Of a stretch of 64,000 nucleotides of DNA, positions 1-64,000 are shown one piece after another (the stretch's first letter is position 1; each line of letters opens with the position of its first letter). The notes below the pieces were generated by a model. That model was given only the letters and a program-made list of their open reading frames with translations, was not told where the DNA came from and ran no database searches. A program made the position numbers and the translations under genes. The stretch is from Parafilimonas terrae (GTDB lineage: Bacteria; Bacteroidota; Bacteroidia; Chitinophagales; Chitinophagaceae): assembly GCF_900115755.1 (NCBI RefSeq), contig NZ_FOXQ01000004.1, positions 124,001 to 188,000 on the forward strand, read 5' to 3'.

Positions 1-347
1 TGCCTGTACTTCTTTAATGCAGATGCAAGATCTTCCTTCTGTATAGGTTTCAGCAGGTAATCTATACTGTTTACTTTAAAAGCTTTTAATGCATATTCAT
101 CATACGAAGTTGTAAATACAACCGCACTTCTCACTTCTGCCCGGCTGAATATTTCAAAGCTCTGGCCATCGCTTAATTCAATATCCATTAAAATAAGGTC
201 CGGTGCGGGATTATTTTGCAGCCATTCAACCGTACCATTTATACTGTCGGCAATGCCAACAACTTCTGCGCCTTCATCTATATCATTTAATGTTTTCTTT
301 AATTTTTTAACGGCAAGTTCTTCATCTTCCACTATCAATATTTTCAT
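1..347 (-). CDS. LytTR-type response regulator (3' end outside the window)
   Basis: The minus-strand frame opens at an ATG at 347 and is still open at base 1, so only the first ~115 residues are present. They form a CheY-like receiver domain. The start MKILIVEDEE carries the acidic pocket, D55 in LILMDIEL is the expected phosphoacceptor, and T80/S81 and K100 (LLKPI) complete the active site. In LytTR/AlgR regulators a LytTR DNA-binding domain follows; it lies outside the window here, so that assignment rests on the neighbours, two LytS-type kinases just upstream in the same direction. The 16-base gap to the first kinase suggests one operon. Confidence 0.88.
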   Translation of the reverse strand, partial: MKILIVEDEELAVKKLKKTLNDIDEGAEVVGIADSINGTVEWLQNNPAPDLILMDIELSDGQSFEIFSRAEVRSAVVFTTSYDEYALKAFKVNSIDYLLKPIQKEDLASALKKYR

Positions 348-363
348 GTTATTTATTTTATGG

Positions 364-1455
364 TTAATCAATATTTGTTTTATTGCTCCTGTTTATAAAA
401 CTAAATTTCATATCGCCTGTATTATTCCATATCAATGGCAATACCACCGTAAAATTTTTTCCATCGTGCAATACTTCATAGCCGCTAACATTTAGCAGTT
501 CATATTTCGACCTGATATTTGCCAACCCTATTTTATTGGAAGGCATTTTTATTTTCTTGGGCTGAAGATTATTATGAACAGCAAGCCGGTTGCCTTCAGT
601 GCTAAAAATATCTATCAGCAATGGCTGGCTCCTTGATACAATATTGTGCTTTACCGCATTTTCCACCAGCAGTTGCAGGCTTAAAGAGGGCAGCAAATAA
701 TTATAGTATTTCCGGTCAACTTCCACCTGCAATTCAATGGCATCACCATGCCTCGTTTTTAAAAGATTATAGAATGACTGAATAAAATTCAGCTCATCTT
801 TTAATGTTGATAAACTGTCTTCGTTATTACGTAATAAATAACGGTAAACTTTGCTCAGCTCATTCAAAAAAACTTCGGCCTGCGGCCTGTCTTCATTAAT
901 TAAAGATGATAACGTGTTGAAACAATTAAAAAGGAAATGCGGGTTTACCTGGCCTTTCAATGCATCAAATTCCTGCTGAATATTCAACTGCTGCATTTCT
1001 TCTTTTTCAATAATGCTTTCTTTATACTTTTTATAAATAAAATCTGATTCCCATAACGTATCAGAAAGCATTACCAGCGCAATTACAATCCATATAGACA
1101 GGTTTAGCTGCTGCAAATCTTTCTTAAATCCAAACAGTGAAAAAGCATCATACACATTAAACACAAGTGTATAAACAGCTATGGCTATAATAGTATGCGC
1201 CCCCACAATAAATGCAACCCGCTTAACAGTCTGTTTCAAATCGGGCAGTGCCAACTGAATTTCATGCATCACAATTACATTCAGCCAAAAAGTGGCTATT
1301 CCTATTAAAAAATTAATACAGAAAACAACTGTAAATGCATCGTATCGCGCCCATATACTTTCGCCATACATTATGTAAAGCGTAATTATATCAATTACGG
1401 GCATGAGTATAAAGAAACTCCTCCATTCCCTTCGTGTTGGTGCATAAATGCTCAT
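364..1455 (-). CDS. LytS/YehU-family sensor histidine kinase 1
   Basis: This is an integral-membrane sensor kinase of the His_kinase (PF06580) type. The N-terminal ~140 residues contain about four hydrophobic segments. A short coiled stretch leads to the phosphoacceptor motif NPHFLFNCFNTL with H173. The ATPase part has an intact N-box (VENAVKHN) and a glycine-rich box near NKIGLANIRSKY. The start codon overlaps the stop codon of the upstream kinase by four bases (ATGA), so the two are translationally coupled. With the receiver gene downstream it forms a compact two-component operon. The stimulus cannot be read from the sequence. Confidence 0.9.
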   Translation of the reverse strand: MSIYAPTRREWRSFFILMPVIDIITLYIMYGESIWARYDAFTVVFCINFLIGIATFWLNVIVMHEIQLALPDLKQTVKRVAFIVGAHTIIAIAVYTLVFNVYDAFSLFGFKKDLQQLNLSIWIVIALVMLSDTLWESDFIYKKYKESIIEKEEMQQLNIQQEFDALKGQVNPHFLFNCFNTLSSLINEDRPQAEVFLNELSKVYRYLLRNNEDSLSTLKDELNFIQSFYNLLKTRHGDAIELQVEVDRKYYNYLLPSLSLQLLVENAVKHNIVSRSQPLLIDIFSTEGNRLAVHNNLQPKKIKMPSNKIGLANIRSKYELLNVSGYEVLHDGKNFTVVLPLIWNNTGDMKFSFINRSNKTNID

Positions 1456-2513
1456 GCCATTACCTCCGCTTCACTGTTAATTAAAGGCAATTGTATAATG
1501 CGTTCATGCGCAGTATCTGCAATAATCAAATCGCCCTGGTTAAGCAGCCTGTATTTACTTACCAGGTTATCCAGCCCCAGCTCATAATCAAATGCATTGG
1601 TTACCGTTTTAAGCTGGATATTATTTTTAATGATAAGCTGCCTGTTATCATTTGCCTGTATGGTTATTTTTAAAGGCGATGCTTTCTGAATTATATTCCG
1701 GCTCAATGCATTTTCAAATATGGCCTGGAGGCTCAGTGGCGGCAATAAACAATTTTCAGCATCTTCAGTTACATGTATGGATACGGTTATGCCATCTCCG
1801 TATCTTGCTTTCAGCAACACGTAATACGATTCAATAAAAACCAATTCTTTTTTCAGCGATACAAGCAGGTCTTCATCGTTGCGCAGCATGTAACGATATA
1901 CCTTCGTCATCTCGTTTAAAAAAACTTCAGCGTCATTACCCTGTTCATTAATAAGGCTTGATAAAGAGTTAAGGCAGTTAAACAAAAAATGCGGGTTTAC
2001 CTGGCTTTTCAGGCCTAATAACTGTCCCTGCTTTACTGTTTTTTTCAACGCTTCTGTTTCATGGATACTGGCGCGCCATTTTTCAAAACGGGCCACACCT
2101 TCATGCAAAAAAGTGAGGAAAATATTTAAAATGCCCATGCATATATAAGCCAGCGTAAAGCCGCTCTGGTTAAACCGGTATTCGTAGAAATGAATAAGTT
2201 CATAACCGGAAAAAAGGCCATAAAGAAACAGGCCTGAAATAATAACAAAAACAACTATCATGATGGCAAGCCGTTTCTTAACCTGCGCATCAAGCGGAAA
2301 CCTTCGCCTGAGGATTACAGCAATGCCATCGCACGCAATAAAATTTATAGCGATAACGCAGCTTGTAATAAGCGTTGCAAGAAAAAAAATACCAATACCG
2401 CTAAAATACTGTTTACCAAAAATGAGAATGTTTAACACCATCACAAACGGCAGCATCGTCCACGCCATAATCACGTAGTCTTTACTGGTATAATGCGGCA
2501 GTGTGATTTTCAT
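1452..2513 (-). CDS. LytS/YehU-family sensor histidine kinase 2 (degenerate N-box)
   Basis: This is a paralogue of the kinase immediately downstream, with the same architecture. It has several membrane segments in residues 15-140, a linker, and the phosphoacceptor motif NPHFLFNCLNSL with H175. The ATP-binding part departs from the family: the N-box reads ENALSRN (residues 267-273) where the neighbour has ENAVKHN, so the Lys and His are lost. The last glycine box reads YELGLDNLVSKY. Phosphotransfer may therefore be weak, or it may depend on a heterodimer with the adjacent kinase; both are inferences. It is probably the first gene of the operon. Confidence 0.88.
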   Translation of the reverse strand: MKITLPHYTSKDYVIMAWTMLPFVMVLNILIFGKQYFSGIGIFFLATLITSCVIAINFIACDGIAVILRRRFPLDAQVKKRLAIMIVVFVIISGLFLYGLFSGYELIHFYEYRFNQSGFTLAYICMGILNIFLTFLHEGVARFEKWRASIHETEALKKTVKQGQLLGLKSQVNPHFLFNCLNSLSSLINEQGNDAEVFLNEMTKVYRYMLRNDEDLLVSLKKELVFIESYYVLLKARYGDGITVSIHVTEDAENCLLPPLSLQAIFENALSRNIIQKASPLKITIQANDNRQLIIKNNIQLKTVTNAFDYELGLDNLVSKYRLLNQGDLIIADTAHERIIQLPLINSEAEVMA

Positions 2514-2756
2514 TCGTACAAGTTTGATTTTCCAGTGGTCTTATGGAACCCCGATATGTACATTTTCATTGCGTGAGAAAATTTATCATGCCCGGTTTCA
2601 TTTATACAAATTACCACCTTTTATATTACTCCGTTGCCGGCGGTAACACAAGCTGCCCTGTAGTTGTTATGAATTGATGATTTTGGTGTATGAATTGCAG
2701 CAGGAACACAACCTATTATTTTTATACAACAGATTAATATGATCAGGTTAATGTAT

Positions 2757-3578
2757 TTAAACTGGCAAATATGTTTTCAGGCAGCCGGTCATTTGTTGCT
2801 GGTATTCTTTGGAAACAGTAGCTGCAGTTTCAGCAAAATCTTCCTGCGTTGAAGCATAGAGAATTGAACGGCCAACATTCACGAGCAATCCGCAATCTTT
2901 ATTCATTCCGTATTTGCTTACATCTTCCAGGCTGCCGCCCTGTGCGCCAACGCCGGGTATAAGCAAAAAATTACTAGGAATGATTTTACGTATATTCTCC
3001 AGCTCTTTTGCCTGCGTGGCGCCCACTACAAACATTAAGTTATCCTGCGTGCCCCAGGTTGAAATTTTGCTGATTACTTCCTCATAAAAATAATTACCGG
3101 TATTGGTTTTAAGATACTCAAAATCGCCGGCGCCTTTATTGGAAGTAAGGCCAAGCACAATGGTGAATTTATCTGTATATTCAAGAAAAGGCCTGATGCT
3201 GTCCTCACCCATATAAGGCGCTACGGTTACGGCATCAAAGCTGTAAGTTTCAAAAAACGTTCTGGCATATTGGGCAGATGTATTGCCAATGTCTCCGCGC
3301 TTTGCATCGGCAATGGTAAAATGTGTTGACGGAATATATGCCAGCGTTTCTTCCAGTATTTCCCAGCCTTTCAGGCCATACACTTCATAGAAGGCGGTGT
3401 TTATTTTATAGGCAACACAATAGTTTTTTGTAGCGTCAATAATGGCTTTATTGAATTGCAATACAGCCTGCGGCTGCGATTGAAGATGCGCGGGGATTTT
3501 TGTAACATCAGTATCAAGGCCAACACAGAGATAAGATTGTTTTGCTTTGATTTGTCCGGTGAGCTGAGAGCGGTTCAT
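2757..3578 (-). CDS. pyrF: Orotidine 5'-phosphate decarboxylase
   Basis: It converts OMP to UMP, the last step of pyrimidine nucleotide synthesis. At 273 residues it matches the longer type-2 OMP decarboxylases. The catalytic D-x-K-x-x-D array is present as D91-A-K93-R-G-D96 in the motif DAKRGDIGNTSAQYA. VGLDTD near the N-terminus and the phosphate-binding region VNVGRSILYA near the C-terminus are typical. It stands alone, with 23 bases to the next minus-strand gene downstream of its start, and no other pyr gene is in the window. Confidence 0.95.
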   Translation of the reverse strand: MNRSQLTGQIKAKQSYLCVGLDTDVTKIPAHLQSQPQAVLQFNKAIIDATKNYCVAYKINTAFYEVYGLKGWEILEETLAYIPSTHFTIADAKRGDIGNTSAQYARTFFETYSFDAVTVAPYMGEDSIRPFLEYTDKFTIVLGLTSNKGAGDFEYLKTNTGNYFYEEVISKISTWGTQDNLMFVVGATQAKELENIRKIIPSNFLLIPGVGAQGGSLEDVSKYGMNKDCGLLVNVGRSILYASTQEDFAETAATVSKEYQQQMTGCLKTYLPV

Positions 3579-3601
3579 TCAATTTATTTATCTGGCTAAA
3601 T

Positions 3602-4045
3602 TCAATTAAATAATTTATATATACCTGCTATTATAAATATTAGGCCTACAATTTTAGCAAATAGCCTTGCATTACCTTCTGATTGTTCTGTAATAATTAT
3701 AAATCTTTTTGGATCATGAGGATCATACATTACTTCCACGCTTTCTCCTATTTTATACTGGCCTGAATAAAACAATCCAAATTCATTTTGCGCCTCTGCG
3801 GTTACCCATTCCAGCTTGTCAGTTACAAATCTTACGATTATTTTATTATAAGCAATGCTGTCAAAAGAGCTTAATGAACCTGAAGACCGGCCCTTCATCT
3901 CAAATATTATTCCTTCAGCCTTTTTACCGTTTTCAATAAGCATTAGAGTTGTGGTCTTTTTGAGGAGCCCATATAACATAACACCCAAACCAACAACTAT
4001 AAATATGTAGGGTAAAAATAGATTGATATTATTTTCTGAAAACAT
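3602..4045 (-). CDS. DUF3592-type membrane protein
   Basis: A 147-residue protein with one hydrophobic helix at each end (residues ~10-28 and ~128-145) and a soluble middle. The middle contains the pattern YKIGESVEVMYDPHDPKRFII, typical of DUF3592 proteins of unknown function. The coding region overlaps the end of the PaiB-like gene by 17 bases, indicating co-transcription. No enzymatic motif is visible. Confidence 0.72.
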   Translation of the reverse strand: MFSENNINLFLPYIFIVVGLGVMLYGLLKKTTTLMLIENGKKAEGIIFEMKGRSSGSLSSFDSIAYNKIIVRFVTDKLEWVTAEAQNEFGLFYSGQYKIGESVEVMYDPHDPKRFIIITEQSEGNARLFAKIVGLIFIIAGIYKLFN

Positions 4046-4661
4046 TGGTTTTATTTTCTTTCATTGTTTGAGCAACAGCCTTTGCATCAGCATCACCGCC
4101 ACTTAAATGTTCAATTATGTTTTCATAACTTTTTTCATCACGGTTCTGGCTTAATTTAAATATATGCTCAACTGATGTTATCTCTATTTCAAAAGCCACA
4201 ATTGCTTTCATCATATTATGCATATATGCTTCATCCATCTTTTCAACCAATGCAGGTGAATGCGGGCTGGCTTCAAAATTTGCGGTAAGCTTTTCAAGCA
4301 GGGCATAAAGAAAATTATCATCTTTCCAATGCAATATTCCACCGGCATGTACGGCCTGGTAATTCCAGGTGCTGGCAACATCTTTCTTTTCATACCAGCT
4401 TGCGCTTACATAACTATGGGCGCCAGAAAATATAGCAAGCACATTGGGGTTTTCTTCAAAAGCCAATGTATGTTTTTGTTTGCGCATTACATGCGCCTGC
4501 AAAAATATTTTATCTTCCCTTTCCTCTATTAATACAGGAATATGTGTGGCAACAGGCTGGTTATTTTTATTGCATCCGCACAAAAGAATAAAAGGATGTG
4601 CGTGCATAAAATCAGTTATATCTTTATGGTTTGCCGCCTTGAAATATGGAACATTGTACAT
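4029..4661 (-). CDS. PaiB-like FMN-binding protein (putative negative transcriptional regulator family)
   Basis: At 210 residues it matches the FMN_bind_2/PaiB family (PF04299), whose founding member represses sporulation and degradative-enzyme genes in Bacillus. The split-barrel flavin fold is suggested by the N-terminal MYNVPYFKAANHKDITDFMHAHPF, then ATHIPVL, and the characteristic YVSASWYEKKDVASTWNYQ segment. In Bacteroidota the actual role is uncertain. It may be an FMN-binding redox protein rather than a regulator. It overlaps the following DUF3592 gene. Confidence 0.85.
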   Translation of the reverse strand: MYNVPYFKAANHKDITDFMHAHPFILLCGCNKNNQPVATHIPVLIEEREDKIFLQAHVMRKQKHTLAFEENPNVLAIFSGAHSYVSASWYEKKDVASTWNYQAVHAGGILHWKDDNFLYALLEKLTANFEASPHSPALVEKMDEAYMHNMMKAIVAFEIEITSVEHIFKLSQNRDEKSYENIIEHLSGGDADAKAVAQTMKENKTNVFRK

Positions 4662-4738
4662 AAGCGTTTAAAGATAAAACAACCTATGTGAAGTTTATAA
4701 TTACTTCAGGAGAAACAATCTCTTTACAGCTTAATCAT

Positions 4739-7135
4739 CTATTCCGTTCTTAAATTCTTCACCGGGTTGCTCAACGCTGCCTTTATAGCCTGGAAACTTA
4801 CCGTTATCAATGCTATTAATAATGTTGCCAGCGCCGTAACAACAAATACCCACCATTCAATGCTTATGCGGTATTCATAATTCTGCAGCCAGTTATGCAT
4901 AGCCCACCATGCAATTGGGAAAGCGATCAATGCAGCAATGAATGCAAGCTTTATAAAATCTCTCGATAACACAAAAACAATATTGCTTACCGTTGCGCCA
5001 AGCACTTTACGCACGCCAATTTCCTTAACCCGCTGCTGTGCAGAATAAGCAGACAATCCAAACAGGCCAATGCAGGCAAGTATAATGGCTATGGATGCAA
5101 ATATGTTCATGATCTTTCCAAGCCTTAATTCATTTTGATAAAGCTTGTTGTAATCATCATCTAAAAACCGGTAATCAAAAGGCCTTTCGGGAACAAGTGT
5201 TTTCCATTTTTCCTGCAAAAACGAAATGGTTTGCGGAATGCGGTTACCGGTTATCTTCACCATTAAAGTATTGCCATAAGGGCTTGGAAAAAGCACCACC
5301 GGTTTGATAGGATTACGCAGCGATTGAAAATTAAAATCCTTTACCACACCCCTCACATAACCCGGCCTCGACCGGTCCAGGAACATTTTTTTGCCAACAG
5401 CTTCCTGCGGCGTCCAGCCTAATTGTTTGGTCGCTGATTCATTCAATATAAAATGAAAGACAGGCTGCGTATTTTCATCTTCATTCGCCACATCTTTTAA
5501 ATCCTGCTCTGTAAGGTTTTCCCCGGCAATTAACTGTAAACCTGCTGCAGGTATAAACTCGTTATCAACCGGGTTGGCCGTTACGGCTACCTGTGCATTT
5601 TCAGGCATTTCAGGCTTGCTCATGTTATAACCGCCCAAAATACTTACCGGCGTATTGTAGCAAAGTGAAACGTTTTTTACATCTGTGTTCTGCTTAAATT
5701 CAGTTTTAATTAAATCAACATTTTTAGGGCCATAACTAACCGGAAGTACCAAAACATGCTCCCGGTCGTAACCCAGTTTTTTATGCTGGATATAATATAA
5801 TTGCTGCTGAATAATGAATGTGGACACGATGAGGAAAACAGAAATTACAAACTGGAAAATAATCAGCGATTTTCTTAGCCATTGCCCTGATGCGGCGTTT
5901 TTAAAAGCGCCTTTTAAAACCCTTGCAGGCTGAAAAGATGATAAGACCAGTGCAGGGTAACTACCCGCTGCAAAACTTACAATAACTATAATAAGAATAG
6001 CCACTCCAAGTATAGGTAAAGAAAACAATGAAGACAATTGTAACTGCTGATTGGTAAGCTGGCTGAAGGAAGGCAGCAATAAAGCGGCACATGCCAAGCC
6101 AAGCAAAACAGCGATGCAGCATACAACCGCCGACTCTCCAATAAACTGCCAGAATATTTGATTTTTTTGTGCGCCGGCTACTTTACGAATGCTTACTTCT
6201 TTAGCACGTTCAACAGATCTTGCTGTGCTTAAGTTAATATAAGTGAAACAGCCTATAATTAATATAAGCAGCGCAACGCCCGCCAATATGTATATGTAAG
6301 TAATGCTTACATTGGGCGCAAAAGCATCGTACGGGGAATAAAGATGGATTTTATTAAAAGGCTCGAGATAAAAGTTTACGGTGGCATGCTGGCCTTCCAT
6401 TTCTTTTTTCATAAATGCAGGCAGCCTGGCCTGCAGCGTGCCGATGGAATTTTTATCATGCAAAAGAAGATAGGTTGTGTAATTGGCGTTCCAGTAAGTG
6501 CCATAATATTCTTTCGACATACCGAATGTTGAAAAAGAAGCAATAAAATCAAACTGTATTTGCGAATTGGCCGGGCAATCGGCAACCAGGCCTGTTATTT
6601 TATAGAAATTACTGTCGCCAGAAAGTTGTAATGTTTTACCAACCGGGTCTTCATTGCCAAAATATTTTTTTGCGCTTGATTGTGTGAGCACAACGCTGTA
6701 AGGCTCCGTCAATGCTGTGCGTTTATTCCCCTCTAATAAATCAAAGCTGAACAGGTTGAAAAAAGAAGAATCAGCATACATGAAATTGTCTTCTGTAACA
6801 AGGTTGTTATTATAACGAATGATCTTTTTACTATTCATCATTATCACCGCATCCTTTACTTCGGGGAAGTTTTGTTTCATTACCATCGGCACGCGAACAC
6901 TTGTGTAATTGCCTTTATTGCTGGCATCGCTGCCTTCAAAACTATACTCCATAATTACACGGGCAATGCGGTCGCCATTCTTCTGAAATTTATCAAAACT
7001 CAATTGCTGCTGTATATACAGCGCAATGAGCAGGCAACTCGTAAGGCCAATGGTAAGGCCGGCAATATTGATAAACGAAAACGTTTTATTCCTGGTGAAG
7101 TTTCTGAAGATAATTTTTAAATAATTCCTGAACAT
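4739..7135 (-). CDS. ABC transporter permease, MacB/FtsX type (orphan)
   Basis: A 798-residue protein with a duplicated MacB_PCD + FtsX layout. There is an N-terminal helix at ~20-42, a periplasmic MacB_PCD domain, three helices at ~280-430 (with the EVSIRKVAGAQ signature), a further helix, a second periplasmic domain, and three C-terminal helices preceded by VKEIGVRKVLGATVS. Such 800-residue permeases without an adjacent ATPase are abundant in Bacteroidota and are thought to move lipids, peptides or antibiotics; the substrate is unknown. The ATPase partner is not nearby. The upstream gap holds a GTGTTC-N6-GAACAC inverted repeat (7395-7412) that could be an operator. Confidence 0.9.
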   Translation of the reverse strand: MFRNYLKIIFRNFTRNKTFSFINIAGLTIGLTSCLLIALYIQQQLSFDKFQKNGDRIARVIMEYSFEGSDASNKGNYTSVRVPMVMKQNFPEVKDAVIMMNSKKIIRYNNNLVTEDNFMYADSSFFNLFSFDLLEGNKRTALTEPYSVVLTQSSAKKYFGNEDPVGKTLQLSGDSNFYKITGLVADCPANSQIQFDFIASFSTFGMSKEYYGTYWNANYTTYLLLHDKNSIGTLQARLPAFMKKEMEGQHATVNFYLEPFNKIHLYSPYDAFAPNVSITYIYILAGVALLILIIGCFTYINLSTARSVERAKEVSIRKVAGAQKNQIFWQFIGESAVVCCIAVLLGLACAALLLPSFSQLTNQQLQLSSLFSLPILGVAILIIVIVSFAAGSYPALVLSSFQPARVLKGAFKNAASGQWLRKSLIIFQFVISVFLIVSTFIIQQQLYYIQHKKLGYDREHVLVLPVSYGPKNVDLIKTEFKQNTDVKNVSLCYNTPVSILGGYNMSKPEMPENAQVAVTANPVDNEFIPAAGLQLIAGENLTEQDLKDVANEDENTQPVFHFILNESATKQLGWTPQEAVGKKMFLDRSRPGYVRGVVKDFNFQSLRNPIKPVVLFPSPYGNTLMVKITGNRIPQTISFLQEKWKTLVPERPFDYRFLDDDYNKLYQNELRLGKIMNIFASIAIILACIGLFGLSAYSAQQRVKEIGVRKVLGATVSNIVFVLSRDFIKLAFIAALIAFPIAWWAMHNWLQNYEYRISIEWWVFVVTALATLLIALITVSFQAIKAALSNPVKNLRTE

Positions 7136-7566
7136 AAGGCGTAAAGTTTCTGATGGTTTCTTTATTTGCTTTGCAAATTTGTTTTATATGTTACCGGCCC
7201 TGGTATTTCAATTAAGCACGGTTGTGTCACTCCCTTCAACTGCAATAATTCTACTGAGCATACTGCCAGCTTCAACATAATCCTGTCAATCCATAAATCC
7301 AACAAATCCCCGTTTGTACGTTTATTTTTCAACCACTGTGCCAAAGCCAAAATACTTGTACAGCAAGCATTTCAGTAAGTGGCAAATAAACGGAGTGTTC
7401 GAAAATGAACACCCTGTGTACAATTACGAACTTGCCGTAAAAAAAGTTACAGGCAGCACATATTGCACTTCCAGGCCCCCGAAAATGCATTGCGTTTGTT
7501 AAACTGAGCCTTTAAATTCACCCGAAATAATTGCTAAAAATCTTCAAACCGTATCTTTGCACGCTT
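7136..7566. promoter_or_regulatory. Divergent promoter region between the FtsX permease and mtaB
   Basis: This 431-base gap between divergently transcribed genes holds no convincing gene. Near mtaB there is a Bacteroidota-type promoter: TTG at 7531-7533, an 18-base spacer, then TATCTTTG (TAnnTTTG) at 7552-7559. Transcription would start close to 7565, almost at the mtaB ATG (7567), which argues against the longer TTG-started frame. An inverted repeat, GTGTTC-GAAAAT-GAACAC, occupies 7395-7412 and may serve either gene. Confidence 0.6.
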
Positions 7567-8838
7567 ATGCAAAAACGGCGTTCGGTAGCATTTCACACAT
7601 TGGGCTGCAAGCTGAATTTCTCAGAAACATCCACGCTTTCAAGGTTATTGGAAGCAGATGGTTTTGAGAAAAAAGACTTTGATGATAATGCCGATGTGTA
7701 TGTTATCAATACCTGCTCCGTTACTGATAATGCCGATAAAGAATGCCGGCAAATAGTAAGAAGAATTCAGCGCAAAGCGCCGGAAAGTTTGGTAGTGATA
7801 ACCGGTTGTTATGCACAGTTAAAACCAACAGAAATTGCAGCAATACCTGGTGTTGACCTGGTGCTTGGCGCTGCTGAAAAATTCAATATCACACAGCATT
7901 TAAAAGACCTGCATAAAAATGATTCGGCTAAAATATGCAGTTGCGATATTGAGGCGGTTACAGGTTTCAACACTTCGTTTTCTGTGAACGACAGAACAAG
8001 AACTTTTTTAAAAGTGCAGGATGGCTGCGATTACAGTTGTTCTTTCTGCACCATTCCTATGGCGCGGGGCAAAAGCCGCAGCGACAGTATTGATAACGTT
8101 ATCCGCAACGCAGCCACGCTGGCCGCAAAAGGCGTAAAGGAAATTGTATTAACCGGCGTAAACCTCGGCGATTTTGGCAAAGGCCCTGATGGTGAAAAAC
8201 ACACGCAGGATTTTTATGAGCTTATACAGGAATTAGATAATGTGGAAGGTATAGAACGGTACCGCATATCTTCCATTGAACCTAATTTATTAACGAACGA
8301 GATCATTCAGTTTGTGGCTGAAAGCAAACGCTTCATGCCGCATTTTCATATACCGCTGCAAAGCGGCAGCAATAAAATTTTAGGGCTGATGCGCCGCCGC
8401 TACCGCAGGGAATTGTATGCAGAAAAAGTAGCTGTTATAAAACAGTTTATGCCGCACTGCGCTATCGGTGTTGATGTGATTGTTGGCTTTCCTTCGGAAG
8501 ATGAGGCTGCCTTTAATGAAACATTTGAATTCCTGCACAATCTTGATGTTTCTTACCTGCATGTGTTCACTTATTCGGAAAGGGATAATACCAAAGCGCT
8601 GAATATAGAGCCGGTTGTACCGGTGCATACAAGGCATGAACGCAATAAAATTCTGCGCAACCTGTCTTATCAGAAACTACAATATTTTACAGCACAACAT
8701 GCCGGGCAAACCAGGAAAGTTTTGTTTGAAGACCATAATAAAAACGGTATGATGGAAGGTTATACCGATAACTACATACGCATTACAACGCCTTACCGAA
8801 ATGAATGGGCGAATGAGATTGTGGAGTGGAAGATTTAA
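7567..8838 (+). CDS. mtaB: tRNA (N6-threonylcarbamoyladenosine(37)-C2)-methylthiotransferase
   Basis: A radical-SAM methylthiotransferase predicted to convert t6A37 to ms2t6A37 in tRNAs reading ANN codons. From the ATG at 7567 it is 423 residues. The N-terminal UPF0004 domain carries the second-cluster cysteines in LGCKLNFSE, INTCSVT and TGCYAQ. The radical-SAM motif CDYSCSFC follows, and a C-terminal TRAM-like segment ends the protein. CKLNFSE favours MtaB over MiaB or RimO. The frame can be extended upstream to a TTG at 7531, but the promoter TATCTTTG lies inside that extension, so the ATG is preferred. Confidence 0.93.
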   Translation: MQKRRSVAFHTLGCKLNFSETSTLSRLLEADGFEKKDFDDNADVYVINTCSVTDNADKECRQIVRRIQRKAPESLVVITGCYAQLKPTEIAAIPGVDLVLGAAEKFNITQHLKDLHKNDSAKICSCDIEAVTGFNTSFSVNDRTRTFLKVQDGCDYSCSFCTIPMARGKSRSDSIDNVIRNAATLAAKGVKEIVLTGVNLGDFGKGPDGEKHTQDFYELIQELDNVEGIERYRISSIEPNLLTNEIIQFVAESKRFMPHFHIPLQSGSNKILGLMRRRYRRELYAEKVAVIKQFMPHCAIGVDVIVGFPSEDEAAFNETFEFLHNLDVSYLHVFTYSERDNTKALNIEPVVPVHTRHERNKILRNLSYQKLQYFTAQHAGQTRKVLFEDHNKNGMMEGYTDNYIRITTPYRNEWANEIVEWKI

Positions 8839-8923
8839 CTGCTTATAATACCTGCTCTGAACTTAACCTAACGGAAGTTTGAAATAAGAAATACTTTAAG
8901 GTTACTGCAAATTCAAAACTTTT

Positions 8924-8953
8924 CGAACGTCATTTCGACGACAGGAGAAATCC
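8924..8953. repeat. Interspersed repeat fragment (GTCATTTCGACGACAGGAG core)
   Basis: The gap after mtaB contains GAACGTCATTTCGACGACAGG followed by AGAAATCCC. This resembles short repeats I know to be scattered between genes in Bacteroidota (cores like GTCATTTCGACGA...GGAGAAATC). It occurs once in this window, so the repeat assignment rests on recall of the pattern rather than on a second local copy. Confidence 0.35.
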
Positions 8954-9005
8954 CTTGAAGTTTAGAGATCTTGAATAACCATTTAATTGCAGCCAAGAAA
9001 ACAAT

Positions 9006-10199
9006 CTAACTGTTAGCATAATCACTTAAATATTCAAAGCCGGGTGTAAGCTTTCCCTCTTTTAAAATAGTGGCTTTATCTATAATGCTGCTGCCTTTTA
9101 TATAATCACTCAATACATGCTTTATTAATTGCTCGCCAAAAAAACGGCTGGCATCGCGGGGCAGCTCGTTGGGCAAATTGCCAACAGCCATTACATCTAT
9201 ACTTGTTTTTAAATAAGGAGCGGTGCGTTGCAATGTAACCTTATCAACACCATAAACAGGATCGTTTATAGTGCAATCGCCAAGGTTAACGGGAATGCTG
9301 CCATGTGCATCATCGGTAATATCCGCAATGGTTTGTATTTTAAATCCATCCGCCTTTATATCATCTGCCTCAAATAAGCGTGGAATAGTAGCATCCCAGT
9401 AAACGCCGTTCATTAAAATATCTGTATGCAAAGTATATGGTTGAAAAAGGCATTCATACTGCGGCGCATTCGCATGAAAATCGTCCCTTGTATAAGTGCG
9501 CTTTTCTTTGTGCGTATATAAATCTGCACCTTTTAAATGCACATAAACAGGGTAAGAAAATGTTTTGTTTATATATTCATCAGGCTCCACTTCCTGCACA
9601 TCTACTATATTCATTATTTCGAGAATGCCATGCGCTACACGGCCGCTGCCTGTTACTGCAATTTTTACAGGCGGCAGCTTCAAACCAAAATACGTATGAA
9701 TTAATTCGAGATAATCTTTCTGTTTATAAACCCTTCCTAATTTATATGCACCGGTTCTTTCTCCATAAGCCATCAACCCGTTGTGCGCACCAACTATGCC
9801 TGCAAAAAAACCAAAACCGATAATACGTTGCCCGTCTTCATGTTCCAAACATTCATAGTCAATCAATGTAATTTTTTTCTTCACCATTTCCTGCATGAGC
9901 TTTTGATTATACGGCTGCAATTTTTTGGTGTGTGAAAAAAACATGTAGGCTTTATTGGCCAGCAGCATATTTACCGGCACTTCTTTAATGCCCAGCAACA
10001 GATCGCAGTTCGAAAGGTCTTCCTGCAATACAGCGCCGGAGCGCTCATATTCATTATCGCTGAAACAGCGCGTTGAAGATGGCTGAACAAGAATTTTAAA
10101 GTCAGTGCTTTTCAAAAGCCACCTGCATTGGGCAGGCGTAAGTGCAACACGATTATCAGCAGGGATTTTTCCTTCACGAATTAAACCTATAACGGGCAT
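9006..10199 (-). CDS. Saccharopine dehydrogenase (lysine-forming)/alanine dehydrogenase-like NAD(P) enzyme
   Basis: The 397-residue protein starts with IGLIREGKIPADNRVALTP, the N-terminal signature of the alanine dehydrogenase/transhydrogenase/LYS1 group. A nucleotide-binding segment follows at ~175-190 (KIAVTGSGRVAHGILEIM), and the C-terminal half contains ADITDDAHGSIPVN, recalling lysine-forming saccharopine dehydrogenase. The substrate is uncertain: lysine metabolism is the best guess, but many Bacteroidota homologues have no tested activity. It lies in the same direction as leuS, 69 bases after its stop. Confidence 0.72.
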   Translation of the reverse strand: MPVIGLIREGKIPADNRVALTPAQCRWLLKSTDFKILVQPSSTRCFSDNEYERSGAVLQEDLSNCDLLLGIKEVPVNMLLANKAYMFFSHTKKLQPYNQKLMQEMVKKKITLIDYECLEHEDGQRIIGFGFFAGIVGAHNGLMAYGERTGAYKLGRVYKQKDYLELIHTYFGLKLPPVKIAVTGSGRVAHGILEIMNIVDVQEVEPDEYINKTFSYPVYVHLKGADLYTHKEKRTYTRDDFHANAPQYECLFQPYTLHTDILMNGVYWDATIPRLFEADDIKADGFKIQTIADITDDAHGSIPVNLGDCTINDPVYGVDKVTLQRTAPYLKTSIDVMAVGNLPNELPRDASRFFGEQLIKHVLSDYIKGSSIIDKATILKEGKLTPGFEYLSDYANS

Positions 10200-10216
10200 G
10201 CAATATGTTTTGGTGA

Positions 10217-10262
10217 ATAGTAATGATGAATAATGAATACCTCACTACCCGCCATTCACCAC
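10217..10262. repeat. Short TGAATA/ATTCACC simple repeat cluster
   Basis: The leuS/dehydrogenase gap holds GTGAATAGTAATGATGAATAATGAATACC and then CCATTCACCACTCACAATT. Similar strings occur at 31505-31557 and 56970-57000 in this window. They look like members of an intergenic low-complexity repeat family built on GTGAATGG/CCATTCAC units. No gene is present. Confidence 0.4.
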
Positions 10263-10268
10263 TCACAA

Positions 10269-13200
10269 TTAAATAACAATATTTACCATCCTGTTTTTTA
10301 TAAAGATGATCTTCTTTGGTTCTTTGCCATCCAGCCATTTCTGAATCACATCGTTTTGCAGCACTATTTCTTCCACTTCTTTTTGAGAAGCGTCTAAAGA
10401 TATATTGATGGTTGTTCGCAGTTTACCATTTACGCTGATGGGGTATTCTTTGGATGACTCCACCAAATATTTTGCATCGAATGTTGGATAAACTGCATCT
10501 AAAACGCTGCCTTCATTGCCCAAAGTATGATATAGCTCTTCGGCAATAAACGGCGCATAAGAAGATAACATAATAACCAACGGTTGCAATATTTCTTTCT
10601 TATGGCATTTTAAATCGGCCAGTTCATTCGTGCAAACCATAAAGGCCGAAACAGCAGTATTATAAGAAAAGCGTTCAGTATCTTCTTCAATTTTTTTGAT
10701 GGCTTTATGGAGGATTTTTAATTCAGCATCGGTGGCTTTATCATTTGTTACAATAACCTCACCCCCCGCCCTCTCCAAAGGAGAGGGAGCCGTTGCAACT
10801 TCCTTGTAAAATAAACGCCAGAATTTTCTCAGGAAACGATGCACGCCTTCAATACCTTTTGTATCCCAGGGTTTGCTTTGCTCCACCGGCCCTAAAAACA
10901 TTTCATACATGCGGAAAGTATCGGCGCCATATTTATCAACCAGATCAGAAGGGTCAACTGTGTTGAATTTTGATTTGGACATTTTTTCGGTTTCAACACC
11001 GCAGATGTACTTGCTTGTTGAACTTTCAGAATAGATTGATCCGTCTTCTAAGATAAATATTGCATTTGCATATTCGCCGTTACGCCATTGTTTGAATTTT
11101 TCTATATCTAATTCAATGCCATCAACAATGTTTACATCAACATGACTTTCATATATAGAATAAGCCTCTATCTTAGCGCTACTTGAAATTTTGGCGACTA
11201 CCGTACGAATAATAGAATCAAATTCTTCCTTTTTAGCTTTATAATTACCATACTGCCCTTTTGAAACTACTATCTGTGGAAAATTCGGTTTTTCCTGCCC
11301 ATCTTTACCTTCATACCATAAAGCTACCCTATATACAAACCTCGAACTTCCTTGTATCATTCCCTGGTTCAACAATTTTTTATAAGGTTCATCAAAGCTT
11401 ATCAAACCAAGGTCAAATAAAAATTTCGTCCACATGCGGCTATATAATAAATGGCCGACTGCATGTTCAGTTCCGCCCACATACACATCCACCTGGTTCC
11501 AGTAATCGCTGGCTTTTTTAGAGCAGAAAGTTTCATTATTGTGCGGGTCCATATAACGCAGAAAATACCAGGAAGAGCCGGCGTAACCGGGCATGGTGGA
11601 AGATTCACGCAGTGCGACCTCACCCCCCGCCCTCTCCAAAGGAGAGGGAGCCACTGCAACACCGGTATCATCTCCGGCAATTAAACTTTCGCTGATCTTT
11701 TGTAATACCTGCGGCAAATGATCTATAACTTCATCATTAGTAAATCTTATCAATTTATACTCATACTCCTTTAGCCATTCAGTTCTTACTTCATCAAATT
11801 TTCTCTGTTCTTCTTTATTATGATACTCACCATCAATTTCCACAATTAACTTCTTTTCCAGACAAACAAAATCAGGAATATAGCCTGCAACGGGATGTTG
11901 CCTTCTGAATTTGCATCCGTTTAAATTTCTGTTTCTTAATTCCTGCCATAATTTGTTTTCAGCTTCAGTTTTATTCCGTCTGTTCTCTTTTGCATACACA
12001 GATAATATTTTCCATTGTTCGGGCGTACTGGTAATATATCCGGGCATTGAGCTTTTAGCTCCCCTCTCCTTTGGAGAGGGGTTGGGGGTGAGGTCAATAA
12101 TTGAACTTGCAGGAACTTCAATCCAATTTAAGTTGTTTGAAAGGGGGCCTTCACCATCCTTTCCCGGTTTTATATCTTCCATAGGTGGCAATTCCAGCGG
12201 CAATTCGCTTTCATCCAAAGGATAAGCAATGCCATCTTTCCAAACTATCGGGAAGGGTTCGCCCCAATAGCGCTGGCGGCTGAATGCCGCATCCCTCATC
12301 TTATAATTCACCTTGGCCTTGCCATAACCCAGGTCTTCTATTTCTTCAACTACTATTTTTATGGCATCACGCATCAGCATGCCGGTAAGAAAATTACTGT
12401 TTTCCAGTTCCGCATCTTTTGTTGGATTGGCTTCTTTGCCATTAAATGCTTCGCCGATAATATTGGTAATTTCTATATCGAAATGTTTGGCAAAACGAAA
12501 GTCGCGTTCATCGCCGCAAGGCACAGCCATAATAGCGCCGGTACCATAACCCGCCAACACATATTCACTGATATAAACAGGCACTTCGCGGTTATCAAAT
12601 GGATTGATTGCATACGCACCGGTAAATGCACCGCTAATGGTTTTCTCCGCCATGCGCTCACGCTCACTGCGGCTTTTGACCCAGGTAATATATTCTTCAA
12701 CTTCCTGCTTTTGTTCGGGCGTTGTTATTTCCTCAACCAGTTCATGTTCCGGTGCAACCACCATAAAGTCAACACCAAAAATGGTGTCAGGCCTTGTAGT
12801 AAATACACGCAGCTTTTTATCGCTGTCGCTTATTTTAAAATCAATTTCAGCACCGTAGCTTTTACCAATCCAGTTGGTTTGCATTTCTTTCATTGCCTCA
12901 CTGAAATCCACTGTTTCCAGGCCTTCCAGCAAGCGGTCGGCATATTCAGTAATGCGCAAATACCATTGGCGCAGCTTCTTTTTTACAACAGGATAACCGC
13001 CGCGTTCACTCACGCCATTCACCACTTCATCATTCGCCAGCACTGTTCCCAATGCTTCGCACCAGTTCACTTCGCCATAACCGCAATAAGCAAGGCGGTA
13101 TTCCATAAGAATATCTTGTTGTTGCTTCTCAGAGAAATTATTCCATTGTTCAGCAGTGAATGTATTACCGGTTGACGGCTGACCGTTAACCGTTGGCCGA

Positions 13201-13742
13201 AACTGAAAATTCTGATTTGGAAACGGATGATATTCATTGCCATCTTTTTCAAACGAAGCAACCAGCACATCAATGCTTTCTGCCTTTTTGGTTTGACGGT
13301 TATAGAATGATTTGAAAAGCTGCAGGAAAATCCATTGTGTCCATTTATAATAAGACGGATCGCTGGTATTTACTTCTCTTGACCAGTCGAAACTGAAAGC
13401 AATTTTATCCATTTGCTTCCTGAAGTTCTGAATATTCTGCGCCGTGGACACAGCGGGATGAATGCCATGTTCAATAGCATACTGCTCAGCGGGCAAACCA
13501 AATGCATCATAACCCATGGGATGCAAAACATTAAAGCCTTTTAAGCGTTTATAACGTGCATAAATATCGCTGGCAATATAGCCCAGCGGATGGCCCACAT
13601 GCAAACCCGCACCGCTTGGATAAGGAAACATATCAAGCACATAATATTTGGGTTTGGATGAATCGTTGCTTACTTTATATATTTCATTGGCGGTCCACCA
13701 GTCCTGCCATTTCTTTTCTATTTCGCTGAAATTATATTCCAT
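10269..13742 (-). CDS. leuS: Leucyl-tRNA synthetase with in-frame nuclease-element and repeat insertions
   Basis: Class-I synthetase charging tRNA-Leu. The HIGH-type motif (GLHVGHPLGY, residues ~45-54), the editing-domain region, the TMPGYAGSSWYFLRY segment and KMSKS (EKMSKSKFN) are all intact, so the enzyme should be active. At 1157 residues it is clearly longer than usual. D550-V709 is a 160-residue insertion: a DUF559 endonuclease domain between palindromic repeats, placed just before TMPGYAGSSW. V982-V996 is a 15-residue solo copy of the same repeat, and RPTVNGQPSTG (~183-192) is a different palindromic repeat. All keep the reading frame. The DVNIV region near KMSKS is normal for Bacteroidota LeuS. 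No second leuS is in the window. Confidence 0.96.
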   Translation of the reverse strand: MEYNFSEIEKKWQDWWTANEIYKVSNDSSKPKYYVLDMFPYPSGAGLHVGHPLGYIASDIYARYKRLKGFNVLHPMGYDAFGLPAEQYAIEHGIHPAVSTAQNIQNFRKQMDKIAFSFDWSREVNTSDPSYYKWTQWIFLQLFKSFYNRQTKKAESIDVLVASFEKDGNEYHPFPNQNFQFRPTVNGQPSTGNTFTAEQWNNFSEKQQQDILMEYRLAYCGYGEVNWCEALGTVLANDEVVNGVSERGGYPVVKKKLRQWYLRITEYADRLLEGLETVDFSEAMKEMQTNWIGKSYGAEIDFKISDSDKKLRVFTTRPDTIFGVDFMVVAPEHELVEEITTPEQKQEVEEYITWVKSRSERERMAEKTISGAFTGAYAINPFDNREVPVYISEYVLAGYGTGAIMAVPCGDERDFRFAKHFDIEITNIIGEAFNGKEANPTKDAELENSNFLTGMLMRDAIKIVVEEIEDLGYGKAKVNYKMRDAAFSRQRYWGEPFPIVWKDGIAYPLDESELPLELPPMEDIKPGKDGEGPLSNNLNWIEVPASSIIDLTPNPSPKERGAKSSMPGYITSTPEQWKILSVYAKENRRNKTEAENKLWQELRNRNLNGCKFRRQHPVAGYIPDFVCLEKKLIVEIDGEYHNKEEQRKFDEVRTEWLKEYEYKLIRFTNDEVIDHLPQVLQKISESLIAGDDTGVAVAPSPLERAGGEVALRESSTMPGYAGSSWYFLRYMDPHNNETFCSKKASDYWNQVDVYVGGTEHAVGHLLYSRMWTKFLFDLGLISFDEPYKKLLNQGMIQGSSRFVYRVALWYEGKDGQEKPNFPQIVVSKGQYGNYKAKKEEFDSIIRTVVAKISSSAKIEAYSIYESHVDVNIVDGIELDIEKFKQWRNGEYANAIFILEDGSIYSESSTSKYICGVETEKMSKSKFNTVDPSDLVDKYGADTFRMYEMFLGPVEQSKPWDTKGIEGVHRFLRKFWRLFYKEVATAPSPLERAGGEVIVTNDKATDAELKILHKAIKKIEEDTERFSYNTAVSAFMVCTNELADLKCHKKEILQPLVIMLSSYAPFIAEELYHTLGNEGSVLDAVYPTFDAKYLVESSKEYPISVNGKLRTTINISLDASQKEVEEIVLQNDVIQKWLDGKEPKKIIFIKNRMVNIVI
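10756..10799. repeat. Solo copy of the palindromic repeat inside leuS
   Basis: This 44-base stretch matches 11617-11660, the repeat at one end of the nuclease element, at 42 of 44 positions. It includes the hairpin CCCTCTCC-AAA-GGAGAGGG and the same flank ending in TGCAAC. In leuS it encodes V982-V996, including PSPLERAGGEV, in a loop that related synthetases fill with a few unrelated residues. It is in the same orientation as the 11617-11660 copy. Confidence 0.85.
11616..12095 (-). mobile_element. 480-bp DUF559 endonuclease element with palindromic terminal inverted repeats, in frame within leuS
   Basis: The ends are inverted copies of one repeat. The + strand begins GACCTCACCCCC at 11616 and ends GGGGGTGAGGTC at 12095. 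Each end continues into the palindrome CCCTCTCC-AAA-GGAGAGGG, giving ~36-base terminal inverted repeats that differ mainly in a two-base core (CG versus AA) plus one-base indels. Between them, on the minus strand, lie 132 codons of a DUF559 (Vsr-like, PD-(D/E)XK) domain: FRRQHP at ~613-618, the catalytic D624 (PDF), E635-x-D637-G and H641, then the usual RxxWL and LIRFTNDEV segment. The length is exactly 160 codons with no stop, so leuS stays open. No clear target-site duplication is visible. It could instead be an old domain insertion rather than an active element. Confidence 0.75.
13167..13196. repeat. Palindromic GGTTAACGGTC-type repeat inside leuS
   Basis: On the coding strand this reads AACGGTTAACGG, a four-base loop, then CCGTCAACCGGT, arms that pair at 10 of 12 positions. 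It encodes TVNGQPSTG near residue 185. The same vocabulary (TVNGQRSSVNRQP) is encoded by the repeat at 30149-30197 in gldD, so the two are probably members of one interspersed family that tolerates translation. Confidence 0.6.
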
Positions 13743-14006
13743 AATTAAGTTTAAAAGTTTACGTGTTCACGGATGCAGTTTCTAACGGTTTGATGTTTTA
13801 AAAAGTCTGACCATGTTTACCATTGTTGCAACTCCGAAAACCAGGAGAGCCAGCAGTAAGGCCAGGTCTGCTGCCGATTATTAAACAAAAACACTTATTG
13901 TAAAAGAATTTTTGCAATGGCTGCAAACCTAAGTAAAAGCTAAGAAAATATACTGGAATGAAGTTTTCCGGAATTAAAGCCGTTTTTTCAGGGCAAATGC
14001 TTCTGT

Positions 14007-15983
14007 TTATGGTGCAGCTTCTTCGCTTTCAAACGCTGCCTTTGCTGCATCAAGATGCTTTATGAATTTATCAATATCAGGATCATAACCATATTTAATA
14101 TTGCTCAGTATTTTTTGATCAGCCGTAATAAACATATACAGGGGTTGCGCATTGGAACCAAATTTGGTTATTTCGTAATCAAGATTTCTATCGCCTACAT
14201 TTTCAACTTCTTCCCCTCTTGCATTCTTATATCTTTCATCAGCGGCTAATTCTGTCGGCTCATCCACATATAAACTCACAAGCACAAAGTTTTCACTTAT
14301 TCGTTTCAACACTTCAGGATCGCTCCATACCTCCGCTTCCATTCTACGGCAGTTAGAACAGGAATAACCTGTAAAATCAAGCATAACAGGTTTATGCAAG
14401 GCTTTTGCAGCAGCTATGCCTTCATCCAGGTCGAAATAAGCGGTAAGGCCATGCGGCGCCGAAATTTTATCAGCAAACTTTTTAGGCGGTAATGCTGCGG
14501 ATTTCGTTTCATCGCTGTTATTTGAACCAGCATTAATATGCACCCTCGACAAATTAAAATCAAGCGTATAGTCCGGCGGAAGCCAGCCGCTTAAAGCCTT
14601 TAAAGGTGCGCCCCACATGCCGGGCAATAAGTATAAAGCAAAGGTGAAAGCAGCAATGGCAAAAAACAGGCGCGTGATGGTTAAATGCTTCACATCGCTG
14701 TCGTGATAGAATTTTATCTTGCCCAACAAATAAATGCCCAGCAATATGGCGAGCACAATCCAAAGCGCAATAAAAATTTCGCGGTCCAGCAGGCGCCATT
14801 TATATATCAAATCAACATTGCTTAAAAATTTCAGCGCTAATGCCAGTTCAATAAAGGCAAAGCTTACTTTAACGGTGTTAAGCCAGCCGCCACTCTTTGG
14901 CAATGAATGCACCAGCGAAGGGAATAAAGCCAGTATGGTAAACGGCAAAGCAAGCCCAACGCCAAAGCCAAACATACCCGCAATAGGGCCGGCCGCAATG
15001 CCTTCTGATGAAAGATAACTTAATAATTGCCCTGCTACAATGCCCGTGCAGCTAAAGGAAACAATCACCAAAGTGAGCGCCATGAAAAATATCCCGATAT
15101 AACCTTTTTTGCCTGCAAGCTTATCGGTTCTTGTTGACCATGATGAAGGCAGTGTAATATCAAACAAACCAAAAAATGAAAGTGCAAAAACAATGAAAAT
15201 GGCAAAGAACAATAAATTGGTTACAGGATGAATGGAGATTTTATACAACGTGGTATCGCCAAAAATTAATGTAAGCAATGTGGTGGGGATGCCATAAATA
15301 AGAATGATACAAAGCGAATAAAACAATGCATTTTTACGGCCTTGCTTTTTGCCGCCATAGTGATGCATGAAATAAGTTATAGTTACCGGGAACAAAGGAT
15401 AAAGACAAGGCGTGAATACGGCAATCAGCCCGGCAATTAAACCTATCCAGAAAAAGTTCAGCCAGCCCTTTGGCTTTTCATCTGTAATATTTATGCCTGT
15501 TATAGAAGCTTTTTCAGGCGCAACAGTCACTTCAATCTTTTCTTCGCCGCTGGGAAATTCATCACCAGTTTTACCAAGCCATGCAAACGAACCTTTAATA
15601 ACAGCGCTATCTTCTTTTTTTATTTTTAAAGGATAAGATATGATTGCTGAATCTGCGAAAGCCCTGAAAGTAGTTGCAGTGTTTTCATCGTTAATTAACT
15701 GAAGGTTGGAAGATTGGGTGATGCTTGTATCAACAAGATATTTAGCAGCATTGCTATCTAAATTAAGCTGCGATATAAAAGCATCATCTGTATTAAGTGG
15801 TTTAACAGAAAACAACAAAAAACTTTTATCAAGCTTTGCTTTTATTTTAAGATACACCAATGAATCATTTTTTCTTTCTGTTGAAAAAGAAAAATGAACC
15901 GGGGTGTTTTGTGCATGCACGTTAAAACAGCATGCCAATACAATCAGTAATAAAGAAAAGCATTTAATGCAGCGGCTTTGCAT
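14007..15983 (-). CDS. dsbD: Thiol:disulfide interchange protein DsbD
   Basis: It passes electrons from the cytoplasm to periplasmic thiol proteins. Domain order: signal peptide (1-24), a DsbD-alpha-like domain (~25-165), a membrane domain of about eight helices (~172-470) with the redox cysteines in FTPCLYPLFPVT (C193) and SFSCTGIVAG, and a C-terminal thioredoxin domain with CSNC near residues 540-543. The length of 658 is slightly above classical DsbD. The start codon shares one base with the stop of the upstream DsbD-N-domain gene. It probably serves cytochrome c maturation or periplasmic reduction. Confidence 0.93.
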   Translation of the reverse strand: MQSRCIKCFSLLLIVLACCFNVHAQNTPVHFSFSTERKNDSLVYLKIKAKLDKSFLLFSVKPLNTDDAFISQLNLDSNAAKYLVDTSITQSSNLQLINDENTATTFRAFADSAIISYPLKIKKEDSAVIKGSFAWLGKTGDEFPSGEEKIEVTVAPEKASITGINITDEKPKGWLNFFWIGLIAGLIAVFTPCLYPLFPVTITYFMHHYGGKKQGRKNALFYSLCIILIYGIPTTLLTLIFGDTTLYKISIHPVTNLLFFAIFIVFALSFFGLFDITLPSSWSTRTDKLAGKKGYIGIFFMALTLVIVSFSCTGIVAGQLLSYLSSEGIAAGPIAGMFGFGVGLALPFTILALFPSLVHSLPKSGGWLNTVKVSFAFIELALALKFLSNVDLIYKWRLLDREIFIALWIVLAILLGIYLLGKIKFYHDSDVKHLTITRLFFAIAAFTFALYLLPGMWGAPLKALSGWLPPDYTLDFNLSRVHINAGSNNSDETKSAALPPKKFADKISAPHGLTAYFDLDEGIAAAKALHKPVMLDFTGYSCSNCRRMEAEVWSDPEVLKRISENFVLVSLYVDEPTELAADERYKNARGEEVENVGDRNLDYEITKFGSNAQPLYMFITADQKILSNIKYGYDPDIDKFIKHLDAAKAAFESEEAAP

Positions 15984-16441
15984 TATTGTAGTTGAATATT
16001 AAAAGGAACGGTTTTAGGTGGTAAACACATTTTATCGTTGCATACCATATACTTAACAGTGCCTGAAAGATTTGTTTTTACAGGTGATTTTAATTTTACA
16101 GTTTGCACAAAAGATACTGTTTCGCCATAATATTTTACATCAATACCAAAAATTTCATCATGCACTGTTTTAGGCCTGCCATCTTCTGTTGTTTTGCCAT
16201 CAATGGTAACCAATGGGTTTCTTTTAAAAGTTACGGTGGTTGGCACTGGCCCGCCGGTTGGCGTATTCATAGAATAAATATGCCAATTAGGTTCAAGCGT
16301 AGCCGAAATGGTTACGATGTATTCTTTATCAGATTTTTTTGAGGCAGTGTAATTCCATTTCACAGGGTTCTGCACCTGCGCATTAAGCGCAGATAATACA
16401 ATAAGCACAGCAGCGAATGTTAACGTAAATCTTTTCATCAT
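15983..16441 (-). CDS. Secreted DsbD N-terminal-domain protein
   Basis: A 152-residue protein with a signal peptide (1-21) followed by a single immunoglobulin-like DsbD_N domain (PF11412 type). It contains HIYSMNTPTGGPVPTTV and the paired cysteines in YMVCNDKMCLPPKTV, which in DsbD receive electrons from the membrane domain. It lies directly upstream of dsbD and shares one base with it. It is therefore a likely partner or duplicated alpha domain of that protein. Confidence 0.83.
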   Translation of the reverse strand: MMKRFTLTFAAVLIVLSALNAQVQNPVKWNYTASKKSDKEYIVTISATLEPNWHIYSMNTPTGGPVPTTVTFKRNPLVTIDGKTTEDGRPKTVHDEIFGIDVKYYGETVSFVQTVKLKSPVKTNLSGTVKYMVCNDKMCLPPKTVPFNIQLQ

Positions 16442-16445
16442 ATCT

Positions 16446-17105
16446 CTAATTTAAACCTAATTCCTTAAAAATTTTCAAGCCATCCGTATTACCTAAAGCC
16501 GGTGACGCAGCACGTTCCGGGTGAGGCATCATGCCAAAAACATTGCCCTGTTTATTTTTAATGCCCGCAATATTTCTTAAAGCATGGTTAGGGTTAAATG
16601 CTTTATCCACATTACCCTTATCATCACAATAATAGTAAATTACCTGGCTATTGTTTTCAAGCTCATCCAGCACTTTCTCTTCTGCAAAATAACGGCCATC
16701 GCCATGCGCTACAGGTATTTTAAAAATATTGCCGGCAGCATTTTTAAGATGAATATTTTTACAAACAAATTGCTGGTTGCCATTTGGCAATAATGCACCG
16801 GGCAATAAACCGCTTTCACACAAAATCTGGAAACCATTGCAAACACCCAGCACTTTGCCGCCTTTGTTGGCAAATTCAACCACGCTTTGCATCATCGGGC
16901 TTAAACGGGCAATGGCGCCGCAGCGTAAATAATCGCCAAAAGAAAACCCGCCGGGCAGCACTATACAATCATTGGTACTGAACATACTGAGGTCTTTATC
17001 TTTATGCCAAAGCATTACCACCTCTTTATTCATGTCGTTTTGCAATGCATCCTGCATATCCCTGTCGCAATTAGATCCGGGAAAAACAACAATGCCAAAT
17101 TTCAT
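16446..17105 (-). CDS. purQ: Phosphoribosylformylglycinamidine synthase, glutaminase subunit
   Basis: It supplies ammonia from glutamine to PurL in the fourth step of purine synthesis. At 219 residues it has the class-I amidotransferase nucleophile Cys in GVCNGFQILCESGLLPG, the oxyanion region PGGFSFGDYLRCGAIAR, and the His-x-Glu pair in MMPHPERAASP. The start MKFGIVVFPGSNCDRD is diagnostic of PurQ. This is the separate small-subunit form; purL and purS are not in the window. Confidence 0.95.
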   Translation of the reverse strand: MKFGIVVFPGSNCDRDMQDALQNDMNKEVVMLWHKDKDLSMFSTNDCIVLPGGFSFGDYLRCGAIARLSPMMQSVVEFANKGGKVLGVCNGFQILCESGLLPGALLPNGNQQFVCKNIHLKNAAGNIFKIPVAHGDGRYFAEEKVLDELENNSQVIYYYCDDKGNVDKAFNPNHALRNIAGIKNKQGNVFGMMPHPERAASPALGNTDGLKIFKELGLN

Positions 17106-17184
17106 ATATAGTTTTTTTATTTTTTACAAATGAATATGCCTGATGCAACTTTACAAAATTAATCTTCCTAATACTAACATTAGC

Positions 17185-18156
17185 TTAATACTTTGCAAAC
17201 CAGTTGTTATATATAGAAAGGCCTAAAAGCACCCAAAAGAAAATTACAGGTAAAATATTACGGCTGCTGGCAAATGCATAACCGGTATAAGCAGCGCCGG
17301 GCAATATAACCAGTAACAATACCAGCGGATAAGCCTCTTTTATAAAAAACACTGCCGGTAATAAAAGAAGCATGGCAATAAAAAAAACCGACCAGCTTTT
17401 GCGCACCTGTATCAATGCGTTAATGCCTGAGCTTTGTACAGAAAAAATGCCCCAAAGTATAATAAGCGTTGAAACGGCAAAAGTTATAATAAACATGATG
17501 GGCGGCACCGGCAGTTGAATTATATCGAATATTTGCAGCGGTTTTGGAAGAAATTTTAAGTTGCCTGTTAAGAAAAGATAACTGGCCAGGAAGTAAGCCG
17601 GCGTTATTAAACCAAAAAACAATACAAACCATTCATTTATTCTGAAAGACCGCATAATAACTAATGCCAGCAAGGCTATAATTATAAGCGGAAGCATGGG
17701 ATAATACAATAGTATGGAAAAGCCGCAAAGCATGCCAAAATTAAAAATGGAGGTCTTGGGATTGGGCGCGGCATATAAACGGCAGGCGCTGTATAATATC
17801 CATATAAAAAGATTGCAGGCAAATAAAGCCGTGCTTAGCACATTAAACTGTGGCAGCAATGCTGAAAACAACAAAAAGGCCAGCGCTGCCGTATTCGTTT
17901 GTTTAGGAAACATGTGCAATGCATTCAGCATAAAATTCAGTTGCATTGCCAGCAGGAAAATTAGAAGGATGAACAGCAACGAAATAAAATAAGGCTGTGC
18001 ATTTTTTAGAGGCTGCAGTATATAATAAAAATAACCATCAGCGGGAGAAATTATAATATCAGGCGCATGTAAAAGAGAACTTGTATGCAGCCCGAAACAA
18101 ATAATAATGAGCCAGAAAACTGAAACCGCCGACCTGTCTTTAAATAAGGATATCAC
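17185..18156 (-). CDS. Polytopic membrane protein (DUF6427-like)
   Basis: A 323-residue protein with roughly eight to ten hydrophobic helices and almost no soluble part. The opening MISLFKDRSAVSVFWLI followed by LLHAPDIIISPADGYFYYIL resembles Bacteroidota membrane proteins classed as DUF6427, sometimes found near cell-envelope genes. No function can be assigned. It is separated from the secreted protein upstream by only nine bases, so the two may be co-transcribed. Confidence 0.65.
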   Translation of the reverse strand: MISLFKDRSAVSVFWLIIICFGLHTSSLLHAPDIIISPADGYFYYILQPLKNAQPYFISLLFILLIFLLAMQLNFMLNALHMFPKQTNTAALAFLLFSALLPQFNVLSTALFACNLFIWILYSACRLYAAPNPKTSIFNFGMLCGFSILLYYPMLPLIIIALLALVIMRSFRINEWFVLFFGLITPAYFLASYLFLTGNLKFLPKPLQIFDIIQLPVPPIMFIITFAVSTLIILWGIFSVQSSGINALIQVRKSWSVFFIAMLLLLPAVFFIKEAYPLVLLLVILPGAAYTGYAFASSRNILPVIFFWVLLGLSIYNNWFAKY

Positions 18157-18165
18157 TTGTGTTGC

Positions 18166-19713
18166 TTAAAATTCAATTTTGGCAAAGCAAAGATAATTTC
18201 TGTATTGACAAGGGACTAAAACTGAATGGCTGCCAATTTGTTTTAAATACCGAGGCATAAACTGGTAACCTCTGTCAAGGCTTTTGAGCGTAGGCGCTTC
18301 CACCCTTTTCCCCTGCGGATCTATGCTTTGTGCCTGCAACAATAATGTTCTTTTTTCAAATTGATTGAAAAGAAAGTTTATTCCATTGGAAGTAATGAAT
18401 GTGCCGTACCCTATAAAGTTATCCGTATTATCGTCGTATTGCAATTTTGGCACTATGCTGGCCCATTCCATTGCAGCCGTGGAATCAAAAGAAAGTACAG
18501 CTATATTGTCTGCATAATAACGGTTTATCTGCGGGCCGCCAAAACCATAAGGGCTCATCCACGGATAAGAATAATAACCAAAAGGGCTGCCATATAAATA
18601 ATAATTTGAACTGCCCCAATATGGGCTGCCATACATATAATTCCAGCGGTTATTATAAACGCCGCGGCTTGAAGAATAAGCAGCTTCTGAGAGCACGGCA
18701 AAACCGCCATCTTTCCTTAATATGATATTTTGCAGGAAGTAATCATTAAATGCAGCACGTGTGGAGCCTTCGCTTTTTGCGTTGCTTTTTAGCTGATCAT
18801 TAAATTCCAGCAGGTTGGTATTTAAAAACGAATCCGTATGCCGGCTCCACAAAGCGCAATACATGCCGTCAACATTGCCGCGCTTTTGTTTTGTATAAAA
18901 AGCTGCAATCAAAACATGCTCATTCACATTATCTACCTTAACCCTTATATCATCCAGGAAAACTTTAGGCATATCAATCGGGTAAATGGAAATGCTGTCA
19001 TAATTCGGCGGTTTCATCATCAGCGTCATATTTTGTATGGAACCGTTGTCGTTATTGGCAGCGCTGCCGGAAGCTTTTACAAAAACCATCCACCCGTTGT
19101 TACCCAAAGCAAATTCTGTGAGAAAATCAACACGCGGCCTTATAGCAATGTGCGCCTCATCTTTATTAAGCAGGTTGAGCGAGGCATCAAAAAGGCTGCG
19201 GTTAAATAAATAATTGGTTTCGTTCTTACTGTTTATTTTATAAACACAGATCTTTTGCTTGTCTTCACTATAAATAATATTATAGATTTTATTATTGGCA
19301 AAGAAGTTAATTGCGGTAGTGTCTAAAATAACCGGGTCTCCAATTAGTTTGCCTTCGCTGTTCATTTTTGCAGCGGTGCAATACACTATATTTCTTTTTT
19401 GGAATTGATATATAAAATAGAAATAATCCCTGTATGCAATAATGTCGGAATTAATAAGCCTGTCTGGCAGAAAATCCATCTTAGGCTTATCCACAAGCTT
19501 CATATCATCATCATAAACAGCAATATTATAGGTTGACCGCACTTGCTTAAATACAAGGTACCTGTTGCCTATTTTGCCAATAATATCAAAATTAACAGAA
19601 CGCACATCATCCCTGTCGGGCAGGGAATAGGTTATTTCCTGCGCGTTTACAACAAAAGAAAAAGCAACCATTGCAACAAGACCGGTAATATATTTTCGGA
19701 TCATCAATTTCAA
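18166..19713 (-). CDS. Secreted protein of unknown function with a Tyr/Gly/Pro-rich stretch
   Basis: A 515-residue protein with a clear signal peptide (residues 1-24, ending VVNAQ). The body is soluble and beta-rich (repeated ...YLVFKQ..., ...NYLFNRSLF...), suggesting a propeller-like fold, but I recognise no family. Residues ~345-400 form a low-complexity segment rich in Tyr, Gly, Ser and Pro (for example YGSPYWGSSNYYLYGSPFG), unlike the rest. A promoter-like TACATTTG on the minus strand lies at 19728-19735, 15 bases upstream of the start. Confidence 0.7.
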   Translation of the reverse strand: MKLMIRKYITGLVAMVAFSFVVNAQEITYSLPDRDDVRSVNFDIIGKIGNRYLVFKQVRSTYNIAVYDDDMKLVDKPKMDFLPDRLINSDIIAYRDYFYFIYQFQKRNIVYCTAAKMNSEGKLIGDPVILDTTAINFFANNKIYNIIYSEDKQKICVYKINSKNETNYLFNRSLFDASLNLLNKDEAHIAIRPRVDFLTEFALGNNGWMVFVKASGSAANNDNGSIQNMTLMMKPPNYDSISIYPIDMPKVFLDDIRVKVDNVNEHVLIAAFYTKQKRGNVDGMYCALWSRHTDSFLNTNLLEFNDQLKSNAKSEGSTRAAFNDYFLQNIILRKDGGFAVLSEAAYSSSRGVYNNRWNYMYGSPYWGSSNYYLYGSPFGYYSYPWMSPYGFGGPQINRYYADNIAVLSFDSTAAMEWASIVPKLQYDDNTDNFIGYGTFITSNGINFLFNQFEKRTLLLQAQSIDPQGKRVEAPTLKSLDRGYQFMPRYLKQIGSHSVLVPCQYRNYLCFAKIEF

Positions 19714-19818
19714 AACTTTAATACTAACAAATGTAAGGCTTAAAAAAAATCGGATATTTAAATTAAAGGCTAAAAATTTTCAGCCCTCATATATAACGGG
19801 CTTCAAATTATTTCATTA

Positions 19819-19826
19819 TACATTTG
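19819..19826 (+). promoter_or_regulatory. Bacteroidota -7 element upstream of the first kup
   Basis: TACATTTG matches the TAnnTTTG consensus of Bacteroidota primary-sigma promoters and ends 36 bases before the GTG start of kup. No clear TTG -33 box is seen at the expected spacing. Confidence 0.45.
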
Positions 19827-19862
19827 TGATGAAATAAATGAATAATCACCTTATACTTCTAA

Positions 19863-21860
19863 GTGAGCAAAAGCATTAATAAAGTTTCCGCAGCCGGTTT
19901 ACTTATAGCTTTAGGAATAATTTATGGAGACATAGGCACCTCACCTCTTTATGTTTTCAATTCAATCATTTTTGGCAGGCAGGTAACTGAAGACCTTGTA
20001 ATTGGCAGCCTTTCATGTATAATATGGACAATAACCGTTCAAACAACCATAAAATATGTGATGCTTATTTTGCGTGCCGACAACAAGGGCGAAGGCGGCA
20101 CTTTTGCCTTGTATGCCCTGGTGAGGCGACGGCGCAAATGGCTGGTAATTCCCGCAATAATAGGTGGGGCTGCATTGCTGGCAGACGGTATTATTACGCC
20201 GCCAATTTCAATTACATCTGCTATTGAAGGATTAAAAAACATTCCTGCTTTTCATAATATTTCAACGGATACCATTGTGTATATAGTGCTTTCTATACTG
20301 GTGGTATTTTTCTTTTTACAACAATTCGGCACCAGCTCAATAGGCAAAATGTTTGGCCCTATCATGCTTATATGGTTTACCATGATTGCAATTTTAGGCT
20401 GCATACATTTAATGGACGATTTGAGTATTTTTAAAGCCATTAACCCATATTACGCGGTTCATTTCCTGGTGAATTATAAAGGCGCTTTTATTTTATTGGG
20501 CGCTGTATTTCTCTGTACAACGGGCGGCGAGGCGCTTTACAGCGATTTGGGGCACTGCGGCCGCAGCAATATCCGTGTTTCGTGGATTTATGTAAAAGCC
20601 TGCCTTATAATTAACTATATAGGTCAGGGTTCTTACCTGCTTGCTCACAGAACAGGCATGACGATTACTTCTTCCGTGAAGGAACAGCTGCACCTGAATG
20701 CATTTTACGACCTTATGCCTGACTGGTTTGTAATAATCGGCGTGATAATAGCAACCAGCGCCGCCATAATTGCAAGCCAGGCAATGATTGCTGGTTCGTT
20801 TACATTAATCGGCGAAGCGCTGCGCCTAAATTTATGGCCCAAACTGAAAGTGAAATACCCTTCTGAAGCAAAAGGCCAGTTATTCATTCCTGCTATGAAC
20901 CTGCTAATGTTCCTGGGCTGCACGGGCGTTGTTTTGTATTTCAGGGAATCATCAAAAATGGAAGCTGCTTACGGCCTGGCTATTATTATAACCATGATTG
21001 CCACAACCATATTGTTTGCCAACTTTTTGGTGCTGCACAGGGTAAAGGCTTTCTGGATATATGTTTTTCTTATCTTCTACCTCATTGTTGAACTAACTTT
21101 TCTCGCCGCCTTATCGCACAAATTTCTCGAAGGCGGCTATATAACCATGCTGATTGCCGCCGTGAATTTCATTATTATGTATGTGTGGTACAGGAGCCGC
21201 AAGATTAAGAACAGGTATGTGGAATTTGTGCGGCTGGAACATTATATTCCCATGATCCAGGAATTAAGCAATGATAAATCTGTGCCCAAATATGCCACGC
21301 ACCTTGTTTACATGACGAGCGCCGGCAACCCCAAAGAAATTGAGCATAAGATCATCTATTCCATCCTGAATAAAAAACCCAAGCGCGCCGATATTTACTG
21401 GTTTGTGCATGTTGACACGGTTGACGATCCTTACACCTGCGAATATATTGTTGACCACATTATCCCCAACGATATTATCCGGGTTGAATTCCGTCTCGGT
21501 TTCAGGGTGCAGCAAAAAATAAACCTCATGTTCAGAAAAGTCGTAGAAGATTTGGTAAATAATAACGAAGTGAATATTACGAGCCGCTACGAAAGCCTGG
21601 AACGAAATAATGTGGTGGGCGATTTCCAGTTTATTGTGATGGAAAAATATCTTTCACAAGACAATGAATTGCCTTTCTTTGAAAAGATAATTATGAAACT
21701 GCACTTCTGGCTTAAAGAAGCGAGCCTGAGCGAAGAAAGAGGTTTTGGGCTCGACCCCAGTTTTGTAACGGTTGAAAAATTCCCTTTAATGATTTCACAG
21801 GTTCCCCAAATATCTTTACGAAGGATTTTTGATGAACCGATTGACGAAAAAACCTCGTAA
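19863..21860 (+). CDS. kup: KUP-family potassium uptake transporter, copy 1
   Basis: A low-affinity K+/H+ symporter of 665 residues. The family opening ALGIIYGDIGTSPLYV, the segment RADNKGEGGTFALYALVRRR and GGEALYSDLGHCGR are all present. About twelve membrane helices span residues ~10-440, followed by a cytoplasmic C-terminal domain. The start is GTG at 19863 (GTG AGC AAA); no ATG fits. A close paralogue follows 37 bases downstream in the same direction. There is no sign of decay in either copy. Confidence 0.94.
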   Translation: MSKSINKVSAAGLLIALGIIYGDIGTSPLYVFNSIIFGRQVTEDLVIGSLSCIIWTITVQTTIKYVMLILRADNKGEGGTFALYALVRRRRKWLVIPAIIGGAALLADGIITPPISITSAIEGLKNIPAFHNISTDTIVYIVLSILVVFFFLQQFGTSSIGKMFGPIMLIWFTMIAILGCIHLMDDLSIFKAINPYYAVHFLVNYKGAFILLGAVFLCTTGGEALYSDLGHCGRSNIRVSWIYVKACLIINYIGQGSYLLAHRTGMTITSSVKEQLHLNAFYDLMPDWFVIIGVIIATSAAIIASQAMIAGSFTLIGEALRLNLWPKLKVKYPSEAKGQLFIPAMNLLMFLGCTGVVLYFRESSKMEAAYGLAIIITMIATTILFANFLVLHRVKAFWIYVFLIFYLIVELTFLAALSHKFLEGGYITMLIAAVNFIIMYVWYRSRKIKNRYVEFVRLEHYIPMIQELSNDKSVPKYATHLVYMTSAGNPKEIEHKIIYSILNKKPKRADIYWFVHVDTVDDPYTCEYIVDHIIPNDIIRVEFRLGFRVQQKINLMFRKVVEDLVNNNEVNITSRYESLERNNVVGDFQFIVMEKYLSQDNELPFFEKIIMKLHFWLKEASLSEERGFGLDPSFVTVEKFPLMISQVPQISLRRIFDEPIDEKTS

Positions 21861-21897
21861 CGTTGCCTGCTGTAATTATTGGATTTAACTTTTGAAT

Positions 21898-23874
21898 GTG
21901 AGCAAATACATCAACCGGGTTACAGCCGCCGGCATATTAATAGCACTGGGAATTATCTATGGCGACATAGGCACTTCCCCGCTTTACGTACTCAATGCCA
22001 TTGTGAATGGAAAGGTTATAAGCGAAAGCCTGGTGCTGGGTTCTTTGTCCTGCATTATATGGACACTTACACTTCAAACCACCGTTAAATATGTAATACT
22101 TACTTTAAAAGCCGATAATAAAGGCGAGGGTGGTATTTTCGGCTTATATGCATTGGTAAGAAGGCGAAAAAAATGGCTTGTTTTACCGGCGATGATTGGC
22201 GGCGCCGCACTGCTGGCAGACGGTATTCTCACGCCGCCCATTTCAATTACCGCAGCCGTTGAAGGCTTAAGGCAAATTCCTTTTTTTGAAGAAATAACAA
22301 GAAGCACCATTGTAATAGTTGTATTGGTAATACTGGCAGCTTTATTTTTTGTGCAGCAGTTTGGCACGCTTTCAATCGCTAAATTATTCGGGCCACTTAT
22401 GGCTATATGGTTTATTATGCTGGGCGCTTTGGGCATATTGCATGTAGCAGATGACTTTCATATTTTCAGGGCTTTTAGCCCGCATTATGCCATTGAGCTC
22501 CTTACAACTTACCCTGAAGGTTTCTGGATATTGGGTTCTGTTTTCCTGTGCACCACAGGCGCGGAAGCCCTGTATTCTGACATGGGCCACTGCGGCCGCA
22601 GGAATATCCGCATATCGTGGATATTTGTAAAAACCTGCCTTATTTTAAATTATATGGGGCAGGGCGCATGGCTGCTGGCTAATTATAAAGGCATTGAAAT
22701 AAGCGGGAACCTTGCCGAATCTTTTAATGCTTTTTTTGGAATAATGCCGCATTGGTTTAGAATGACGGGGATTGTTATAGCCATAATTGCCGCCGTTATT
22801 GCAAGCCAGGCGCTTATTTCGGGTTCTTTTACCTTAATAGCAGAAGCGCAAAGATTAAACCTTTGGCCTAAGATGAAAATATCTTATCCCACCGATGCAA
22901 AAGGCCAGGTATTTATTCCGGGCATTAATACATTATTATTTATTGGCTGCACGGGCATTGTTTTACATTTTCAGAAATCGGGCAATATGGAAGCTGCTTA
23001 CGGGCTTGCCATCACTATATGCATGATAAGTACTTCTATTCTTTTTGCTAATTATATAGCAATGAAAAAGGCTGGCAATTTCTGGATAGTGCTATATCTT
23101 TCTGTTTATCTTACCATCGAACTTTCCTTTTTAACAGCCAACCTTCAAAAATTCCCGCATGGCGGTTATGTAACATTATTGGTGGGCGGTTTATTATTTC
23201 TTGTGATGTACACGTGGTACAGAAGCCGGAAAATAAAGAACAGGTATGTGGAATTTGTAAAGCTTGAACATTATATTCCCTTAATACAGGAATTGAGCAA
23301 CGATAAATCAATTCCTAAATATGCAACGCACCTGGTGTATTTAACCAGCGCCGACAATCATAAAGAAATTGAACATAAAATCATCTATTCCATTCTTAAT
23401 AAAAAACCCAAGCGTGCAGATATTTACTGGCTCGTGCATATAGATACACTTGACGATCCTTATACCTGCGATTATTATGTTGAGCATATAATTCCCAACG
23501 ATATTATCCGCATTGAATTTCGTTTAGGGTTTCGTGTGCAGCAGAGGGTTAACCTCATGTTCAGGAAAGTGCTGGAAGAACTGGTAAATAATAAGGAAGT
23601 GAATATTACCAGCCGTTATGAAAGCCTTGAGAAAAATAATATAGTGGGCGATTTCCAGTTTATTGTGATGGAAAAATTTCTCAGCAACGATAACGACCTG
23701 CCTTTTTATGAAAAGCTGATTATGAAATTTCATCTTTGGCTGAAAGACTTAAGCCTGAGCGAGGAAAAAGGCTTTGGCCTCGACCCCAGTTCTGTAACCA
23801 TTGAAAAATTCCCATTGATAGTTTCACCAACGCCGCCATTAAAGCTTGAAAGAATTGAAACCGGGCATGATTGA
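21898..23874 (+). CDS. kup: KUP-family potassium uptake transporter, copy 2
   Basis: A tandem paralogue of the preceding gene with the same hallmarks (GDIGTSPLYVLNAI, KADNKGEGGIFGLYALVRRR, GAEALYSDMGHCGR). The C-terminal cytoplasmic domain is nearly the same as in copy 1. Most divergence is in the membrane part and loops. The GTG at 21898 (GTG AGC AAA TAC) mirrors the GTG AGC AAA start of copy 1 and is preferred over a TTG six bases upstream. The two copies may differ in affinity or regulation, but the sequence does not show how. Confidence 0.94.
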   Translation: MSKYINRVTAAGILIALGIIYGDIGTSPLYVLNAIVNGKVISESLVLGSLSCIIWTLTLQTTVKYVILTLKADNKGEGGIFGLYALVRRRKKWLVLPAMIGGAALLADGILTPPISITAAVEGLRQIPFFEEITRSTIVIVVLVILAALFFVQQFGTLSIAKLFGPLMAIWFIMLGALGILHVADDFHIFRAFSPHYAIELLTTYPEGFWILGSVFLCTTGAEALYSDMGHCGRRNIRISWIFVKTCLILNYMGQGAWLLANYKGIEISGNLAESFNAFFGIMPHWFRMTGIVIAIIAAVIASQALISGSFTLIAEAQRLNLWPKMKISYPTDAKGQVFIPGINTLLFIGCTGIVLHFQKSGNMEAAYGLAITICMISTSILFANYIAMKKAGNFWIVLYLSVYLTIELSFLTANLQKFPHGGYVTLLVGGLLFLVMYTWYRSRKIKNRYVEFVKLEHYIPLIQELSNDKSIPKYATHLVYLTSADNHKEIEHKIIYSILNKKPKRADIYWLVHIDTLDDPYTCDYYVEHIIPNDIIRIEFRLGFRVQQRVNLMFRKVLEELVNNKEVNITSRYESLEKNNIVGDFQFIVMEKFLSNDNDLPFYEKLIMKFHLWLKDLSLSEEKGFGLDPSSVTIEKFPLIVSPTPPLKLERIETGHD

Positions 23875-23912
23875 TGATTGGCAGCAGGAATATTTTTAAA
23901 ATAATCAATGCT

Positions 23913-23927
23913 CAATACGCAATGTTC
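23913..23927. repeat. CAATACGCAATGTTCA intergenic repeat (single arm)
   Basis: CAATACGCAATGTTC is shared exactly with 44165-44182 and with both arms of the hairpin at 49181-49230. It sits in the 63-base gap between convergent kup and the CoA-transferase genes. Confidence 0.6.
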
Positions 23928-23937
23928 AGGTTGTGCA

Positions 23938-24594
23938 TTAAATAACCATTTCCCTTACATTATTATCAATCAGCAGTTTGCCGGCGGTTTTAGTTTTCAC
24001 TTCTTCCACGCTTACCCCGGGCGCAAGTTCTTTCAACAAAAAACCTTCAGGTGTAATATCAATAACGGCAAGTTCAGTAACCACTTTTTTTACACATGCA
24101 AGGCCGGTTAAAGGCAAAGAACACTTTGATAAAAGTTTGCTTTCCTCCTTTGGGTTTGTATGCTGCATGGCGACAATTATATTTTTTGCGCTGGCCACCA
24201 AATCCATTGCACCGCCCATGCCTTTTACCATTTTACCGGGTATTTTCCAGTTGGCTATATCGCCTTTTTCGCTTACTTCCATTGCGCCCAAAACTGTAAG
24301 GTCAATTTTACCGGCGCGTATCATTCCAAAACTTTCTGCACTGTCAAAAAAAGCCCCACCTTTAATTACGGTTACCGTTTCCTTTCCGGCATTAATCAGG
24401 TCGGCATCTATATTTTCCGCGGAAGGATAAGGCCCCATGCCTAAAATACCGTTCTCACTTTGCAATACCACTGTTACCCCTTCGGGAATAAAATTGGAAA
24501 CGAGAGTGGGAATGCCAATACCCAGGTTTACATACATGCCATCTTTCAGTTCTGCGGCAATGCGTTTTGCTATACCATATTTATCTAAGGCCAT
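23938..24594 (-). CDS. scoB: 3-oxoacid CoA-transferase subunit B
   Basis: The beta subunit of succinyl-CoA:3-ketoacid CoA-transferase, which activates acetoacetate with CoA. The catalytic glutamate lies in [13 protein letters not shown], preceded by [14 protein letters not shown]. The ATG at 24594 ([13 protein letters not shown]) fits the family start and gives 218 residues; a longer frame to 24657 adds an unconserved tail. Subunit A is 84 bases upstream in the same direction. With the thiolase at 42874 it can form an acetoacetyl-CoA route, although the genes are not adjacent. Confidence 0.92.
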
Positions 24595-24678
24595 AATTTT
24601 TAATGTATAATTTCTGATTTGATGAATGATGATCTGCAATAATTCGCGCTCCTGCATTTAGAATTGACAACTGACGAT

Positions 24679-25380
24679 TTACGGACCTTCTATCTTCACC
24701 GTTCTTCTTTCAATGCGCTTTTCATAATTACTGCCCTGGAATATGCGGTGCACATAAATGCCCGCAACATTAATATGATCAGGGTCAAGCTCGCCAGGTT
24801 CCACCAGCTCTTCCACTTCCGCAATTGTAATATTACCGGCTTTAGCCATTGAAGTAGAAAAATTTCTTGTGGTTTTATTGAAAACAAGGTTACCCATTGC
24901 ATCGCCTTTCCAGGCTTTCACAAAAGCATAGTCTGCATGCAGGGCATATTCCATAAGATAATGTTTGTTATTAAACACACGCACTTCTTTACCTTCCGCC
25001 ACTTCGGTACCATAACCTGCAGGCGTAAAAAAAGCAGGAATACCCATGCCGGCCATTTGTATGCGCGTAGCCAGTGTGCCCTGCGGAATAAGGTCGACTT
25101 CCAGTTCGCCGGACAGTAATTGTCTTTCAAATTCTGCATTTTCACCAACATAGCTGCTCATCATCTTTTTTATTTGTTTTGTTTTAAGCAGCAGGCCCAG
25201 GCCAAAATCGTCAACGCCCGCATTGTTGGATATACAGGTTAATTGTTTTACATCTTTCTTTTTTAAAGCAGCAATCAAATTTTCGGGAATACCGCAAAGG
25301 CCAAAACCGCCAAACATAATAGTGGCGCCATCTTTAATATCGGATATGGCAGCAGCCGCATCATCAAAAACTTTTTTCAT
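24679..25380 (-). CDS. scoA: 3-oxoacid CoA-transferase subunit A
   Basis: The alpha subunit of the same CoA-transferase. At 233 residues it has the glycine-rich motif [17 protein letters not shown] near the N-terminus and [27 protein letters not shown], both typical. It is transcribed just before scoB. The order A then B is the usual one. Confidence 0.93.
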
Positions 25381-25570
25381 ATATGAGCAATGTTAGATAA
25401 TGCAAGGTAAAACTCTCGCTTCATAGCAAAAAACAATGCCGGTAAAACGGAGGAATGCCTTAAGAGCCTGAAAGCAATCGTTCACCAACAAATTTCCAAC
25501 GTTCACAGAGTTGGCCGGCATAAAAGATTACCAACTTATATTTTTGTATAAATTCCAAAACCGTATCACT

Positions 25571-26236
25571 ATGAAATTAAAACTTTACCTCTTATTATTA
25601 TTCATATCTTTTTATACTTTATCCTGCCAGAAGGAGTTAATTAAAACAACTACAACAACGCCTCCTCCTGTTACTGATACAACCGGTACAAATAACGACG
25701 GCGATACTTCCATTGATAATTCTATTGTGGGAACATGGCAGTTTGTTTCAATGGAAGCAAAAACCAAAAGTTCATCCGAAACAATAACAGGAAATATTAA
25801 CCAAAGAGTGGAAACTTTTTTAGATTATCTTTCTACAGACAATGCGGGTTCAATTGTAATAAGCGACACCTCCATGAATTGTACAGGCCTCACTTATAAA
25901 GTTTCCAGCACAATCAAAACATACAGGTATCATAACAATGTTTTATTAGATTCCCTATTTACGCCTTATGAAACCACGTTTCCTGCCACAGATTCCTATA
26001 CGCCGTACTGGATGACAACCGAAGACTCCATATTTTTCAGAAAGGGTGGCTTTTCCAACGTATCCGGCTCAAAATACCAGGTTAAATCTTCTGCAGCTAA
26101 ACTGGACCTGAAAGGAGATGTGCTTACATTTATACAGCCGATAAAAAAAGATACTGTTGAAAATATTGCCGGCATAGATCAGCATACAATAATAAGCGGC
26201 ATTGCTATAATCAAACTTAGCAGGCAGCGGCAATAA
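25571..26236 (+). CDS. Putative lipoprotein of unknown function
   Basis: From the ATG at 25571 the protein has 221 residues. A hydrophobic signal peptide ends in the lipobox YTLSC, followed by a Thr/Pro-rich linker (KTTTTTPPPVTDTTGTNND), as in surface-exposed Bacteroidota lipoproteins. The remaining ~170 residues resemble lipocalin-like stress or nutrient-response lipoproteins in layout (IVGTWQFVSMEA early in the domain), but I cannot name the family. An in-frame start 60 bases upstream is less likely because the signal peptide would be displaced. Confidence 0.72.
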   Translation: MKLKLYLLLLFISFYTLSCQKELIKTTTTTPPPVTDTTGTNNDGDTSIDNSIVGTWQFVSMEAKTKSSSETITGNINQRVETFLDYLSTDNAGSIVISDTSMNCTGLTYKVSSTIKTYRYHNNVLLDSLFTPYETTFPATDSYTPYWMTTEDSIFFRKGGFSNVSGSKYQVKSSAAKLDLKGDVLTFIQPIKKDTVENIAGIDQHTIISGIAIIKLSRQRQ

Positions 26237-26311
26237 CTTCCCTATTTAATTATATATTCTTACAATTTTAACCCTTGCATTGAAATGCAGAGGGTTTTAT
26301 TAATTTGCGGC

Positions 26312-27055
26312 ATGCAGATAATCCCGCTAAGCGAAGGTGAATTTACAATTGACAAGTCTAAAATTTTTATTCCTTTTGATAAAGAAAAAGATGAATTGCA
26401 GGCAAGAAGCACCGGCAGCCTGCTGGTTGAAGTGCAGCCTTTTATAGTAATAACAGAAAAAGACATATTGCTGCTTGATACCGGCCTAGGTTTTATGCAA
26501 AACCACCAGATGCAACTGCACAAAAACCTTGAAGAGCAAGACATAAAGCCGGGAGATATAACCAAAGTTTTATTATCGCATTTGCATAAAGACCACGCCG
26601 GCGGCATAAGTTATAAAGACAACCTCGGCCATTATCACCTCTCTTTTCCCAATGCTGTTTATTATGTGCAGCAGGCAGAGTACAACTTTGCAATGAGCAC
26701 GGGCTTTCCTTCATTTATGACGGAAGAAATTTCTATTCTTGAAAATAATTCGCAGGTTGTTTTTTTAAATGAGAATGAAGGGAATATTGACGGCTATATT
26801 CATTATAAAATAACCGGCGCACACAGCCCGCACCACCAGGTTTTCTGGATCAAAGAAGGAGATGAAACCGTTTTTTTTGGTGCTGATGATGCGCCGCAAT
26901 TGCAGCAAATGAAGCACAGGTTTGTTGCCAAATATGATTACGATGGCAAAAAAGCAATGGAGCTGCGCCGGCAATGGTGGGAAGAAGGCAACAAAGAAGG
27001 ATGGTTGTTTTTGTTTTATCACGATGTAAAAACGCCTGTAACGGTTGGCCGGTAA
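26312..27055 (+). CDS. Metallo-beta-lactamase-fold hydrolase
   Basis: The metal-binding motif HxHxDH is present as SHLHKDHAGG (H90, H92, D94, H95 counted from the ATG at 26312), with later histidines in TGAHSPHHQVF and an Asp in FGADDAPQ. The length of 247 residues fits the AHL-lactonase/hydroxyacylglutathione hydrolase-like branch, but the substrate cannot be predicted. A nine-residue N-terminal extension from the ATG at 26285 is possible. It ends 15 bases before the mutY start. Confidence 0.85.
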   Translation: MQIIPLSEGEFTIDKSKIFIPFDKEKDELQARSTGSLLVEVQPFIVITEKDILLLDTGLGFMQNHQMQLHKNLEEQDIKPGDITKVLLSHLHKDHAGGISYKDNLGHYHLSFPNAVYYVQQAEYNFAMSTGFPSFMTEEISILENNSQVVFLNENEGNIDGYIHYKITGAHSPHHQVFWIKEGDETVFFGADDAPQLQQMKHRFVAKYDYDGKKAMELRRQWWEEGNKEGWLFLFYHDVKTPVTVGR

Positions 27056-27070
27056 TGTGTGCAGCATAAT

Positions 27071-28141
27071 ATGAAGCAAAAGAAATTGTTCAGGGAGTTA
27101 TTATTGAAATGGCATTATGGAGAAAATAAAAGAGCCATGCCATGGAAAGGCGAAAAAGATGCTTATAAAGTTTGGCTGAGCGAAATAATTTTACAGCAAA
27201 CAAGGGTGGAGCAGGGATGGAATTATTACGAAAAATTTATTCAGCAATATCCTACGGTTATTCAATTGGCCAATGCAAAAGATGAAGCCGTTTTTAAACT
27301 TTGGGAAGGCCTCGGATATTATACGCGTTGCCGTAATTTATTGCATACTGCAAGGGTTGTAAGAGATAATTACAACGGCAGGTTTCCATCTGATTATAAT
27401 GCAATTTTAAATTTAAAAGGTATAGGAAACTATACAGCCGCAGCCATTGCGTCTTTTTGTTTTAACCAGCCTTATGCTGTGGTTGATGGCAATGTGCTTC
27501 GTGTGCTTTCAAGATTTTTTGGTATTGAAAATCCAATCGATTCTACTGAGGGCAAAAAGCTTTTTTCAAAACTGGCACAGGAATGCCTTGATGCAGCCGG
27601 CCCCGGCGAATACAATCAATCCATTATGGATTTTGGCGCCACTGTGTGCAAGCCTGTTCCGGTATGCAGGCAATGCCCGCTTCAAAAGAACTGCATAGCT
27701 TTCAACACAAACAAGGTTGGCATTTTACCGGTAAAAGAAAAAAGCATCAGGAAAAAGGAAAGATGGTTTACTTATTTCGTTTTTTCATATAAGGATAAAA
27801 CTTTTGTGCAGCAGAGAACAGCAAAAGACATCTGGCAAAACCTTTATGAATTTTATCTCGAAGAAACTTTAACCGATCCCGCATGGAACCATCAAAAAAT
27901 AAAACACTGGCTGCATAAAAAAAACATCTTTCCTTCAAAGGAAACCGTAATTATTCCGGCAAAAAAACAGGTGCTTACACACCAGGTTATTCACGGATAT
28001 TTTATTCTCATTGAACCTAAAACGCTGCCATCAGCGTTAAAAGGCGCCTGGCTCAGTAAAAAAGAAATAAAGCATAAAGCCTTTCCGCAATTCATACATC
28101 AATTTACAGGTAAAACAAACCTTCAATTGCAGTTTTTGTAG
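27071..28141 (+). CDS. mutY: A/G-specific adenine glycosylase
   Basis: Removes adenine mispaired with 8-oxoguanine. The catalytic Glu region SEIILQQTRVEQG, the helix-hairpin-helix LKGIGNYTAAAIASF and the catalytic Asp in VVDGNVLRVLSR are all present. A [4Fe-4S] cluster motif CKPVPVCRQCPLQKNC follows, and a NUDIX-like C-terminal domain completes 356 residues. The ATG at 27071 is preferred over a GTG four codons upstream. It stands first in the mutY-ssb-gldE-gldD order typical of gliding Bacteroidota. Confidence 0.94.
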   Translation: MKQKKLFRELLLKWHYGENKRAMPWKGEKDAYKVWLSEIILQQTRVEQGWNYYEKFIQQYPTVIQLANAKDEAVFKLWEGLGYYTRCRNLLHTARVVRDNYNGRFPSDYNAILNLKGIGNYTAAAIASFCFNQPYAVVDGNVLRVLSRFFGIENPIDSTEGKKLFSKLAQECLDAAGPGEYNQSIMDFGATVCKPVPVCRQCPLQKNCIAFNTNKVGILPVKEKSIRKKERWFTYFVFSYKDKTFVQQRTAKDIWQNLYEFYLEETLTDPAWNHQKIKHWLHKKNIFPSKETVIIPAKKQVLTHQVIHGYFILIEPKTLPSALKGAWLSKKEIKHKAFPQFIHQFTGKTNLQLQFL

Positions 28142-28295
28142 AACAAACCAACAATACATGCAGAATTTATGTAAACTGTAAAAGCATTTTGAATTCGCAT
28201 ATAAAAATTTATTGAGGTTTAACTGCTTCTGCATTATTTACTTTTTCTGTACTTTTAGATTCATTAATTTATTACGCTGAACTAAATTTAATCTT

Positions 28296-28745
28296 ATGCG
28301 AGGAGTAAACAGAGTAATGCTGATTGGGAACCTGGGCAAAGATCCGGAATTGCAGTGCCTTGAAAAAAACATCAGCGTAGCAAAATTTCCGCTTGCTACC
28401 ACAGAAACACACAAAGACAAAAATGGCAAACTTATTTCACAAACAGAATGGCATATTATAGTATTGTGGAGAGGCCTTGCAGAACTCGCACAAAAATACC
28501 TTCACAAAGGAAGCCTTATTTATGTAGAAGGGCGCCTGCGCACACGCAGCTGGGAAGACAGGGATGGTAATAAAAAATTTGCAACAGAAATTGTTGCTGA
28601 TAACTTAATAATGCTTGATAAACGAAGTGATGGCGGTAATAGCTTTACTACACCTTTACCTCACGACACAGAAAATCTGGAAGATTTTAATTCAAATAAT
28701 GATTCGCCGGCGGATGATGAACCAACCGGCACATTACCCTTTTAA
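28296..28745 (+). CDS. ssb: Single-stranded DNA-binding protein
   Basis: A 149-residue SSB with an OB fold (MRGVNRVMLIGNLGKDPELQ ... FPLATTETHKDKNGKLISQTEWHIIVLWRGLAELAQKYLHKGSLIYVEGRLRTRSW), an acidic low-complexity tail and a C-terminal DEPTGTLPF. The tip carries the terminal Pro-Phe used to contact replication and repair partners. It lies between mutY and gldE. Confidence 0.95.
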   Translation: MRGVNRVMLIGNLGKDPELQCLEKNISVAKFPLATTETHKDKNGKLISQTEWHIIVLWRGLAELAQKYLHKGSLIYVEGRLRTRSWEDRDGNKKFATEIVADNLIMLDKRSDGGNSFTTPLPHDTENLEDFNSNNDSPADDEPTGTLPF

Positions 28746-28804
28746 GTATTTTGCAGGAAGTTATATAAGATTGATGTAAAGCATCGTAACGAAAACTTTA
28801 TAAT

Positions 28805-30142
28805 TTGGAAATTCCATCGCCGCTATTTTCATTTTTGCAGATACAACATGCCATTATTGATTCGCAGGCAACCACCGTACTTGTTTTTTTACTTATTGCA
28901 TGTATGTTATTGTCATTTGTTGTATCGGGTGCCGAGGTGGCATTTTTCTCTCTTAACTTTAAAGAAATTAATCTTCTTAAAACAAAAGAACAGCCCTATT
29001 ACAAACGCATTGTAGATTTACTTGAAGACCCCAAAGGCCTGCTCGCTTCCTTATTAATTGCAAATATTTTTTCCAACATTGCAATTATCATTATATCAAA
29101 CCAATTGCTTGATATTGCATTTCAGTTAAATAACCCGCCTGCTTTTATTGTTCAGTTTTTAACCAAACTGGTTATTGTTTTGGCCATTATTATATTGTTC
29201 TGCGAAGTTATTCCCAAGATATATGCTAACCAGAATAACATCAGGTTTCTTAAAAATTTCGGCCTGCTTACCGAAGGCATTTATTATCTTTTTCATGGCA
29301 TGGGCAACTGGATGCTTAAATATTCAGATGTTATAGAAAAGAAGCTCTCCGATAAAAACAAATCCCGGTACAGCATGCAGGAACTTGACCATGCTATTGA
29401 TATAACAACCAACAATGCAGCATCTGAAAAAGAAAAAAATATACTTAAAGGCATAGTAAAATTTGGCAACATTGCCGTAAAGCAAATAATGCGCACAAGG
29501 CTGCATGTAAACGGCATAGAATATAATACATCGTTCAGCGATTTATTAAAGCAGGTGGAAGAACTGCATTACAGCCGGCTGCCTGTATATAAAAACAACC
29601 TTGATGAAATTGTTGGCCTGATAAATACAAAAGATTTATTGCAGCACTTAAATAATGCAGATGATTTTGACTGGCACAGTTTACTCAGGCCCATTGCTTT
29701 TGTGCATAGCCATAAACTGATTGATGACCTGCTGCATGAATTTCAGCAAAAGCGCATTCATTTTGCCGTTGTGGTGGACGAATTTGGCGGCACCAGCGGT
29801 ATTGTAACGCTCGAGGATATTTTGGAAGAAGTAATTGGAGATATACATGACGAGTTTGATGAAGAAGATATTGAATATACCAGGGTTGACGACAATAACT
29901 ATATTTTTGAAGGCAGTATAATGATTTATGATGCCTGCCGCATTATGCAGCTTCCGCCAAATACATTCGATCCCGTAAAAGGAGAAAGCGATTCACTTGC
30001 AGGGCTTGTGCTTGAAATAGCCGGTGAAATTCCGCAGCAAAACCAGGTTATTACCAGCGGCGATTTTGAATTTATTGTCCTGGAAATTAATAAGAACCGT
30101 TTGCAAAAAATTAAAATCACTATTAAGCCACAGGATGATTAG
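28805..30142 (+). CDS. gldE: Gliding motility-associated protein GldE (CorC/CNNM family)
   Basis: A 445-residue membrane protein with a CNNM-type domain of about four helices (residues ~20-175), a pair of CBS domains (~205-330, with VVVDEFGGTSGIVTLEDILEEVIGDI) and a C-terminal CorC_HlyC domain. This layout resembles magnesium/cobalt efflux proteins. In gliding Bacteroidota the homologue next to ssb and gldD is GldE, a partner of GldD. Translation appears to start at TTG (28805); the next Met falls inside the first helix. Its last eight bases overlap the gldD start. Confidence 0.9.
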   Translation: MEIPSPLFSFLQIQHAIIDSQATTVLVFLLIACMLLSFVVSGAEVAFFSLNFKEINLLKTKEQPYYKRIVDLLEDPKGLLASLLIANIFSNIAIIIISNQLLDIAFQLNNPPAFIVQFLTKLVIVLAIIILFCEVIPKIYANQNNIRFLKNFGLLTEGIYYLFHGMGNWMLKYSDVIEKKLSDKNKSRYSMQELDHAIDITTNNAASEKEKNILKGIVKFGNIAVKQIMRTRLHVNGIEYNTSFSDLLKQVEELHYSRLPVYKNNLDEIVGLINTKDLLQHLNNADDFDWHSLLRPIAFVHSHKLIDDLLHEFQQKRIHFAVVVDEFGGTSGIVTLEDILEEVIGDIHDEFDEEDIEYTRVDDNNYIFEGSIMIYDACRIMQLPPNTFDPVKGESDSLAGLVLEIAGEIPQQNQVITSGDFEFIVLEINKNRLQKIKITIKPQDD

Positions 30143-30764
30143 GGTAAAACGGTCAACAGTCAACGGTCAACGGTCATCGGTCAACCGTCAACCGTTATTA
30201 GTCTTTTTCCTGCTTTTTGTTTTCTTTAGCTGCAATTCGCCTTACATACCAAAGCCAACCGGCTATTTTAAAATTAATTTTCCTGAAAAAAAATACCAGG
30301 AATTTAATAAGCCCGGCTATCCATACACGTTTGAATACCCGGTTTATGCAAACGTAATAAAAGACACTACCTTTTTTGATTCTTCCACAGAAAACCCGTG
30401 GTGGGTTAATGTGGATTTTCCTCAATTCAATGCCCGCATATATTTAAGCTATAAAATTATCGGGCAATATAAACTGGACAGCCTGCTTAATGATGCATAT
30501 AATCTTACCAACAAACATTCCATAAAAGCATCCTTTATTGATGATTCAATCATGAATATTTCCAATAATGTTCATGGAACTTTTTTTAAGGTTGAAGGAG
30601 ATGTTGCAACGGCTGACCAGTTTTTCTTAACCGATTCAACAAAAAATTTTATAAGAGGCGCTTTATATTTTAATGCCACGCCTAACCAGGATTCTTTGCG
30701 GCCTGTAAATAATTTCCTTGTGGAAGATATGAAGCACCTGATTAATACATTCCGTTGGAAATAG
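30135..30764 (+). CDS. gldD: Gliding motility lipoprotein GldD
   Basis: A 209-residue lipoprotein needed for gliding and T9SS function in Flavobacterium. The lipobox is VFFSC, followed by PKPTGYFKINFPEKKYQ, a GldD signature, and NPWWVNVDFPQFNARIYLSYK. The ATG at 30135 lies inside the end of gldE. The residues before the hydrophobic core (KRSTVNGQRSSVNRQP) are encoded by a GGTCAAC-type repeat at 30149-30197, so the n-region of the signal peptide is unusually long and repeat-derived. Confidence 0.92.
   Translation: MIRVKRSTVNGQRSSVNRQPLLVFFLLFVFFSCNSPYIPKPTGYFKINFPEKKYQEFNKPGYPYTFEYPVYANVIKDTTFFDSSTENPWWVNVDFPQFNARIYLSYKIIGQYKLDSLLNDAYNLTNKHSIKASFIDDSIMNISNNVHGTFFKVEGDVATADQFFLTDSTKNFIRGALYFNATPNQDSLRPVNNFLVEDMKHLINTFRWK
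30149..30197. repeat. GGTCAAC repeat in the gldD signal-peptide region
   Basis: About six copies of a GGTCAAC/CGTCAAC heptamer, first direct (CGGTCAACAGTCAACGGTCAACGG) and then CGGTCAACCGTCAACCG. It shares words with the leuS repeat at 13167-13196. It overlaps the gldE stop/gldD start junction and is translated as part of GldD. Confidence 0.65.
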
Positions 30765-30823
30765 TTTACTGATTGATTTGTTGAACAACGATAAATGTGT
30801 AACCATTAAACAAGTTTATCTTT

Positions 30824-30831
30824 TAATTTTG
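30824..30831 (+). promoter_or_regulatory. Candidate -7 element for the DUF3109 gene
   Basis: TAATTTTG fits TAnnTTTG and ends 19 bases before the ATG at 30851. There is no good TTG at the -33 position, so this rests on the -7 box and its distance alone. Confidence 0.35.
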
Positions 30832-30850
30832 CCGTTTGATATTTTATAAC

Positions 30851-31438
30851 ATGATTGCAATAGACAACAAATTAGTGAGCGACGAAATTGTGGAAAAGCA
30901 ATTTGTTTGCGATTTAGTGAAATGCAAAGGTGGCTGCTGTGAAGATGGCGATGCCGGGGCGCCACTGGAATTAAATGAGCTGGATGAACTGATTCACAGC
31001 TATGAAATTGTAAAACCCTATCTTACCGAAGCCGGCATACAATCCATTGAAGAGCATGGTAAATATGTATATGATAAAGAGTTTGGATGGGTTACGCCAA
31101 CCATAAAAGGTAGTATGTGCGCTTATGGTTTCAAAGATGAGAACGGCATAATAAAATGTGGTATTGAGAAAGCTTATAATGAAGGAAAAATCAGTTGGAA
31201 AAAACCAGTAAGCTGCCATCTTTTTCCCATCCGTGTAAGTAAAAGCAAGGAAGATGAAGACCTTGAATATTTAAATTATGAACCGCGCCCGGATTTATGC
31301 AGGGCCGCATGTAAACTGGGCAAACACCTGAAGGTTCCCGTGTATATTTTTTTGAAGGAATCCATCATCCGTAAATATGGGGAAGAATTTTACAATGCGC
31401 TGGAAGCCGCAGCGCAATATGCTGAAGCAAATAAATAA
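30851..31438 (+). CDS. DUF3109 family cysteine-rich protein
   Basis: A 195-residue soluble protein with conserved cysteines: CDLVKCKGGCCEDGDAGAPL at the N-terminus and further Cys in GSMCAYGF, IKCGIEKAY, VSCHLFPIRV and DLCRAACKLG. This is the pattern of DUF3109, related to YkgJ-type putative metal or Fe-S binding proteins. The function is unknown. The ATG at 30851 gives the family start (MIAIDNKLVSDEI); an upstream TTG in the same frame is unnecessary. Confidence 0.85.
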   Translation: MIAIDNKLVSDEIVEKQFVCDLVKCKGGCCEDGDAGAPLELNELDELIHSYEIVKPYLTEAGIQSIEEHGKYVYDKEFGWVTPTIKGSMCAYGFKDENGIIKCGIEKAYNEGKISWKKPVSCHLFPIRVSKSKEDEDLEYLNYEPRPDLCRAACKLGKHLKVPVYIFLKESIIRKYGEEFYNALEAAAQYAEANK

Positions 31439-31462
31439 TTGCCGTTAAATATTTTTTATCAG

Positions 31463-31557
31463 GGAATTTGCCACAGATGCACAGATATTATTTGTACATC
31501 TGCGGCATTCACGTTTCACGATTGACTATTCACGAAAAATACTCACCACTCACCATT
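31463..31557. repeat. Short intergenic repeats (GCCACAGATGCACAG hairpin and CATTCACG/CACTCACC strings)
   Basis: GCCACAGATG ... CATCTGCGGC forms an imperfect hairpin of nine paired bases in ten (31469-31505). It is followed by ATTCACGTTTCACGATTGACTATTCACG and ACTCACCACTCACCATT. The second part resembles strings at 10217-10262 and 56970-57000. The stretch lies just downstream of the tRNA-Thr 3' end. Confidence 0.45.
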
Positions 31558-31559
31558 TG

Positions 31560-31632
31560 AGCCAACTATCGGACTTGAACCGACGACCTGCACATTACGA
31601 GGGTGCTGCTCTACCAACTGAGCTAAGTTGGC
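31560..31632 (-). tRNA. tRNA-Thr (anticodon CGT)
   Basis: On the minus strand the 73 bases fold as a standard cloverleaf. The acceptor is GCCAACT/AGTTGGC, the D arm GCTC...GAGC, and the anticodon loop CTCGTAA with CGT at 31599-31597 (complement). The T arm contains GGTTCAAGTCC and the discriminator is T. CCA is not encoded. It reads ACG codons. Confidence 0.93.
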
Positions 31633-31698
31633 TGATAGATTTCTTTATAAAAACTCAAAAATAGAAATTAAAAATTATCGCGTCGTACATTCGTTGCC

Positions 31699-32529
31699 AT
31701 GTTACCGGAATTTTTAAAAGAACTCTTTGCCAATCAGCAATACGACGAAAATAATTTCTTTTTGATAGCAGGCCCCTGTGTTGTAGAAGATGAAGATTTA
31801 TTAATGGAGGTTGCCGATAAAGTTTCAGGCATATGCAAAAGGTTGGGCATTCCCTATATTTTTAAATCAAGCTATCGCAAAGCCAACCGCACCAGCGCTA
31901 ATTCTTTTACAGGCATTGGCGATGATAATGCCTTGCATCTTTTACAAAAAACGGGTAAGCATTTTGGCCTTCCGGTAACCAGCGATGTACATGCGCATGA
32001 TGAAACAGCAGAAGCTGCAAAATATATTGACATATTGCAAATTCCGGCTTTTTTATGCAGGCAAACAGACTTGTTGCTCGCAGCCGGAGATACCGGTAAA
32101 ATTGTGAATGTAAAAAAAGGGCAGTTTTTAAGCGGCCCGTCTATGAAGTTTGCGATTGAAAAAATTAAATCAACCGGCAATAATAAAATTATACTTACTG
32201 AACGCGGCACAACTTTCGGCTACCAGGATTTGGTGGTTGATTATCGCAACATCCCCTGGATGCAGGAACAAAATGTACCCGTTGTGATGGATTGCACGCA
32301 TAGCCTTCAACAACCTAATCAAACAAGTGGCGTTACGGGCGGCAACCCGCAATTAATTAGCACCATAGCCAAAGCGGCTATTGCCACCGGGGCGGATGGA
32401 CTGTTTATAGAAACGCATCCTAATCCTGCCAAAGCCAAAAGCGATGGCGCCAATATGCTTCATTTAAGCTTGATAGAAGACCTGCTTGAAAAACTGGTGA
32501 AACTGAGAAAAGCTGTAGTAAGCTTATAA
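31699..32529 (+). CDS. kdsA: 3-deoxy-8-phosphooctulonate synthase (KDO-8-P synthase)
   Basis: It condenses phosphoenolpyruvate with arabinose 5-phosphate for LPS core/lipid A synthesis. At 276 residues it has FLIAGPCVVEDEDL, the KSSYRKANRTS PEP/phosphate site, LTERGTTFGYQDLVVDYRN, VVMDCTHSLQQPN and FIETHPNPAKAKSDG, all KdsA hallmarks. Its stop overlaps by six bases the convergent PspC-like gene. Confidence 0.95.
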   Translation: MLPEFLKELFANQQYDENNFFLIAGPCVVEDEDLLMEVADKVSGICKRLGIPYIFKSSYRKANRTSANSFTGIGDDNALHLLQKTGKHFGLPVTSDVHAHDETAEAAKYIDILQIPAFLCRQTDLLLAAGDTGKIVNVKKGQFLSGPSMKFAIEKIKSTGNNKIILTERGTTFGYQDLVVDYRNIPWMQEQNVPVVMDCTHSLQQPNQTSGVTGGNPQLISTIAKAAIATGADGLFIETHPNPAKAKSDGANMLHLSLIEDLLEKLVKLRKAVVSL

Positions 32530-32745
32530 ATATTTAAGCGGGTTTCTCCTCGCCGATAAGATATATTTCTTCATGTTCAGCCAAAAAGCCATCACCATAT
32601 AAACAATTATCGGTGAGCCCATGGTTAAAAAAGAAATATAAATAAACCACATGCGTATGCGGCTGGTAGAAATGCCAAGCCTTTCGCCTAAAGGTTCGCA
32701 CACGCCAAACGCACGCCACTCAATAAGCTGTTTAAGTTTGTACAT
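32524..32745 (-). CDS. PspC-domain membrane protein
   Basis: A 73-residue protein with the PspC pattern: a short basic start, AFGVCEPLGERLGISTSRIRMWFIY, then a hydrophobic helix (FLTMGSPIIVYMVMAFWL) and a basic tail. PspC domains take part in envelope-stress sensing in other bacteria. The partners are not present here. It overlaps the kdsA 3' end convergently. Confidence 0.8.
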   Translation of the reverse strand: MYKLKQLIEWRAFGVCEPLGERLGISTSRIRMWFIYISFLTMGSPIIVYMVMAFWLNMKKYILSARRNPLKYL

Positions 32746-32953
32746 GTTTGCAATTTAGAAAAAATAATTTTCCTTCAGAAGCATTATATTTTCTTTTTAA
32801 CTGTTCATTTCTGTTTTACGGTATTGAAATGTAAATTTGCCCGGTTCTTACTAAATATTGTTTTTTTGCCGGCAGTTGATACGTTGTGGCGTCGTCCCTT
32901 GTGTCACTCCCTTGTACTTTAGGTTTTTCAAGCATCTTTTAAATATACCACAC

Positions 32954-35230
32954 ATGGCATTTGATATTGAAATGATTAAAAAAGTGTACAGCCAGTTACC
33001 AGATAAAATTGCTGCAGCACGAAAAGTTCTTAACCGTCCATTAACCTTAGCAGAAAAAATCTTATTCGCCCATCTTTCTCCTGAACAAGCGCTTGAAGCA
33101 TTTGAGCGCGGAAAAAATTATGTAAATTTTGCACCGGACCGCGTTGCCATGCAGGATGCAACAGCACAAATGGCGCTTTTACAATTTATGCAGGCAGGCA
33201 GGCCCAAAGTTGCCGTGCCGTCTACTGTGCATTGCGACCATTTGATACAGGCAAAAGTTGGCGCTAAAGAAGATCTTGCCAATGCACTTACTGTAAATAA
33301 AGAAGTGTACGACTTTCTCGCTTCTGTTTCTGATAAATATGGCATTGGTTTCTGGAAGCCCGGTGCAGGTATTATTCACCAGGTGGTATTGGAAAATTAT
33401 GCATTCCCCGGTGGTATGATGATTGGCACCGACAGCCATACGCCCAATGCCGGCGGCCTTGGTATGATAGCCATTGGCGTTGGCGGCGCCGATGCCTGCG
33501 ATGTAATGGCAGGATTACCCTGGGAATTAAAATGGCCTAAGCTCATTGGTATAAAACTTACCGGTAAAATGAGCGGCTGGACGAGTGCAAAGGATATTAT
33601 TTTGTGGGTGGCCGGGCAGTTAACCGTTAAAGGCGGCACCGGCGCTATTGTTGAATATTTCGGCGAAGGCGCCGATAGTTTCAGCGCAACCGGCAAAGGC
33701 ACTATTTGTAATATGGGTGCAGAAATAGGCGCCACCTGCTCTTTATTTGCCTATGATGATAAAATGTCAGCTTACCTCAAATCAACTGCAAGGGCTGATA
33801 TCGCAGAGCTCGCAAATGGAATAAAAGAACATTTGCGTCCGGATGCTGAGGTATATGCAAATCCTGAAAAATATTACGACCAGGTACTTGAATTAGATTT
33901 AAGCACACTGGAACCGTATGTAAATGGACCGTTTACTCCCGATCTTGCAACACCAATTTCAAAAATGAAAGAGGCAGTTGAAAAAAATGGCTGGCCTGCA
34001 AAACTGGAAGTTGCTTTAATAGGCAGTTGCACCAATTCTTCTTATGAAGACATCAGCCGTTCTGCTTCTATTGTAAAAGATGCGGTAAGCAAAGGTTTGA
34101 AGACAAACAGCGAGTTTACCATCACGCCCGGTTCAGAGCAGGTTCGTTTTACTATAGAAAGGGACGGTTTTATCAACGATTTTGAAAGTGTTGGCGGTGT
34201 TGTGCTGGCAAATGCCTGCGGGCCATGCATCGGTCAATGGGCAAGGCACGTAGAAGATCCATCCAGGAAAAATACCATCATTACTTCTTTCAACAGAAAC
34301 TTTGCCAAGCGTAATGATGGTCTTGCATCAACGCATGCTTTTGTAGCTTCTCCCGAAGTAGTAACCGCTATGGCTATAGCAGGCACAATCGCCTTTAATC
34401 CACTCACAGATAAATTAAAGAATGATAAAGGCGAAGAAATATTGTTGAATGAGCCACAGGGATACGAGTTGCCGCCCAAAGGTTTTGCAGTAGATGATCC
34501 GGGTTTCCAGGCGCCGGCAGAAGATGGCAGCAACGTACAGGTTGCAGTTGACCCGAACTCGCAGAGGCTGCAATTGCTTGCACCTTTCAAAGAATGGGAA
34601 GGTACAGATTTGAAAGGCCTGAAGCTATTAATAAAGGCAAAAGGGAAATGTACAACAGACCACATTTCTATGGCAGGCCCGTGGTTAAAGTTCCGCGGCC
34701 ATTTGGACAACATTTCCAATAACATGCTGATAGGCGCCATTAACTTCTTTAATAATCAAACTGATTCTGTAAAGAACCAATTAACCGGTGAATACGGCTC
34801 CGTTCCTGCAACACAAAGAACTTACAAAGCCGAAGGTATAGATACTATTGTGGTGGGCGATGAAAACTACGGTGAAGGAAGCTCCCGTGAGCATGCAGCC
34901 ATGGAACCGCGTTTTCTGGGCGTACGTGCCATTCTTGTAAAAAGCTTTGCACGCATTCACGAAACCAATCTGAAGAAACAGGGAATGCTCGGCCTTACAT
35001 TCGCTAATAAAGATGATTACGATAAGATTCTTGAAGACGATACTTTTGATATTGTTGGTTTAACATCATTTGCACCTGGTGTACCGTTGCATGTTGTAAT
35101 TCATCACAACGATGGCACTTCTGAAACAATTGAAGTAAACCATACCTATAACGAACAACAAATTGAATGGTTTAAGGCAGGCGCCGCATTGAATATTATA
35201 CGTAAGAAATTTAATGCATCTGCAGTTTAG
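32954..35230 (+). CDS. acnA: Aconitate hydratase (mitochondrial-type)
   Basis: It isomerises citrate and isocitrate in the TCA cycle. From the ATG at 32954 it is 758 residues. The three [4Fe-4S] cysteines are C359 ([13 protein letters not shown]), C422 and C425 ([11 protein letters not shown]). [16 protein letters not shown] and the C-terminal swivel motif [15 protein letters not shown] are present. The upstream in-frame extension to 32858 lacks family similarity. A strong terminator follows (35260-35285). The symbol is by function; this eukaryote-like clade differs from E. coli AcnA. Confidence 0.93.
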
Positions 35231-35259
35231 CTTATTAATGTATTTAGTAGGTAACAATT

Positions 35260-35285
35260 ATGCCCGGGCAACCGGGCATTTTTTT
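35260..35285 (+). terminator. Rho-independent terminator after aconitase
   Basis: ATGCCCGG-GCAA-CCGGGCAT forms a perfect 8-bp hairpin with a four-base loop, followed by six T residues, 30 bases after the aconitase stop. Confidence 0.92.
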
Positions 35286-35351
35286 ATGGTTTTAATACTT
35301 AAATAGAATTATAGTAAAAAATGTTTTAGGATTATTGTTTACTTTGTTATC

Positions 35352-36251
35352 ATGTTTGGTGTAACCATTCTTGGAAATAATTCTGCATTGCCCGCTTACA
35401 ACCGGCACCCCACAGCACAGATAATAAGTTTAAACGATCAATTGCTTTTGATTGATTGCGGCGAAGGCACTCAAATGCAAATGAACCTGTATAAAATTAA
35501 ACGCAGCCGCATCAATCATATCTTCATCTCTCATTTGCATGGCGATCATTATTTTGGCCTGCCGGGTTTAATAACGAGTTATGGATTATTAGGCCGCGTA
35601 ACCGATTTGCATTTATATGCGCCGGCACCATTAAAAGATATTCTGGATATGCAGCTTAATGTTGCAAGCACCATTCTTCCCTATAAATTACATTTTCATT
35701 TCCTGGAAAAAGAAGAGATAATTGTGGATGAAGATAAATTCTCCGTTGAGTGTTTTAAAGTATTTCACCGGATAGATTGCTGGGGATTTTTATTTCGTGA
35801 GAAAAAGAGCCCAAGAAAAATAAATATTGAGGCAACAACACGACACAATGTGCCTGTAGAATTGTTCAAACAACTGAAAGAAGGCCGCGATGTGATGGTA
35901 AATGACAATCTTATAAAAAATGAAGACCTCACTTTTGCAAACAGGCCGCCCAAAAGTTATGCGTTCTGCGCCGATACAATATATACGGAAAGCCTCTCTG
36001 AAAAAGTAAAAGCTATTGACCTCCTTTACCACGAAGCCACTTATTTGAAAGATAAAGCAGAAAAGGCAGCCAGCCGTTTTCATTCAACCGGGGAGCAGGC
36101 AGCCATGCTTGCAAAACTTTCCAATGTAAAAAAATTATTGATTGGCCATTTCAGCAGCAGTTATGAAACGCTTGATGAATTTTTAACGGAGGCGCAAGCC
36201 GTATTCCCCAATACTCAGTTAGCCCTGGAAGGGCAAACTTTTATTATATAA
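35352..36251 (+). CDS. rnz: Ribonuclease Z
   Basis: A tRNA 3' processing endonuclease of the beta-lactamase superfamily. The zinc motif is SHLHGDHYFGLPGL with H61, H63, D65 and H66. GNNSALPAYNRHPTAQ near the N-terminus, AFCADTIYTES, YHEATYL and the C-terminal HFSSSY region are typical. At 299 residues it is the short, homodimeric bacterial form. Confidence 0.95.
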   Translation: MFGVTILGNNSALPAYNRHPTAQIISLNDQLLLIDCGEGTQMQMNLYKIKRSRINHIFISHLHGDHYFGLPGLITSYGLLGRVTDLHLYAPAPLKDILDMQLNVASTILPYKLHFHFLEKEEIIVDEDKFSVECFKVFHRIDCWGFLFREKKSPRKINIEATTRHNVPVELFKQLKEGRDVMVNDNLIKNEDLTFANRPPKSYAFCADTIYTESLSEKVKAIDLLYHEATYLKDKAEKAASRFHSTGEQAAMLAKLSNVKKLLIGHFSSSYETLDEFLTEAQAVFPNTQLALEGQTFII

Positions 36252-36265
36252 GTACTTATATAATT

Positions 36266-37396
36266 TCATTGCAGCAGCCATCTGTAAAAATCAGGAAATT
36301 CCTGCCGCCAGTATTTTTCATTATGCTGGCCTAAAAAAAAAATAACATCCTGCATCTCGCAACAGTTTTTCGCTTTAATAATGTTGTACATTTTCTGCAT
36401 GTCGCGAATCATGGAAGCGCTTTCCTTTTCACCGGCATATAAATAAATACGAAACTTTTTTTGCCATTTTACATTCGCAACATCATTATAAAGTTGCGGC
36501 GTTAACCAGAATGAAGGAGAAAAAACACCTGCACCGCCAAACACATCAGGATATTGCACCAATGCATATAAAGAAATCAACGCGCCCATGCTGCTGCCTG
36601 CAATAAATGTGTGCGGTGCATCCTTTTGTGTGCGATAATTTTTATCAATAAAAGGTTTTAATGTTGTTGCAATAAATTCAAGGTATTGCTTCCCCTCTCC
36701 TTTTCCATACTTCGTATCGTCATAAGGATTGTATTCATTCATACGTTTATCGCTGCTGTTATCAATGCCCACAACAATACATTCTTTACCACCTTTCTTT
36801 GCCATTGAATCAAGTGTTTCATCAATACCCCATTCACCGGCAAAAGCTGTTTGTTCGTTGAATAAATTTTGCCCATCCTGCATATACAATACAGGATAAG
36901 TATTTGTTTTTAATTTATTATACGATGGCGGAAGATAAATCCATATACGCCTGTAGCGGTTTAACTGCGGCATAAAAAAAGCAGTATCTATAACATGCAC
37001 ATTCGCTGAAGCCGTGTTAGGCTTAGGTTTTTCAGGCGCCGCATCTTTCCATCCTGCAATGATAATATTGATGGTTGTATCGCCCTTTACATTTGCCATC
37101 CGGTTATCAATATCGTCGCCTTTTGCAGTTGTTTCCACTTTATCCCAGCTTCCTCTTGTAAACTTAAATTCGTAATGCCCGGTATCAACATTCATTACAA
37201 TAACACGGCGGCTGCCGCCAAAAGGCTTAAGCTTCCATTTAATATCAGCAGGGTTCCAGTCATTAAAATTGCCTGCAATAAAAACTTCATCCTGCGGTTT
37301 TGTTGCAACAGAAGATACAACAATGCGTACCATGTATTGTGCTCTTAAATAACTGGTGCAGCAAGTGAAAACAACAACGCCAATCAAATACTTCAT
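36266..37396 (-). CDS. Secreted alpha/beta-hydrolase esterase with an N-terminal CBM48-like domain
   Basis: A signal peptide (1-19) is followed by an AMPK/CBM48-like domain (~22-112; VFIAGNFNDWNPADIKW and HYEFKFTRGSWDKVE) and a putative-esterase domain (PF00756 type, ~135-376). The nucleophile elbow is G267-S-S269-M-G271 (AGSSMGALISLYAL). GRSDMs of this architecture act on ester-linked polysaccharide substituents or siderophores; the substrate is unknown here. A catalytic His is expected in GQHNEKYW near the C-terminus. It stands alone, convergent with rnz. Confidence 0.86.
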   Translation of the reverse strand: MKYLIGVVVFTCCTSYLRAQYMVRIVVSSVATKPQDEVFIAGNFNDWNPADIKWKLKPFGGSRRVIVMNVDTGHYEFKFTRGSWDKVETTAKGDDIDNRMANVKGDTTINIIIAGWKDAAPEKPKPNTASANVHVIDTAFFMPQLNRYRRIWIYLPPSYNKLKTNTYPVLYMQDGQNLFNEQTAFAGEWGIDETLDSMAKKGGKECIVVGIDNSSDKRMNEYNPYDDTKYGKGEGKQYLEFIATTLKPFIDKNYRTQKDAPHTFIAGSSMGALISLYALVQYPDVFGGAGVFSPSFWLTPQLYNDVANVKWQKKFRIYLYAGEKESASMIRDMQKMYNIIKAKNCCEMQDVIFFLGQHNEKYWRQEFPDFYRWLLQ

Positions 37397-37463
37397 ACTA
37401 TCAAAATATATTTATAGAATGATATTAAACAAACAGCATATAAAATTTAAATACAATTAACAA

Positions 37464-39152
37464 CTACCGGCCACGTTTTGCCTGTTGTATCTTTAAGAAT
37501 GATTCAAATGCATTTAATGGGAAGCTGCTGAGATTTTGTGCAGCAGTTATACCAGCCTTTTGTGCAGCCAGCACGCCATATTTTGTATGCTGAAAAGCTT
37601 TTACAGAATGCGCATCAGGATTTATTGATATCAATACATTTTTTTGCGTGCAATAATCAAGATAGCGCCAATCCATATCAAGCCTTCGTGGGTTAGCATT
37701 TAATTCCACAACAACATTATGTACCGCACACGCATCAATAATTTGTTTATGATTAACGGGATAACCGGCGCGGCTCAACAATAATCTTCCCGTACAATGG
37801 CCAAGTATGGAAGTGAACGGGTTTTTAATAGCATTCAACAAACGCATCATGGCCTTTTCTTCATTCATTTTTAAATTGGAGTGAACGGATGCAATTACAA
37901 TATCAAATGAAGCAAGCACGTCATCATCGTAATCAAGACTGCCATCGCCCAATATATCGCTTTCAATACTTTTAAAAATTTTAAACGGCTTAAGCTTTTC
38001 ATTCAATTCATCTATCTCTGCATGTTGCGCCTTTAACCTTTCAGCCGTTAAACCATTCGCATACACTGCGGTTTTAGAGTGATCACTTATCACGAGGTAT
38101 TCAAGCCCTGACTTAATAGCGGCATTTGCCATTTCTTCAATAGTATTATTACCATCACTCCACTTGGAGTGGCTGTGAATAATAGCTTTAATATCTGTGG
38201 GCTGAATAATTGCAGGCAGGTTATTCGTTGCAGCTTTTTCAATAATAGTTACAGCCTCTCTTAAATAAGGCGGAACAAACTGAAGCCTGGCCTGTTCAAA
38301 AATTTCCTCTTCTGATGTATAAAAAAACGACTGACCGGTTAGCGCTTTTTTATTCCATTCTTCCAGGAAACCTTCACTGCAGGAAGTTTCAAACAAACGC
38401 TGAAAAATCTTTTCTTCTTCAGCATGATAAAAATACAGGAGTATATTTTCTTCCTTTCCCTGGAAAACAGAAGTTGCCGCATCAAGCTTTTCTGTTACAA
38501 AATTGTGTTGCAATAAATATTCCTGCAAAAGTGCCGCAGGCGCATTGGTAACCCATTCAAGCTTATCAATGGTTTCCATCTGCCTGCGAAAAATACCGGT
38601 GCTGAAAAACCTGTAACCGCTAAAATTATTTTTCAGTATGCCATCCAGTTCATCAGCCAGCTTTTCCACCTGTGCATACAAATAACTGCCGATATTATCC
38701 AGGAAATACTCAATGGCCTCCTGTATGCTTTTCTGTGTTTTCTCCCCAAAACCTTTGTAAAGCGTAAGCCTGTTTTCGTTGCAGGCATATAACAGTTCGC
38801 CAACCGTTTCTATGCCCATTTCTTTCCATATAACCGTTACCTTTTTAGGGCCAATACCTTTAATATTCATCATTTGCAATACGCCGGGCGGCGTTTTTTC
38901 TATCAGCCTGGTTAAATCGGTTATTTCACCTGTCTCCAGTATTTCAACTATTTTTTTAGCCGCCGAATCACCAATACCTTTTATGGTTGCATACTTTTCA
39001 GCAGGAATTTCAGCAAGCTGCTGCGGCAGCTTATCAATTGTAAAAGCAGCAGCACTGTATGCTTTTGCTTTAAAACTATTGCCGCCATGCACATCGGTTA
39101 ATTTAGCAAGCAGCGAAAACTGGTCAGCAATAAAAGAGTTATCTGCAGTCAT
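37464..39152 (-). CDS. polX: PolX-like protein: helix-hairpin-helix and PHP domains, polymerase site degenerate
   Basis: At 562 residues it has the family-X layout: 8-kDa-like and helix-hairpin-helix region (1-150; TIKGIGDSAAKKIVEI and NIKGIGPKKVTVIW), a palm/thumb region (150-315) and a C-terminal PHP phosphoesterase (320-562). The PHP metal ligands are present (H326, H328, D357-H358, ASVHS, LGHCTGRLL, NPDAHS). The palm motif should read GS-x-RR...D-x-D but reads STGIFRRQMETIDKLEW (184-200), losing the GS and both Asp. It is probably an exonuclease/phosphoesterase without polymerase activity. Confidence 0.87.
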   Translation of the reverse strand: MTADNSFIADQFSLLAKLTDVHGGNSFKAKAYSAAAFTIDKLPQQLAEIPAEKYATIKGIGDSAAKKIVEILETGEITDLTRLIEKTPPGVLQMMNIKGIGPKKVTVIWKEMGIETVGELLYACNENRLTLYKGFGEKTQKSIQEAIEYFLDNIGSYLYAQVEKLADELDGILKNNFSGYRFFSTGIFRRQMETIDKLEWVTNAPAALLQEYLLQHNFVTEKLDAATSVFQGKEENILLYFYHAEEEKIFQRLFETSCSEGFLEEWNKKALTGQSFFYTSEEEIFEQARLQFVPPYLREAVTIIEKAATNNLPAIIQPTDIKAIIHSHSKWSDGNNTIEEMANAAIKSGLEYLVISDHSKTAVYANGLTAERLKAQHAEIDELNEKLKPFKIFKSIESDILGDGSLDYDDDVLASFDIVIASVHSNLKMNEEKAMMRLLNAIKNPFTSILGHCTGRLLLSRAGYPVNHKQIIDACAVHNVVVELNANPRRLDMDWRYLDYCTQKNVLISINPDAHSVKAFQHTKYGVLAAQKAGITAAQNLSSFPLNAFESFLKIQQAKRGR

Positions 39153-39224
39153 TATTTACCTGATATAATATTAGTATATAAAACCGGCAGGAAGATAGTA
39201 ATAATGCGCATAATGCCTGCGCAT

Positions 39225-39252
39225 AAAAAAAGGCGGCAATGTGCTGCCGCCT
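39225..39252 (-). terminator. Rho-independent terminator after the small exported protein
   Basis: On the minus strand AAGGCGGCA-N6-TGCCGCCTT forms a 9-bp hairpin followed by a run of seven T residues. It lies 26 bases after the stop of the 39278-39715 gene. Confidence 0.9.
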
Positions 39253-39277
39253 TACGATTAAAACATACATCAACTGC

Positions 39278-39715
39278 TTAAATCTGTATGTTCAAGTTCC
39301 CCGATTGCTGTCCCCTGCCTATGGTTGTATAATTCCATGAATTTAAAATATTGCCTTGTGTATTATAGATAACCTTATAATATACTTCAAGCGTTTCCCT
39401 TTTATCATTCACATTGGGAATGGAAATCTGCTGCATCATAGGGTTGCCTGATGTGGGAAAATCTTTCAGTTCGGTTGGCTGAAATGTATGCTGCCAAACT
39501 GTATCCCTTTTATTGTGTTTAACCCTTAACACAGTTACTTCAAGCGTGGCTGTGGTGTTTTTATAAACAGGCGCCACATAGCTGGATGTTTTATACACTT
39601 CCACATTAATACTTTTACTTACTGTTTTTGCTTCCATTATATTTTTGGAAGTAAAGAAACCGATGATGCTTAAAAAGCTGAGAGCGGTTGCTGTGATGAT
39701 TAATTTCGTTGTCAT
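39278..39715 (-). CDS. Small exported protein of unknown function
   Basis: A 145-residue protein with an N-terminal hydrophobic segment (TTKLIITATALSFLSIIGFF) that could be a signal peptide or anchor. It is followed by a ~110-residue beta-rich region (ATLEVTVLRVKHNKRDTVWQHTF ... RETLEVYYKVIYNTQGNIL). I recognise no family. Its own terminator and a 509-base upstream gap suggest that it is transcribed alone. Confidence 0.62.
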   Translation of the reverse strand: MTTKLIITATALSFLSIIGFFTSKNIMEAKTVSKSINVEVYKTSSYVAPVYKNTTATLEVTVLRVKHNKRDTVWQHTFQPTELKDFPTSGNPMMQQISIPNVNDKRETLEVYYKVIYNTQGNILNSWNYTTIGRGQQSGNLNIQI

Positions 39716-40224
39716 ATATAGTTCGTTTTTTGTTTTTTTAAAATTGGTTATGCCAGAATATTTTCAAAGCGAGTACCACAAGGCTTTTTGCAAGCGAAAT
39801 GGTAAAAAATCACAATTGAGCGGTTTTATAAAATGATGAATGGCTGAAAATAAAATCAAGGCAACCCATCACTGTACGGAAGCGTACAACAATTGAACGG
39901 AAATACAATTACTTTAAAGTGAAAACCCATGCGTATTGCAGCGAAACATAAGAACAGGCTGCAGGTTGTTTTAATTTCCGGGATATATTTTAATTGTTTG
40001 CAACGGTTTATCGCATTAGGTTGTCAGGAGTTTGCAGGAATGTTTTTCCTTTTATGAAAATTCACCCGGAAGTTCCTCTTCGGCCGTTGCTAACCTGGTT
40101 TTTATAGAACTTCACATAGTATTTCAGCTTTAGGTACTTTTCTTAGCCAGATAAATTGCTGTAATAACGTTATGCAGTATAAATTTGGCCGTCTCCGTTT
40201 ATTTATTATCCAAGCTTGTTTAGC
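39716..40224. other. Gene-free intergenic region with an inverted repeat
   Basis: No convincing gene in 509 bases. It contains a perfect inverted repeat TGTACG-GAAG-CGTACA at 39873-39888, followed by ACAATTGAACGG. This recalls the GTGTTC...GAACAC repeat upstream of the FtsX permease. The Nudix promoter lies at its right end. Confidence 0.5.
40156..40187 (+). promoter_or_regulatory. Bacteroidota promoter upstream of the Nudix gene
   Basis: TTG at 40156-40158, a 21-base spacer, and TAAATTTG (TAnnTTTG) at 40180-40187. The ATG at 40225 is 37 bases downstream, giving an ordinary short leader. Confidence 0.55.
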
Positions 40225-40779
40225 ATGAACGTATACAAAAACCCATGGAAGATTACAGGTAAAAAAGATATTTACGATAATCCGTGGATAAGCCTTACAG
40301 AATACCAGGTTATCAATCCCTCAGGCGGTAATGGCATTTATGGCAAGGTTCATTTTAAAAACCAGGCCATTGGCATTGTGCCTTTGGATGATGATTTGAG
40401 CACCTACCTTGTTGGCCAATACCGCTTTACCATCGATGAATATAGCTGGGAAATACCCGAAGGCGGCGGGCTGAATGAAGACCCGCTTATTGCCGCACAA
40501 AGGGAACTGCTGGAAGAAACGGGCTTAAAAGCTGAACGCTGGCAAAAAATAAGCGAAATGTATTTAAGCAATTCAGTTACAGATGAATACTGTATTATTT
40601 TTATTGCAAGAGGCCTTACGCAGCATAAAGCCATGCCTGATGAAACAGAACAACTGATCATAAAAAAACTTCCATTTGAGGAAGCTTATAATATGGTGAT
40701 GGAAGGAAAAATCAAGGACGTAGTTACCGTATCCGCAATATTGAAAACGAGGATATTACTGCTGGAAAATAAAATATAA
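40225..40779 (+). CDS. Nudix hydrolase (ADP-ribose pyrophosphatase-like)
   Basis: From the ATG at 40225 the protein has 184 residues. A canonical Nudix box is present at about residues 79-101 (GGGLNEDPLIAAQRELLEET plus G). The N-terminal KDIYDNPWISLTEYQVINPSG and VGQYRFTIDEYSWEIPEGG fit the ADP-ribose/GDP-mannose pyrophosphatase group. The exact substrate is not predictable. The 21-bp minisatellite begins 21 bases after its stop. Confidence 0.88.
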   Translation: MNVYKNPWKITGKKDIYDNPWISLTEYQVINPSGGNGIYGKVHFKNQAIGIVPLDDDLSTYLVGQYRFTIDEYSWEIPEGGGLNEDPLIAAQRELLEETGLKAERWQKISEMYLSNSVTDEYCIIFIARGLTQHKAMPDETEQLIIKKLPFEEAYNMVMEGKIKDVVTVSAILKTRILLLENKI

Positions 40780-40800
40780 GCCCCGGAAACAACGGAAACG

Positions 40801-41200
40801 CATCTGAGAATTACGAAATGCCATCTGGGAATTGCGGAATGACATCTGAGAACTGCGAAATGACATCTGGGAATCGCGGAATGTCATCTGAGAGTTACGG
40901 AATGCCATCTGAGAGTTGCGAAATGACATCTGAGAATAACGGAATGTCATCTGAGAATGACGGAATGCCATCTGAGAGTTACGGAATGGCATCTGAGAAC
41001 TGCGAAATGCTATCTGGGGAAGTGCAGAATGCTATCTGAGAGTTACGGAATGCCATCTAAGAATAACGGAATGTCATCTGAGAATGACGGAATGCCATCT
41101 GGGAGTTTCGGAATGGCATCTGAGAATTACGGAATACCACCTGAGAGTTTGGAAATACGATCTCTATGTTTCGGAATAACATCTCATTGTTTGTAAATTT
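40801..41200. repeat. Minisatellite: 19 tandem 21-bp units
   Basis: Units of the form CATCTGAGAATTACGGAATGN run without spacers from 40801 to 41200. Eighteen are 21 bases long and one (41011-41032) is 22. The last three units are decayed. Positions for CATCTG, GA and CGGAATG are conserved, while the middle dinucleotides and the final base vary. Units 7-9 and 13-15 are nearly the same trio, pointing to block duplication. Frames are open on both strands as 7-residue repeats, but the 22-base unit shifts the frame, so I treat it as non-coding. Confidence 0.93.
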
Positions 41201-41345
41201 TCATTGGGGGAGACATATAATATAATATGATGGCGGGAGAAAAGTTAAAGGATACGATTACTATTGCCGCAATACAGCCAACAAAAATTTTGCTTATGGA
41301 GCATAAGGTATAGGTTTTTATGTAACTTCCTGTAAAAGTAACTTT

Positions 41346-42884
41346 ATGAAAACCACCTTTACATTTATCTGTTTTTATGCAGCCCTTCTTTGTTATGTAA
41401 ACTCATCTGCCCAGCAGGCTACTTTTCAGAAGAGTTATGCGTTTGAAAAAGATCATCATGTTGAGCAATTCTTGCAATTACCCGGCAAGGGCAGTTTAAT
41501 GATTGGCTGGCAACCCGTTGTATGCAGAGGCGGGTCAAATTGCAAGCCTTATATTTTTTGTTTAAGATTTGATGAGCGTGGCAATGCAATATGGTCTAAA
41601 AATTATTATACTAACATTTCTTTTTCAAGTCCGAAAGCAACAATAACTGCTGATGGAGGTTTTCTTTTTTTGGGGAAATTATATGATAAAACAAAATTAG
41701 AATATAAAGGAGCCTTGCTGGTAAAATGTAATAAAAACGGAAACGTTATCTGGTCGAAGCAAATAAGTTCAAAAAATTATTCTGCGTTATCTCCACAATT
41801 AATTTACGAGAACAAGAAAAAAGAAATATTAATATTATATACAGTAGCTAATGACATGTACTATTCTGAGCTTTTTCAAATTTTAAAATTAGATAAAAAC
41901 GGGAATTTGCTATGGTTCAAGACTATTGATACAAAACCATCCTATTCTGTTGATATTTATACAGCTAATAGTATTATCCAAATAGGTAACGAAATTTTTA
42001 TTGGAGGAAATATTAATTGTCAGCCATGTGAAGGCATAGTTACTGCCAATATTATTCATTTAAGCAGTAATGATGGCAGTGTTATTAGTTTTAAAGAATT
42101 AAGGGCACGTCCATTAAATTATAATAATAACACTAATATAATAGATTTTTTTATCGCTGATAATAAGCTATTAGCTTTTGGAGGATTTGGCATTGAAAAT
42201 AGGTATAATTGGTTTGTTTATCCTATAAATGATAGTACAACTTCAGAATCAGCAGCATTAATAAAACCTGATTTATTTGCATTACAGCGTTATTTGAAGG
42301 CGCACAAAATCTTGCTGCCATTACAATTTGCTTCTTCCGCTTATTTTAAAAAAGATTTAAGTTTAGTTGAGTTTTATACTTATGATCAATCGGAGAAAAT
42401 CAATCTTAATCAATACGATTCATTAGGAAGGATTTGCCCTGAATTTTCAATTCCAAAAATTCACCTTTCAATGCCTGACAAGAAATTTTCATTGAATACA
42501 AAAGTTTATTCGATTATTTCTGACAGTGTTTATATAAGCAATGGAGTTGTTCATGATTCTTCCTTTACCTTAATGCAAACTTCAATTTGTGAAGATTCAG
42601 CAAATATCCAAAGCAATTCAAAAGAAAAAATAAGTAATGTAAACACTGATAAAAATACAAGTACGGTCTTCCCAAACCCTGTAGAGAATGTGTTATATGT
42701 TCAACATTTAAAAAGCGGAAAAAATATACTTACAGTAATAAATTCAATTGGCGTCGTGCTTAACAGAACAACTACGTATAATCAAAATGAAAAAATAATG
42801 GTAGGGCATTTACCGGGCGGCGTCTATTACCTTAACATCCGGGGTGATAAACAAAACACAACTTACCGCTTTATTAAGCAGTAA
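41346..42884 (+). CDS. Secreted protein with a T9SS type A C-terminal sorting domain
   Basis: A 512-residue protein with a signal peptide (1-22, YVNSSAQQ) and a long beta-propeller-like body with repeated GN-x-x-W units (DERGNAIWSKNYY, NKNGNVIWSKQI, DKNGNLLWFKTI). The C-terminal ~75 residues are a T9SS sorting domain (STVFPNPVENVLYVQ ... GVVLNRTT ... HLPGGVYYLNI). It should be exported by the type IX system and attached to or released from the surface. The ligand is unknown. The gene is AT-richer than its neighbours. Its stop overlaps the convergent thiolase gene by 11 bases. Confidence 0.88.
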   Translation: MKTTFTFICFYAALLCYVNSSAQQATFQKSYAFEKDHHVEQFLQLPGKGSLMIGWQPVVCRGGSNCKPYIFCLRFDERGNAIWSKNYYTNISFSSPKATITADGGFLFLGKLYDKTKLEYKGALLVKCNKNGNVIWSKQISSKNYSALSPQLIYENKKKEILILYTVANDMYYSELFQILKLDKNGNLLWFKTIDTKPSYSVDIYTANSIIQIGNEIFIGGNINCQPCEGIVTANIIHLSSNDGSVISFKELRARPLNYNNNTNIIDFFIADNKLLAFGGFGIENRYNWFVYPINDSTTSESAALIKPDLFALQRYLKAHKILLPLQFASSAYFKKDLSLVEFYTYDQSEKINLNQYDSLGRICPEFSIPKIHLSMPDKKFSLNTKVYSIISDSVYISNGVVHDSSFTLMQTSICEDSANIQSNSKEKISNVNTDKNTSTVFPNPVENVLYVQHLKSGKNILTVINSIGVVLNRTTTYNQNEKIMVGHLPGGVYYLNIRGDKQNTTYRFIKQ

Positions 42885-44064
42885 CTTTCTCAATCACCAT
42901 GGCACTCGCGCCGCCGCCGCCGTTACAGATACCGGCAGCGCCAAACTTTGCATTGTTTCGTTTCAGCACGTTAATCAGCGTAACTATTATCCTGGCGCCA
43001 CTGCATCCCAGCGGGTGGCCTATCGACACAGCCCCGCCGTTTACATTAACTTTCGCTGCATCCAAACCCATTTTCTGAATATTGGCAATGCCCACCACTG
43101 AGAAAGCCTCATTCAGTTCAAAGTAGTTAATATCGGTTAGCTTTAAACCCGCTTTTTCAACCGCTTTTGGCAAAGCCAGCGAGGGCGTGGTGGTAAACCA
43201 TTCCGGCGCCTGCTCGGCATCGGCATAACTTCTTATAATGGCTATCGGTTTTATATTTAATGATTCGGCCTTTTCTTTACTCATTAATACAAGCGCCGCA
43301 GCGCCATCGTTCATAGTGCTGGCATTGGCCGCGGTTACCGTACCTTCTTTTTGAAAGGCGGGTTTCAGCTCGGGTATCTTTTCAAACTTTACATTAAATG
43401 GCTCTTCATCTTTTGCAAATTGCAAAGGCTCGCCCTTGCGCTGCGGAATTTCAACCGGCACCACTTCATTGTCAAACCTGCCTTCATTCCAGGCCTGCTG
43501 GCTGCGCTTGTAGCTTTCAATGGCAAAAGCATCCTGGTCGTTCCGGCTTATATTACATTCCTTCGCGCAAAGCTCTGCCGCATTGCCCATTGCGTAGTTA
43601 TTATACACATCGGTAAGGCCATCTTTGGCAAGGCCATCAACCAAACTCACATTCCCATATTTATTGCCCCAGCGCATGTTAGGAGAATAATAAGGCACAT
43701 TGCTCATGCTCTCCATGCCGCCGGCAACAATTATATCCGCATCACCGAGCATAATACTTTGGGCAGCCTGCGCAATGGCTTTCATGCCGCTGGCGCAAAC
43801 TTTATTTACGGTGGTGGCCACCACATTTGCAGGCAAACCGGCAAACATAGAAGCCTGCCGGGCGGGCGCCTGGCCGAGATTGGCCTGAAGCACACAGCCC
43901 ATTAAAACTTCCTGTACATCTGCGGGTTTTATACCGGCTTTTTCAACCGCGGCTTTTATGGCGACTGCGCCTAACTGCGTTGCTGAAAAATCTTTTAAAG
44001 CGCCGCCAAAGCTGCCAATGGGCGTTCTCACCGCCGATACTATATAAACCGTTTTATTGCTCAT
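42874..44064 (-). CDS. Acetyl-CoA C-acetyltransferase (thiolase)
   Basis: A 396-residue thiolase: acyl-accepting C90 in TTVNKVCASGMKAI, the general base His in GGAVSIGHPLGCSGARI, and the second catalytic Cys in AAGICNGGGGASAM. It condenses or cleaves acetoacetyl-CoA and could act with the ScoAB CoA-transferase encoded at 23938-25380, though it is not linked. The length and motifs suit the biosynthetic or short-chain branch (AtoB/PhaA-like). Confidence 0.94.
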   Translation of the reverse strand: MSNKTVYIVSAVRTPIGSFGGALKDFSATQLGAVAIKAAVEKAGIKPADVQEVLMGCVLQANLGQAPARQASMFAGLPANVVATTVNKVCASGMKAIAQAAQSIMLGDADIIVAGGMESMSNVPYYSPNMRWGNKYGNVSLVDGLAKDGLTDVYNNYAMGNAAELCAKECNISRNDQDAFAIESYKRSQQAWNEGRFDNEVVPVEIPQRKGEPLQFAKDEEPFNVKFEKIPELKPAFQKEGTVTAANASTMNDGAAALVLMSKEKAESLNIKPIAIIRSYADAEQAPEWFTTTPSLALPKAVEKAGLKLTDINYFELNEAFSVVGIANIQKMGLDAAKVNVNGGAVSIGHPLGCSGARIIVTLINVLKRNNAKFGAAGICNGGGGASAMVIEKVTA

Positions 44065-44160
44065 GCTATGTAGTTTAAAAATGCTAAGATAACGATTGTT
44101 AGTTTTATGGAGAGAGAGGGGTCGCCGATTTTACTATTCAATGAGGTTGATTTAAGGAAA

Positions 44161-44340
44161 TATTCAATACGCAATGTTCAATTATAAACCGCTGCGAATT
44201 GAGCATTGATTATTGATTATTGAATATTGATTATTTACAATTTAAATTACTCTTAAGTGAACGACGCTGGCAATTCCAAATTCCCAATTCCCAATTCCCA
44301 ATCCTTAACCACTCAACGTACCAACTAATCAATCAATCAG
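44161..44340. repeat. Cluster of short repeats upstream of the thiolase gene
   Basis: Contains TTCAATACGCAATGTTCAATT (44163-44183, shared with 23913 and 49181), then TGATTATTGATTATTGAATATTGATTATT, then three repeats of CCCAATT and runs of CAATCAAT. No gene is visible between the thiolase start and the DUF4440-like gene. Confidence 0.6.
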
Positions 44341-44342
44341 CC

Positions 44343-44768
44343 TCAGCTTGAATGATCCGCAATAATCAGCCATTCCCCGTTTATTTTCCTGAACAGTAAA
44401 GTGAAATAGCCGCCCACATCGCCAATGCTTCTCTTCAAATGCCATTGGCCAAGCACAAAATAATATTCGGGCGATAAAGGCTTTAACTGCAGCAGGTTGA
44501 AAGAAAGCTTGCCCATTGCCGCCGCATCGGGATAGGCCTTTTTGTATCGGTCCAGCGTTGTTTGCCAGCCATACGTTGGCGGGTTGCTCACAAACAATAA
44601 GCTATCATTCTTCCAGTAGGTTTGCATAAAGGCATCCACATCGCCGCGGTTCCAGGCTTCTGTTTGCTTATCCATTACCTTACGTATGGCTGCTTCATCG
44701 GCAGAAGTTTGGGCCTGGCAAAAACTGCATACTACAATCAGGGAGCAGGCAATAATTATTCTTTTCAT
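44343..44768 (-). CDS. Secreted DUF4440/SnoaL-like (NTF2-fold) protein
   Basis: A signal peptide (1-19, SFCQAQ) followed by a ~120-residue NTF2-like domain with DEAAIRKVMDKQTEAWNRGDVDAFMQTYW, GRSDM-less but with the family's usual WHLKRSIGDVGGYFTLLFRKINGEWLIIADHSS ending. Such domains bind small molecules or act as isomerases; nothing here tells which. It lies 34 bases after the T9SS type B gene in the same direction. Confidence 0.8.
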   Translation of the reverse strand: MKRIIIACSLIVVCSFCQAQTSADEAAIRKVMDKQTEAWNRGDVDAFMQTYWKNDSLLFVSNPPTYGWQTTLDRYKKAYPDAAAMGKLSFNLLQLKPLSPEYYFVLGQWHLKRSIGDVGGYFTLLFRKINGEWLIIADHSS

Positions 44769-44802
44769 ATTTGATATGTTTAAAAGAAAAGTGTTTGACC
44801 GG

Positions 44803-46260
44803 TTATCGTATCAATGTAAACGTACCTTTTAATTGGGGCAATTTATTGTCTTTAAAAGTAATCATGTAAATGTATGTGCCGGATGGCTGATCAATTCCAT
44901 TCACCTTGCCATTCCACGAAACGGGCGCTGCTGCAACGTGATAAACCATTTTGCCCCAGCGGTTAAACACCTTTACATCGGCGGCGAGGCCAATATCCAG
45001 GTAAGGAATTTTCCAATAATCGTTCAGGCCGTCATTATTGGGCGTAAAAGCGTTGGGAACAAATATGGCATCTGCCACTTTCACCTGCACATCATCGGAA
45101 CTTTTACAATTATATGCTGATTGCACCGCCAGCGTGTAAATCATGTCAGCCGGCGGCGTTACTATGGGATTAAGCGATGCCGCGTCATCAATGTATAAAG
45201 GTGGCTTCCACATAAAGCTTACATCTTCCCCGGTTGCAGTGCCGTTGAGGGTAACAGGAAAATCTTTTATATAAATACGGTCGGCGCCCGCATCCGCCCA
45301 AGGTTTGGGATGTATAGTTATTTTAAGCAGGTTAGATGCAATGCGGCAGGAAGTGGTGCCGGCAAAAGCCTCGTCCGTTACGGTAAGGCGGTACCAGTAT
45401 TTACCAACTGCAGACGGCGGCGTGCTTGCATAGGTTGTGCCGGTGGCGCCTGCAATATCCTGCCACGATTCGCCTTCATTTATACTTGTTTGCCATTGAT
45501 AAAAAGGATTTTGATAGGCGGAAGATGCATTGCCTGAGAAATAATAAGTGGGCACGGTATCTCCTTCGCAAAGGTTTACGGTATCAGCATTATCCCGTAT
45601 AAATGCCGATACCTGCGGGCCGCAGGGCCTGAAACCAATATCATCCAGCGCCAGGTCGTTACCGTAGCCGCCAGGCGAATTATTGCGCATGCGTAATACA
45701 ATGGTGGCGTTATCTGCAGGCGTTGTAAAGAGCAACCCATACTTTACCCATTCAGGTGAATGCGTAACAGGTATAGGGCCGGAATCGTAGCTGCCGAGAA
45801 TGGTGCCATCGGGTTGTTCTATAGTAAAAACCACATCGGGCATAATACTGTTTTCAGGCATCATTACATTACATATCCAGGCAGAAAATTCATAGGTGGT
45901 ATTTGGGCAAAGATTGGTTACGTTGGTAAGAAAAAAATCACCCGGTTCAATGGAAGCATTTACCAGCATAAAATTCCCGTTGCCGGTATGATCTTTTGCA
46001 ACAGTATGCCAGGTATTCCCAAAACAACTGGAAGTTGAATTGGTAATAGTATAAAAACCATCATCCGGGCAATCGGATGATATATAAGTATAACCGGATG
46101 CCGGCACATACGATGAAGCGCTGCCGGCGCCATTTCCGAAAGTAATGTTTACGGCAAGGTCGCCAAGGCTGCCTGTGCAAACCTGGCATTGAATTGTTTT
46201 AAAAGGAAGAAAATAAATGCCTGTATATAGTACGAACCTTAAAAATGAAGTTTTATTCAT
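44803..46260 (-). CDS. T9SS type B (gliding-motility C-terminal domain) secreted protein with Ig-like region
   Basis: A 485-residue protein with a signal peptide (1-25). A carbohydrate-binding-like domain follows (~28-210; TYEFSAWICNVMMPENS ... ALDDIGFRPCGP), then an Ig-like segment (~215-395; YFSGNASSAYQNPFYQWQTS). The C-terminal ~90 residues are a CHU_C/T9SS-B module (FVPNAFTPNNDGLNDYWKI ... VKVFNRWGKMVYH ... GTYIYMITFKD). It is predicted to be surface-exposed and possibly adhesive. Confidence 0.9.
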   Translation of the reverse strand: MNKTSFLRFVLYTGIYFLPFKTIQCQVCTGSLGDLAVNITFGNGAGSASSYVPASGYTYISSDCPDDGFYTITNSTSSCFGNTWHTVAKDHTGNGNFMLVNASIEPGDFFLTNVTNLCPNTTYEFSAWICNVMMPENSIMPDVVFTIEQPDGTILGSYDSGPIPVTHSPEWVKYGLLFTTPADNATIVLRMRNNSPGGYGNDLALDDIGFRPCGPQVSAFIRDNADTVNLCEGDTVPTYYFSGNASSAYQNPFYQWQTSINEGESWQDIAGATGTTYASTPPSAVGKYWYRLTVTDEAFAGTTSCRIASNLLKITIHPKPWADAGADRIYIKDFPVTLNGTATGEDVSFMWKPPLYIDDAASLNPIVTPPADMIYTLAVQSAYNCKSSDDVQVKVADAIFVPNAFTPNNDGLNDYWKIPYLDIGLAADVKVFNRWGKMVYHVAAAPVSWNGKVNGIDQPSGTYIYMITFKDNKLPQLKGTFTLIR

Positions 46261-46423
46261 GCACCTGCAACGTTAGCCGTGGTTTAACGAACAGGCAATT
46301 TAACGGATATTCTCAGAAGCTGTTTGAGTTGATGACGTTTATTATGAAATACCAGTCAGATGCTTTGGTAACTGGCAGCGGTATTTCCAGTAGCTCAAAC
46401 AGTTTCCTGGTTCAAAAAATCCT

Positions 46424-46771
46424 TTACGAATTGTTATTGGCAAATAATTGCATCATGGATAATGCTTTCATTTCATCATCTGCCTTATCCAGAATTTCGT
46501 GAAAGCGGTATAATTCTTTTACAGTTAAAACAATACAGCAACCGGCAGAAGGAGTTGACAGGAAAATGCCTTTGGTATCATCGGAAAGAAAGTCATTACC
46601 ATTAACGGAAACAATATTCATGTGGGATGTGGTTAAATCGTATAAAGCGCCAAATTCTTCATTGGTTAGAGTGAGCATGGTTGTTCCAAAGGCGAGCTGC
46701 AGGTAACCGCATTCTGTACATCTTACAACATATCCATCTCCGGAAAAGGCCAGCTTTTGAAAATCACACAT
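46424..46771 (-). CDS. Small conserved-looking protein of unknown function
   Basis: From the ATG at 46771 (MCDFQKLAFSGDGY) it has 115 residues; the frame can be extended upstream to 46828. It contains CTECGYLQLAFGTTMLTLTNEEFGALYDL and a C-terminal helical segment. I recall similar Bacteroidota proteins of the DUF6686 type but am not certain. A CxxC pair is present but no other metal ligands are evident. Confidence 0.6.
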   Translation of the reverse strand: MCDFQKLAFSGDGYVVRCTECGYLQLAFGTTMLTLTNEEFGALYDLTTSHMNIVSVNGNDFLSDDTKGIFLSTPSAGCCIVLTVKELYRFHEILDKADDEMKALSMMQLFANNNS

Positions 46772-46863
46772 GAGCGTTAAATTAAAATGTATAAGTTTTA
46801 TACCGGCAGGCCTGTAATGCCTGTTCATAATAAACCGGTTAGCAGAAATTTATTAACCTGGTG

Positions 46864-48033
46864 TTATATAGCTGCAACTAATTCTCTTTTTACAATTACC
46901 GGCTTAGCAACTTTTTTCTTTTTATGTCTTCCGCGCCAGATAAGAAAGCCGGTTATGGGCAAACTTGCCGCAATAAGGCTTGCAAAGAAGGCTATTATTT
47001 TACCCGTAATACCTAAAACTGCGCCGGTATGCACATCGTAATTCATGCGCATAATTTTATCAGCAGCGCTTGTATTGGCATACCGGCCATACGGGTGGTT
47101 TACACTAATTTCCTTCAAAGAATATTGGTCAAAATAAATATAATCTGATTTCCAGTAAGTGCCCGCATCAGGATTAGCAACGGCTTCTATAGCTGTGGAA
47201 TCACTGCCGGGAATATGCACTTCAATCACTTCGGCAGCAGGATAATCAATATTCATTTTCTGCCATACTTTATCAATAGCAGGCGACCCGGTGCTTATAA
47301 CCGGCTGAGCTGGTTTTTCGGAAACAGATTCATAAAACTCCACCATTTGCTTTCCGCCCGAAGTGGTCCAGTATAATGATTTTGCAAACCACTGGAAACC
47401 CCATACAAGCCCGGTAACAGCAATAAAGATGGCTATCCAGCTCATATAAAAACCAAGCACATTATGCAAGTCGTAATTTTTACGCTTGAATGTGGCATTC
47501 CATTTTACAGAAAATCGTTGTTTGCGTGCGGCTTTATTTTTCGGCCACCATAACACAATGCCGCTTATGAGCATTACAAGAAAGATTAAAGTAGCCGTGG
47601 CCACAATGGGTTGTCCTATGGCCGGCGGAAGCCATAAATAAAAATGGCCCATAAGCACTACCCTGAAAAAGTCGGCATCTTCATTTTTTACCTTTAAAAC
47701 CTGTCCTGTGTACTGGTTAATATAAACAGTATAGTAATACTCAGGTTCTTCATTATAGAATACAACCTGTGCAGATCTGCCTTTATCAGAGTAAGAAACG
47801 CTGTGCGGTAATTTATCGGGAAGCGCAGCCACTGCAATTTGCTGCAGTTTGCTGGGCGGCAAAACGGGCTGATTGCTTTCTTCCACATAAAGATATGGCT
47901 GCGTAACCGACTTTATTTCCTGTTCAAAAGCAAGAATGCATCCTGTAATCCCCAGGAATACAATAATAACTCCTGAAGCAAGCCCAAGCCATAAATGTAT
48001 TTTACCTGTAATCTTTTTAAACGTTAACGCCAT
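46864..48033 (-). CDS. PepSY-associated inner-membrane protein
   Basis: A 389-residue PepSY_TM protein (PF03929): a first helix at ~12-35 (KIHLWLGLASGVIIVFLGITG), a PepSY-containing periplasmic part, helices at ~140-165 and ~195-215, another periplasmic region and a last helix near 345-370, ending in a basic tail. Homologues sit beside TonB-dependent siderophore receptors and are implicated in ferric-siderophore reduction. No receptor is adjacent here. Confidence 0.87.
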   Translation of the reverse strand: MALTFKKITGKIHLWLGLASGVIIVFLGITGCILAFEQEIKSVTQPYLYVEESNQPVLPPSKLQQIAVAALPDKLPHSVSYSDKGRSAQVVFYNEEPEYYYTVYINQYTGQVLKVKNEDADFFRVVLMGHFYLWLPPAIGQPIVATATLIFLVMLISGIVLWWPKNKAARKQRFSVKWNATFKRKNYDLHNVLGFYMSWIAIFIAVTGLVWGFQWFAKSLYWTTSGGKQMVEFYESVSEKPAQPVISTGSPAIDKVWQKMNIDYPAAEVIEVHIPGSDSTAIEAVANPDAGTYWKSDYIYFDQYSLKEISVNHPYGRYANTSAADKIMRMNYDVHTGAVLGITGKIIAFFASLIAASLPITGFLIWRGRHKKKKVAKPVIVKRELVAAI

Positions 48034-48256
48034 TCTTAGTGTTTTGCAAACAGCTTCTTAATTAACCGTAATTGACCGTGCAACAAAAATGTTTTGAAAA
48101 AGCGCAAATCTTTATATTAATCAGGAAAAATCTTTACGAAATGAGGAAACTAAGGCATGGTTAGAGTTAATTCTAAAAAAGCAGTATAGGGTTTTATAAA
48201 TTTCGTTATTAGCCACAAATGCCAGATAATTGGCAAAGTGTGCAGTATAAATAAAA

Positions 48257-48276
48257 GCCCCGCAAATTTGCGGGGC
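48257..48276 (-). terminator. Terminator hairpin after the hemerythrin gene
   Basis: GCCCCGCAAATTTGCGGGGC is a perfect 20-base palindrome. On the minus strand it is followed by TTTTATTTAT, 26 bases after the hemerythrin stop. Confidence 0.82.
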
Positions 48277-48301
48277 CATTGCACATACCCATTCTCCTAA
48301 A

Positions 48302-48985
48302 CTAAACCGTTGCGGGCTCTTCTTCTTCCAATATTTCCAATACTGTTGCAAAGCGTATTTCACTCAGCTCTTCCTGTGCTGTACTCATCAGATGGTCAAA
48401 TACAAATTCCGGCGCCGTGGCTTTCACCTGCTTCAGCCAGTTGGCCGCATCGGCAGTGCTTATGGCACGCATCATCCATTTTGATGTTTGCTCAATGTGT
48501 TCCTGCGGTATAGCAGCCATCAATTGCTGTTGTATTGCCATGATCTGTTCATCCGTATAATGTTCCCATAAAACCTGGTTAAGCAATTGTTCTTCCCTGG
48601 CCATGTGCTCAAGATTAAACACAAGAAATTCCGTAAACGATTTTGTAATAGCAGAACCGCAAACCGTTCTTTCTTCCGGGAAGAAAGTATTTTCATAAAT
48701 AACAATAATATTTTTTAAACGGTTGGAGATGCGCAAATCTTCCACATGCTCTTTCTCAAAAGATGCAGCCAGTGCAGGCTCGTATGTCTCAACGGCCGGC
48801 ATAATAAAACTATCTTCATGATGTGCATGGTTATCAAAAGCAAAAAGCACATCATTAATTTTTACAAGCGCTGCCCGGGCCTCTGTATAGTTTGCAAAAT
48901 CTGTTTGCTGCAGCGTTAAAGCTGTATCATATAACATGGCGCGAAGCGCTTTATGAATGAGGTAAAATGTGTTGTAACGTTTCAT
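48302..48985 (-). CDS. Hemerythrin HHE-domain protein
   Basis: A 227-residue four-helix protein with H11 (LIHKALRAMLYD), the iron motif NHAHHEDSFIMP (H53, H55/H56, E57) and a second set in LVFNLEHMAREEQLLNQVLWEHYTDEQI. Such proteins bind a di-iron centre and may sense or store oxygen or NO. It has its own terminator and stands alone. Confidence 0.85.
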   Translation of the reverse strand: MKRYNTFYLIHKALRAMLYDTALTLQQTDFANYTEARAALVKINDVLFAFDNHAHHEDSFIMPAVETYEPALAASFEKEHVEDLRISNRLKNIIVIYENTFFPEERTVCGSAITKSFTEFLVFNLEHMAREEQLLNQVLWEHYTDEQIMAIQQQLMAAIPQEHIEQTSKWMMRAISTADAANWLKQVKATAPEFVFDHLMSTAQEELSEIRFATVLEILEEEEPATV

Positions 48986-49302
48986 AAGTTTTGTTTTGAA
49001 GGTGTTTTTTCAAATTGATACAACAATATTACTTCACCACAAAAGCCAAGTCAAGCATGGAATGCAGCAATTGTATTTTTTGAAGGAAGAATTGTTTAAA
49101 AACAATTATAGTTTGTGGGCGGACGGCAATAAAGAACAAGTAATGTTATTACTTAAGAAAACACTCAATATTCAACAATACAATACGCAATGTTCAATTG
49201 AAGAGCCTAAACATTGAACATTGCGTATTGAGTATTGGTTATTGAATATTTTAAAACTAATTAAACGACAATAAATGAAGAATTATATCAATCGAATAAA
49301 AA
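48986..49302. other. Gene-free region holding a repeat hairpin
   Basis: A 317-base gap between the hemerythrin and mrp starts and stops. A short open frame in it (48996-49217) runs into the CAATACGCAATGTTCAAT repeat and has no coding look. The only clear structure is the hairpin at 49181-49230. Confidence 0.55.
49181..49230. repeat. Inverted pair of the CAATACGCAATGTTCAAT repeat
   Basis: CAATACGCAATGTTCAAT (49181-49198) and its perfect complement ATTGAACATTGCGTATTG (49213-49230) flank a 14-base loop, giving an 18-bp stem. Single arms occur at 23913 and 44165. Confidence 0.88.
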
Positions 49303-50394
49303 TCAATCCACAACCTCAGCTACTTTTCCCACAGAAAAATCAGCATTAATCATAGATATGCTGCGGGTGGCAAGATTGGCAAAATTCTCAAATGCGTTGC
49401 GGGAAATTGCATCATCGCTCATCATTACCGGCACGCCCTGGTCGCCGCCTTCACGAATGCTCTGCACCAATGGTATCTGCCCGAGGAAAGGAAGATCATA
49501 TTCTTCGGCTAAATTTTTTCCGCCTTCTTTTCCAAAAATGTAATATTTATTGTTGGGTAATTCTTCCGGCGTGAAGTAAGCCATATTTTCAACCAGGCCA
49601 ATTATAGGCACATTAAGCTGCGCCTGTGCAAACATGGCAATACCTTTCTTGGCATCAGCCAGTGCTACGGTTTGCGGCGTTGTAACAATCACGGCGCCGG
49701 TAACAGGAACTGTTTGCATTAAGGTAAGATGAATATCGCCGGTGCCGGGCGGCATATCAATTACAAGATAATCGAGTTCGCCCCAGTCAACGTCGGTTAC
49801 AAATTGTTTAATGGCGCTGCTGGCCATTGGCCCGCGCCAAACCACAGCGCTTTTTTCATCAACCAATAAGCCAATACTCATAAGCTTTAAACCATAACGG
49901 TCAATCGGAACAATCATGCCTTTGCCATTCACATCCCGCATCATAGGCCGCTCGCCGCGAACGCCAAACATAATGGGCACGCTGGGGCCATAAATATCGG
50001 CATCCATTAAACCAATCTTTGCATTATGCTGGCTTAAAGCCAGCGCAAGATTAGCAGCAACAGTGCTTTTGCCAACACCGCCTTTACCGCTTACAACAGC
50101 AATAATATTTTTTACACCGGGCAAAATTGTTTTGGGATCAATACGGTTACTGGTTGTATGTGAAGTAAAATTTACATTCACAATAAAACCCTCGTCTAAT
50201 TGCTGAATAGCATTAATGCAATCTGTACGCATTACCTCTTTTAACGGGCAGGCCGGCGTAGTAAGCACAATAGTAAAAGAAACTACATTGTCTTTTACCG
50301 AGAGGTCTTTTACCATGTTAAGGGTCACAATATCTTTTCCCAGATCGGGTTCATTCACTTTACTTAAAGCCTTCAGAATATCATTTTCAGTCAT
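49303..50394 (-). CDS. mrp: Mrp/NBP35-family iron-sulfur cluster carrier ATPase
   Basis: A 363-residue protein with an N-terminal MIP18/DUF59 domain (ILKALSKVNEPDLGKDIVTLNMV) and a deviant Walker A, VVSGKGGVGKST (102-111). MDADIYGPSVPIMFG and DYLVIDMPPGTGDIHLT follow. It is thought to deliver Fe-S clusters to apoproteins. The usual CPxC cluster motif near the C-terminus is not obvious here (VENMAYFTPEELPNNKYYIF instead of VENMSYFxCPxC), as in many Bacteroidota homologues. Confidence 0.92.
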   Translation of the reverse strand: MTENDILKALSKVNEPDLGKDIVTLNMVKDLSVKDNVVSFTIVLTTPACPLKEVMRTDCINAIQQLDEGFIVNVNFTSHTTSNRIDPKTILPGVKNIIAVVSGKGGVGKSTVAANLALALSQHNAKIGLMDADIYGPSVPIMFGVRGERPMMRDVNGKGMIVPIDRYGLKLMSIGLLVDEKSAVVWRGPMASSAIKQFVTDVDWGELDYLVIDMPPGTGDIHLTLMQTVPVTGAVIVTTPQTVALADAKKGIAMFAQAQLNVPIIGLVENMAYFTPEELPNNKYYIFGKEGGKNLAEEYDLPFLGQIPLVQSIREGGDQGVPVMMSDDAISRNAFENFANLATRSISMINADFSVGKVAEVVD

Positions 50395-50575
50395 GTTATA
50401 TTTTCGTTTTTCTTTATCACAAATCAGCGGCTATAACTCTTCATTTTAAACATTATAGCGCATCTCATTTTTTTGTTAAAAACCATGTACGGCCCGCAAA
50501 GTTAACCCTGCTTATGGTTTATTTGTTAAGTGATCGTTTTATTTGCATAAAAATTGATTGTTTTAAATTTATTGC

Positions 50576-51211
50576 ATGAATAAACTTCTACCATATTTTC
50601 TTTTTGCAACATTGATATTCTTATCGCTGACAGGAGAGGCTCAAACCCGCAGGGATTCTGTTGTTCAGTTTTATGGTGTGGTAATGAGCGCAGATAGTTT
50701 GCGCGGTTTGGATGCAACAAGCGTTATTGTGGAAGGCACAGGCCGCGGCACTATTTCCAATAGCCAGGGCGTATTTTCCATAGCCGCTTTGAAAGGGGAT
50801 AAAATCCGTTTTTCGAGCACCGGTTTTAAAGATAAAACGCTTACAATTCCCGATACGCTTAAAAGCAATCAATATTATGTTATCCAGCTAATGGTGAACG
50901 ATACAGCCTGGCTGCCTTCTACCATTTTAAAGCCCAGGCCCACCCGCTCTCAATTTGAAAGAGATTTTGTGAATACCGATGTGCCTGCGGATGCTTTGGA
51001 AATTGCCCGCCGCAATAATGATGAAGCTACCCGCAAAGCCTTAATGCTAACCCTGCCGGTTGACGGCACGGAAGCCATGAACACACAAATACGCCAGCAG
51101 GCGCAACGCTATTATTATTCAGGGCAGCTTCAGCCGCAAAACATCTTTAACCCGGTTGCCTGGGCAGAGTTTATACAGGCATGGAAGCGGGGTGATTTTA
51201 AGCGGAAGTAG
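50576..51211 (+). CDS. Secreted carboxypeptidase-regulatory-like domain protein
   Basis: A 211-residue protein with a signal peptide (1-22, LTGEAQ) and a CarboxypepD_reg-like beta domain (~28-105; VVMSADSLRGLDATSVIVEGTGRGTISNSQGVFSIAALKGDKIRFSSTGFKDK). A ~100-residue helical tail has RRNNDEATRKALML and FIQAWKRGDFKRK. This domain order is common in Bacteroidota periplasmic proteins of unknown role. Confidence 0.82.
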   Translation: MNKLLPYFLFATLIFLSLTGEAQTRRDSVVQFYGVVMSADSLRGLDATSVIVEGTGRGTISNSQGVFSIAALKGDKIRFSSTGFKDKTLTIPDTLKSNQYYVIQLMVNDTAWLPSTILKPRPTRSQFERDFVNTDVPADALEIARRNNDEATRKALMLTLPVDGTEAMNTQIRQQAQRYYYSGQLQPQNIFNPVAWAEFIQAWKRGDFKRK

Positions 51212-51251
51212 AAGGCAAAGCATTAACTGTTACATCAATATTCATTATAAA

Positions 51252-51895
51252 ATGACTATTCCTGCAATTCATGGATTTATTGAAAGAAGGATGCTTATAA
51301 ATTTTACAGCAGCGCCTGAATACATTTAAAAAATATTAAGCCAAAAGGATTCCCGGGTTTTACTGGCGTGAATTCAGAAAACGGGGCACACAGTATTCCA
51401 GTTGAATGGAATGATAACGGTGAAATTAAAGAAGGCGTTTATATTCCAAGAAGAGATACATCCCTAAAACTCAATACGCTTATAGGCGGAAAAATATTTC
51501 CGGGCAAACATTATTTTGCAAAATTTAATGTGGTTGAAAGAAATAACCACTTTCATTTAGATTTTAAAAGCTCAGATAATACTTACGTTGAAGTTGATGC
51601 AAGATTAACCGGCGAGTTAAATAAAACTTCAATTTTTGAAACGCTTGACAAGGCATCAGCTTTTTTTGAAAAAGGTTCCACCGGGTATTCTCCAAACGGG
51701 AAAAATTTTGATGGATTAAAATTAGAAACTTATAAATGACAGGTAAAACCGCTCGAAGTAGAGCATGTAAGATCAAGTTTTTTTGAAGACAGAGAGATAT
51801 TTCCTGAAGCAACGGTAAAATTTGACAATGCTCTTCTTATAAAAAATATAGAACACAAATGGAAGTCGCTGTCAACTATAAACGCCTGCTACTAA
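51252..51895 (+). pseudogene. DUF2071-like pseudogene
   Basis: The remains of one gene in two frames. ATG at 51252 opens MTIPAIHGFIERRMLINFTA, which ends after 25 codons in TAA. After an internal deletion and frame change the family sequence resumes near 51330 (KPKGFPGFTGVNSENGAHSIPVEW...EGVYIPRRDTS). It then hits an in-frame TGA at 51737 and continues (VKPLEVEHVRSSFFED ... KFDNALLIKNIEHKW) to 51895. The order and spacing match DUF2071 proteins, so a deletion, a frameshift and a nonsense mutation have accumulated. Confidence 0.8.
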
Positions 51896-51982
51896 AAACC
51901 AGGTGCCATTACAATAATTGCAGACAATAAGCGCAACCCTCATATTGTTTACTCGCCTTTAAATCATTCTTACAGTATAATT

Positions 51983-52024
51983 TATTTTCTGAATTTTCAA
52001 TAATTATTGAAAATTCAGAAAATA
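51983..52024. promoter_or_regulatory. 42-bp perfect palindrome, candidate GbsR/MarR operator
   Basis: TATTTTCTGAATTTTCAATAA (51983-52003) is followed directly by its exact complement (52004-52024). The 3' edge is 17 bases before the gbsR-like ATG. A TTG at 52007 lies 20 bases from TTCCTTTG at 52030-52037, so the palindrome overlaps the -33 region of the likely promoter. The core TTTCAATAATTATTGAAA has the form of MarR/GbsR operators, which suggests autorepression of the four-gene operon. Confidence 0.8.
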
Positions 52025-52041
52025 TTTACTTCCTTTGCATC

Positions 52042-52548
52042 ATGAATATAACAGAAGCCAAACAAAAGTTTATAGAACAATGGGGCATACTGGCAACGCA
52101 ATGGGGCATTAACCGTACCATGGCGCAGGTGCATGCACTGCTGCTCATTTCTGATAAAAACATGAGCACTGACGATATCATGGCTGCATTGAGCATAAGC
52201 CGCGGCAATGCCAATATGAATGTAAGGGAATTGATGAACTGGAACCTGGTGCGTAAGGTAATAGCGCCCGGCGACAGGAAAGAATATTTCACCGCAGAAA
52301 AAGATATGTGGAAAGTGGCCATGAATATCATGGAGCAACGCAAAAAAAGAGAACTTGACCCAATGGTTAAGCTGCTGGATGAACTGAGCAAAGTGGAAGG
52401 CGATAAACGCAACCCTGAAATAAAATCATTCGCAGATTCAATGAATAACATTAAGAAATTCTCAGAGCAGGCAGATAAAATAATGGGCGTGATGATAAAG
52501 GCTGAAGAAAATTGGTTTTGGGGAAGCTTCCTGAAAATCTTTAAATAA
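52042..52548 (+). CDS. GbsR/MarR-family transcriptional regulator
   Basis: A 168-residue winged-helix protein of the GbsR type: WGILATQWGINRTMAQVHALLLISDKNMSTDDIMAALSISRGNANMNVRELMNWNLVRKV is the DNA-binding part (~15-85), followed by a beta wing (PGDRKEYFTAEKDMWKV) and C-terminal helices for dimerisation. It leads an operon with three downstream genes spaced by 13, 2 and -8 bases. It probably represses its own operon through the palindrome just upstream. Confidence 0.87.
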   Translation: MNITEAKQKFIEQWGILATQWGINRTMAQVHALLLISDKNMSTDDIMAALSISRGNANMNVRELMNWNLVRKVIAPGDRKEYFTAEKDMWKVAMNIMEQRKKRELDPMVKLLDELSKVEGDKRNPEIKSFADSMNNIKKFSEQADKIMGVMIKAEENWFWGSFLKIFK

Positions 52549-52561
52549 AAAATGTTTCTTT

Positions 52562-52999
52562 ATGAAATACTCAATCCCTCATTTTATAATCATCGTTGCA
52601 GCAATAGGTCAAATGTTTACGGCTCTTATCTATCCGTATATACGTCACGTTGTTTTTGACTGGTATAATGATATTAAAAAACTAAAACCGCTAAACCAGG
52701 AAATAGCCAAAACGTATGGCAGGTATATCCAGGGATTAAATTTCTCGTTTGGTTTAATCACTATTCTTTTAATTGATGAATTACAAAATGGAACAGGGCT
52801 GGCGATTGCTTTAACCGGTTTAATAGCCGCTTACTGGACAGGAAAGGTGGCCACACAATTTGCCTATTACCCAATGTACCAGATTCCTGATAAACTCATT
52901 TTTAAAACAGGCGAAGTTTTAATGAACGCCTTGTTCATCACATTTGCAATTGTATTCCTGCTGCTGTTTGTAAACAATATTATACGCTATATAAATTAA
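52562..52999 (+). CDS. Four-helix membrane protein of unknown function
   Basis: A 145-residue protein with about four hydrophobic segments (residues ~5-30, 58-78, 80-98 and 115-140). It has a charged loop DWYNDIKKLKPLNQEIAKTYGRYIQGLNFSFG between the first two. I recognise no family. It lies in the GbsR-controlled operon, 13 bases after the regulator. Confidence 0.7.
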   Translation: MKYSIPHFIIIVAAIGQMFTALIYPYIRHVVFDWYNDIKKLKPLNQEIAKTYGRYIQGLNFSFGLITILLIDELQNGTGLAIALTGLIAAYWTGKVATQFAYYPMYQIPDKLIFKTGEVLMNALFITFAIVFLLLFVNNIIRYIN

Positions 53000-53001
53000 T
53001 C

Positions 53002-53889
53002 ATGAAAAAGATTGTTATTGCTGGCGGAACAGGTTTCATCGGCAGTTATTTAAAAACAAAATTTGAAGAGCTTGGTTACACTGTTATTATCATTTCAAGG
53101 CAGGAAAAATTTGCAAACTGGAATAACGTAGCCGCAATAGTTGAAGCTTTGAATAATGCAGAAATGCTGATAAACCTTGCAGGTAAATCTGTGAATTGCC
53201 GATATAACGAAAAGAATAAACGCGAAATACTTTTATCAAGAACAGAAACAACAAAAGTTTTGGGCGAAGCCATACAACAATGTACTATTCCGCCAAAACT
53301 CTGGATAAATGCAGGCACGGCAACCATTTACCGCCATGCAGAAGACAGGCCAATGACAGAAACTGAAGGAGAGATCGGGAATGGATTTTCAGTTGATGTG
53401 GCCAAAGCATGGGAAAAATCATTTTTCAATTTTCATTTAAAAAATACAAGGCAGGTATTATTGAGAATAGCTATTACACTGGGCAAAAACGAAGGCGTTA
53501 TGAAACCTTTACAAAATCTTGTTCGTTTTGGTTTAGGAGGCAGGCAGGGAAGCGGTAATCAAATGTTTAGCTGGATACACATTGAAGACCTGTTCAGCAT
53601 TATCCTCTTTATAAAAGATCACAGCAATTTAAATGGCATATTCAATTGCTCCTCTCCTAACCCGCTTAGCAATAAAATATTTATGCAAAAATTGAGGCGG
53701 TGTATGAATATCAGCATTGGTTTGCCTTCACCCGCATGGCAGCTTAAAATCGGGGCGGTTTTAATAAAGACTGAAACAGAATTAGTACTTAAAAGCCGAT
53801 GGGTTTTGCCGGACAGGTTATTAAAAGAAGGCTATACATTTTTATACCCTTCCCTCGATAATGCCTTGATAAACTTAATCAATGAATGA
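53002..53889 (+). CDS. TIGR01777-type NAD-dependent epimerase
   Basis: A 295-residue extended short-chain dehydrogenase. The dinucleotide motif KIVIAGGTGFIGSYL is at the N-terminus. INLAGKSVNCRY, RTETTKVLGEAI and the DUF1731-like C-terminal domain (MNISIGLPSPAWQLKIGAVLIKTETELVLKSRWVLPDRL) are the YfcH/SulA-like TIGR01777 pattern. The substrate is unknown. It overlaps the next gene by eight bases within the GbsR operon. Confidence 0.88.
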   Translation: MKKIVIAGGTGFIGSYLKTKFEELGYTVIIISRQEKFANWNNVAAIVEALNNAEMLINLAGKSVNCRYNEKNKREILLSRTETTKVLGEAIQQCTIPPKLWINAGTATIYRHAEDRPMTETEGEIGNGFSVDVAKAWEKSFFNFHLKNTRQVLLRIAITLGKNEGVMKPLQNLVRFGLGGRQGSGNQMFSWIHIEDLFSIILFIKDHSNLNGIFNCSSPNPLSNKIFMQKLRRCMNISIGLPSPAWQLKIGAVLIKTETELVLKSRWVLPDRLLKEGYTFLYPSLDNALINLINE

Positions 53890-54346
53890 AGCCATACCAT
53901 CAAAAGCATTTAAACATAATCTTCTCTTTATAATAGCAGGATTTTGTTTTAATACATTCATGTTAGTGCCGGAGTATTATTGCATATTTGAAAACAGCTT
54001 TTTCATACATACAACACTTTTAAAACTCCAGGTTTCTCATTTCATCTTTGTGATGATAAACGTTGTTTTAGCAACAACGCTTCAAAACAAATCACTTGTA
54101 TTTTTAATTCACGCCAATTTAATCGGTTTAATGTATTCAATACTTATGGCGCCATTATGTTTGGTAAACTATATGCATAACATGCCAGCGATTTTAAATG
54201 ATTGTTATATGGCAGCCGCATTTTATGTGATGGTTATACAATATAAAAAAATGATACGGCTTACAGGTTTGCATACAATAAAGTATTTACCAATTGCCGA
54301 TGCTATCGCAGCATTTGCATTTATTGCTTATCTTATTCTTGGCTGA
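53882..54346 (+). CDS. Membrane protein of unknown function (GbsR operon)
   Basis: A 154-residue protein with about four to five hydrophobic helices (near residues 12-30, 48-68, 72-92, 102-120 and 135-152), with LNDCYMAAAFYVMVIQYKK before the last. I recognise no family. It starts inside the epimerase gene, so it is translationally coupled. It ends seven bases from the convergent mutS stop. Confidence 0.68.
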   Translation: MNEAIPSKAFKHNLLFIIAGFCFNTFMLVPEYYCIFENSFFIHTTLLKLQVSHFIFVMINVVLATTLQNKSLVFLIHANLIGLMYSILMAPLCLVNYMHNMPAILNDCYMAAAFYVMVIQYKKMIRLTGLHTIKYLPIADAIAAFAFIAYLILG

Positions 54347-54353
54347 TTTTTGC

Positions 54354-56954
54354 CTACTTCAGCAAACCCTTAATCTCATTCAGTTTCATCAGCGCTTCAA
54401 CAGGTGTTAAGCGGTTGATGTCAATGTTTTCCAGCAGTTCCCTTATAGCAGCAAATGTTGTGGAATGTTCATCAAAAATGGAAAGCTGCATTTGGGGCGC
54501 TGTAATCTTTTTAGTATTGATATTATGGCTTCCCTCCTGCTTCGTCTCCAGTTGTTTTAAAACATCATTGGCGCGGTCAATAAGCTGCGGCGGCATACCG
54601 GCCATTTTTGCTACATGAATACCAAAACTATGTGTGCTGCCACCGGGCGCAAGTTTCCTTAAAAAGATGATCCTGTTACCAACTTCTTTATTGGTGATAT
54701 GATAATTTTTAATGCGTGAAAACTTAACCTCCAGTTCATTCAACTCATGATAGTGTGTGGCAAACAATGTTTTTGGCGCACAGCCTGAATTATGCAAAAA
54801 CTCGGCAATGCTCCAGGCAATGGAAATACCGTCATACGTAGATGTTCCGCGGCCAATTTCATCCAGCAATATCAAACTGCGCTGCGAAATATTATTGATA
54901 ATACTTGCCGTTTCATTCATCTCTACCATGAAAGTACTTTCACCGCCGCTTAAATTATCGCTGGCGCCAACACGTGTAAAAATCTTATCAGTCAATGGAA
55001 TTTTTGCTTCATCTGCCGGAACAAAACTTCCAATATGTGCGAGCAATGTTATCAATGCTGTTTGCCGCAGTAATGCACTTTTACCGCTCATGTTGGGCCC
55101 GGTAAGAATAATGATCTGCTGCGATGAAGGGTCGAGCAAAATATCATTTGAAATATATTGTTCGCCTGCTGATAAATTCCGTTCAATAACAGGATGGCGG
55201 CTGGCCTTTAATTCCAGTTCAAAACCTTCATGCAGTTGCGGTTTTTTATAATTATATTGAATGGCATTTTGTGCAAAGCAGCACAGGCAATCAAGAACGG
55301 CTAAAACACTTCCGTTGTTTTGAATGGGCGCAATAAAATCCTGCAGTTCGGTTATGAGCTTATCATATAATAATGTTTCAAGCTGCAAAATTTTATCTTC
55401 TGCACCGGTTATCTTTTCTTCATATTCTTTTAATTCAGGCGTTATATAGCGTTCGGCATTGGCAAGCGTTTGTTTTCTTATCCAGGAAACAGGCACTTTA
55501 TTTTTGTGTGAGTTAGTTACTTCAAGATAATAGCCAAACACATTGTTGAAACCGATCTTTAAAGAAGTAATACCCGTTTCTTCTGTTTCCCTTTGCTGAA
55601 TATTTATAAGATACTGTTTACCGCCGCTGGCAATATTGCGCAATTCATCCAGTTCTTTGCTAACACCGTTTTTTATAGCGCCACCTTTATTTACTGCAAC
55701 CGGCGGCGTTTCTGTTATTTCATCAAAAATTTTTTCAGCTATATAATTACATGGGTTAATTGCAGCGCCTAATCTTTTTAAATATTCGTTATTGGCATTG
55801 CTGCATATTTTTTTTATTTGTTCAGCATGATGCAAACCTTTTGCAAGGTGCATTACATCTCTTGGGTTAATCTTTTTTCCGGGAATACGGCTTACCAGCC
55901 TTTCAATATCGCCGCATTGTTTTATCAATTGCTGCAACTGTTTGCGCACATCTGTTTGAAGAATCAAATATTCAACAGCATTTAATCTTTCATTTATTTT
56001 ATTAATGTCTTTCAAAGGCAGCAGCAACCAGCGTTTCAGCAGGCGGGCGCCCATGGGGCTTACTGTATTATCTAATACTTTTAATAAACTTAACTGATCA
56101 TCACTGCCTGTATTTAATAATTCAAGGTTGCGGATGGTAAAGCGGTCCATCCATAAATAATCTTCTTTTTCCAGTCTTTGAATATTGGTAATGTGCTGAA
56201 GATTGGGATGCTCCGTTTCCTTTAAATAATGCAGCACAGCACCTGCCGCAATAACGCCGCAATGCAGATTTTCAATTCCAAAACCTTTTAAGGAATGGGT
56301 TTGAAAATGTTTTAAAAGATTGTCTGTTGCAAAAGCTTCATCAAAAATCCACGCATCTAAAGTGTAGGTATAAAATTTCGTTCCGAATTTTTCTTTAAAT
56401 GTTTTTTGATTATTGCGCTGGTAAATTACTTCTGCAGGCTTTAAAGTTTGCAGCAGCTTATCGGCATATTCCTGGTTGCCTTCCGCCACAAAAAATTCAC
56501 CGGTGGATATATCAAGGAATGCAAGCCCATACACATCTTCGCTGCTGAAATGAATGCCTGCCAAAAAATTATTGCTGTTATGTTCAAGTAGTTTTTCATT
56601 AGTGGCAATGCCGGGCGTTACCATTTCTGTCACACCGCGTTTTACAATGCCTTTGGCGGCTTTGGGATCTTCCAGCTGGTCGCAAACGGCAACGCGATAA
56701 CCTGCCTTTACCAGTTTATGCAGGTAAGTATCCAGCGCATGATGCGGGAAACCTGCAAGCTCACTGGCGCCGCTTGCAGCACCATTATTTCTTTTGGTTA
56801 AAGTAATGCCCAAAACCTGTGAAGTAGTAATGGCATCAGCGCCAAACGTTTCATAAAAATCGCCTACACGAAACAACAAAATGGCATCAGGATATTTTTG
56901 CTTGATCGCCTTATGTTGCTGCATTAATGGGGTATCGTCAGAGCCTTTAGCCAT
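54354..56954 (-). CDS. mutS: DNA mismatch repair protein MutS
   Basis: Mismatch-recognition ATPase of 866 residues. The mismatch-binding N-terminus has the Phe-x-Glu motif in RVGDFYETFGADA. Connector, lever and clamp domains follow, then the ABC-type ATPase with ILTGPNMSGKSALLRQ (~615-630), SLILLDEIGRGTSTYDG and LFATHYHEL. A C-terminal dimerisation helix is present. The length is normal for MutS1. mutL is not in the window. Confidence 0.96.
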   Translation of the reverse strand: MAKGSDDTPLMQQHKAIKQKYPDAILLFRVGDFYETFGADAITTSQVLGITLTKRNNGAASGASELAGFPHHALDTYLHKLVKAGYRVAVCDQLEDPKAAKGIVKRGVTEMVTPGIATNEKLLEHNSNNFLAGIHFSSEDVYGLAFLDISTGEFFVAEGNQEYADKLLQTLKPAEVIYQRNNQKTFKEKFGTKFYTYTLDAWIFDEAFATDNLLKHFQTHSLKGFGIENLHCGVIAAGAVLHYLKETEHPNLQHITNIQRLEKEDYLWMDRFTIRNLELLNTGSDDQLSLLKVLDNTVSPMGARLLKRWLLLPLKDINKINERLNAVEYLILQTDVRKQLQQLIKQCGDIERLVSRIPGKKINPRDVMHLAKGLHHAEQIKKICSNANNEYLKRLGAAINPCNYIAEKIFDEITETPPVAVNKGGAIKNGVSKELDELRNIASGGKQYLINIQQRETEETGITSLKIGFNNVFGYYLEVTNSHKNKVPVSWIRKQTLANAERYITPELKEYEEKITGAEDKILQLETLLYDKLITELQDFIAPIQNNGSVLAVLDCLCCFAQNAIQYNYKKPQLHEGFELELKASRHPVIERNLSAGEQYISNDILLDPSSQQIIILTGPNMSGKSALLRQTALITLLAHIGSFVPADEAKIPLTDKIFTRVGASDNLSGGESTFMVEMNETASIINNISQRSLILLDEIGRGTSTYDGISIAWSIAEFLHNSGCAPKTLFATHYHELNELEVKFSRIKNYHITNKEVGNRIIFLRKLAPGGSTHSFGIHVAKMAGMPPQLIDRANDVLKQLETKQEGSHNINTKKITAPQMQLSIFDEHSTTFAAIRELLENIDINRLTPVEALMKLNEIKGLLK

Positions 56955-56969
56955 GGCGGCAAATATAAC

Positions 56970-57000
56970 GTCAATCGTGAATGGTGAACCGTGAATGCAA
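56970..57000. repeat. GTGAATGGTGAACCGTGAATG repeat string
   Basis: Upstream of mutS: CGTGAATGGTGAACCGTGAA, built on a GTGAATGG/GTGAACCG unit like the strings at 10217 and 31505. Related TGTGAACTTGTGAACAAGTG lies at 57762-57783. Confidence 0.4.
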
Positions 57001-57070
57001 GTGCCAACTTATGCACATTTGCTTATCAAATAACAACTAAATTCCACTTGCGATAAAGACTATAAAAAGC

Positions 57071-57655
57071 TTATTGATTGTATGTTAATTTCCCAAGGTT
57101 TCTTAATGCATAATAGATGGTGGTTAAATGCATGCTTTGCATGATTTTGTTTTCATCAATCAACTGCATCAGTTCATCAAAACTTATTTCATATACATCA
57201 ATTTCTTCATTTGGGTCAAGTGACTGGCTTTTTGTTTTCCTGCCGCCTGTTGCCAGGAACATGTGCATCAGGTTTGTATTGGTAGACGGGTTAGCGGAAA
57301 TTTTTCCCAGCGGCTTTATTTCATCAAATTCATAGCCGGTTTCTTCAAGCAGCTCTCTTTTTATACCATCTTCATATGATGCATCAGCAGCATCTACGCA
57401 GCCACCGGGCAGCTCAATGCATACTTCTCCCAAAGCCTGCCGATATTGTTTTGTCATCAATATTTTACCTTCAGCCGTTAAGGCAAAAGCCGTTGCCCAT
57501 TCGGGAAATTCAAATACGTAATAATCATTGATAATTTTGCCATCATTCCGTTCGCAAACATCTTTCCGCACCGTAAACCAGGGTGCATGCGATAAATATT
57601 CAGACGATAAAGTTTTCCATTTCAAATGTTCATTGTTCTCTAAAATATTGCTCAT
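57071..57655 (-). CDS. Nudix hydrolase (ADP-ribose pyrophosphatase type)
   Basis: A 194-residue Nudix protein with KWKTLSSEYLSHAPWFTVRKD, KQYRQALGEVCIELPGG and a Nudix helix ending IKRELLEETGYEF (residues ~98-110). The loop between the two glycines and the REL motif is one residue longer than the textbook box and has Asp where the first Glu is expected. ADP-ribose or a related sugar nucleotide is the likely substrate. Confidence 0.87.
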   Translation of the reverse strand: MSNILENNEHLKWKTLSSEYLSHAPWFTVRKDVCERNDGKIINDYYVFEFPEWATAFALTAEGKILMTKQYRQALGEVCIELPGGCVDAADASYEDGIKRELLEETGYEFDEIKPLGKISANPSTNTNLMHMFLATGGRKTKSQSLDPNEEIDVYEISFDELMQLIDENKIMQSMHLTTIYYALRNLGKLTYNQ

Positions 57656-57811
57656 ATCAATTTAATTTTTGTAAAAATAGCTATCGCCATTTGTTTTATG
57701 ATACGGCAACACTTCATCTGAAGTTTTTCAATATCGGCATGACTTCAACTTTAAAATAAAAACTGTGAACTTGTGAACAAGTGAACTATTAAACCGATAA
57801 ACGCTCAGTCT

Positions 57812-58339
57812 TTACCAGTCCATTTTCTCCCGCAGGTTTTTAATGTGCGCCACATGATGTTTGCCATGCCAGGCATACATGCCCAATAATTCCCAAAGGC
57901 TGATTTTCTTTTTATGTTCCGGGTGAAAAACAGTGCGTTCCCATATATCATCGCCCAATTCTTTAATAGTTGCGTATAGCCGCTGGTGCAATGCATGCAA
58001 CAAGGTTAACGACACATTTATAGGAAGCGTTTTTGTATCATTCAACTGCGCCCAGGCATCCTGGTCGTAAGGTTTTATGGTTGGGTTATTCTCAGTAAGC
58101 CCAAGCCTGAAACGCATATAGGCATTTATATGGCTGTCGGCAATATGGTGAACCAATTGATGAACAGTCCACCCGCCTTCACGGTATGGGGTTTGTAACT
58201 GTGCTTCATCCAGGTTTTGTATGGCCAGCTCTAGCTCCGGCGGCAGAAATTTTATATCAAGAAGCCACGCTTCTTTTTGCTTTTGTGAAAAAGGCTGTGG
58301 TAAAAATTCACCTATGGGAAAGCGTATATCCATGCGCAT
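57812..58339 (-). CDS. DinB/YfiT-like metal-dependent hydrolase (putative bacillithiol-transferase fold)
   Basis: From the ATG at 58339 (or 58333, MDIRFPIGEFLP) about 174 residues. It has the YfiT motif REGGWTVHQLVHHIADSHINAYMRFRL, EDNP-like TENNPTIKPYDQDAWAQL and the C-terminal WHGKHHVAHIKNLREKMDW. Three histidines can hold a metal at one end of the four-helix bundle. Homologues in Bacillus transfer bacillithiol; the thiol used here is unknown. The frame extends to 58402 but the added residues are hydrophobic and unconserved. Confidence 0.82.
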   Translation of the reverse strand: MRMDIRFPIGEFLPQPFSQKQKEAWLLDIKFLPPELELAIQNLDEAQLQTPYREGGWTVHQLVHHIADSHINAYMRFRLGLTENNPTIKPYDQDAWAQLNDTKTLPINVSLTLLHALHQRLYATIKELGDDIWERTVFHPEHKKKISLWELLGMYAWHGKHHVAHIKNLREKMDW

Positions 58340-58491
58340 AAAATAAAAATGACAAAAATAAAACCCTGCAAATAGCAGTAAATATCCTGATATTTCTGTC
58401 ACATTTTTACAAGAGTTTTAGAAAACCTTGGCCGAAGGCTTTTCTAATTTCATTACAGATACCTATATTTGCAGCCCCAAAAGGGGAAGCA

Positions 58492-58565
58492 GGCCCCGTA
58501 GCTCAACTGAATAGAGCATTTGACTACGGATCAAAAGGTTTCAGGTTTGAATCCTGACGGGGTCA
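58492..58565 (+). tRNA. tRNA-Arg (anticodon ACG)
   Basis: A 74-base cloverleaf. Acceptor GGCCCCG/CGGGGTC (one G-T pair), D arm GCTC...GAGC, anticodon stem TTTGA/TCAAA with loop CTACGGA (anticodon ACG at 58526-58528), T arm GGTTTGAATCC, discriminator A. CCA is not encoded. The 3' part from the anticodon loop on is duplicated at 60097-60140. Confidence 0.94.
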
Positions 58566-58567
58566 CA
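58524..58567 (+). repeat. attL-like direct repeat (within tRNA-Arg)
   Basis: Starts CTACGGATCAAAAGGTTTCA and ends GACGGGGTCACA. It covers the anticodon loop through the tRNA 3' end plus two bases. It is identical over 44 bases to 60097-60140; the next base differs. Confidence 0.9.
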
Positions 58568-58579
58568 CTGAAAATGAGA

Positions 58580-58606
58580 GAGTTACGAAAATTGTAACTC
58601 TTTTTT
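58580..58606 (+). terminator. Rho-independent terminator after tRNA-Arg
   Basis: GAGTTAC-GAAAATT-GTAACTC forms a 7-bp hairpin followed by six T residues, 15 bases after the tRNA 3' end. It lies inside the islet, so the element supplies a new terminator to the tRNA. Confidence 0.85.
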
Positions 58607-58636
58607 ATTTTACAATCGCGACACAAAGCTGTTTTT

Positions 58637-58771
58637 ATGAAAGAAATCCTATTCACCTTGTCCATCTGCCTAATGTTTTCCGGCTTTACTAAACAAGCGT
58701 TAAAGCAATCCCTTTTTCCTCATTTCAAGCCATTAGCTATAAGAAAAACTATTCTTCAGGAAGCGGTTTGA
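58637..58771 (+). CDS. Short open frame with a signal-peptide-like start (possible remnant)
   Basis: ATG at 58637 encodes 44 residues beginning MKEILFTLSICLMFSGF and ending in TGA at 58771, inside the 3' end of the convergent toxin gene. It could be the 5' remnant of an exported-protein gene cut by an islet rearrangement. There is no homologue I recognise and coding status is doubtful. Confidence 0.22.
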   Translation: MKEILFTLSICLMFSGFTKQALKQSLFPHFKPLAIRKTILQEAV

Positions 58772-59114
58772 AATCATAATTGAAAACAGCATCTCCAATA
58801 GCAGCCATTAATTGTTTGAAGAAATAAGGTTTCATAGTGTTTATTTTACTATTAATTATTTCATCATCAGCATATAAGGTAAGTAAATGCATGCGAACAT
58901 GACAACCTAATTTGTGTAGCTTTTTTTCAAACATATCATCTGTAAGTGGAAATGAAAAATCATCCATGTGATTCGAAGAAGTAATCATCACCGCAATAAA
59001 TGTTCCTTCGTTATTGTTTGCTTTTAAAGTGGAAAGGACAATAAAGGGATGCGGTTGTGTACCGTTATTGAACGGGAAGGGTAATAGATAAACATCTCTT
59101 TGTTTAATTGCCAT
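58749..59114 (-). CDS. PemK/MazF-like toxin
   Basis: A 121-residue SH3-barrel-like protein with the family opening KQRDVYLLPFPFNNGTQPHPFIVLS, then TFIAVMITSSNHMDDFSFPL, as in PemK/MazF endoribonucleases. The conserved Arg of the usual RP(A/V)-x-V-S motif is His here (HPFIVLS), so catalytic activity is uncertain. It overlaps the upstream gene by 11 bases, an antitoxin-then-toxin arrangement. It is the cargo of the tRNA-Arg islet. Confidence 0.75.
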   Translation of the reverse strand: MAIKQRDVYLLPFPFNNGTQPHPFIVLSTLKANNNEGTFIAVMITSSNHMDDFSFPLTDDMFEKKLHKLGCHVRMHLLTLYADDEIINSKINTMKPYFFKQLMAAIGDAVFNYDFKPLPEE

Positions 59115-59595
59115 TAAGTACTTTTTCTAATGTTCTTCTTGAAACATGAGATGTACTTCTTGCCAGGTCACTGGTTGTTCCTTCAACCGCTTTATTAGCA
59201 CGTCTCAATAAGCGTAACATTTGGTATGTATCATCAAGACTTTCTATTATGGCTGCTTCTGCCAATTGTATTTTAGAATATCTCTGTTTTTCTTCTGAAT
59301 CTATACTTTCTAATTCACCTTTAACTTTAGACAAATGAGCAACTAACCTATTGGAAACAGCAATCACATCATTTAAATCACGTCCTTTTATATTATCAAA
59401 GTTATCCGCTATGTATTTATGTAATCCTTTGATTTGAAAAGATAAATTATAAAATGATTTTAATAACCACCTCATTTGCCAGAACCTCAAAACAAACCTT
59501 GGCAGGAGCTTAACTGATAATTTCAACCACTTAACATCACGATCAATATTAGTATATTGATCAGCAATTATTGAATTGAGAGGGATTGCGTACAT
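59104..59595 (-). CDS. Putative antitoxin with a C-terminal HTH-like segment
   Basis: A 163-residue, mainly helical, Lys/Leu-rich protein. Residues ~140-160 (TTSDLARSTSHVSRRTLEKV) read like a helix-turn-helix. It precedes the PemK-like toxin gene and overlaps it by 11 bases, which is why I suggest the antitoxin role. I do not recognise the family, and it is larger than typical MazE antitoxins. Confidence 0.5.
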   Translation of the reverse strand: MYAIPLNSIIADQYTNIDRDVKWLKLSVKLLPRFVLRFWQMRWLLKSFYNLSFQIKGLHKYIADNFDNIKGRDLNDVIAVSNRLVAHLSKVKGELESIDSEEKQRYSKIQLAEAAIIESLDDTYQMLRLLRRANKAVEGTTSDLARSTSHVSRRTLEKVLNGN

Positions 59596-60096
59596 ATTAG
59601 TTACTGAAGTAGAAACGATTTAATAGCAACAGACAAAATGACTATAACATATCAATTGTTATATATGATAATTTAAACAATTCTATATCCAAAGTTATAT
59701 CAAAAGTGATATAAGGTGCTAAAATGTGGCAAAATCTTGTACTAAAATTGTTACGAAAAAATGCCATATTTTCACAATCGATTAATTATCAATAACCAAG
59801 AATCTCTTATTTCTTAATAAAGCACATAAGAAACAGCACCACCGTGTAAGCCGCTTAATCGCGGCTTTATTATTTGTAGATACGGATTACAGTGGCATTA
59901 ATTAATGAAAAACCAGATGCGCCCAGAGTTTCATCTTATCAAAATCATAAACACAAAAGCTAATTTAAATCTTCGGTAGTGTCTGAGTTTGAATTTTAAT
60001 GCTTTAAAGTTTGGTATCTGCCGGAAGCCAGTCAATTACAGGTTTCAGAGGAAATTCGAGTTAAAGTAGATTCGGATGAATTAAGCGTTTTTCGTG
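59596..60096. other. Gene-free right part of the tRNA-Arg islet
   Basis: AT-rich with several inverted motifs: TTATATATGATAA and GTTATATCAAAAGTGATATAA near 59660-59716, and a terminator-like hairpin AAGCCGC-TTAATC-GCGGCTT at 59848-59867 followed by TATTATTT. From about 60012 a frame reads KVWYLPEASQLQVSEEIRVKVDSDELSVFRA and runs on through the att repeat. It has no start codon and looks like the tail of a decayed gene. Confidence 0.45.
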
Positions 60097-60140
60097 CTAC
60101 GGATCAAAAGGTTTCAGGTTTGAATCCTGACGGGGTCACA
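60097..60140 (+). repeat. attR-like direct repeat (3' tRNA-Arg fragment)
   Basis: Exact copy of 58524-58567. The upstream sequence (TTTTTCGTG) does not match the tRNA 5' half, so it cannot be a functional tRNA. Confidence 0.9.
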
Positions 60141-60151
60141 ATGAAAGCCAG

Positions 60152-60183
60152 GCACTTAAAAATTATTTTTTAAGTGCTTTTTT
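60152..60183 (+). terminator. Rho-independent terminator after the right att copy
   Basis: GCACTTAAAAA pairs with TTTTTAAGTGC, followed by six T residues. It occupies the same relative place as the terminator after tRNA-Arg and is probably the tRNA's original terminator before integration. Confidence 0.82.
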
Positions 60184-60314
60184 ATTTTGTGCCTAACAAG
60201 AAAGAAAGATAAAATGCAAACCGGTAATCTCTTATTTTACAGATCAACTTCCGCCATACAATATTTATGAGGTTGTAAATCATTTTTCAAACAATCAGCA
60301 TACAACAAAAAATA

Positions 60315-60339
60315 TTGCCCGGCGCTGCGCGCCGGGCAA
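60315..60339 (-). terminator. Rho-independent terminator after the DUF937 gene
   Basis: TTGCCCGGCG-CTGCG-CGCCGGGCAA forms a perfect 10-bp stem. On the minus strand it is followed by TATTTTTTGTTG. It lies 26 bases after the stop at 60366. Confidence 0.9.
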
Positions 60340-60365
60340 TTCACTTCATTTATTTTTCAATAGCA

Positions 60366-60881
60366 TTATTTGCCAAACAGGCCGCCCAATACATCTCCCA
60401 GCCCGCCGCCTTTGTTATCGCTGGCATTATTATTATTATTCCCCAAACCAAACTGGCTTAGTACAGAGCCAACATCAAAATTACCGCCACCAAAATGGCT
60501 CAATATGGAAGAAAGATCAAAGCTGCCGTCATTGGGATCGTTCGTTTTATGGGTAAGCTTGCTTAATACCATCGGTATAAGGGAAGATGCTATGCCGCCG
60601 GCCTGCGCATTCGACAAGCCGAATTTCTGCATCAGCCTTTCAATTAAATTACCCTGCATGTTTTGTGTAAGCGCCAGGGAAGAAGTATTGCCGCCTCCGT
60701 TATTAAAAAGCTGCATTACTTCGTTTACGTTGCCGCCCTGTATGGCGTTCTGGAAAGTTTCAGAAATTGACTGTGTGGCTGTTTCCACAGCTTCGTCATT
60801 TCTTTCATTAGGTATGGCATTATTGTTAATAATGTCGTTGCCTGCATTTTCTTTTACAAGCGATAGCAATTGTTCAAACAT
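60366..60881 (-). CDS. DUF937 family protein
   Basis: A 171-residue low-complexity protein starting MFEQLLSLVKENAGNDIINN, with ATQSISETFQNAI, FGLSNAQAGGIASSLIPMVLSKL and a Gly/Asn-rich tail ending GGGLGDVLGGLFGK. This is typical of DUF937, whose function is unknown. No signal peptide or membrane helix. A strong terminator follows. The M23 peptidase gene is 25 bases upstream, so co-transcription is likely. Confidence 0.85.
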   Translation of the reverse strand: MFEQLLSLVKENAGNDIINNNAIPNERNDEAVETATQSISETFQNAIQGGNVNEVMQLFNNGGGNTSSLALTQNMQGNLIERLMQKFGLSNAQAGGIASSLIPMVLSKLTHKTNDPNDGSFDLSSILSHFGGGNFDVGSVLSQFGLGNNNNNASDNKGGGLGDVLGGLFGK

Positions 60882-60906
60882 ATATAGCTGGTTTTAGTTT
60901 CTAAAA

Positions 60907-61878
60907 TTAATCAAAACTTTGATTGGCTGTTTGTGCCAGTTTCAGCAGTCGGTCGTATTGTTCGGGCGTGAGATCATTATAAAAATAATATACGGGGTCA
61001 ACAGGATTTTTGCCCCTGTGCACTTCATAATGACAATGCGGGCCTGTGCTTTTGCCGGTACTGCCCACATAACCAATCACCTCCCCCCTTTTTACACGCT
61101 GTCCCCTTTTTGCCTTTACGCGGTACATGTGCCCGTATAAAGTTTCGTAACCATAACCATGATTAATAACCACACAATTACCATAACCGCCTGCATTATA
61201 GCCAGCCTCGGTTACCGTACCATCAGCGGTGGCATAAATGGGCGTGCCTGATGGAGCAGCAAAATCGAGCCCCGCATGAAATTTCGGTACTTTATACACG
61301 GGGTCGATGCGCGTGCCAAAACCGGAAGCGACATGCCTTAAATCTTTATTGCTCACAGGTTGTATGGCGGGGATGGCAGCCAGCAGCTTCTGCTTGTTTT
61401 TCACCATCGCTTCAATATCATTGAAACTTTTTTGCTGATAAGTTACCAGAAGTGTTAAGCGGTTCAATTGTGAGCCGATACTATTTAAAAGCTCATCCTC
61501 TCCCAGCCCGGAAACCAGTTGCACCTCTTTTACTTTTTCCATAGCCTTCATGCGGGCGCTGTCGGGTATGGGCGAAGATTCAAATATGGAACGGTAAACA
61601 TTATTATCGCGGTTCAGCAGTTCGTTCATTTGCTGTTGCAGCGTATTTACCCGCTGCTGTATCATGGCATAATTATTCCGAAGGTCTTCATTCTGCTGCT
61701 CCAGCATAATGGCTTTGGGTGAGTCGATATATTTAAAAGCAATTATTACAATCAATGCCGCCGTAACAATGGCCGTTGCAATAAAAGCAAACACCCGTAA
61801 TAGTTTTACCCTGAGTGGTGTAATAAGCTTTTCATAGCGCAGGGTATGCGTATCGAAGTAATATTTTATTTTTTTCAT
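60907..61878 (-). CDS. M23 (LytM-type) metallopeptidase
   Basis: A 323-residue membrane-anchored cell-wall hydrolase. There is an N-terminal cytoplasmic stretch, one helix at ~28-49, a coiled coil at ~58-95 (QQNEDLRNNYAMIQQRVNTLQQ), and an M23 domain at ~185-300. The zinc ligands are present: H201 and D205 (FHAGLDFAAPSG) and H281/H283 (GPHCHYEVHRG). This suits septal or envelope peptidoglycan remodelling. Confidence 0.92.
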   Translation of the reverse strand: MKKIKYYFDTHTLRYEKLITPLRVKLLRVFAFIATAIVTAALIVIIAFKYIDSPKAIMLEQQNEDLRNNYAMIQQRVNTLQQQMNELLNRDNNVYRSIFESSPIPDSARMKAMEKVKEVQLVSGLGEDELLNSIGSQLNRLTLLVTYQQKSFNDIEAMVKNKQKLLAAIPAIQPVSNKDLRHVASGFGTRIDPVYKVPKFHAGLDFAAPSGTPIYATADGTVTEAGYNAGGYGNCVVINHGYGYETLYGHMYRVKAKRGQRVKRGEVIGYVGSTGKSTGPHCHYEVHRGKNPVDPVYYFYNDLTPEQYDRLLKLAQTANQSFD

Positions 61879-62231
61879 TTAAATAAAAGCCGCAGGGCAC
61901 AATCATTAGCGCTGCTAAGTTATTTATTTATGGGCAACCAGCTTTACTGTAAATTCCCGGATGCAGTGGCGGCTATCCGCTTGCAAGTCCTTGCCCTTAT
62001 TGCTTAAAAATAATGAAGGCGGCCAAAGGTATATTTTATCAGCCCAAATAAATTGTAAAAATACAGGAAGCTCAATGCTTTGGTAACTGGCTGAATGTTT
62101 TCTCAACCTTAATATAATCTATAATTTCTTCTATTTCTTTATCACCGTTGCCAATATGTTTCAATTCGCTATTCATTACTCCTTCAAAATACGCAGATAT
62201 TTTAAACGTTTATATTTGCCGCTTTATTAAA
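61879..62231. other. Gene-free region upstream of the M23 gene
   Basis: Holds no gene I can support. It contains ATGCTTTGGTAACTGGC at 62075-62091, identical over 17 bases to 46370-46386 upstream of the small protein gene. This suggests another interspersed repeat. Confidence 0.45.
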
Positions 62232-62411
62232 TTAATGTGAGCCCGGAATAACGTTTTTTTAATTAACCCAATGCTAAAGCATTGGGTTAAATGGTTGGGT
62301 TTTAACTGGCTTAGCCAAAGTGATTCTGTGGATGCTTAGACTAAAGCCAGTTATAAAACGCTTCTTTTACCCCGAGGCCTGAAGGCTTGGGTTATTCCAG
62401 GCTCACATTAA
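62232..62411. mobile_element. 180-bp MITE-like element with nested palindromes, upstream of alaS
   Basis: The ends are inverted repeats of 21 bases with one mismatch: 62232 starts TTAATGTGAGCC and 62411 ends GGCTCACATTAA, both continuing into GGAATAAC. Inside are the perfect hairpin TTAACCCAATGC-TAAA-GCATTGGGTTAA (62263-62290), arms TAACTGGCTTAG/CTAAAGCCAGTTA (62303-62314 and 62341-62353), and an imperfect stem CCCGAGGCC...GGCTTGGG (62371-62390). It carries no gene. No second copy lies in the window. It ends 34 bases before the alaS ATG. Confidence 0.7.
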
Positions 62412-62445
62412 ATTATAAGCGAATTTCTCTTAATATTTACTATAT

Positions 62446-64000
62446 ATGACTTCTTCAGATATACGCCGGGCTTTTCTTGATTTTTTTAAAAATAAAGGGC
62501 ACGAAATTGTTCCCTCTGCTCCCATCGTTATAAAAAACGACCCCACGCTCATGTTCACCAATGCGGGCATGAACCAGTTTAAAGATTATTTTCTCGGCAA
62601 CAAACAGGCGCCTTATAAACGCGTTGCCGATACGCAAAAATGCCTTCGGGTAAGCGGTAAGCACAACGACCTGGAGGAAGTGGGCGTTGATACCTATCAC
62701 CACACCATGTTTGAAATGCTGGGCAATTGGAGTTTTGGGGATTATTTTAAAGCCGAAGCCATTGCCTGGAGCTGGGAATTGCTGACGGAAGTGTATAAAA
62801 TTGATAAAGACCGTTTATACGTTACCGTTTTTGAAGGCGATTCAGCAGAAGGACTGCCCAAAGACGATGAGGCTTTTAATGAATGGAAAAAACATATTGC
62901 CGGAGAGCGCATTTTAATGGGCAATAAGAAAGATAATTTCTGGGAAATGGGCGATACCGGCCCCTGCGGCCCCTGCACCGAAATTCATTATGATGGCCGC
63001 AGCGATGAAGAAAGAAAAGCGGTTGACGGCAAAACTTTGGTGAATGCCGATAACCCGCAGGTTATTGAGATTTGGAATAATGTATTCATTCAATTCAACC
63101 GTTTAAAAGATGGCAGCCTTGAACCATTACCGCAGAAACATGTGGATACAGGAATGGGCTTTGAACGTTTGGTGCGTGTGCTGCAAGGCAAACAAAGTAA
63201 TTACGATACAGATGTTTTTACCGGTACAATCAATGCCATAGAAAACATTGTCAACAAAAAATATGATTACAGCGATAGTAAAGAAGCCGTTGCCTTTCGT
63301 GTGTTAAGTGACCATATTCGCGCTATCAGTTTTACAATTGCTGATGGGCAGTTGCCTTCCAATACCGGCGCCGGTTATGTTATAAGAAGAATTTTGCGCA
63401 GGGCTGTTCGTTATTATTATTCTTACCTGGATTATAAGCAGCCATTATTATTTCAATTGTTACCGGTAATTGCAAAACAGTTTGAACATGTTTTCCCTGA
63501 ATTGAAGAAGCAGGAAGATTTTGTAACAAAGGTCATAAAGGAAGAAGAAGATGCGTTCTTGAAAACATTAGAAAAAGGGATAAAAAAATTTGATGCTTAC
63601 ATTGAAGATTCTGAATATATACCCGACTACTTTTCAGAAGAAAATTCTACTAAAAAAGAAACCATTTTAAAAAACAACAAAATATTGGAAGGAGCCGATA
63701 AGAAAATTATTAATGGAGTATTTGCTTTTGAATTAAATGATACTTATGGTTTCCCAATCGATCTTACTGAATTAATGGCGAAAGAAAAAGGCTGGACTGT
63801 TGATATTGATGGTTTCAATCAGGCATTGCAGCAACAAAAGCACCGTTCCCGCGCAGCCACAGCAATTGATACGGAAGACTGGGTTATTGTGGGTGATGAA
63901 TTTTCACAAAACGAATTTGTTGGCTATGATTCACTTGAAGTAAAAACCAGAATTGTAAAGTACCGGAAAGTAAAGGCCAAAGGCAAAGAACAATACCAAA
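62446..64000 (+). CDS. alaS: Alanyl-tRNA synthetase (3' end outside the window)
   Basis: The first 518 codons of alaS are present. The class-II catalytic domain has [61 protein letters not shown] and [10 protein letters not shown]-like [23 protein letters not shown]. The tRNA-recognition and middle region ([43 protein letters not shown]) is complete. The editing and oligomerisation domains are beyond base 64000. The start ATG at 62446 fits the family N-terminus. Confidence 0.95.

Follow-up and report, generated by a model that had tools for sequence, protein, structure and literature searches.

Inteins place a homing endonuclease domain in frame in essential proteins, typically beside the conserved motifs of essential enzymes. 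For the translated palindromic repeats of the Rickettsia type, we know of no agreed mover. According to the sections of PMC3733652 used here, intragenic REPs and Rickettsia palindromic elements are short palindromes that lie in frame in protein genes, are translated, and occur singly or in groups. The sections of PMC3943268 used here describe I-Bth0305I as the EDxHD homing endonuclease.

We analyzed a stretch of 64,000 nucleotides from Parafilimonas terrae (the window; NCBI RefSeq assembly GCF_900115755.1, contig NZ_FOXQ01000004.1, positions 124,001 to 188,000 of the forward strand). Its leuS gene is read through an inserted element that encodes a nuclease domain between inverted hairpin repeats, and the same gene holds a further repeat:

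10269..13742, minus strand: leuS (leucine--tRNA ligase), the host gene read through the element, 1157 aa (open ORF, Pfam, NCBIfam).
11616..12095, minus strand: inserted element of 480 bp, 160 codons, stop-free, with inverted hairpin repeats at both limits (sequence, empty sites in relatives).
12059..12097, plus strand: element end on the N-terminal side (leuS sense), with hairpin 12062-12080 and tag GGGTGAGGTC, translated DLTPNPSPKERG.
11614..11651, minus strand: element end on the C-terminal side, with hairpin 11630-11648 and tag GACCTCACCCCC, translated APSPLERAGGEV.
11682..11999, minus strand: DUF559 (EDxHD/Vsr-like) nuclease domain with intact active-site residues (profile, conserved residues, solved-structure relatives).
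10753..10790, minus strand: solo hairpin repeat without nuclease, in frame in leuS, translated ATAPSPLERAGGEV (pattern search and covariance model).

The first-pass annotation had described a leuS segment bounded by inverted hairpin ends, and the sequence of 11616-12095 bears this out. Read directly, positions 11616-11648 are GACCTCACCCCCCGCCCTCTCCAAAGGAGAGGG and positions 12062-12095 are CCCTCTCCTTTGGAGAGGGGTTGGGGGTGAGGTC; because the reverse complement of the latter is GACCTCACCCCCAACCCCTCTCCAAAGGAGAGGG, each end repeats the other in inverted orientation and includes a hairpin. The unit so inverted is GACCTCACCCCC plus a CCCTCTCC-AAA-GGAGAGGG hairpin. With up to two mismatches allowed, the hairpin pattern occurs three times in the window and in none of 100 dinucleotide shuffles; the third copy (10769-10787), absent from the earlier annotation, likewise lies within leuS. 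The segment keeps the leuS frame, and both HVGH (the HIGH motif) and KMSKS are visible in the translation, as had been stated. The Pfam match to DUF559 covers LeuS aa 582-686 (E 3.4e-34), and the nuclease residues named at first reading (D624, E635, D637 and H641) are the ones to which the core alignment numbering maps. The same Pfam scan detects the editing and anticodon domains, and the host protein scores 939 bits against NCBIfam leuS_bact (cut-off 548.4). The AlphaFold model of the whole LeuS is mediocre (mean pLDDT 71.9, 24 sequences), with moderate confidence in the nuclease region and low-confidence linkers within 556-582 and 691-708 on either side, a picture compatible with a tethered nuclease domain.

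Chance or an assembly artefact, for which one could point to the metagenome assemblies among the relatives, is scarcely credible, given that the shuffles yield no such hairpins and that the window's genome is rated 100% complete with 0.31% contamination. Isolate genomes too carry in-frame DUF559; its ends match in Flavobacterium and Ilyomonas, and in Marinilabilia and Winogradskyella they are weaker.

The window's leuS site was surveyed by whole-protein search in 39 genomes (its own and 38 relatives), the counts being our own. The insert is absent and the LeuS halves adjoin in 29 of the 39 genomes, so a filled site in all relatives, which would have spoken against the first-pass view, is not what is seen. 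The site is filled in G000, G005, G007 and G019, and its state is not assignable in four of the 39 (G001, G002, G006 and G029). G003 has a filled leuS (C1) and an empty leuS (C67) in one assembly; this assembly has 7% contamination, and the two alleles may come from two strains. In G018 the window's site is empty and the insert occupies another leuS site. Aligned LeuS sequences place the insert in the loop immediately before TMPGYAGSSWYF.

At the position of the solo repeat, most other LeuS sequences in a 24-row alignment have a few residues, e.g. KGK, and the window's form of the repeat is found among these rows in the window, G003 and G005 only. A different repeat-like peptide occupies this position in the LeuS of L203. 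In the G065 leuS (L157, 2628-3796), DUF559 is present at one site and a solo in-frame hairpin of the same type at the window's DUF559 site, possibly a footprint or a second insertion. A second region of strongly variable length among relatives lies at leuS aa ~806-866 (window 11000-11350).

Relatives of the insert are present in 65 of 147 genomes of the family, many of them in frames of 500-1400 aa. After removal of duplicate loci, the in-gene set comprised 61 ORFs with 63 copies, a few of which come from other leuS-survey genomes; we analyzed these 63 long-ORF copies and 44 short-ORF records, a subset of the matches in the 147 genomes. The site labels of the 63 copies are leuS-CP1 (17), leuS-LSD (8), metH (7), icmF (7), aroC (4), cinA (3), and metG, homocysteine-transferase module, adenine deaminase and argB N-terminal (2 each). 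Nine further labels, including ispG, an Lhr-like helicase and HsdR, occur once each, and placement is N-terminal in six of the 63 copies. Family models were used to name the hosts of 26 of the 61 ORFs, with every cluster represented at least once, and of further representatives. Several host profiles are split into two stretches that flank DUF559, and two leuS ORFs (L081 and L091) contain two DUF559 copies each. The HsdR of G073 (L107) has GIY-YIG and DUF559 (aa 265-331 and 466-571) before the motor domain of this type I restriction subunit.

A set of titled records supplied 80 loci, of which four were dropped for short flanks; among the remaining 76, 67 lie in ORFs of at least 200 aa. Hosts in this set, named by motif or similarity and for representatives by family models, add ileS, valS, recG, wecB, paaZ, a UvrD-like helicase, and N-terminal placements in ispF and gmk in Bacteroidota. 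In a sample of the phylum, DUF559 was found in 170 of 296 genomes. Outside Bacteroidota, plasmid DUF559 units with inverted palindromic flanks occur in Pseudanabaena, Deinococcus and Azospirillum; a Picosynechococcus unit has weak repeats only, and two Synechocystis plasmid DUF559 genes have no flanking inverted repeats. Phage records gave two distant matches only. Viral contigs contain 60 relative loci, of which 57 could be scored for matching ends (end score, defined below), with three at 15 or more against none of 228 controls. Two contigs titled Streptomyces griseus and Limnohabitans (L196 and L197) carry leuS and recG with DUF559 resembling those of Bacteroidota; their bins are possibly misassigned. 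The expectation of further DUF559 copies with repeats has thus been borne out: the combination is not confined to one copy and recurs in many genes and as short separate ORFs.

The DUF559 (PF04480) profile scores 117-123 bits against a cut-off of 20.6. Seven residues (E, Q, D, E, D, H, D) are invariant in all 63 in-gene copies; we relied on this alignment because the search patterns for the 67 titled long-ORF copies contained some of these residues, which biases conservation in that set. Among solved structures, the profile matches 3hrl (NGO0050, an endonuclease-like protein of Neisseria gonorrhoeae; E 3.3e-29) and 3r3p (the I-Bth0305I catalytic domain; E 1.5e-5). An AlphaFold model of the nuclease domain (pLDDT 73.6) submitted to Foldseek found the same two first (1.6e-7 and 2.1e-4), with Vsr at rank 9 (E 0.1).

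The ends were compared within each copy by aligning its left flank to its right flank in reverse complement, with mispaired flanks as controls. An end score of at least 15 was reached by 25 of the 63 in-gene copies (controls, 7/189) and by 24 of the 44 short-ORF copies (controls, 7/176). At the titled-record loci the corresponding figures are 44/76 and 61/304, or 37/76 and 21/304 for a score of at least 20. The other 38 of the 63 in-gene copies score below 15; many ends have therefore decayed or are of a different type. Hairpins vary among copies, yet they may agree closely inside one copy (L079, L102; L198, L199). Across genomes, the repeat goes together with the nuclease, in line with the linkage that the first-pass annotation had supposed: at least two CTCTCC hairpins were found in 35 of 65 genomes with DUF559 and in 4 of 82 without it (27/42 and 3/58 with one genome per genus), and the same pattern read backwards gave zero in every genome row. 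End type correlates with nuclease identity over all pairs in a Mantel-type test that covers the 117 copies with an end score of at least 12 (rho 0.23, 0 of 500 permutations). For pairs at different sites the correlation is not significant (rho 0.06, 67 of 500 permutations), and because of this result we make no claim of end-nuclease covariation across sites.

Three loci (L154, L155 and L156) show hairpin pairs ~180 nt apart, inverted in L156, with no DUF559 core between them, which are possible miniature elements. In G143 (C1:322566-435017), many CCCTCTCC hairpins with recurring loops extend over ~110 kb; elsewhere the repeats are scattered.

Ends also vary among copies in length, sequence and reading frame, and among 23 copies with the exact tag an identical end is read in two frames. 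This variation bears on the possibility of a product without the segment, which would then be an intein, an intron or a stretch skipped by translational bypassing between the hairpins. Placement beside conserved motifs in essential enzymes, as in inteins, and hairpins at both sides would suit such removal, which we nevertheless consider most improbable, with ends so different among copies and the entire segment with its linkers open in frame. No intein or Hint splicing domain was found in the LeuS protein by Pfam and NCBIfam scans, and an intein was rejected on this ground and on the variable ends. A group I or II intron was rejected likewise, the Rfam scan of window positions 9000-15000 giving no matches at gathering score and the reading frame being open throughout. 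The earlier view of an element without splicing is therefore upheld for the intron families and splicing domains covered by these three databases.

Genes for Y1_Tnp are present in 106 of the 147 genomes, four of them in the window's genome, and the repeats might accordingly be REPs moved by a Y1 (RAYT-like) transposase, with DUF559 as a passenger between two of them. This is improbable, as DUF559 still predicts the repeats within genomes that have Y1 (30/54 with DUF559 against 4/52 without), whereas Y1 has no effect among genomes that have DUF559 (30/54 against 5/11, p 0.74). Moreover, of 20 Y1 loci read, one shows a CTCTCC hairpin within the stretch retrieved, and five have inverted flanks of other make (score of at least 15, against 1 of 100 controls). 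Two of these five (L358 and L371) are Y1 genes with flanking inverted palindromes of their own and GGGTAG-type tags. The Pfam scan found no Y1 domain in the window's LeuS protein; REP/RAYT membership and a Y1 origin were rejected on this absence, on the independence of the repeats from Y1 and on the single hairpin at 20 Y1 loci.

Solo repeats are numerous in the window's genome. A covariance model of 11 copies matched at least 43 places at E<=1 and at least 30 at E<0.01, with rough E-values and with counts that are lower bounds, 150 of 1112 first-look candidates having been scored. Among 30 repeat loci read, six repeats are in frame in conserved genes with long ORFs: leuS has three of them, and genes for dihydroorotase, an RtcB-family protein and alanyl-tRNA synthetase have one each. 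Another four are no more than ~30 codons from where an open frame begins and may precede the actual gene, and one locus (L343) was not assignable. Solo copies and the paired copy alike are palindromic repeats in frame in ORFs, as in the Rickettsia type. The best reading is that solo hairpins spread too.

A tree of 106 nuclease cores was built. The window's copy falls in a group with leuS copies from two sites and aroC copies from other genera. The tree has at least 24 changes of host label, or 25 when short ORFs are counted as a state. Copies at the same leuS site in the same genus are not sisters for G065/G153 (p-AU 0.00011) and G051/G144 (p-AU 0.0013), nor are the four leuS copies of the window's genus (p-AU 7.5e-7), the groups in these AU clade tests having been named after the first tree had been inspected. 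In G085, a near-identical 484-bp DUF559 unit (97.7%) stands at the starts of two different genes (L127 and L130); an inner hairpin marks its left limit, and both loci also have an outer hairpin, in diverged form. At L130, the downstream kinase-like gene seems to lack its usual start codon.

For some same-site copies, descent looks vertical: the icmF copies of G051 and G144 are sisters on the tree, and the metH copies of three Winogradskyella diverge in step with their hosts. These copies would suit a domesticated fusion, in which DUF559 was recruited as a host domain (e.g. a DNA-damage or defence nuclease) and is kept for its benefit, the repeats being remains. So would the selection on the nuclease core, whose dN/dS, computable in 16 of 27 pairs with the remainder saturated, is 0.05-0.15 in 14 pairs and 0.25 and 0.27 in two, close to that of the host enzyme. 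Nine recG loci combine weak ends (scores 7-12) with intact active-site residues, albeit in a search biased to these residues. This combination agrees with host use as well as with mobility; domestication in some lineages is therefore a serious alternative. As a general explanation we consider it unlikely, because the hosts are unrelated enzymes without a common function, the distribution is patchy with empty sites, two lineages occupy one site inside one genus, and many copies have matching hairpin ends. The purifying selection is compatible with a moving element and with a host function alike. The proposal of a selfish or homing-like element in the first-pass annotation is supported overall, with 'selfish' as a possible rather than an established attribute.

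We regard it as probable that the leuS insert belongs to a widespread class of spliceless mobile elements, each made of two palindromic ends and an EDxHD/Vsr-like nuclease gene, placed in frame in a host gene and translated as one of its domains. That the class exists and is widespread is well supported at the level of sequence by the anatomy, the recurrence, the matching ends within many copies, the empty sites, the intact active sites, the different lineages found at a single site and the link between repeats and DUF559. Movement and expression are what we infer beyond this. The element would consist of two inverted palindromic ends of ~35 nt and one single-domain DUF559 nuclease gene, and its copies would enter genes in frame at insertion-tolerant loops. 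There, without splicing, translation would add it to the host enzyme as a further domain, and the nuclease would thus owe its expression to the host gene; the host protein, nuclease domain included, would be made and functional. The nuclease may cut at repeats or empty sites, after which repair would copy the element in, in a homing-like manner. What bears on such site-specific cleavage and copying is indirect, namely the site turnover and the filled and empty alleles. With some reserve, we also lean towards a reading in which these are phylum-wide, palindrome-bounded elements in essential genes of Bacteroidota that live as a protein domain, the homing-type nuclease made by host translation is active, and palindromes left as solo ends spread in translated form; splicing would not be needed because the elements settle in loops tolerated by the host fold.

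The related copies in many genes suggest mobile DNA persisting as an added part of host proteins, and the DUF559 nuclease is a candidate for the enzyme by which translated palindromic repeats spread. If true, this would account for unexplained insertions in Bacteroidota synthetases, MetH, RecG and other enzymes, and the element sites would mark the loops at which these folds can take up an entire domain.

In-frame palindromes, EDxHD nucleases and gene-plus-repeat units are known already. In the open-access literature we found no description of a palindrome-bounded nuclease gene in frame in essential genes without splicing; one may exist elsewhere. None of the known families tested fits the element class as a whole, the Rickettsia-type elements being compared by description only; as described, they resemble the present repeats in being palindromes in frame in protein genes. 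The intragenic REPs in the sections of PMC3733652 used here encode short peptides of 20-30 aa, with clusters of 43-82 aa, and no nuclease gene within the host ORF appears in those sections; the tags there are GTAG and CGTC, whereas GGTGAGGTC stands at the present element end. With the REP/RAYT systems, as these sections present them, the element shares a small gene between palindromic repeats and many solo repeats in the genome. However, the present nuclease is EDxHD/Vsr-like rather than Y1/HUH, its coding copies lie in frame inside genes, and Y1 genes in the present genomes are rarely near this repeat. I-Bth0305I has the same nuclease fold; it is multi-domain and comes from mobile introns in the account of PMC3943268 used here, whereas the present element is a catalytic domain with linkers only, and no self-splicing element was found with it.

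Like inteins, the element lies in frame near conserved motifs, but it has no splicing domain and, as far as can be told from its sequence, the nuclease domain would stay in the protein. If true, this would be a third way, besides introns and inteins, for a selfish nuclease to reside in an essential gene: by tolerance, not by removal.
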